The position numbers and the translations under genes were made by a program. From a virus, in the IMG/VR virus record IMGVR_UViG_3300030943_000170, positions 1 through 24,316 of that record: a stretch of 24,316 bases of DNA. One strand, written 5' to 3'. Below are positions 1-24,316 of the stretch, piece after piece. The notes beneath the pieces are model-generated. The model made no database searches, was not told where the DNA came from, and was given only the letters and a program-made list of their open reading frames with translations. Within the stretch, counting starts at the first letter, position 1. Every line of letters starts with the position of its first letter.

Positions 1-1328
1 CTGACCGGAATGTCCTCAATGCAGGCCTTGATGGCCCGCAGTGACGATGTCTTCTCGATCAGCTGACGACCAGATCCATCCGTCCAGAGATAGCAGTTAG
101 CGGCATTCGACACGGTCGTCATGTTGGCAATACGCACCCCGGTTGCGCCACTTGCCGGCGAAAGGAGGATGAGGCCCGCCGACGAGATGTTAGTGTCGCT
201 CGACCAGGAGGACAGGCTGAGTGTCGTCCCGGAGACGACCACGCCTTGCGCGGCAGCTAGGGCAAGGGTGCCGCCATTCGCGTCGACCCGATACCCGGCG
301 CTGGAGCTAACGCTCACCCCTGGCGCTGTCACCACGAACGCCTGATCAGCGGTGAGCGCGGTCGGGGCAAGCGTCGTCGTGTGCTGGGTGTAGCTCAGTG
401 GGCCGCTGTTGGAGTAGAGCCGCACCAGGGGCACGTGCCCAGACCCACTCGTGGCCTCAAGCGATGCATTCCAGTAGGACTGATCAAGCTCTCCGTGACA
501 AAGGACGCCCTGCACAGAGGCGCCCATCATTACGGAGGCGCCGCCACCGGCGCTGGCCGTGATCAGGCCATCCTTGATTGTGACCCCACCCGCCATCATC
601 CCGTTGGTTGCGGAGAATCCGGTCGAGTCGATTATGACCCGCTTATCAGCCGCCACCTTGCTCGTCTGGAGTGTCGCACCCGTAATGACCTTGCCGTCGA
701 TCGAATCTGAGGCGAGGTGGCTGGCGGTAATGGCCCCTGCGTTAATCCGTGCCGCGTCGAGGAATCCCGTGGTGATCTTCCCCGCGTCGAGCGTACTGAT
801 CAGGGTGTTGGTAAGAGTCTGGGCCACCCAGGCTGTGCCGCTGAACAGGTAGAGCGCCGTAAGGTTTGTGCCCGAATACACCCACCACTGATCGCCGGCT
901 GTGTAGCCGCTGACGAGGACGGGTGCCACCGTATCCCTGACCACTTTGTTCTTGCCGTTGGCTGTGGTCAGGGCTGCATTCGCGGCGGCTTGGGATGCAG
1001 CGGCTGCGGCTGCGGCTGCGGCTGCGGCCTGAGCGGCCGCCGTTGCCGTGGATTGAGCGGTATCGATGCCGGTGCCGAAGGTCTCGACGTAATCGACGGC
1101 ACCATCGATGATGCCGGTGACGATCAGCTCGTTGTCCTTCAGGAGGCAGGTGACCCTGTCACCCACCAGGATGCCGTCGACTGTGGTGGACGGGCTGATC
1201 TCCAGCGGGCTGAGGTCGCCGTCGACAGTGACGACCAGGGGATTGATCGAGTCGACTGTCGCGTAGATGACTTGACTCTGAACACTGGCGGCAGCCTGCG
1301 GGATCAATCCGTCAAGAGGGTTGTTCAC
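1..1328 (-). CDS. Minor tail spike/fibre protein, possible S74 chaperone (runs off left edge)
   Basis: The frame is open for 442 codons from a GTG at 1328 to the window edge, so the C-terminus is missing. GTG overlaps the TGA of the upstream gene as GTGA. Residues about 20-75 look like a small beta-barrel (VGDRVTCLLKDNELIVTGII), as at the start of many actinophage spike proteins. Residues about 90-125 are an Ala-rich helix, probably a trimeric coiled coil. Then come AGDQWWVYSG and a DAGKITTGFLDAARINAGAI segment typical of phage tail proteins, followed by Gly/Ser/Thr-rich beta structure. The last visible residues, TSSLRAIKACIEDIP, resemble the start of a peptidase S74 intramolecular chaperone (commonly SSxRxK..I). 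It is the last gene of the visible tail operon, consistent with a distal host-contacting fibre. The tail role is well supported; the S74 call is inference from about 15 residues. Confidence 0.82.
   Translation of the reverse strand, partial: MNNPLDGLIPQAAASVQSQVIYATVDSINPLVVTVDGDLSPLEISPSTTVDGILVGDRVTCLLKDNELIVTGIIDGAVDYVETFGTGIDTAQSTATAAAQAAAAAAAAAAASQAAANAALTTANGKNKVVRDTVAPVLVSGYTAGDQWWVYSGTNLTALYLFSGTAWVAQTLTNTLISTLDAGKITTGFLDAARINAGAITASHLASDSIDGKVITGATLQTSKVAADKRVIIDSTGFSATNGMMAGGVTIKDGLITASAGGGASVMMGASVQGVLCHGELDQSYWNASLEATSGSGHVPLVRLYSNSGPLSYTQHTTTLAPTALTADQAFVVTAPGVSVSSSAGYRVDANGGTLALAAAQGVVVSGTTLSLSSWSSDTNISSAGLILLSPASGATGVRIANMTTVSNAANCYLWTDGSGRQLIEKTSSLRAIKACIEDIPV
1001..1028. repeat. 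CGGCTG hexanucleotide tandem repeat encoding poly-Ala
   Basis: Four perfect CGGCTG units plus a partial copy encode the (Ala)n core of the Ala-rich helix in the spike/fibre gene. A 6-base unit changes length in two-residue steps without altering the frame. Confidence 0.8.
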
Positions 1329-2398
1329 GCGGTAACTCCTTCCAGTGTTGATTCGACCAGGGCGCCAGGGGTTAGGGTGACTGAGGACTTGCGGAATGCG
1401 AACATGCCCGAATAGCCCTGCGAGCTGAAGCGGACCACGTCGTTCATGTCTACCGGAAGCCACGCATGGCTCAACTCAATGGAGTCGTGAACGTCCTGGT
1501 CGGTCTTCAGAAGTTCGTCAGCCTTGGCCTGGACATCCTTTTGCTTGTCTAGGTCTGCGTAGGTCTCAACCTTCGTAATCCATCGACCCCGAGCACTCAG
1601 GCCCCAGCGAGATGTTGCGTCCTCGGCATAGGCGGTCAGCGTCTTGTTCTTGCTGTTCGTTGCCCCTATCACCACGACCCGGTTGGGGACCTCGAACCCG
1701 TCATGGTCCAGGGTCCAGTCGGCTTTGTGGATCGACGCGTCACCCTCGTAGAAGTTGTAGAACACGGGGCGAGCACTAGGAAGTGCGTAGGGCTGGCACT
1801 GGAAGCGTCCGTTTCTGTCGCAATAGATGGCGAACCATCCCATGCTGTCCAGGACCGTGCTTACAATCTCCAGCTTGCTCGTGCCTGCCGCGAATACGGT
1901 GTGCTTGGTGAACTTGGCGGTGGATGGATGGATGTCGTAGGCAACCTCCCCCGTAGAGGAGATTGCCCAACGCAAAGCATCCGTCTTCAAGCTTCCGCTC
2001 GCAAACGCCTTCGTCGAGGGGATGCAGTCCTGCGACAGGATGATGGTCTTATCGTAGAACTCCAAGTCGATGACCTCGTCGGTTGACGAGATATCTCGCT
2101 TCGGCGCCGAGGGGATGTAGATCCCCATCGGGTATTCATGAGGGACATTGTCGACCGTGAGGATGTAGTCGATGGCGATACGGACGGCAGCCCAGTCGAC
2201 GGCCTTGACCTGACTGGTGACGTAGAGGTCGAGATTCCCGCCAGAGCGGATATCGTTGTCTACGTCCCAATCAAGTACGCCACCGGCTACGCCGTCCAGG
2301 TCGGCATTGATCGTGGCTTCCTTCTGGGTGAGTAGCCGAATGCGGTAACGCTCATTGCGGCTCTCGGGCCACCACGGTTCGTTTATGACGACGCTCAA
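1325..2398 (-). CDS. Minor tail protein, baseplate/tail-hub-like
   Basis: This 357-residue protein has no signal peptide or membrane segment. The start is TTG at 2398, overlapping the upstream TGA as TTGA. A textbook GGAGGTGA lies 4 bases ahead, which decides the start. The N-terminal half (RNERYRIRLLTQKEATINADLDGV, then GGNLDLYV and YPMGIYIPSAPKRDIS) has the beta-rich look of tail-hub proteins (gp27/Tal N-terminal type) that form the ring below the distal tail protein. It lies between the FN3-containing distal tail protein and the spike/fibre gene, the usual place for a hub. No peptidase or lysozyme motif is visible. Family-level assignment rests on position and general sequence character; minor tail protein is safe, hub is inference. 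Confidence 0.78.
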   Translation of the reverse strand: MSVVINEPWWPESRNERYRIRLLTQKEATINADLDGVAGGVLDWDVDNDIRSGGNLDLYVTSQVKAVDWAAVRIAIDYILTVDNVPHEYPMGIYIPSAPKRDISSTDEVIDLEFYDKTIILSQDCIPSTKAFASGSLKTDALRWAISSTGEVAYDIHPSTAKFTKHTVFAAGTSKLEIVSTVLDSMGWFAIYCDRNGRFQCQPYALPSARPVFYNFYEGDASIHKADWTLDHDGFEVPNRVVVIGATNSKNKTLTAYAEDATSRWGLSARGRWITKVETYADLDKQKDVQAKADELLKTDQDVHDSIELSHAWLPVDMNDVVRFSSQGYSGMFAFRKSSVTLTPGALVESTLEGVTA

Positions 2399-4866
2399 CT
2401 ACTCACCTCCGTAAGAGTGGTCTGGAAGTTGATGAGATTCTCGGAATCGTCGAACTGAATGTCCCCGAGGCTGCACAGGAGTCGCCGACCGATCGGGTCG
2501 CGGTACATGACCGGCCCTGCGGTGTCCGCCAGAACCATCAAATCCGCCAACGTGGCCCATCCCTCTTCGTCGCGAGGAAGGGTTGCCGACAGTTGGATCT
2601 CGTGCTTCCGGATGGTCCCCGAGAACTCCACGGGACGAGTGCGGCCTGCGAACTGTTGCAACGTCTTGTCGAGCCCGAAGGTGATCGAGACTCCAGCGCT
2701 GTATCGCACCTTCGCCTTCACCGTGAATCCGGGTCCGCCATTGAGCCAGTACCAGTCGCCTGCGTTATCGCAGTTGACTGCGACGTCGAGGATCTCGTTA
2801 GTTCCGTCAGCCGAGAACGCCTGCACCCGATAGGTGTTGATCGTGTTCGGCGTGGGGAGTGGGTCTACCAGCGTCGTGTCGGTACCTACACCCGACTGCC
2901 ACAGCTCGAAATCGCTTCCATCAACCGAGCGCCAGATCGTGTTGCTGATTGCCGGTGGTCGATCGTTGTCGACGGGGTTCTGGATGTAGAGGACGACTTC
3001 GCCCTCGTCCGTGTTCCACTCAGCCACGACGCCAGGGGCAGTTGGCCCCACATACTCAGCAGTGAATGAGGTGGAGGTTAGGTCGGAGCGGATACCGTTG
3101 TCGCCCTCGACGGTCAGGTCGATTCGGTAGTCAGCGCCGTTGATCAGATCGGTCGTGAAGGAGTAGTCGAACCACTCGCCGTCAGCCTCGAAGGACTCCA
3201 GGAGCTTGCCGGTATCGCCCTTGTACAGAGCGACGCGCGCCCACTGTTGGAGCACCCCTGCATCTGCGCTGTAGAAGATCCAGCTGAGCATCGCCTTGGG
3301 CGAGCTGATCGTCGAGCCGTCGTCTGGGTAGATCACGGTTGGCATGGGGCGACTCGCGGTACGGAAGCCGCCTACGCGTGCCCACGGGGAGCCCGGGTTG
3401 ATGCCCGTGAAGCGACCGTAGGTGCGAAGGGACCATTCCCACGCCTTGCCGGGATCGAGTCCCGCAATCTCGTGGATCGTGTTATTGCCTGCGATGCGTC
3501 CGGTGGCGACCATGAACGAACCGGTGGAGCTGGTGATATCGATCGACGTGCCAGCCTCCGCGTCCTCCTCCGACAAGGCCACCGTGAAGCGGTCGGCAGA
3601 GGCGGGGATCGCGTAGTACTTGACGCTCTGCACCAGCGGCACAGGCATCGTGCCAGTGAGGGTCAGGACGTCACCGAGATTCAGTCGATGTCCCGAGCAG
3701 AGGATCTCGTTCGTCGTGGCGTTCGCCGTAGCGCCGAGGGAGATCCCCGATGGGGTCTGCCACTCGGGCGTGCCCTGCTCGCGCCAGTGGGGCTTGTAGG
3801 CGGTCTGAGTGCTTCCGTCTCCAGTCATGAACGACCAGGACAGGGTGATCGGCTTACTTGCGTCGAACACTCCGTTCGGTCCCGTGATAGCCGGCTCCAC
3901 TGGGGGAACGGGAACGGGGACCGTCTGTGAGTACAGGAAGGGAGAAGCGATCGCACCAAGGGTTCGCACCCGGTAGTTGAGGGCCTTGTCGGTAGGAGCC
4001 CCGGCGTCGGTGTAGCTGGCGTTATCGAGGGTCAGCGTTGCAAGGGCTGCCCCTTCCCATACGTCGTCCTGGGCTCGCCACAGCTCCACCGAGGTTCCGA
4101 TAGTGGTGACGTTCGCCCAGGAGACAATGACGTCCGTAGCTGGTCGCTGCGCAACCAAGCCAGTCGGGGCTGCCGTTGTGGTCTCAATGAAATCGCTGAA
4201 GCTCCAGCCACTAACGCCAGCCGCATTCCAGGCGCGAACCGCGTACCGGAAGCGTCGGTCGACGATCGTGCTCACATCGGTGTAACTGGTTGCAAGTCCG
4301 ATGACGGCGATCCGGTAGTAGTCCGGAGCCTTGTTGTCCCAGCGCCATACCTCGATGGCCTGATACGGACGGTTCGCATCCGAGGGCGAAGTGTTGACCC
4401 AAGTGATTGCCTGAACACTGTCGTTGACCCGAGCCACCGCGCATGAGACAGGGGCAGCCGGCGCCAGAATGGGGAGGGCTGCGATTGTCTTGGCGAGCGT
4501 TTCGGTTGCAACCGTACTGGCGCCTGCGGCGTTCATCCCGGTAACCGATGCGGTAACCGAGATCGGCTGCGCGGCCGTAGTGGTATTGAAGGCCAACGTC
4601 TTCGTGGCTACCAGCTTCTTATTGCTGGTAGACCAGTCCGAGTTGGAAGGGGTCGAGACAGTAATCGTCTGAGACCCAACGGGAGCGGCCGTGCCGCTGA
4701 TGGTGAGGGTGGTCGAGGAGTCGGAAACCTTGTCCTTTGTCCAGATCCAAATGTTCGTGGTGACGACCACACTCGTTGTGGTGGACGTCACGGGTGGGAC
4801 TGTAACTTCCAGTCCCACCCTGAACTTGGTTCCGGTACCCTTTGCGGTACCCCAAGTGACTGCCAT
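2395..4866 (-). CDS. Minor tail protein with fibronectin type III-like repeats, distal-tail-like C-terminus
   Basis: This 823-residue protein directly follows the tape measure gene. ATG at 4866 is preceded by GGAGGTAAG inside the end of that gene. Residues 1-130 are Thr/Ser/Val-rich and Ig-like. FN3-like beta-sandwiches follow at about 135-230 (ITWVNTSPSDA...YAVRAWNAAGVSGWS), 232-320, 327-503, 505-605 and 607-700. The third carries an insert at about 383-456. The last 120 residues (GFTVKAKVRYSAGVSITF ... GPVMYRDPIGRRLLCSLGDIQF) have the character of a distal-tail (Dit-like) domain, which would sit at the tail tip. FN3/Ig modules on phage virions are generally thought to bind weakly to cell-surface carbohydrate. 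Tail-tip location is strongly supported by gene order; adhesion is inference. Confidence 0.85.
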   Translation of the reverse strand: MAVTWGTAKGTGTKFRVGLEVTVPPVTSTTTSVVVTTNIWIWTKDKVSDSSTTLTISGTAAPVGSQTITVSTPSNSDWSTSNKKLVATKTLAFNTTTAAQPISVTASVTGMNAAGASTVATETLAKTIAALPILAPAAPVSCAVARVNDSVQAITWVNTSPSDANRPYQAIEVWRWDNKAPDYYRIAVIGLATSYTDVSTIVDRRFRYAVRAWNAAGVSGWSFSDFIETTTAAPTGLVAQRPATDVIVSWANVTTIGTSVELWRAQDDVWEGAALATLTLDNASYTDAGAPTDKALNYRVRTLGAIASPFLYSQTVPVPVPPVEPAITGPNGVFDASKPITLSWSFMTGDGSTQTAYKPHWREQGTPEWQTPSGISLGATANATTNEILCSGHRLNLGDVLTLTGTMPVPLVQSVKYYAIPASADRFTVALSEEDAEAGTSIDITSSTGSFMVATGRIAGNNTIHEIAGLDPGKAWEWSLRTYGRFTGINPGSPWARVGGFRTASRPMPTVIYPDDGSTISSPKAMLSWIFYSADAGVLQQWARVALYKGDTGKLLESFEADGEWFDYSFTTDLINGADYRIDLTVEGDNGIRSDLTSTSFTAEYVGPTAPGVVAEWNTDEGEVVLYIQNPVDNDRPPAISNTIWRSVDGSDFELWQSGVGTDTTLVDPLPTPNTINTYRVQAFSADGTNEILDVAVNCDNAGDWYWLNGGPGFTVKAKVRYSAGVSITFGLDKTLQQFAGRTRPVEFSGTIRKHEIQLSATLPRDEEGWATLADLMVLADTAGPVMYRDPIGRRLLCSLGDIQFDDSENLINFQTTLTEVSS

Positions 4867-4871
4867 TAGGG

Positions 4872-7800
4872 CTACTTACCTCCAGCCTGCCGCTTCTTAC
4901 GGCGGAGAGTCTTCGCGAGCTGATCGATGGTCTTGACGCCTTCGAGTTCCTTCACATCCACAGTCACGTCGCCGATCGTGTAGACGGTCTGGTTTGCACT
5001 GACTGCGAGCTTGTCGATACTCGATGACGTGGCTGCCGCGCTAATCGCGCGATCAGCTGCGGAACCGAACTCGCCGGCTGCCGCATTCGTAACGGTCTTC
5101 GCTGCACTCTTCACGGCGTTAACCTGGGACAGGATTCCGTCTACGTAGCCTGCGACGGTGGCCTTGCCTTCCGGCACCATCATCACTCGGTCGTAACTCA
5201 GGGGACCCTTGTTGTCCTTGAAGGTCTTGCCGACCAGTTTTGCCGCAGCGACAACCCTGCTAAGGGAGTCCGCTGAAGTGGCGCCACTGATGAACGAGTT
5301 CACGGCTGCCGCGCCCTGGAGTGAGAGGTCAACGGTAACGTTGCCCTTCACGCGATCCCTGAGCGTTGAAGCCATTCCTTCAACGAGGCTTGACTGGGTC
5401 GAGAACGCGATGACGTACTCGCTCATGCCGGTCTCGATTGCACCAAACGATGCGGAGACCAACGTCCTCAGCGTTCCAACAGCCGTGGAGGCCATTGTCG
5501 AAGCCGTGACTGCGAAGGTGATCAGCGTTCCGGACATTCCGGCCGTGATGGTCGCAGCGCCCGTCGTGATGGCGGTCTGCGCTTCAGCAACCTTGGCGTT
5601 CACCTTGCCGGCGATATCCAGTCCCGTGATCGCTCCAGGGAGCGTCGCGATCTTGATCTTGGCGTTGTCGACTGCGGTGTTGACCGGGGTCTCGATCGAG
5701 GACGTCAGCGTTGCCTTCGCCTCTGGAGTGAGGCCGTTGCCGACCATCGCAGAGATCGCCGCAGACATCGTGTCCGAGCCGGACGAGCCGCCCGTCAGGA
5801 GGGTAGAGATGTCGGTTCCGAACTTCTCCTGGTACGTAGCCAGAAGGGTGTCCAGTTCCTTCGAGTACTTCTCTTTAGCCTTCTTGCTGGTGGCGTTGCC
5901 GAGCTTGGTGGTAGCCGACGAGATCTTGTCGTTCAGAGCGCTCGCCTTGCCGAGGATTTCCTTATCGGCACCAGTTGCAGTCTTCGCCATCTCCGTCAGC
6001 ATTGTGTTGCGTTGCTGAACGAGCTGGTGCGCTATGAGGGCTTTGTTCTTGGAGCCCAACAGTTTCATCTGGTTGACCATGGTGTTCTGCGTGCCCAAGA
6101 AGGAACTCTTGGCAGCTTCAGCATCGGCCGCGATTTCTTCGGCGGACTTCTTGAAGGAGCCACTAGCCTTACCCGCAGCAAGGGCTGCGGCAGCTTGGTA
6201 GTCGTCGAACACCTTGGACAGATCCTCAACGGACCATCCAGCAGCGATTGCTTTCGCCTTCAGTTGGTCGAAGATTGCCGTAGCTGACGAAGGATCGGTC
6301 TTCGTGAGGTTCGCCAGGAACTGGTCGTAACTCTCGAAGGTGTCCTTCAGCTTCTGGGTATTTGACGCATCCGCCGTTCCGAGGAATCCGAGGATCTTGT
6401 CCGTCAGGCCAGTCAGGTTGCCACTGAAGCCTTGCGTCTGATCCTTGAACTTCTTCATAGAAAGCGTCAGGTCGTCAAACTTGTTGACGGCGTCCGGCCA
6501 CATGGAGTTGCGAAGCTGCGTGTTCAGCGATGAGAAGTCCGAGTTGTCCTGGATCTTCTGCATCGCGAGGCTGAGCGCATCCGCACCAGCTACCGCTTGG
6601 CGGGTATCGAGCGCCGCGCCAATGGCGTTGAGCGCTGCCGAGACCATGAATGCCTTGATCGCGATTCCGGCGAGGTTAGAGACTAGCCCCTTCAGCTTTG
6701 AGCCGAAGTTGCTGATTGCGGAACCCTTGAAGGACTCTTGGACGGAAGCGCCTACGGCCTTGGCCTTAACTGCCCATTCGCCGAGCACACTCTTCCAGCC
6801 ACCGAGGGCTACCTTGACGGCGAGTGCTCCACCGAGGGCCAGCGCGAATACGCCCTGAAGAGGCCCTGGGATTGAGCTGAGCACCGTGGCGGCGCCAGCC
6901 AGGAGCCTAAGGAGCGCTTCGACCGCTGGGCCGGCTACGACCAGGATGTTCTTGATGTCGCCCGAGGTGTTCTCCAACAGGGAGAGCAGTGCGGGGGCGA
7001 GCTGGTCAATCGCAGGGAGTAGATCCGTCATGAAGGTCGCGAGGCCTGAGGACAGGTTCTCAATGACGACCTGGATTGACTTCAGCAGTCCCGTTGCGTG
7101 GCTCTCCAGCGCCCCGAAGGCGATCTCGACGATCGGCTCGAAGGCGGTGAGCATCTTGGCGAGCACGTTGATGACGCCGGCCATGCCATTGCTCACGTTC
7201 GTGAGTGTCGGCTGGAGCTTGTCGAGCGTGCCGTTCAGCGCGTCGAAGAAGTTGAGGATCGAGTTGCCAACCTGCGGCTGATCGAAGACTGTCGCAAACG
7301 ACGCGATGATCTTGCCCGCTACGATGCCAACCTTCGGCAGGAGCTTGTCGGCATTGTCACCGATATCCCTGAACATCTTCGATACCGCAGGTCCGGAAAC
7401 TCCGACCATGTTCTCGATGGCGTCACGCGCCGAAGCGAATACGTTGGTCAGGCGAGCCTGGAAGCCACTACTATTGACGATCTTTGCGATGCGCTGGAGG
7501 GAGTCTCCGAGCGACGTAAGGGTTGCACCACCAGCGGCGGTTGCAGCCTTGGAGATTCCGCTTAGGATCTTCTGAGTCCCAGCGGCTACATTCCAAAGGC
7601 TCTTGATGTTGGTGATGGCATCCTCAATCATTCGATTGAGGCCCGACTTGCCTTTCAGCTTCATCCATGCCGAGAACTTGTTCGTCATGTCTGCGACCCA
7701 CTGGGCCAGTCGAGGTGTTGCCTTCGCACCCAGGTCGCCGAAAGTCTTCACGATGTGCGCGATGGCCGGCGATGCTCCACCGATGATGGAGAAGCCCTTG

Positions 7801-9251
7801 CCTAGCGCGGTGACGTATGACGCGATGTGTGGCGAGACGATGTCGTGGAAGGAACCGAGGACCTTGGCGATGAATCCGCCGAGGATCGTGCTGGTCCGCT
7901 TGAACCCACCCGACATGTCAGACAGGAACGTGGACATCGGCTTTGCGGCCGCGCTCCAGAAGTTCTTGCCGATCTTCTTCTGAAGTGCAGACCACTGGTT
8001 GTAGACGCCAACGGCTTGCTTCTTCATGGTGGACATCGCCGTGGTGAGCACGATCATTGAGGTCGCGGCACCAGCGAAGATTCCAGGGAGCACCAATGCC
8101 GCAGGGGCGATCTGAGCGATGCTTCGACCGAGCGCAAACGCATCGGACGACATCGAGATCAGGTAGTTAGCTGCCTGCCCCAGCATGGTCGCCATCAGCG
8201 AGATCTTCGGGAGCTGCTCGTCGAGGTGCTTGAACGGTTCGAGCGTGACGAGGTTCTTGAACACGCGGCCACCGGAAAGTGCTCCGAGGCCAGTGATGAC
8301 GCCCCTAACAGACTTCTTGTCGAGGACTGTCTTGACGTGGGTGGTCATCACCTTGAGTCGCTTGAACCACAGCTCCAGCTCAATCTCAGCCTTAGCGAGG
8401 GTGGACTCGTCGACCTCAGCCTTGATCCGAATCGCGCTGACGTCGCTGAACAGGTTCTTCAGGCGAAAGCCGGCCGCTCGGACCGACTCTATGATCGGGT
8501 TGCCGATAGCCCTGCCGAACGCATTGCCAAGAATCCCCGGCATAGTCTTATTCGTGTCGCGGATCGAGTCGTTGACCAGCTTGCGGTACTGGTTCCGGAA
8601 GTCCTTGTCCGACCCGTTGTACTTGATCGGGACAGTGACCGTCTTGCCGCCGAGCCGGGCGACGACGTCGCGCTCGAAGTTCTTGGGATCGAACCAGGAG
8701 ACCTTGTTCGCCTCACCCTGAAGTTCGCTGCGCGCCTTACGTGCCTCATCGAGGAAGCCCTTGCCGAGGGAGGGGCTGATCGACACTGGGCCGAGCCCAA
8801 CCTCCACCTCCCGCGCGAGCTTCTGGAGTTGTTCCGGGTCAACCTTCATCCCCTTGGCGAGGGAGCTGTTGATGGCAGATGCGAACCTGCGGGTGATCGC
8901 TTCCTTGATGCCGCGATCCATCGCCTTCGTGAGGTCGAGCCCGTGCACGTCGGTGGAGAACGTGATCGGGTCAGCCTTGGACAGCCCCTCGGCGGCCTTG
9001 GTGGCTGCGAGGACGTCCTTGTCGAGTCCCTTGACCTGTGCGCGGAGGGCGATCCGAATCCGAGAGAGCCGCTTGACCTTCTGTTCGAGGTCAGCCTCCA
9101 TCTGCTCGGCCTGGAGTTCAGCCTCGACAGGTACCTTGGCGTCAACGCTAGACGTCTTCTCTTCCAGCTGCGCCTCAAGGTCCTGCTTGAAAAGTCGAGT
9201 GTCGGGCCAGATCCGGACGGCTACGCGACCGACGACCAGGGTACCTGCCAT
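4872..9251 (-). CDS. Tail tape measure protein
   Basis: This is the longest gene in the window (1459 residues) and lies just after the frameshifted chaperone pair, the standard position for a tape measure. It acts as the ruler inside the tail tube and is ejected ahead of the DNA. The N-terminus is a charged coiled coil (LEAQLEEKTSSVDAKVPVEA and beyond). Hydrophobic stretches lie around residues 360-410 (APAALVLPGIFAGAATSMIV), about 800-830 and 865-890, typical of segments thought to help DNA cross the membrane. The rest is long Ala/Ser/Lys-rich helix. At roughly 0.15 nm per residue the predicted tail is about 215-220 nm. ATG at 9251 follows a GGAGG six bases upstream. I see no lytic transglycosylase or peptidase motif. 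Confidence 0.95.
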   Translation of the reverse strand: MAGTLVVGRVAVRIWPDTRLFKQDLEAQLEEKTSSVDAKVPVEAELQAEQMEADLEQKVKRLSRIRIALRAQVKGLDKDVLAATKAAEGLSKADPITFSTDVHGLDLTKAMDRGIKEAITRRFASAINSSLAKGMKVDPEQLQKLAREVEVGLGPVSISPSLGKGFLDEARKARSELQGEANKVSWFDPKNFERDVVARLGGKTVTVPIKYNGSDKDFRNQYRKLVNDSIRDTNKTMPGILGNAFGRAIGNPIIESVRAAGFRLKNLFSDVSAIRIKAEVDESTLAKAEIELELWFKRLKVMTTHVKTVLDKKSVRGVITGLGALSGGRVFKNLVTLEPFKHLDEQLPKISLMATMLGQAANYLISMSSDAFALGRSIAQIAPAALVLPGIFAGAATSMIVLTTAMSTMKKQAVGVYNQWSALQKKIGKNFWSAAAKPMSTFLSDMSGGFKRTSTILGGFIAKVLGSFHDIVSPHIASYVTALGKGFSIIGGASPAIAHIVKTFGDLGAKATPRLAQWVADMTNKFSAWMKLKGKSGLNRMIEDAITNIKSLWNVAAGTQKILSGISKAATAAGGATLTSLGDSLQRIAKIVNSSGFQARLTNVFASARDAIENMVGVSGPAVSKMFRDIGDNADKLLPKVGIVAGKIIASFATVFDQPQVGNSILNFFDALNGTLDKLQPTLTNVSNGMAGVINVLAKMLTAFEPIVEIAFGALESHATGLLKSIQVVIENLSSGLATFMTDLLPAIDQLAPALLSLLENTSGDIKNILVVAGPAVEALLRLLAGAATVLSSIPGPLQGVFALALGGALAVKVALGGWKSVLGEWAVKAKAVGASVQESFKGSAISNFGSKLKGLVSNLAGIAIKAFMVSAALNAIGAALDTRQAVAGADALSLAMQKIQDNSDFSSLNTQLRNSMWPDAVNKFDDLTLSMKKFKDQTQGFSGNLTGLTDKILGFLGTADASNTQKLKDTFESYDQFLANLTKTDPSSATAIFDQLKAKAIAAGWSVEDLSKVFDDYQAAAALAAGKASGSFKKSAEEIAADAEAAKSSFLGTQNTMVNQMKLLGSKNKALIAHQLVQQRNTMLTEMAKTATGADKEILGKASALNDKISSATTKLGNATSKKAKEKYSKELDTLLATYQEKFGTDISTLLTGGSSGSDTMSAAISAMVGNGLTPEAKATLTSSIETPVNTAVDNAKIKIATLPGAITGLDIAGKVNAKVAEAQTAITTGAATITAGMSGTLITFAVTASTMASTAVGTLRTLVSASFGAIETGMSEYVIAFSTQSSLVEGMASTLRDRVKGNVTVDLSLQGAAAVNSFISGATSADSLSRVVAAAKLVGKTFKDNKGPLSYDRVMMVPEGKATVAGYVDGILSQVNAVKSAAKTVTNAAAGEFGSAADRAISAAATSSSIDKLAVSANQTVYTIGDVTVDVKELEGVKTIDQLAKTLRRKKRQAGGK

Positions 9252-9262
9252 TTAGGCCTCCA

Positions 9263-10014
9263 TTACTTCTTACCTCGCATGATGCGCTCGTAAAGATCCT
9301 TGACCGACTTTGGCCGATCCTCTTCCCGCTTCTTCGCCTTCTTGATCAGGAGCTGCGGGACGGGCCAGGGTTCAAACTTCGGCTTCTTCTTGAAGTTGCC
9401 TCTGGCCCTGGTGTTATCGTTGACCGCATTGAAGATGCCGGCCAGGACGTAGTAGTCAGGGTTGATGTCTAGGTATGTCCGCCAGTACTGTTTGTCTTCC
9501 ATCAGTGCCAGCGTCTTCGATCCCTCGGGGAGCCGTTCAACCAGTGACAAGACGAAAAGAGGGGCTATATCGCCATTGACCAAGTCTCTAAGATCTACGC
9601 CGTAGTAGTAGAGCAGGTCGGGATATAGCCCCTCACCGTAATCGTCTATCAGCTCCGCGAGGGCTAGGCTTCCCCCACCTGACCCTCATTCATGTAGGTG
9701 GTGAAGACCTCAGTAAGCACGGGAAGCTCGTCGCCCTCGTCCTCAGCGATGAGGGACAGGAACTCTTCCGCGACCGCCTTGTCGGCAGCTGCGACCAGAA
9801 GAACTCCCTTCATCGCTTCCTTTGGGCCGTCCAGTTCGTCGTCGTCCTCTGTGGGCTCGAACTTCTCCTGGAGCGCCATGAGCGCCTTGCGATCAGTCTT
9901 CGGGAGCCGGATGGGATTGCGCAGGACCAGAACGTCGGAGCCGCCGAAGTCGATATCGGTGGATGCGTACTTCCGGCCAACCGCTGCGCGGATGTCGTCA
10001 AGAGTCAAAGCCAT
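9263..10014 (-). CDS. Tail assembly chaperone, -1 frameshift fusion product (GT)
   Basis: Predicted fusion of about 250 residues. Ribosomes read the upstream frame from 10014 to the GGG codon at 9675-9673, slip back one base, and continue in the frame that ends at 9263. The downstream frame is closed just upstream of the slip and has no ribosome binding site of its own. After the slip it reads GSLALAELIDDYGEGLYPDL and continues through the Trp/Tyr-rich T domain to KDLYERIMRGKK. In lambda the equivalent gpGT coats the tape measure while G is in excess, and the arrangement is conserved in most long-tailed phages. A Met at 9583 within the T frame is not a likely independent start: it has no Shine-Dalgarno and would discard about 30 conserved-looking residues. 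Confidence 0.88.
9664..10014 (-). CDS. Tail assembly chaperone, unshifted product (G)
   Basis: This 116-residue acidic protein (MALTLDDIRAAVGRKY ... TTYMNEGQVGEA) is encoded between the major tail protein and the tape measure. ATG at 10014 has only a modest GAGAGG about 11 bases upstream. The protein is rich in Asp/Glu (EPTEDDDELDGPKE), as is usual for G-type chaperones that keep the tape measure soluble until the tube polymerises. The stop TAG at 9666-9664 lies just past the slippery run, so the frame ends four codons after the point where a minority of ribosomes would switch. It is a chaperone rather than a virion component if it behaves like its counterparts. Confidence 0.88.
   Translation of the reverse strand: MALTLDDIRAAVGRKYASTDIDFGGSDVLVLRNPIRLPKTDRKALMALQEKFEPTEDDDELDGPKEAMKGVLLVAAADKAVAEEFLSLIAEDEGDELPVLTEVFTTYMNEGQVGEA
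9670..9676 (-). promoter_or_regulatory. Programmed -1 ribosomal frameshift site (GGGGGAA)
   Basis: On the minus strand the codons read GTG GGG GAA GCC TAG. A slip of one base lets the P-site GGG re-pair perfectly and opens the T frame. G-rich heptamers of this kind occur at the same place in other actinobacteriophage chaperone genes. I did not identify a clear downstream pseudoknot. Confidence 0.8.
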
Positions 10015-10057
10015 TGTGGTGCGGACCTCTCATGGTCTGTGATTGGGATGCGGACAT

Positions 10058-10134
10058 ATGACGATCTGAGGGCCTCTCATTCCCGACCCAACCGCTCATA
10101 CTGGCTAGGTAGTGGAGGCCGCTCAGATCGTCAT
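10058..10134 (-). other. Large stem-loop between major tail protein and chaperone genes
   Basis: Arms 10058-10076 and 10115-10134 are complementary over 19 base pairs with a single one-base bulge, enclosing a 38-base loop. It sits in the 197-base gene-free gap after the tail tube gene. There is no U-tract, so it is better read as an mRNA processing or stability element, or a barrier upstream of the chaperone, than as a classic terminator. Confidence 0.75.
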
Positions 10135-10142
10135 GTAGTGAG

Positions 10143-10160
10143 CCTCAGGGGTAACTGAGG
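10143..10160 (-). other. Small hairpin after major tail protein
   Basis: CCTCAG and CTGAGG form a 6-bp stem around a 6-base loop. It is the second of three consecutive hairpins downstream of the tail tube gene. Confidence 0.55.
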
Positions 10161-10163
10161 TCA

Positions 10164-10201
10164 CCTCCCCCGGCAGGGGTCCGCACGTCTACCGGGAGAG
10201 G
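10164..10201 (-). terminator. Candidate attenuating hairpin just after major tail protein
   Basis: Minus-strand RNA can pair 10192-10201 with 10164-10173 over 10 base pairs, including one U-G wobble, beginning 10 bases after the TAA of the major tail protein. The mismatch would be C-A on the plus strand, so the structure favours the leftward transcript. It lacks a U-run, so termination strength is uncertain. Confidence 0.5.
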
Positions 10202-10211
10202 GAGTTGGGGA

Positions 10212-10763
10212 TTACTCGGTGGTGTCGCCGAGCGCCTTGACCTTGTATGGGAAGGTGTTGGTGCCGTACTGCACCGGAGTCACGCTGATCGGCAGGGACG
10301 CCAGCGAGGTCGTGTCGCTCAGGTCGATGTCGTCGCCACGAAGGATCTCTGCCTTCGGAGCCCAGACCGCGAAGATGTTCTCGCCGTCCACATAGACCGC
10401 CAGGAACGCCTGGAGGGTCGGTGCCGGCGAACCGGGAACCGCGAGCCAGCCGTCAGTGTCGACCGAGGAGTTCGAGCCGAAGTACAGCTTCAGGCTGTCC
10501 TCGTCGAACTGCTGGAGCTGGATGGTGAAGCTCTCGGTCCGCTTGGAGTAGCTCGTGCGGAGCGCGGCATTCTGGAGGGTGCCGAGGACGGTTGCCTCGC
10601 CGCCGTCAGACGCCCAGGTCATGATGTCCTCGATCGAGGTGTGACCGATGTTGTCCCAGGTGACCGGGATGGTGGTCAGATCAGCCGGTGCCGCAGTCCC
10701 GACCGGAGCCAGGAAGTAGTTGCCCGAGCCAATGACCAGAGTGGCGCTATCTTTGATTGCCAT
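10212..10763 (-). CDS. Major tail (tube) protein
   Basis: This 183-residue protein (MAIKDSATLVIGSGNYFLAPVGTA ... TNTFPYKVKALGDTTE) has the length and beta-rich composition of siphovirus tube subunits, which stack as rings around the tape measure. The N-terminal GNYFLAPVGT and the ALRTSYSKRTESFTIQLQQFDE segment resemble actinophage tail tube proteins. It lies exactly between the tail terminator and the chaperone/tape measure genes. ATG at 10763 is preceded by AAGGAG 11 bases upstream. Separate hairpins lie upstream (10792-10819) and downstream (10058-10201), suggesting its transcript is insulated for high expression, as expected for a protein needed in hundreds of copies. Confidence 0.9.
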   Translation of the reverse strand: MAIKDSATLVIGSGNYFLAPVGTAAPADLTTIPVTWDNIGHTSIEDIMTWASDGGEATVLGTLQNAALRTSYSKRTESFTIQLQQFDEDSLKLYFGSNSSVDTDGWLAVPGSPAPTLQAFLAVYVDGENIFAVWAPKAEILRGDDIDLSDTTSLASLPISVTPVQYGTNTFPYKVKALGDTTE

Positions 10764-10791
10764 TCTAAGTGGTTCTCCTTATGGAAATGGA

Positions 10792-10819
10792 AAAGCCCCG
10801 ACCGCTTGGCCGAGGCTTT
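10792..10819 (-). terminator. Hairpin upstream of major tail protein, twin of the one before the capsid gene
   Basis: A 12-bp stem (AAAGCC...GGCTTT ends, two G-U pairs) with a 4-base loop is followed on the minus strand by TTTT. It could be a weak intrinsic terminator of the upstream connector genes or a 5' stabilising hairpin left on the tail tube mRNA. It shares 12- and 8-base blocks with 13662-13688. Confidence 0.7.
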
Positions 10820-10839
10820 GTGTATCAGGAGGATTCCGG

Positions 10840-11340
10840 CTACAGGGGCCGACGAATCTTGAGGGAATAGGTCGTCTGGTATCGGGTGAATCCAGACGGC
10901 AGGTCCGCGTACTGCACGGGACCGCTTGACGGAGCCCAGTCGGAACCCTTTGCGGGTTCGTTGGTGACTCGCGCGCTGACGAGGTGCCCCAGGCCTGGAT
11001 AGACCTGTTGATCTGACGCAGCCTTGATGAGAGTCACGCGAATGGCCTCAGAAATGAGTGCCGCTTTGGAGTCACCGTCAGGGTCTTTCGTGAAGACCGC
11101 GACCTGAAGGCCGGCGCTGTCGACGAATCGAGGATCAGCTGCCCAGGCCCCGCTATTCACTCGCCGAAAGACGGCGAAGAAGTCGTAGGGTGCGGTCGAC
11201 TGAGGGATAAGCGAGAAACTCGGGAGGTCGGGAAGACCCGCGCGCATGATGGCTAGGGTCAGGTCCTCGACCGGGTACATCTGAACAGCTCGCTTGATTG
11301 ACTCCGGGAGATTGATGGCATCAAGCACCGTAGTACTCAA
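10840..11340 (-). CDS. Tail terminator protein
   Basis: This 166-residue protein (VLDAINLPESIKRAVQMYPVEDLTLAIMRAGLP ... YQTTYSLKIRRPL) caps the tail tube and joins it to the head in siphoviruses. The assignment comes from its size, its alpha/beta character with an N-terminal helix followed by FAVFRRV and a C-terminal strand, and its place directly before the major tail protein. The start is TTG at 11340 with GGAGGTGA five bases upstream. It overlaps the previous gene by 20 bases, so translation is coupled. The gene ends 20 bases before the hairpin ahead of the tail tube gene. Tail terminator is likely; neck protein is the alternative. Confidence 0.75.
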   Translation of the reverse strand: MSTTVLDAINLPESIKRAVQMYPVEDLTLAIMRAGLPDLPSFSLIPQSTAPYDFFAVFRRVNSGAWAADPRFVDSAGLQVAVFTKDPDGDSKAALISEAIRVTLIKAASDQQVYPGLGHLVSARVTNEPAKGSDWAPSSGPVQYADLPSGFTRYQTTYSLKIRRPL

Positions 11341-11677
11341 AGTTCACCTCCAATACCTCAGCTGCGACCATCGCGGCCGACGTAAGGATGAAGTGCCCGG
11401 GCTTGCCGAACTCGATCTCCCACGCGGCCCGTTTGTCCAGGTCATCGGAGTAGTGGACGAATCGGTCCACCCCCAGCGTGCCCTTCTCGCTATCGACGTA
11501 CGACTTGAAGCTTCCGGTGTATCGCGGATTCGCTCGAACCCGTGCAAGGTTTGCTTCAGCCCCAGCCAGAATGACTGCCGTTACTTCGTCTAGGCCAGCC
11601 TGCGCTTCGGGGAGTCGCGCCATCCACCATTCAATGGGGAAGCCGCTGATCTCCTTGTAGATCTCAACGCTAGCCAT
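11321..11677 (-). CDS. HK97 gp10-like head-tail/tail completion protein
   Basis: This 118-residue protein begins MASVEIYKEISGFPIEWWMARLP. I place the start at ATG 11677, eight bases inside the upstream gene and behind GGTGGA. Upstream in-frame sequence is open to 12004 but overlaps two other genes in the wrong frame and has the skewed Arg/Ser/Pro composition of a shadow frame. The central RVRANPRYTGSF segment and the late AAWEIEFGKPGHFI segment recall gp10-type proteins, where a conserved A..IEFG-like motif is usual. Such proteins help finish the tail or the head-tail joint. The position between stopper and terminator supports this; sequence similarity is weak by eye. Confidence 0.68.
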   Translation of the reverse strand: MASVEIYKEISGFPIEWWMARLPEAQAGLDEVTAVILAGAEANLARVRANPRYTGSFKSYVDSEKGTLGVDRFVHYSDDLDKRAAWEIEFGKPGHFILTSAAMVAAEVLEVNFEYYGA

Positions 11678-12023
11678 CCAGTCCACCGTTATCGGGGCGC
11701 TGGCGAATGATGAACGTCCAGTGCCGAGTAAGGCGCGTGCCTCGGTGGTGAGCAGGGGGTGAGACGATGTCCCACCACATGCCGTCCCACTGAACTCGTG
11801 ACCACATGTCGACGCCGGCCAAATCAGACGCGGTGCCCAGTTGATAGACGTTGATCCACTGCTGACCGGGGACCTCGGCTCGCGCCGACCGATCAGCCGA
11901 TACCCAGGCCTTGATCTCGATCGGCTCACCCAATGGGCGAACGGTCGTGTTCTGACGAGCGTCGGTCGTGGTGACTGAGGGGTAGATGGTGACGCCCACT
12001 CCACGGCGACGCTGCACGCTCAC
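11670..12023 (-). CDS. Head-tail stopper protein
   Basis: This 117-residue protein starts at GTG 12023, which overlaps the preceding TGA as GTGA and lies behind GGGTGGA. The in-frame extension to 12239 is rejected because it overlaps the adaptor gene and is shadow-like. The protein (SVQRRRGVGVTIYPSVTTTDARQ ... RLTRHWTFIIRQRPDNG) is beta-rich with conserved-looking VYQLGTASDLAGVDMWSRVQWDG and WDIVSPP segments. This matches the small beta-barrel stoppers that close the connector channel after packaging (SPP1 gp16/HK97 gp7 class). The order adaptor, stopper, gp10-like, terminator is the standard siphovirus connector cassette. Role inferred mainly from order and size. Confidence 0.7.
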   Translation of the reverse strand: MSVQRRRGVGVTIYPSVTTTDARQNTTVRPLGEPIEIKAWVSADRSARAEVPGQQWINVYQLGTASDLAGVDMWSRVQWDGMWWDIVSPPAHHRGTRLTRHWTFIIRQRPDNGGLDG

Positions 12024-12493
12024 CGAAGTCCACCCTCGAAGAGGGGGAAGGCCCTGCCCCAATCGCAGTCTTGGTAGTGCACCGGGTGACCCCTGGGAGG
12101 TCCCTGGCGGGTCGTGTAGGCGTTCATCTTCATGGTCCCGAAGGCTGGGATGTAGGCCGAGCCAAAGCGCTGTAAGCGCTCGATTTCCTTCTCGGTGAAG
12201 TACACGGTGCCGACGAACTCGGTGGGCAGTTCCTGCCATCCAAGGGTCTCGTCCGCAGCTCGTGACTGCGAGAACGCGTCCGGGTTGCGAATGAACCGTG
12301 CCACGGCCATCGCGACAAGACGTCGAATGGGGTCGGGGCAGGAGCCTGCATCCCAGGCGGGATTGCCGTAGTGTCGCGCTTGGTCGGAGGCGTCTTCGAT
12401 GTACTCCTCGATCACGGATTCCATGCCGTCGGTGGCACCATCTTCGAGGCGGGCGACCACTTTGTCCGCTGACGTAAGTGCGGAGTCGCTCAC
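12020..12493 (-). CDS. Head-tail connector adaptor
   Basis: This 157-residue protein starts at GTG 12493 behind GAGAGG. It is largely helical at the N-terminus (SADKVVARLEDGATDGMESVIEEYIEDASDQARHYG), then CPDPIRRLVAMAVARFIRNP. That helix-rich pattern, with the CP.P...LVA...R...NP segment, is typical of adaptor proteins (HK97 gp6/SPP1 gp15 class) that bind under the portal. It is the first gene after the major capsid protein, as expected. Its coding end overlaps the next start by four bases. A stable hairpin between the capsid gene and this gene (12519-12546) probably lowers its transcription relative to capsid. Confidence 0.75.
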   Translation of the reverse strand: MSDSALTSADKVVARLEDGATDGMESVIEEYIEDASDQARHYGNPAWDAGSCPDPIRRLVAMAVARFIRNPDAFSQSRAADETLGWQELPTEFVGTVYFTEKEIERLQRFGSAYIPAFGTMKMNAYTTRQGPPRGHPVHYQDCDWGRAFPLFEGGLR

Positions 12494-12518
12494 GTGAATC
12501 CTCTCTGTGGACGACTAA

Positions 12519-12546
12519 GTGAGGGGCTCCCGAAGGAACCCCTCAC
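12519..12546 (-). terminator. UUCG-tetraloop hairpin after the major capsid gene
   Basis: On the minus strand, GTGAGGGG and CCCCTCAC form an 8-bp stem, then one mismatch, three more pairs and a C(UUCG)G tetraloop, one of the most stable RNA loops known. It starts 10 bases after the capsid stop. The following sequence has only a two-base T-run, so partial termination or 3'-end protection of the capsid mRNA is more likely than full termination. Confidence 0.75.
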
Positions 12547-12556
12547 GGTCGTTGGA

Positions 12557-13639
12557 TTACGCGGCGTGACCCCAGCGCCGAGGGTCGGCAGCGGAGATCT
12601 CGGTGGCCGCAATCAGGTCAGCCTTGGCTGCACCAGTCGGGTAGACCGAGTCGGTGACAGCGCCATCGAGCGTGCCCTTGATGCCGCGAACGAAGAACTC
12701 GTTCAGGCTGTTCGGATCGAACGGCGTGTGCGGGTCATCGGTCGCCAGAACGTGCTTCGGGAGGAAGCGGTCCTTGACGAAGTTGTGGCCTTCCCAAGCG
12801 TCGATCAGGCTCCGGTCGGTGCGGAAGTCCATGTCGTAGTCGCGCAGCCAGCGCAGCGCCAGACCATCCACGTTGATGCCAGCGCCGAACGGATTCGACT
12901 GCGGCACCAGCGGGGCGCCCAGGAGCTGGACGAAGCCAGTGGCGACCATGAAGTAGACCTCACCGGCATCGATCGTGTTGTCCACGACGATCGTGAAGCC
13001 AGACAGGCGACCGATGATGGCCTCAGCCAGAGCGGTTCCTGCGCGGACATCGCCCACGTACTGGGCCAGGGTCAGCTTGTCGTCATCGAGCATGACCTGC
13101 TCCACGTCGGTGCCGACGATCGCGATGCGACCAGTCTGCGGAATGCCGAAGCGGTTGAGGACCTTGCGGGCCTCGTTGAAGGCCTTCTTGACGCTGTGAG
13201 TGGCGTCAGAGCCGATGCCGGCGATGGTCACCTCATACGGAGCCGAGGTAATCAGGTCGCACGCGGCCTGATTGATGCCAGCCGCGACAGCCTCGGACTG
13301 GGGGGCCAGGAGGCCGGCCCAACCGTTGAGGTCGAACTGGGCCTGCTCGTCAGTGAGGCGAGTGCCGTTGTAGATGTAGCCGCCCCAGGTGAGGGTCGTC
13401 TTGCCTTCCTTGTAGATGTCGAACTTGATCGGCGTATCGCGAGAATCGCGGAAGTTCATTCGACGGTACGGAAGGATGCCCGGCACGCGGTAGGTCAGGG
13501 TGTCGCCCTCGACTCCAGCGAACTTGCCGTAACCCTCGCGGGTAACGAGCTTCGCCAGCGTCAGCTTGGGCTCGACGAGATTCGCGGCAACGCCAACGAT
13601 CTTTTCGGGCTTGACGGGAACGTGCGGCGTGTAAGCCAT
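12557..13639 (-). CDS. Major capsid protein (P22 gp5-like)
   Basis: This 360-residue protein directly follows the scaffold gene. It forms the icosahedral shell. The sequence VNVDGLALRWLRDYDMDFRTDRSLIDAWEG near the C-terminus, and the earlier GDTLTYRVPG, NEARKVLNRFGIP and IGRLSGFTIVVDNTI segments, match the pattern of the P22 coat (gene 5) family common in actinophages, which has the HK97 fold with an insertion. ATG at 13639 follows AGGAG with a short spacer. Codon choice is clean and GC-rich, as in highly expressed genes. It is bracketed by a hairpin 22 bases upstream of the start and the UUCG hairpin downstream. No separate protease gene is seen, and cleavage of the coat is not predicted. 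Confidence 0.92.
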   Translation of the reverse strand: MAYTPHVPVKPEKIVGVAANLVEPKLTLAKLVTREGYGKFAGVEGDTLTYRVPGILPYRRMNFRDSRDTPIKFDIYKEGKTTLTWGGYIYNGTRLTDEQAQFDLNGWAGLLAPQSEAVAAGINQAACDLITSAPYEVTIAGIGSDATHSVKKAFNEARKVLNRFGIPQTGRIAIVGTDVEQVMLDDDKLTLAQYVGDVRAGTALAEAIIGRLSGFTIVVDNTIDAGEVYFMVATGFVQLLGAPLVPQSNPFGAGINVDGLALRWLRDYDMDFRTDRSLIDAWEGHNFVKDRFLPKHVLATDDPHTPFDPNSLNEFFVRGIKGTLDGAVTDSVYPTGAAKADLIAATEISAADPRRWGHAA

Positions 13640-13661
13640 GTGTTTCTCCTAGGAAACGCGA

Positions 13662-13688
13662 AAGCCCCGACCCGATTGGTCGAGGCTT
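13662..13688 (-). terminator. Hairpin upstream of major capsid gene, twin of the one before the tail tube gene
   Basis: An 11-bp stem (one G-U pair) with a 5-base loop lies between the scaffold stop and the capsid ribosome binding site. The minus-strand exit is CTTTCGCGTTTCC, only weakly U-rich. It shares AAAGCCCCGACC and CGAGGCTT (plus-strand reading) with 10792-10819. Confidence 0.7.
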
Positions 13689-13707
13689 ATTGGGGGTGAA
13701 GATTCGA

Positions 13708-14238
13708 TCAGAGCGTCTTACCGCGACGGAGAACCGAGGCAACAGCCGCTTCGACATCGGAGTTGTCGGCGTCATCGGCGGGATCGAGTCCGCCACTTGG
13801 ACGACGCTGAGGCTTCCTTGCCGTGGAGAACTTCTGGAGCTTCTTCGCGTCTTCCTCCAGCTCCTCGCGGGTGCTGCCCTTAAGGCGTTCCGCAAGTTCG
13901 TCTGGGAGATCGAAGCTGACCGCTACGAGCTTTCGCTCCAACTCAAGGACCGTGTCCTTGAATGCGGTGGATGCCGCCTCGAACTCCTCTGGAGTCTTGG
14001 CCGCGTTCAGTTGCTCCTGAAGGGTAATGGCCTTGGACCGGCGTGAGGCATTCTCAGTACGAAGATCCTTGATGACCTTCTGAGCCCACTCGGGAAGACC
14101 CTCGACGCCCTCGTCGCCATCGACATCATCCTTTCCGGATTCGTCCTCATTGGCGCCATCCTCTTCGTCGACCTTGGGCTCCTGGCCCTTGGCGTCGTCG
14201 TCGAGGTTGTTGTTGTCGTCGTGCTCGTTTTCTGGCAA
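13708..14238 (-). CDS. Scaffolding protein
   Basis: This 176-residue protein is very acidic at the N-terminus (PENEHDDNNNLDDDAKGQEPKVDEEDGANEDE). It has a long central helix (LRTENASRRSKAITLQEQLNAAKTPEEFEAA ... LERKL) and a basic tail (KPQRR ... VLRRGKTL), the classic composition of an assembly scaffold that organises coat subunits and then leaves. It lies immediately before the capsid gene. I choose TTG at 14238 because AAGGAG lies 7 bases upstream and it follows the stop of the MuF gene. The in-frame ATG at 14298 would overlap that gene by 46 bases and has no ribosome binding site. Confidence 0.85.
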   Translation of the reverse strand: MPENEHDDNNNLDDDAKGQEPKVDEEDGANEDESGKDDVDGDEGVEGLPEWAQKVIKDLRTENASRRSKAITLQEQLNAAKTPEEFEAASTAFKDTVLELERKLVAVSFDLPDELAERLKGSTREELEEDAKKLQKFSTARKPQRRPSGGLDPADDADNSDVEAAVASVLRRGKTL

Positions 14239-14252
14239 GGTATGCTCCTTGG

Positions 14253-15371
14253 TTAAGCCGATGCCTGATCGGCCTTCTTTCGGATTATGGAACGCCACTG
14301 CTTGAGGATGTCCTTGCCGTAGTACTCTCCGCGAACCTTCTGCTCGTACAGATCAGCAAACATCCGGTTCGGTGCGAACCGTGGGTCTGTGTCCAGCGAG
14401 GAAAGGTTGTAGATGGCTTCGGCGCGACAATGGCAGCCGGCGTGGTATTCGTCGGGATTGTTCCCGGCTTCATCGTTGGTGCCCCCGGCACCCTTCGACG
14501 AGTGGTAGAGCAGGGTTCGCGTTACGAAGCCCTTAGTGAGGAGGAGCGCACAGAACCCACACGGGTTCACATCTCCTTGCGGGTAGTGGACTCGGATGAA
14601 TCCCTTGACCCTGGAATCGGCATTGCCAGTCGCTGTCTCTGCGTGACGGGCGCCGTTCTGCACGATGCGATCCGCATGGGAAGCCACCAGGACTCCCACC
14701 TTCGTTTGCGCATCCTCGCGCTCGGCCTCCGTCTCCCTGGGGGTCTGCGTCTTGTCGTCCTGCGACAGATCGTTCAGAATCTCCTGGAGTCGGTCTGGGC
14801 CGAGGCCACTGATGACTCGCTGCGCTTCTGCGTCGAGGTCATCTTCGAGCTGGTCGAGAAGATCCTCGATGCCGTCAACCGATTCGACTTCGATATCGGG
14901 ATCGTCCAGCCAGTCTTCGATGTTGTACGGGTCGTAGTCCGACCCATCGGGGTTCTCGACCTCTTCGGCAGGAATGCCGTCACTTGGATCGAGATCGATC
15001 AGGCCTGAGTTCAGCGCCTCGGGGATGTACTGAACGAGCAGGTCGTAGAAGTCCTTGCGGAGCGTCGAGAGGGGAACTGCGTCAAGTTCCTTCGAGCCCC
15101 ACGTCTGGAATGTGTAGCCGGTCTGTAGGGCACGGAACAGTCGCATGAAGGCCAGGGCGATCATCTCGACCTGACTCCGCCTGATTCGCATCGCCTTGAC
15201 GGCGTCCTGTGTGAACTGGTCCCCGGAGGAGGAGACGCGAGCTTCGGTTGGGACGACGCCCTGCCAGAGAGCTAGGACCTCCGAAAAGGCCCTAGCTCCT
15301 AGGAGAACGATGGCTACGTGGTAGGTGGCTGCGACTGCACCGGCTTCGCTACGCCGCTGCGGGTTGACCAT
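14253..15371 (-). CDS. MuF-like minor head protein
   Basis: This 372-residue protein is encoded between portal and scaffold. The C-terminal part carries the MuF signature: PCGFCALLLTKGFV at about 270-283 and YHAGCHCRAEAIY at about 309-321. That gives C271, C274, H310, C313 and C315, a probable structural metal site or disulfide cluster. MuF proteins sit inside the procapsid near the portal (SPP1 gp7, Mu gpF). The middle (about 125-215) is strongly acidic and possibly disordered. There is no obvious serine protease or toxin domain fused at either end, unlike many actinophage MuF fusions. ATG at 15371 overlaps the portal end by 23 bases and has a weak ribosome binding site, suggesting coupling. 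Confidence 0.87.
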   Translation of the reverse strand: MVNPQRRSEAGAVAATYHVAIVLLGARAFSEVLALWQGVVPTEARVSSSGDQFTQDAVKAMRIRRSQVEMIALAFMRLFRALQTGYTFQTWGSKELDAVPLSTLRKDFYDLLVQYIPEALNSGLIDLDPSDGIPAEEVENPDGSDYDPYNIEDWLDDPDIEVESVDGIEDLLDQLEDDLDAEAQRVISGLGPDRLQEILNDLSQDDKTQTPRETEAEREDAQTKVGVLVASHADRIVQNGARHAETATGNADSRVKGFIRVHYPQGDVNPCGFCALLLTKGFVTRTLLYHSSKGAGGTNDEAGNNPDEYHAGCHCRAEAIYNLSSLDTDPRFAPNRMFADLYEQKVRGEYYGKDILKQWRSIIRKKADQASA

Positions 15372-16836
15372 TGGTGCCGGCCATCATCTGGGACTTGGCT
15401 GACGCGCCGAACTTCTGGCCGGTGGATGTGCCGGTATTTGGCATCACCCCCATGGCCTTCTGCATGATCTGAAGTTGCTTGTCTTCCTCATCCTTCAGGT
15501 CCGACCACTCGCTTAGCTCCTGACGGGTGACGCCCGGAACACGACTCCACAGACCCTTCTTGGGGATCTCCAGAGCTTCTGCGAACTTGCCGAGGCCGTC
15601 TGCAACCTGCGAGAGGCTAGAGACTGTGAGGTCGCGCCAAATGACTTCGCCGAGGCTGTCATCCATGCCGTCCTCACCGAGCATCTCCATGGCGACCCGG
15701 AAGACTCGCTCCCAGGATTCGCCGAAGCTGTTGCGGAACTCTTCGACCTTGCGCATGAGGGACGTCTCTGCGGCCTCCAGGGCGTCTGCCGCCACGTTGG
15801 CGATCTGGCCCAAGAGGAAGTGGGGCGGCGTCTGCGTCGTTGCCGACAGATGGCGGATCGCCAGCTCGGCCGAATCGATGAAGCCCTTCAAGTCCCCGCC
15901 AGTCAGCTGCCCGAACTTGACGTTCTCGTCCTGCGCGTAGAAGAACCGCGAGGCGTTCAGGTATTGCTTGTCGGGGATCGGGTTGTTCTCTTCGTCGACC
16001 TTTGGAACCCAGGTGCCGTCCTGTGCCTGCGTCATCTGGAATGGCGGGGCCATGCCCGTCACCCAGCGCACGTTGAAGCTGTTGTAGGTCTGAGCCACCA
16101 ACAGGTCGAAGATGGTCTGGTTGATGCGGTCCTGAAGTGGGACGATCGGCTCCACGACACCCCATGCGCGACCCTCAAGGTCGACGTAGGCAGTGAAGCG
16201 GGTGATCGGACACTGGGTCGCTCCGTGGGCGTACTGGGCGACGACCTCCGGGCCTTGCTTGCCGTTCCAGAACTCGACCTCGTAGAAGTTCCTGTCGTCG
16301 GCCACGAGAGCCTCTCCAGGCTTACCTTCCGTGCCATCGAGCGTCCGCACGTCGCGAGGCCAGCGCTTGACGTAGACGCCGGCGACGGGGTCGAGATCGA
16401 TGGCCGGGTCGTCGTACAGGGTGACTGTCCGCAGTGGACTGAGGCCCTGGCTGATGACCTTGCCCTCGTCGTTCTTGCGGGTGATTACGAAGCTGTGACC
16501 GAACTCCAGTGCCGAGGTGTAGACGGATGCTTGGCGGGCGTCCATGCGGGAGTCCTGCCAGTGACGCCACTCGGGCGAAACCTTCGCATCGATCGACTTC
16601 TCGCCAGAGCGGCGGAAGTTGTCGACGTAGAGCGCCTGGGATGGAGTAGACACGAGCAGGGGGCACCAGTTAGTGATGGCCCGCTTAGCCAGGAGGAAGT
16701 ACTCCTGATCGGCAGAGTCCGGCATATAGGGGAGCGCGTGGTGGCCCTTGAAGTAGTCGTCAATCATCGACAGTCGGGGCTCGTCCCGCCTGAGGATCGA
16801 CAGCGCGTCCTCCAGGTACTCGATAGGCGAAGTCAT
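15349..16836 (-). CDS. Portal protein
   Basis: This 495-residue protein forms the twelve-fold DNA entry ring of the capsid and docks the terminase. It is the size of SPP1/HK97-type portals and shows typical features: MTSPIEYLEDALSILRRDEPR, then YFKGHHALPYMPD, WCPLLVSTPSQALYVDNFR, a QTIFDLLVAQTYNSFNVRWVTG core, and a C-terminal helix-rich ATTQTPPHFLLGQIANVAADALEAAE segment. I choose ATG 16836, which follows AGGAGG closely. An upstream in-frame extension to 16935 would overlap TerL and reads as low-complexity Arg/Pro. It lies 28 bases after the terminase and overlaps the MuF gene. The last residues (MMAGTNGQPAAA) form a flexible tail. Confidence 0.92.
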   Translation of the reverse strand: MTSPIEYLEDALSILRRDEPRLSMIDDYFKGHHALPYMPDSADQEYFLLAKRAITNWCPLLVSTPSQALYVDNFRRSGEKSIDAKVSPEWRHWQDSRMDARQASVYTSALEFGHSFVITRKNDEGKVISQGLSPLRTVTLYDDPAIDLDPVAGVYVKRWPRDVRTLDGTEGKPGEALVADDRNFYEVEFWNGKQGPEVVAQYAHGATQCPITRFTAYVDLEGRAWGVVEPIVPLQDRINQTIFDLLVAQTYNSFNVRWVTGMAPPFQMTQAQDGTWVPKVDEENNPIPDKQYLNASRFFYAQDENVKFGQLTGGDLKGFIDSAELAIRHLSATTQTPPHFLLGQIANVAADALEAAETSLMRKVEEFRNSFGESWERVFRVAMEMLGEDGMDDSLGEVIWRDLTVSSLSQVADGLGKFAEALEIPKKGLWSRVPGVTRQELSEWSDLKDEEDKQLQIMQKAMGVMPNTGTSTGQKFGASAKSQMMAGTNGQPAAA

Positions 16837-16864
16837 GAGCCTCCTGAGTGGAAATGAATAGGGG

Positions 16865-18544
16865 TTAGAGGAACCACGACCTTCCGGTACGTGGGGCTTC
16901 CTTCTTCTTCGACCGATAGTCGGCAAGGCAGGCAAACGCGATCATGAGGGCGGCGTATGCGTCGACCTTCTTCGGTGACTGGCGACTCTCCTTACTGAAG
17001 GAGACGCCGTAATCGTTCTCGCGCCTAACTGCATTGAGTAGATGCCGGCGTAGCGTTAGCGTGAGCCGGTCACTCTTGGGCCGATGCTTCAGTTTGTGGT
17101 TGAGGATCGCTTCGACCAGGGCTTCGTTTGCGAAGGTGACTCGACGCACGGCGCCGCGCATATCCCATTCGATGGGTTTATTCGCGTTTGCCTTGACGGT
17201 CAGCTTGTGCCCGAAATCCTCGGTCCACTCGATGATGTTCGACTCCCACAACTTGACGTCGGCGTAGAAACCGACGACCTCATAGATGCGGAATGCTGAG
17301 CGAACGGCGGCGTCAACCTTGCCTCGGTCGACTTCCCACTTCTCGGCATCCTCGTCACGGGTGCTTGTCCGTCGCGGAGGTTCCTCAATCAGGAGCGGCT
17401 GGACGAACCCGTCTTCGACGCGGATAGCCACAAGGGCCGTCGCGTCTTCGGACTTGCCGCCATCGAACCCCAGGACAATCTTGTCGTCGGGTCGCAGCTG
17501 GTCGTCGTCCTCCAGGCAGTCCCAGTCGGTCTCTTCGTAGAGGGCGTCTTCGCCGGCCACGATCTGATTCAGGTACATGCGGCGGGAGAGGGCGGCGCTC
17601 ACGTCAGCGAGCAGGGCGGATGAGGCGATGTTCTCAGCCATCACCCAGTAGGAGTCTCCGCGAATGAGGGGGATCGCAAAGTCCAGGCCGGCGCGACTGA
17701 GGGGGGTCTTCGGGTGGGCCTCGATGCTGTCGTACAGGAAGCCGACGTCCTCGGAACGGCCCTCGACGATCTCCTCGTAGGAGAAGCGCATCTTCTCAGC
17801 TGCGGAGTCTTCACCAGGGAGGTAGGCGTTCGTGATCGCGAGGTAGCGGTTGCCGAGCTTGGAGGCGTTTCGCTGGGCGGTGAGGTACATGCCGATGCCG
17901 TTGTTGTTCGGGAGCCAGTGATGGGTCTCGTTCAGCAGGGCGAAGGTGATTCGCCCACCCTCAAGGGTGCGAGGGTTCGAGGTAACAGATTCCAGGTTGA
18001 CCCGGCCGTTGATGGCCCGAATGTGCTCGATACCGATCTCAACGCCGAACTCTGCAATCAGCTTCGCGCTGATGATCAGCGGGAACATGCGCATCGTGTT
18101 CTTGGTCTGGTCCTTAGCGACAGCTGCGACCTGAACCCAGGCGGCGGGATGTGGTTTACCTACCGGGCTGCCGTCCTCTGCCCAGTGGGAGAAGCGGCTC
18201 GGGCCGAGGAGTTCGACCATGCAGAGCGCTGCGAGCAAGGGGTCCTTGCCCCAACCTTTCAGGCGCTGAAGGACGCCGAGACGAAACGTGAATCGTCCAG
18301 TCTCGTCTACGGCGTACCACCAGAGAACGAAACGCAGCTGTTCGTTGGTGAACATCCACGGTCGCGGATCTTGTGCGTCGCTGTTGGGATCAGTCAGGTA
18401 CTCGTGCGCCCAGCCGGCGATCTCCCAGCCCAGGGTCTTCTCGGGCAGAACGTAGGTGCCGTCTCGGCGGAACCATGTCGGGCCGATGTAGGTGGGTGGG
18501 TAGTTCTCGACCGTGAGTTCGAGGGTCTCTGTAGGGCCTGGAAT
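16865..18544 (-). CDS. terL: Terminase large subunit, probable ATT start
   Basis: TerL is the ATPase and nuclease that packages DNA through the portal. With the start proposed here it is 559 residues, normal for the family. Walker A is RLKGWGKDP at about 94-102, the variant found in actinophage TerL. Walker B plus catalytic Glu is ITFALLNETHHW at about 199-210. The RuvC-like nuclease begins at KIVLGFDGGKSEDATALVAI (about 355-374), with later Asp in YADVKLW and KKVDAYAALMIAF. The first in-frame ATG (18355) would drop 63 residues that match the usual TerL start (YPPTYIGPTWFRRDGTYVLP). Between the in-frame TAG at 18577-18575 and 18355 there is no ATG, GTG or TTG. ATT at 18544 lies 8 bases after AAGGAGGTG. 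Confidence 0.93.
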   Translation of the reverse strand: MPGPTETLELTVENYPPTYIGPTWFRRDGTYVLPEKTLGWEIAGWAHEYLTDPNSDAQDPRPWMFTNEQLRFVLWWYAVDETGRFTFRLGVLQRLKGWGKDPLLAALCMVELLGPSRFSHWAEDGSPVGKPHPAAWVQVAAVAKDQTKNTMRMFPLIISAKLIAEFGVEIGIEHIRAINGRVNLESVTSNPRTLEGGRITFALLNETHHWLPNNNGIGMYLTAQRNASKLGNRYLAITNAYLPGEDSAAEKMRFSYEEIVEGRSEDVGFLYDSIEAHPKTPLSRAGLDFAIPLIRGDSYWVMAENIASSALLADVSAALSRRMYLNQIVAGEDALYEETDWDCLEDDDQLRPDDKIVLGFDGGKSEDATALVAIRVEDGFVQPLLIEEPPRRTSTRDEDAEKWEVDRGKVDAAVRSAFRIYEVVGFYADVKLWESNIIEWTEDFGHKLTVKANANKPIEWDMRGAVRRVTFANEALVEAILNHKLKHRPKSDRLTLTLRRHLLNAVRRENDYGVSFSKESRQSPKKVDAYAALMIAFACLADYRSKKKEAPRTGRSWFL

Positions 18545-18552
18545 GGCAGCTA

Positions 18553-18561
18553 CACCTCCTT
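18553..18561 (-). promoter_or_regulatory. Ribosome binding site deciding the TerL start
   Basis: AAGGAGGTG, near-perfect complement to the 16S rRNA 3' end, lies 8 bases ahead of ATT 18544. The overlapping GTG is followed at once by TAG, so it cannot serve. A small GGAGC/GCTCC hairpin (18562-18576) abuts the site on its 5' side. Confidence 0.7.
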
Positions 18562-18592
18562 GGAGCGTCTAGCTCCCTATGGGGTGGCTGGG

Positions 18593-20542
18593 TTAGCCGA
18601 GCCCGAAGCTCGTGCTTTGATTTGCGGTACCTGTCCACGCCCACCCAGGGCTAGAACCGTCGCGATAGGGGCCGGCGTAGTTGCCCTCGACGAGCATGAT
18701 GTTGTCCCACCACACGTCGCCGCCTCCGCCATTAGCCCCGTTATAGAGGCGGACGAAAGCTTCAGTGGCGTTGGCTGGGAGTGCTACCGTGACCCGGGAC
18801 TCAAAGGTTCCGGACTGATTGGGGGCTTGTGTGCCCTTAGAGCAGATGTAACCCGATCCGGTCGTGTGCCAGAGCGTGACTTGTCGCGTGCCGTTTGCGT
18901 TGCCAAGTCCAGTCCCGGTCTGCGGGGCGGGGAGTCGGCATGTCGCGATGAACGTGTAGGTCTTTCCGGCCTGCATGCCGAGGCGCATTGCGCCCGTGCC
19001 GCCGCCCACTTCCGCGTAGCTGTCCATGGAGTTTGTCGGGATTGTCCTGACTGACTTCGCGCCGCTAATAGACCACGTCGATGACGAGATCGCTCCATTC
19101 CCTTGCCATGCGCCAGCGATGCCGGTCACCGGAACTCCACTCAGAATGCTCACGCTAGCGTTCGCTGTTCCGGTCCATGCAGCCGTTAGGTCCGTGTCTG
19201 GGCTGAATGAGCCGTCGAAGTAAGGGCCGGTGTAGTTGCCCTGGGCGAGGAGCAGGCTGTCCCACCAGACGTCACCGCACCCGGAGGATGCGCCGTTGTA
19301 GCACTGAGCGATGCACCAGACCGCAGATGCGGGGACGGTGAAGCTGAACCTGTGTTCAGTCACGCCCGCGGCATTCGTGGCCTGGGTTGACGTGGTGCTC
19401 GTCGCTCCGGTCCAACCCGCCACCGTGTTGCAGGCGATGCGGATACGCCTTGCGTTTGCGTTCAGGGTGCCGGTTTGTGCTGCGGCGAGGCGGGACGTGG
19501 CAAGGATCGTGTAGGTCCTTCCGACCACGAAGGTCACGCCCTGACCGGACAGCGATGCGTCCGAGCCAGCTACGACGGCGAACGTGTCGTTGGACGACGC
19601 TGACGTGGGGATGACTCGCATGGACTTGCCCAGGAGTGACCACTGGCTCGATCGAACGTTTCGGTTGGTGCCCCAGTCGACGGTGCTCGCCACCTGTAGG
19701 CCAGTCAGGATGCTGGCGCTAGCGTTCGCTGTCCCAGTCCAGGCTGCGGTCAGGTCAGTGTCGGGGCTGTAGGAGCCGCCGAAGTATGGCAGGAGCGCCG
19801 GGCTGGATTCAATGAGAAGTCCAGTGCATTCAAAGATGTCCCCCACGGCATCCGTACCTGAAGTCTCGCTGATAGATGCCACAAGCCAAGCGGAGTTCGC
19901 CGGGAGTGTGTAGGTCGTTGAGACGCGAACCCACGCGCCATCCACTGTGGCAGTTGCGGCAGGCCAGAATGAACTAGAAAGCCAAGCGCCGTTGGAGTCG
20001 GCTGCTCGTACCCGCATCGCAACCCCGACCGAAACGCCGGATTTCCTGACGTAGCAGGAGATAGTCACGACCTGAGAGGGGCTGACTGGAAGCGCGTTAT
20101 AGGTGGTGGCCGGAGAGGCTGCCTCGACGTTGCCGAGGACGTGGAAGCCGTGACCGGCTGCGCGAGCGACGGTTGTGCGAAGGGCTGCGGCAGTCGTTAG
20201 GCCGGTACCCGCAGGACCAACGATCCCAGTCTCCAGAGAGTAGACACCTTCATTTGCCCACCTGTCCGACATGAACCCAAACGAGCCAGCCACATTCGTT
20301 GCGAATGCGGTAGCTGCCGGGATGGTGGCGAGGTTCCTTCGCACCTCGACGGTGCTGGAGTTGGCCTCGAAGCCGGGGTTGGTGGCGAGATTGCGCCACA
20401 CCTCAACAGTTCCGCTGGTGGTCTCGCAGGCGGGGTTCGTGATGAGGTTGGCGATGCCCGGCATGAGGGTTACTCCGCCGCGTTTCAGTGACTTCACCGG
20501 AATGTTGCCCACGCGGGCACCGACGATGCTGTTGAGCAGCAT
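18593..20542 (-). CDS. Tail fibre/receptor-binding-type protein with repeated carbohydrate-binding-like modules
   Basis: This 649-residue protein opens with three near-repeats of a 19-20 residue unit (NLITNPACE.., NLATNPGFE.., NLATIP..). The N-L-x-T-N-P-x-F-E start is common in CBM4/9-like beta-sandwiches of phage fibres. Three large modules follow (about 70-275, 285-465, 475-649). Each ends in a variant of DVWWD..L...GNY.GPY.DGS followed by AAWTGTANAS. The sequence is rich in Ser, Thr, Ala, Gly and Trp, with no signal peptide. ATG at 20542 follows GGGGTGA and lies three bases after the previous stop. Its place between small and large terminase, far from other tail genes, is unusual. Adhesion to cell-wall glycan is inference; a decoration protein is the alternative. 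Confidence 0.75.
   Translation of the reverse strand: MLLNSIVGARVGNIPVKSLKRGGVTLMPGIANLITNPACETTSGTVEVWRNLATNPGFEANSSTVEVRRNLATIPAATAFATNVAGSFGFMSDRWANEGVYSLETGIVGPAGTGLTTAAALRTTVARAAGHGFHVLGNVEAASPATTYNALPVSPSQVVTISCYVRKSGVSVGVAMRVRAADSNGAWLSSSFWPAATATVDGAWVRVSTTYTLPANSAWLVASISETSGTDAVGDIFECTGLLIESSPALLPYFGGSYSPDTDLTAAWTGTANASASILTGLQVASTVDWGTNRNVRSSQWSLLGKSMRVIPTSASSNDTFAVVAGSDASLSGQGVTFVVGRTYTILATSRLAAAQTGTLNANARRIRIACNTVAGWTGATSTTSTQATNAAGVTEHRFSFTVPASAVWCIAQCYNGASSGCGDVWWDSLLLAQGNYTGPYFDGSFSPDTDLTAAWTGTANASVSILSGVPVTGIAGAWQGNGAISSSTWSISGAKSVRTIPTNSMDSYAEVGGGTGAMRLGMQAGKTYTFIATCRLPAPQTGTGLGNANGTRQVTLWHTTGSGYICSKGTQAPNQSGTFESRVTVALPANATEAFVRLYNGANGGGGDVWWDNIMLVEGNYAGPYRDGSSPGWAWTGTANQSTSFGLG
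18668..19789 (-). repeat. Internal duplication of a ~187-residue module
   Basis: The module spanning residues 252-439 (19226-19789) recurs at residues 440-625 (18668-19225). The shared protein signature begins PYF(G/D)GS(Y/F)SPDTDLTAAW. DNA still shows blocks such as a 15-base identity at 19154-19168 and 19718-19732. A truncated third copy of the start is at the C-terminus. Confidence 0.75.
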
Positions 20543-20545
20543 GGA

Positions 20546-21895
20546 TCACCCCGTAATCAGGTAGACGGTGTTCGGGTCCCAGGTGCCAAGCGCGGTGTAT
20601 GCGGCCTGGGTTCCTTGCCACCAGTGAGGGATCGCCGCGAGGGAGGCTGCGGCATTCGTTGCGGAAGTAGCTGCGCCAGTCGCTGAGGTGGCGGCTGCGT
20701 TCTTCGAGGTCAGCGCGTTCGCTTCGCTCGTCGCCGCATTAGTTGCTGACGTACCAGCTGCGGTCTGCGCGCTGACGGCCCCCGTCCAGGCGACCTGGGC
20801 GTCATGGGCTGCGTTACTCGCCGTACTGGAGGAACTGCCTGCATTGGTGGCGGACGTAGCGGCTGCCGTCCTAGATCCGTTCGCAGCTGAGGCTGAGCTG
20901 GCCGCGTTCGTCGCAGAGGTTGCAGCCGCCGTTTCGGAGGCGTCTGCCGCCGTGGCCGCGTTGGTGGCGGTTGTCGCAGCTGTCTGAGCCGCTGTCTTTG
21001 AGGAGTCAGCGGCGGCGGCTGAAGCGGTCGCCGATGACGCCGAACTGGTAGCCGAGGTCGCGGACGCAGCTGCACCAGTGGCGGACGTGGAGGCTGCCGT
21101 CGCCTTCGTGGTCGCGGTGGTCGCTGCGGTAGTGGCGTCATTGGCCCTGTTGCCTGCGGTGCTCGCGTACGTAGCTGCGGCTGAGGCAGAGTTCGCCGCA
21201 TCGGTCGCGTGGCTCGCTGAGGTCGTCGAGGAGCTGGCCGCTGCGGTGGCCTTCGTCGTCGCTGTGGCGGCAGAGGCTGCGGCAGCTGTGGCTGATCCGG
21301 CTGCGGCGGTTGCGGAGGTGGTTGCGCTACTCGCGCTAGCAGTTGCGCTGGCGGTCTTCGTAGCGACGTCCTGTGCGCTTGTGGCGGCACTGGAGGCCGA
21401 GCTGGCTGCGGACGTTGCAGAGCTGGCAGCCGAGGACGCTGAAGCCGAAGCGGTGCCCTGGGCGGCAAGTGCTGTGGCGAGGATTGTCTCCGCTTCGCCA
21501 ACCTTCGCGACAGTCTCGTCGTGGGCAGTGGTGGTCGTATTGGTGAGGCCCTGGACGGTAGCGACGGCGGACTCCCATGCGGGAACGTCACTCTCTGTCG
21601 GGATCAGCGTCTTGGGGTCGACGTCGACCAGATCGCCGTAACTGACGACTTCGTCCGTCTCGGGCACTACGACGTAGCGCGTGAGGAGGCCCTCTTCGAT
21701 CTCCCAGCACCAGTCGACACCGGTCGACGCAAGCGGGATCTCGATCGCCTTAGTCACGGTCAGGCTGAAGCCGGCCGGCGTCACGACGTGGTCATCGACG
21801 ACCCGGCGCTTCGATGGAGTGAAGTTCATCCGGACGGTGGCCGGCGCTTCCCCGGTTTCTGCCGGCTTCCTAAGGTCAATCAGGACCTGTGTCAT
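20546..21895 (-). CDS. Tail fibre protein with long Ala/Ser/Thr coiled coil
   Basis: This 449-residue protein has three parts. Residues 1-130 are a globular beta-rich domain (TQVLIDLRKPAETGEAPATVRMNFTPSKRRVVDDH ... TVTKAIEIPL), an attachment head of the kind seen at fibre N-termini. Residues about 135-420 are an extreme Ala/Ser/Thr repeat with heptad-like spacing (units such as AATSATNAASSA), as in the lambda Stf/T4 shaft-type coiled coils; it should form a long trimeric stalk. The last 25 residues (HWWQGTQAAYTALGTWDPNTVYLITG) are a common fibre-tip closing motif. I choose ATG 21895 with GAGG ahead rather than the in-frame TTG at 21907, which has no ribosome binding site. It is adjacent to the module-repeat protein, and the two probably form one receptor-binding apparatus. 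Confidence 0.78.
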   Translation of the reverse strand: MTQVLIDLRKPAETGEAPATVRMNFTPSKRRVVDDHVVTPAGFSLTVTKAIEIPLASTGVDWCWEIEEGLLTRYVVVPETDEVVSYGDLVDVDPKTLIPTESDVPAWESAVATVQGLTNTTTTAHDETVAKVGEAETILATALAAQGTASASASSAASSATSAASSASSAATSAQDVATKTASATASASSATTSATAAAGSATAAAASAATATTKATAAASSSTTSASHATDAANSASAAATYASTAGNRANDATTAATTATTKATAASTSATGAAASATSATSSASSATASAAAADSSKTAAQTAATTATNAATAADASETAAATSATNAASSASAANGSRTAAATSATNAGSSSSTASNAAHDAQVAWTGAVSAQTAAGTSATNAATSEANALTSKNAAATSATGAATSATNAAASLAAIPHWWQGTQAAYTALGTWDPNTVYLITG

Positions 21896-21903
21896 GGGCG
21901 TCC

Positions 21904-22077
21904 TCAATCAGGTAAGTGCAATGGGGTCTCTTCCACGTGTTCGTGGTTGTTGAGATAGAAGCCGACCGTGGGGATGGTCTTGGGTGCGTGATGGTTCGCA
22001 GGTTCGGGCGTGGCCTTTTCGTTCAGTCCACTTTCAATGGACGACCACCAGCGCCCGAAGCGCATTGCGAACTCCAT
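21904..22077 (-). CDS. Small hypothetical protein coupled to TerS
   Basis: This 57-residue frame fills the gap between TerS and the fibre gene. Its ATG shares the last base of the TerS stop (TAATG), a classic reinitiation arrangement. The protein starts MEFAMRFGRWWSSIESGLNE and ends NNHEHVEETPLHLPD. The N-terminus could be an amphipathic helix and the C-terminus is His/Glu-rich. I recognise no family. It lacks a strong Shine-Dalgarno of its own, so expression would depend on TerS translation. The close fit to the gap favours a real gene, but a spacer is possible. Confidence 0.55.
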   Translation of the reverse strand: MEFAMRFGRWWSSIESGLNEKATPEPANHHAPKTIPTVGFYLNNHEHVEETPLHLPD

Positions 22078-22547
22078 TACGAGGCCTTGGCGGCGTCGCG
22101 GTACAGGTCGAGCTGGGCAACCGCTGCGAGATTGGGGCGTTCGACAGGGGCCTCGCGGAGTTCCATCTTCACGCGCAGGCGATCGCCTTCGGTGAGGAGG
22201 AGTTTCTCCAGGCCGCTCTGGATCGCCGTGAACAGCTGTCCGTTGCGCTTCTTGACGAAGACGTCTTCTCCAGTCGCCTTGTCCAGGTAGCTGTAGCCCA
22301 TGAGCTTGTAGACCGAGATCTCGTCGCACAGGTTCCAGAGCATCCACCAGTCGGAATCCTGGTAGTAGTCGGACTGTCCCGACGTGCGTGCGGATTCGTA
22401 CAAGCCAAGGGCAACGGGGTGCCACTCGGGATCGGCGTCGGGGATCGTGACGGGGCGACGAAGTCCTGTGACCGTGGGGGCTGCGTCCCTACCCTTACGG
22501 GCTCGGGGACGCTTCAGCTCGCTCTCGCGCTTCGGTGGGGTCGGCAT
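22077..22547 (-). CDS. terS: Terminase small subunit
   Basis: This 156-residue protein selects phage DNA for packaging and hands it to TerL. The pattern is that of actinophage TerS: a basic disordered N-terminus (PTPPKRESELKRPRARKGRDAAPTV), then PDADPEWHPVALGLYESARTSGQSDYYQDSDWWMLWNLCDEISVY (about 36-80), where the W-x-P..LYES...SGQS..Y..SDW core is diagnostic. Helices that follow (GQLFTAIQSGLEKLLLTEGDRLRVKMEL) probably oligomerise. ATG at 22547 has GGAG upstream. The in-frame TTG at 22559 is rejected. The gene lies about 4 kb upstream of TerL instead of next to it, because two fibre-type genes and a small ORF intervene. Confidence 0.85.
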   Translation of the reverse strand: MPTPPKRESELKRPRARKGRDAAPTVTGLRRPVTIPDADPEWHPVALGLYESARTSGQSDYYQDSDWWMLWNLCDEISVYKLMGYSYLDKATGEDVFVKKRNGQLFTAIQSGLEKLLLTEGDRLRVKMELREAPVERPNLAAVAQLDLYRDAAKAS

Positions 22548-22575
22548 GGCTGGCTCCAATCGGTCAGGGCTCGAC

Positions 22576-22617
22576 AGCGACCCCCTCCGGGAACGGTGGG
22601 AGGGAGAGGGGGTCGCT
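22576..22617 (-). other. Strong hairpin 5' of TerS (possible packaging-site or leader structure)
   Basis: Perfect 12-bp arms (22576-22587 and 22606-22617) enclose an 18-base purine-rich loop with alternative inner pairing. It lies 28 bases before the TerS start. There is no U-run on either side, so it is not a typical intrinsic terminator. Confidence 0.65.
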
Positions 22618-22818
22618 GGAGCTGCGGGAGGCGAGGAGGTTAGCCTCTACCGCGTTTTCGGGGTGGGTGTAGGAGTGGAGTAGGCGCGTAGCGTCGCCTC
22701 GTTCTTAAGCCGCCGATAGGCTCGGTTCCTCAGCGCGAATCGCGCATCACCTGCCTTGACCGTTTGGCTGCACGTTTAGGGAATATGCCCTTATACCAGA
22801 CAGCGGCCTCCACTTCAG

Positions 22819-22890
22819 TCCGAATGGAGGGACTCGAACCCCCGCACCCCTGAATCCAAATCAGGTGGCCTGCCGCTGGCCTACATTCGG
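22819..22890 (-). tRNA. tRNA-Pro (anticodon TGG)
   Basis: A full cloverleaf can be drawn: acceptor CCGAATG/CATTCGG (perfect), D stem GGCC/GGCC with loop AGCGGCA, anticodon stem CCTGA/TCAGG with loop TTTGGAT, variable GGTGC, T stem GGGGG/CCCTC with loop TTCGAGT, discriminator A73. CCA is not encoded. C1-G72, A73, G35 and G36 agree with proline identity. Position 37 is A, not the G37 nearly universal in bacterial tRNA-Pro. It is downstream of tRNA-Gln in the same leftward transcript. The gene may supplement decoding of CCA/CCG proline codons in late genes. Confidence 0.88.
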
Positions 22891-22932
22891 TAAGACCCCC
22901 GAAGTACGCATCGTCGAGAGGCGTCGGAGGTA

Positions 22933-23008
22933 TGGTCGGGGTGGAGGGAATCGAACCCTCGGGGGCCTGGTTCAGAGCCAGACTGGGCTGCCAGCAACTC
23001 ACGCCCCA
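22933..23008 (-). tRNA. tRNA-Gln (anticodon CTG), irregular D arm
   Basis: The anticodon stem TCTGG/CCAGG holds loop CTCTGAA (anticodon CTG, A37). The T arm GAGGG-TTCGATT-CCCTC is perfect, the variable loop is CCCCC, and CCA is encoded (22933-22935). The acceptor TGGGGCG/CACCCCG has a U1-G72 wobble and a C6-A67 mismatch. The D arm does not pair in the standard register. Shifting one base allows GAGT/GCCC with one A-C mismatch. Length without CCA is the normal 73. It is either a functional but divergent tRNA or one beginning to decay. Confidence 0.78.
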
Positions 23009-23015
23009 TTGGCGG

Positions 23016-23051
23016 CTACTTCTTGCCGCCCTTCTTCTTGCACTTCGCCAT
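23016..23051 (-). CDS. 11-residue Lys-rich micro-ORF (MAKCKKKGGKK)
   Basis: ATG at 23051 is preceded by GGGGGTGA at four bases and runs 11 codons to TAG at 23018-23016, eight bases before tRNA-Gln. The peptide is half lysine with one Cys. The ribosome binding site can pair with an adjacent ACCCC (23058-23070 hairpin), which might control access. It could be a genuine tiny protein, a leader peptide, or a ribosome-loading spacer ahead of the tRNAs. The strong Shine-Dalgarno is the main argument for translation. Confidence 0.45.
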   Translation of the reverse strand: MAKCKKKGGKK

Positions 23052-23071
23052 AGGATCACCCCCTTGGGGTT

Positions 23072-23437
23072 CTACGCCGCCCAGGGGGGCGTGTAGGGCT
23101 TCCCAGAGCCTGTTCCCAGGCCGGGGTTATCCTCGGATCTACGGAATCGCTGTTTGATCGCGCGTCGCTTGGCAGCAAAGGCCGCGTGGCCCTCCTGGCT
23201 CGTCTTCATTGCGTGATGAAAGGCGCACAGCGTGCGAAGATTCTCTTTCGAGTGATTGTCGCCGCGCTCGATGTGGTCACACTCCAGGTTGTCTGTAGCG
23301 TCACACCGGACCTTGCGGCCGTCCTCGATGTCCATCCACGTGCAGCGGTAGCCGTCTCGCTTGAAGACATCAAGCCGGCGCTGCGGCCAATCCTTCGGAA
23401 GCCGCGATCGCCGGTCTGAAGTGTCCCACCTTCCCAT
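23072..23437 (-). CDS. HNH endonuclease
   Basis: This 121-residue protein holds a complete HNH core: CDHI at 53-56 (His55 general base), the NHSKENLRTLC segment at 61-71 (Asn66), and HH at 74-75 (His75 metal ligand). Cysteines at 32, 45 and 71 may bind structural zinc. In HK97-like and many actinophage genomes a small HNH protein encoded next to the terminase genes stimulates terminase cutting and is needed for packaging. The location just ahead of TerS fits that role better than a free-standing homing enzyme. ATG at 23437 follows GGAGGTG three bases upstream, a strong site. It is the first protein gene of the leftward operon. The C-terminus is basic then Gly/Pro-rich (SGKPYTPPWAA). Confidence 0.9.
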   Translation of the reverse strand: MGRWDTSDRRSRLPKDWPQRRLDVFKRDGYRCTWMDIEDGRKVRCDATDNLECDHIERGDNHSKENLRTLCAFHHAMKTSQEGHAAFAAKRRAIKQRFRRSEDNPGLGTGSGKPYTPPWAA

Positions 23438-23557
23438 GGGGCACCTCCATGTAAAAGCTCCGCCGCACGATTAAGAGTGGACGCGGAGCCAAGTCTTGTT
23501 TAAGTGTTAAGTGGAACGCCTTCAGTCGAAGGAGTGAAGTGGAATCCCTTATCCAAC

Positions 23558-23590
23558 TGAACCCGTTACTGTTGAACCCGTTTACTGGTT
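23558..23590. repeat. Tandem direct repeat upstream of the leftward operon
   Basis: TGAACCCGTTACTGTT is followed at once by TGAACCCGTTTACTGGTT, differing by single-base insertions. The two copies are about 1.5 helical turns apart, so a dimeric regulator could occupy both. It overlaps the weak minus-strand promoter candidate. Confidence 0.6.
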
Positions 23591-23870
23591 ACCTCAGTCA
23601 CTGCGTTCCTCGTTTCATTTTAACCCTTACACTAAGGTATGTATGTTCAGCCGATCGATCTGACGGTAGGTCTTCAAACTCTCAGGAAGTTCTCAGAGAG
23701 CAGTGAGGAGCTGCCCAGGCCGCAGGCCTGCTGGCCGGCCCTGGCCGCTCGTGGAACGGGCTCACAGAGGGGGCACCAGGGATAAGGTCTGGGAGGGGAG
23801 TCGAAGCGAGGAAGCCAGGGAGGGCGAAGCCCGACCTGCTGGATCGCCATACTCATTAAGGTCGAAACCT

Positions 23871-23897
23871 CTCCAGATTCACGCGAAATATCTGGGG
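23871..23897. other. Hairpin in the intergenic region
   Basis: CTCCAGAT and ATCTGGGG form an 8-bp stem (one G-T pair) around an 11-base loop. Confidence 0.45.
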
Positions 23898-23940
23898 GAT
23901 AGGTCTTGCAGGCCTCCGCCAGGAAACTTCCTGATAGTGG

Positions 23941-23988
23941 CGCAAGGTGTGGTGCTTACACCGTGGGTACCCCACGGATTCGCTTGCG
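23941..23988. other. Potential three-way-junction RNA/DNA structure
   Basis: Outer stem CGCAAG/CTTGCG (23941-23946 and 23983-23988) encloses two inner stems: GTGT/ACAC (23947-23950 and about 23958-23961) and a perfect 7-bp CCGTGGG/CCCACGG with loop TAC (23961-23977). It lies just before the TTGTCA repeat array. Confidence 0.5.
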
Positions 23989-23990
23989 GG

Positions 23991-24039
23991 TTGTATCCCC
24001 CCTTGTCAACGGCACATTGCATTGCATCCCCCCTTGTCA
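23991..24039. repeat. Direct repeats carrying TTGTCA, candidate operators
   Basis: TTG(T/C)ATCCCCCCTTGTCA occurs at 23991-24008 and 24022-24039, 17 of 18 bases identical. Their starts are 31 bases apart, close to three helical turns, so both would face the same side of the DNA. Confidence 0.7.
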
Positions 24040-24048
24040 GGGGTTACA

Positions 24049-24065
24049 TTGTCACACGTTGACAA
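24049..24065. promoter_or_regulatory. Inverted repeat overlapping the -35 box, candidate operator
   Basis: TTGTCA and TGACAA flank a 5-base centre (CACGT). The half-site is the same hexamer found in the two upstream direct repeats. It covers the -35 box of the rightward promoter, as a repressor site would. Confidence 0.55.
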
Positions 24066-24087
24066 CGCATCATGCTTGTGTCATACT
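24059..24087 (+). promoter_or_regulatory. Sigma70-like rightward promoter
   Basis: A consensus TTGACA (24059-24064) is separated by exactly 17 bases from CATACT (24082-24087, four of six matches). Transcription would start near 24094 and run into the small plus-strand ORF at 24175, opposite to the late genes. Confidence 0.6.
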
Positions 24088-24174
24088 CGCGCGCTCGCCC
24101 TCACTGCACACTGTATGTACGCGCGTCACGCGCACGCACGGTTCCTGTCTACTACGCGACAGGAGGACTTAGGT

Positions 24175-24294
24175 GTGCCTTACCTCACTACAGTCACGAG
24201 CTGGAGCGTGTGTCATGTCAGTAACATGACTATGGCTAGGCAGAACAAAGATTCTGCGCATGACTTTCAAGTTGCACAATGTACCTCCCACTAG
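24175..24294 (+). CDS. Small plus-strand hypothetical protein
   Basis: This 39-residue frame starts at GTG 24175, eight bases after a perfect AGGAGG (24161-24166). It ends at TAG 24292-24294. The peptide reads MPYLTTVTSWSVCHVSNMTM... and ends DFQVAQCTSH, with no recognisable family. An alternative GTG at 24173 in another frame gives only 18 codons. AGGGGGAA overlaps the stop and may serve a further gene beyond the window. Position after the only good plus-strand promoter suggests the first gene of the divergent, probably early, unit. Confidence 0.45.
   Translation: MPYLTTVTSWSVCHVSNMTMARQNKDSAHDFQVAQCTSH
24212..24230. promoter_or_regulatory. Perfect 7-bp inverted repeat, operator-like
   Basis: GTCATGT and ACATGAC flank CAGTA. 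It lies within the start of the small plus-strand ORF, downstream of the rightward promoter. It may be a repressor site or an mRNA hairpin. Confidence 0.5.
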
Positions 24295-24316
24295 GGGGAA
24301 CGCGCCATCACCCCTA

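Follow-up and report, generated by a model that had tools for sequence, protein, structure and literature searches.

An R4-like Streptomyces-type siphovirus with terminator-like leader hairpins before its capsid and tail tube genes: a conserved start-associated element and a possible conditional transcription barrier

The DNA considered here, referred to as the window, is a stretch of 24,316 nt from the IMG/VR virus record IMGVR_UViG_3300030943_000170 and is assigned to an R4-like soil siphovirus of the Streptomyces type. DNA matches to the window were found in 170 Streptomyces phages, all below 80% identity, and a second contig, sharing 10,949 identical overlapping bases (100%), lengthens the phage sequence to 51.3 kb. 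The extended sequence encodes an R4-type repressor as well as a serine integrase, and a temperate lifestyle is therefore probable. Its late genes are encoded on the minus strand and include those of the major tail protein (tail tube), which is about 60% identical to that of Streptomyces Arquatrovirinae phages, and of the major capsid (major head) protein, which is 40-44% identical to that of the Arquatrovirinae. The features of the two gene starts are collected in Table 1; the hairpin behind the capsid gene keeps its position in relatives, and its class differs from that of the two leader hairpins.

Table 1. Genes, leaders and hairpins around the tail tube and capsid gene starts (window coordinates)
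Feature	Position	Strand	Detail	Support
Hairpin 3' of tail gene	10164..10202	-	strong; GTGCGGACC in loop region	folding
Major tail protein (tail tube) gene	10212..10763	-	183 aa	phrog_117, E 2.2e-41
Whole tail leader	10769..10836	-	hairpin, U-rich spacer, SD AAGGAGA; aligns with capsid leader	
Pre-tail leader hairpin	10792..10819	-	12-bp stem, AAGC loop, U-rich tail TTTTCCATTT	
Tail terminator gene	10840..11340	-	upstream of tail leader	phrog_123, E 1e-14
Hairpin 3' of capsid gene	12519..12546	-	strong, without U-rich tail	-22.9 kcal/mol
Major capsid (major head) protein gene	12557..13639	-	360 aa	phrog_283, E 3.1e-40
Whole capsid leader	13640..13705	-	hairpin, spacer, SD AGGAGA; aligns with tail leader	
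Pre-capsid leader hairpin	13662..13688	-	11-bp stem, tail TTTCGCGTTT	
Scaffolding protein gene	13708..14298	-	upstream of capsid leader	phrog_233, E 3e-16

Transcription here uses the minus strand, so the hairpins appear in the mRNA as AAAGCCUCGGCC-AAGC-GGUCGGGGCUUU before the tail gene (-19.9 kcal/mol, z -5.6 against dinucleotide shuffles) and as AAGCCUCGACC-AAUCG-GGUCGGGGCUU before the capsid gene (-19.3 kcal/mol, z -3.7). A sequence-only reading of the window had described twin stem-loops at 10792-10819 and 13662-13688, sharing sequence blocks and ending 28 and 22 bases before the start codons of the tail tube and capsid genes. The coordinates and shared blocks are correct, with exact matches of AAAGCCCCGACC in the window only at 10792-10803 and 13661-13672; the distances from hairpin end to ATG are indeed 28 nt (tail) and 22 nt (capsid), and the gene identities are confirmed by the phrog_117 and phrog_283 matches. 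The likeness of the two copies is even larger than had been claimed: the leaders are alignable over about 70 nt, ribosome-binding site (RBS) region included, with the shared blocks GAATCyTC upstream of the hairpin and TTTCC..AGGAGAAmCAC downstream, and their alignment score of 63 compares with 39 for the best of 3000 dinucleotide shuffles, although it is tied by 1 of 2668 cross-genome pairs of tail and capsid leaders and is thus not wholly private. Likeness over such a length suggests that one leader was copied from the other, and we infer that the tail copy of the window probably arose from the capsid leader. No third copy of the hairpin was found elsewhere in the 51.3-kb genome, and a search of the window against Rfam 15 returned tRNA only, with neither hairpin matching a described RNA family above the gathering score.

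Both window hairpins possess the GC-rich stem-loop of an intrinsic terminator, with stems of 11-12 bp, and the GC stems are followed by 5 and 4 T of 8; neither was flagged by a simple consensus terminator scan, in which T is counted only past the A-U stem end. One option raised earlier was a weak terminator followed by a new promoter. The terminator half of this proposal gains support from the U-tails and the after-gene reuse elsewhere that are described below, while the promoter half was rejected, because only 22-28 nt, mostly RBS, separate hairpin from ATG, and a sigma-70-like site was looked for in this interval and not found.

Among annotated Arquatrovirinae phages, all 16 examined carry a pre-capsid hairpin within a gap of 63-78 nt, together with a stronger hairpin after the capsid gene and another after the tail gene; a pre-tail hairpin was present in phiHau3 only. 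A wider set comprised 93 genomes with both capsid and tail genes, most of them from IMG/VR, in which gap lengths are approximate because gene starts were placed by homology. Here the pre-capsid hairpin is near-universal, and the pre-tail hairpin occurs in 29 of 90 scorable genomes, about two thirds being without it. On a quick tree of the tail protein its distribution takes at least 10 changes, 3 of them forced by well-supported branches, and it has been repeatedly gained or lost. Shuffled sequences were as good as the leader hairpins in only 9/480 and 7/336 cases, compared with 274/480 when the test was applied, in gapless genomes, to the coding sequence that precedes the tail gene. Conservation in relatives, on which the earlier reading had staked its case, is evident in that the pre-capsid hairpin persists despite wholesale sequence change: stem sequences are wholly different between clades, position and pairing are kept, and in Camvirus one stem pair occurs as G-C, C-G and G-U with 100% pairing across nine sequences. 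In the more distant D29, Bryce, Amyev and Ashes the post-capsid hairpin is kept and no long pre-capsid leader was seen, which indicates that after-gene hairpins are old and widespread and that leader hairpins are a feature of the group to which the window belongs. The idea that the two hairpins evolve in concert in all genomes was also considered and rejected, since the overall p<5e-5 partly reflects clade structure; among terminator-type genomes, within-genome likeness gives p 0.013, or 0.07 without the window. On this evidence the leader hairpin is a real, conserved, start-associated element.

A covariance search of relatives, which the sequence-only reading had proposed, was conducted with a model (R1) built from 15 capsid leaders of other phages. 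The model matches capsid leaders of held-out genomes and also held-out tail leaders at E 1e-5 to 4e-3 (L101 1e-5, L111 3e-5, L073 3e-4, L134 7e-4, L031 9e-4), but it gives the two window copies only E~0.4, which is not significant. Below about E 0.01, it identified 17 capsid leaders (some of them training sequences), 9 tail leaders and 33 other matches in 20 whole records. Many of the latter lie 13.6-15.5 kb downstream, preceding endolysin genes of different families (phrog_9589, phrog_1493); some precede tail proteins, including a tail-fibre-like gene, and some are ordinary terminators, while in R4 the model matches where integrase and gp54 converge, a position at which a terminator is expected. 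The endolysin gene, which is thus also preceded by the leader in relatives, is one whose leaky expression would be harmful. Between hairpin and SD lies the element T[CT]N?TCATGCCC (TYNUCAUGCCC); late regions totalling 847 kb contain it 20 times, 19 of these in capsid or tail leaders. The window counterparts of its CAUGCCC part have diverged to CATTTCC and CGTTTCC, and because of this drift and the E value of 0.4, the membership of the window rests on position, structure and the likeness of its own copies. These results support the view that capsid and tail leaders are two instances of a single element on which selection acts in relatives. To that extent the earlier idea of a dedicated device stands, but not as an exclusive mark of the two most abundant virion proteins; likewise, its restriction to exactly these two genes holds within the window and breaks down in relatives, where the tail copy is often absent and, in several of them, endolysin and tail-fibre-like genes have leaders as well.

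The same distribution could be explained by a module boundary, that is, a conserved linker where blocks of genes are exchanged by recombination, with the hairpin a by-product of the shared homology of terminators. Leaders preceding endolysins of different families (phrog_9589, phrog_1493) and tail proteins, the changes of at least 10 in gain and loss of the tail hairpin on the quick tree, and the likeness of the L111 tail leader to the L145 capsid leader, which equals that of the window pair, would all suit this explanation. A recombination linker, however, requires conserved sequence rather than conserved pairing, the reverse of what is observed between clades, and the chance that this explanation is correct is considered small.

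Terminator form is also indicated by the tails. With a cut-off of at least 5 T of 8 after the stem, U-rich tails were present in 29/68 non-stoperator leader hairpins (20/49 capsid, 9/19 tail), in 0/159 hairpins 3' of the same genes and in 0/33 stoperator-type capsid leaders (Fisher, 4e-18 and 8e-6, respectively). Furthermore, the exact arms AAGCCTCGRCC..GGTCGGGGCTT are shared by some 35 further viral contigs, where they usually lie shortly past a stop codon with a T-run behind them, and in three of the lineages checked they directly follow a major head gene; this points to the use of this hairpin by unrelated viruses as a putative after-gene terminator. Such reuse of the same arms, together with the p of only 0.07 for within-genome likeness in terminator-type clades without the window, would fit two unrelated, ordinary terminators that are alike through the shared intrinsic-terminator consensus and have no special role. 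This explanation is nevertheless improbable, as the likeness reaches into the spacer and RBS region, the capsid-leader model matches tail leaders in other genomes, and the hairpins are located at specific gene starts.

A further clue is the occupant of the capsid slot, which by clade is either a U-tailed hairpin or a GTGTGYAAGT motif. The leader hairpin of R4, Caelum, Celia and phiHau3-type genomes includes GTGTGYAAGTG, a sequence with many copies per genome that lies at gene boundaries and is nearly always oriented with transcription; it is read as the presumed stoperator of R4/Caelum/phiHau3-type phages, and stoperators of R4 have been reported for this phage family (PMC10276819). The hairpin of the other genomes, among them that of the window phage, has the shape of a terminator. 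The presence of this motif in the slot in sister clades invites the reading that the window hairpins are themselves putative stoperators, DNA sites of the phage repressor. Neither simple counting of k-mers nor approximate counting of 12-mers brought stoperators to light, and Gibbs sampling on gene gaps found, in the window phage, an oriented stoperator-like motif of its own, TGTGYAACTTG, with 9 sites (at most 1 mismatch) against 1.3 expected. None of the 9 sites lies at the two hairpins, and the hairpin arms occur just twice in 51.3 kb, where a stoperator would have many oriented copies genome-wide; the stoperator reading of the window hairpins was therefore rejected as very improbable.

The interpretation that is tentatively preferred, with a confidence somewhat short of an even chance, is that the start-associated, terminator-like leader acts as a conditional transcription barrier. 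In order, the layout is a stop codon of the upstream gene, about 20 nt further on a terminator-shaped stem-loop rich in GC, then a U-rich stretch, the ribosome site and, 22-28 nt past the stem, the start codon. The hairpin would serve as a leaky or conditional intrinsic terminator ahead of the capsid and tail tube genes, at which stray transcription entering the late operon of the prophage would halt, and which the late lytic polymerase would pass through mass action or antitermination; in sister clades, a repressor stoperator in the same slot may do the equivalent job by means of a bound protein. A precedent exists in Tn916, where a terminator insulates the element and an antiterminator overrides it (PMC11658703). 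Termination, its conditionality and the role in lysogeny are what we infer here, and the barrier is favoured because of the terminator shape, the alternation with stoperators, the use before endolysin genes and the after-gene reuse in unrelated viruses. Several observations argue against it: the U-tails in the window, at 5 and 4 T of 8, are weak, the simple scan flagged neither hairpin, the covariance model gives the window copies only E~0.4, the conserved CAUGCCC element and the fixed ribosome-site distance are not required by a terminator, and blocking the genes of the most abundant proteins would be costly during lytic growth.

Some of these observations favour the main rival, a 5' mRNA leader with a stabilising or translational role, as in the papBA pilin operon or the T7 gene 10 leader; this rival has a modest chance of being correct. 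A cut or start just upstream would place the hairpin at the 5' end of the capsid or tail mRNA, where it would block 5' decay and keep a U-rich, unstructured ribosome landing site free. This role is favoured by the tight ribosome-site spacing and the conserved spacer. In non-stoperator clades, the hairpin lies at a median of 25 nt (capsid) or 31 nt (tail) from the ATG, within a narrow range, and about 23-24 nt past the previous stop codon, so that it escapes both ribosomes; TYNUCAUGCCC between hairpin and SD characterizes the leaders, and capsid leaders fold better in the sense than in the antisense strand (42 vs 29, p 0.026). The strong hairpins after the capsid and tail genes could guard the 3' ends. 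Protection of the downstream segment of an operon by a 5' structure is established in E. coli (PMC5927463), and the text of an L5 RNA-seq study is worded as if capsid gene 17 were the read peak (PMC5712189). Nevertheless, a 5' leader leaves unexplained the confinement of U-tails to leader hairpins, the swap with stoperators and the use before the endolysin, for which there is no bulk need. The two roles can coexist. An attenuator-like switch, in which the 3' arm pairs with GCCCC near the SD, is striking by eye in some relatives. It was rejected, as the pairing within each leader did no better than pairing with swapped partners (p 0.08 for capsid, 0.80 for tail) and was weak in the window.

The conditional barrier and the 5' leader alike concern a locus whose conservation suggests a late-gene control point. 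How one late operon in actinophages yields hundreds of capsid and tail-tube subunits and only a dozen copies of connector is poorly known, as is how a prophage silences its capsid and tail genes; with an RNA element that is conserved at the two starts and replaced by stoperators in sister clades, both questions become experimentally approachable, and model R1 can be used for searching other phages. More speculatively, and with a somewhat slim chance of being right, the leader hairpins may constitute a family of late-gene locks in R4-like temperate phages that are evolutionarily interchangeable with repressor stoperators. In that case, one clade would lock the capsid (and tail, lysis) start by a bound protein, and the lock of another would be an RNA terminator overridden by lytic transcription.

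In the open-access literature searched, no account of a leader hairpin preceding capsid or tail genes in phages was found, and the closest systems each share part of the arrangement. The SAS/ESAS elements of cluster K mycobacteriophages (PMC3203893) likewise combine an inverted repeat with a short sequence that closely follows it near the translation start; they recur in front of some genes only, and relatives keep them at the same genes. An inverted repeat with a short asymmetric sequence at several starts is found in relatives of the window phage as well, the short sequence of the window having diverged. However, ESAS consists of 17-bp imperfect repeats and the 13-bp GGGATAGGAGCCC, whereas the present element is a compact terminator-shaped hairpin with a U-rich tail, and, unlike ESAS, the leaders of relatives carry CAUGCCC, precede only a few late genes and change their stems freely. 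As inspection showed GGGATAGGAGCCC to be absent from both window leaders, they are not classed as ESAS members. The papBA pilin operon has a 5'-protective intercistronic hairpin that also precedes a major structural subunit gene within an operon; its cleavage and stability have been measured (PMC5927463). Rho-independent terminators of SPP1 are similarly stem-loops with U-tracts that divide late gene clusters, and no matching late promoter was found for them, but they lie 3' of the capsid and tail tube genes (8775-8815, 11255-11304), and none directly precedes either (PMC6316719). Stoperators of the L5/R4 type, thought to stop polymerase in the prophage, occupy the same intergenic slots and are oriented with transcription (PMC6550527, PMC10276819); they are a multi-copy protein-binding DNA motif, in contrast to the window hairpins, which are present in two copies and differ from that motif in sequence. 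The leader hairpin thus combines known kinds, with the placement of ESAS, the form of a terminator and the slot of a stoperator.

The strong stem-loop that follows the major tail protein gene contains GTGCGGACC, whose complement, GGTCCGCAC, overlaps the ribosome site from which the tail assembly chaperone is translated. Across 87 post-tail gaps, the longest complement of this kind averages 8.9 nt, compared with 5.6 nt when the ends are shuffled, and matched changes on both sides of the complement are seen, as in L122 (TGTGTGGC:GCCACACA), L154 (TGGCGGACTC:GAGTCCGCCA), and L111 (TGCGGACTCCTC:GAGGAGTCCGCA). Judged from the sequences, the post-tail complement looks like a conserved pseudoknot hiding the start of the tail assembly chaperone, a device of possibly greater novelty than the paired leader hairpins before the major tail and capsid genes. 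That both ORFs listed in the table match chaperone families is what one would expect of a programmed frameshift pair.

The post-tail gap of the window is unusually long because a palindrome sits there (-46.5 kcal/mol; 13-bp perfect ends, ATGACGATCTGAG), of which no second copy was found in the viral contigs searched.

Features located in the window and in related phages
Feature	Position	Strand	Remark
Complementary pair	10019-10027 and 10178-10186	-	after the tail gene, before the tail assembly chaperone
Two ORFs	9263-10014	-	tail assembly chaperone family matches for both (phrog_330, phrog_393)
Near-perfect palindrome, 77 nt	10058-10134		in post-tail gap
tRNA-Pro(tgg) and tRNA-Gln(ctg)	22818-23008	-	near left end, beside HNH gene
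TGTGYAACTTG, probable stoperator motif	24267-24279	-	8 sites elsewhere in 51.3 kb genome
Pre-endolysin leader hairpin, R4 (L222)	21819-21864		endolysin per R4 annotation
Pre-endolysin leader hairpin, L231-L234, L236, L237, L240

In other phages, endolysin genes of different enzyme families are preceded by the same leader hairpin together with CATGCCC, the short element between hairpin and SD, or a close variant of it; a hairpin upstream of the endolysin was looked for in the window's phage and is absent. Three viral lineages unrelated to one another (L183, L193, and L186) also carry the exact hairpin of the window, there 17-34 nt past the gene for the major head protein.

The TGTGYAACTTG sites in the 51.3 kb genome are oriented with transcription, and this sequence, probably the stoperator motif of the window's phage, closely resembles the TGTGYAAGTG motif of R4-type phages.
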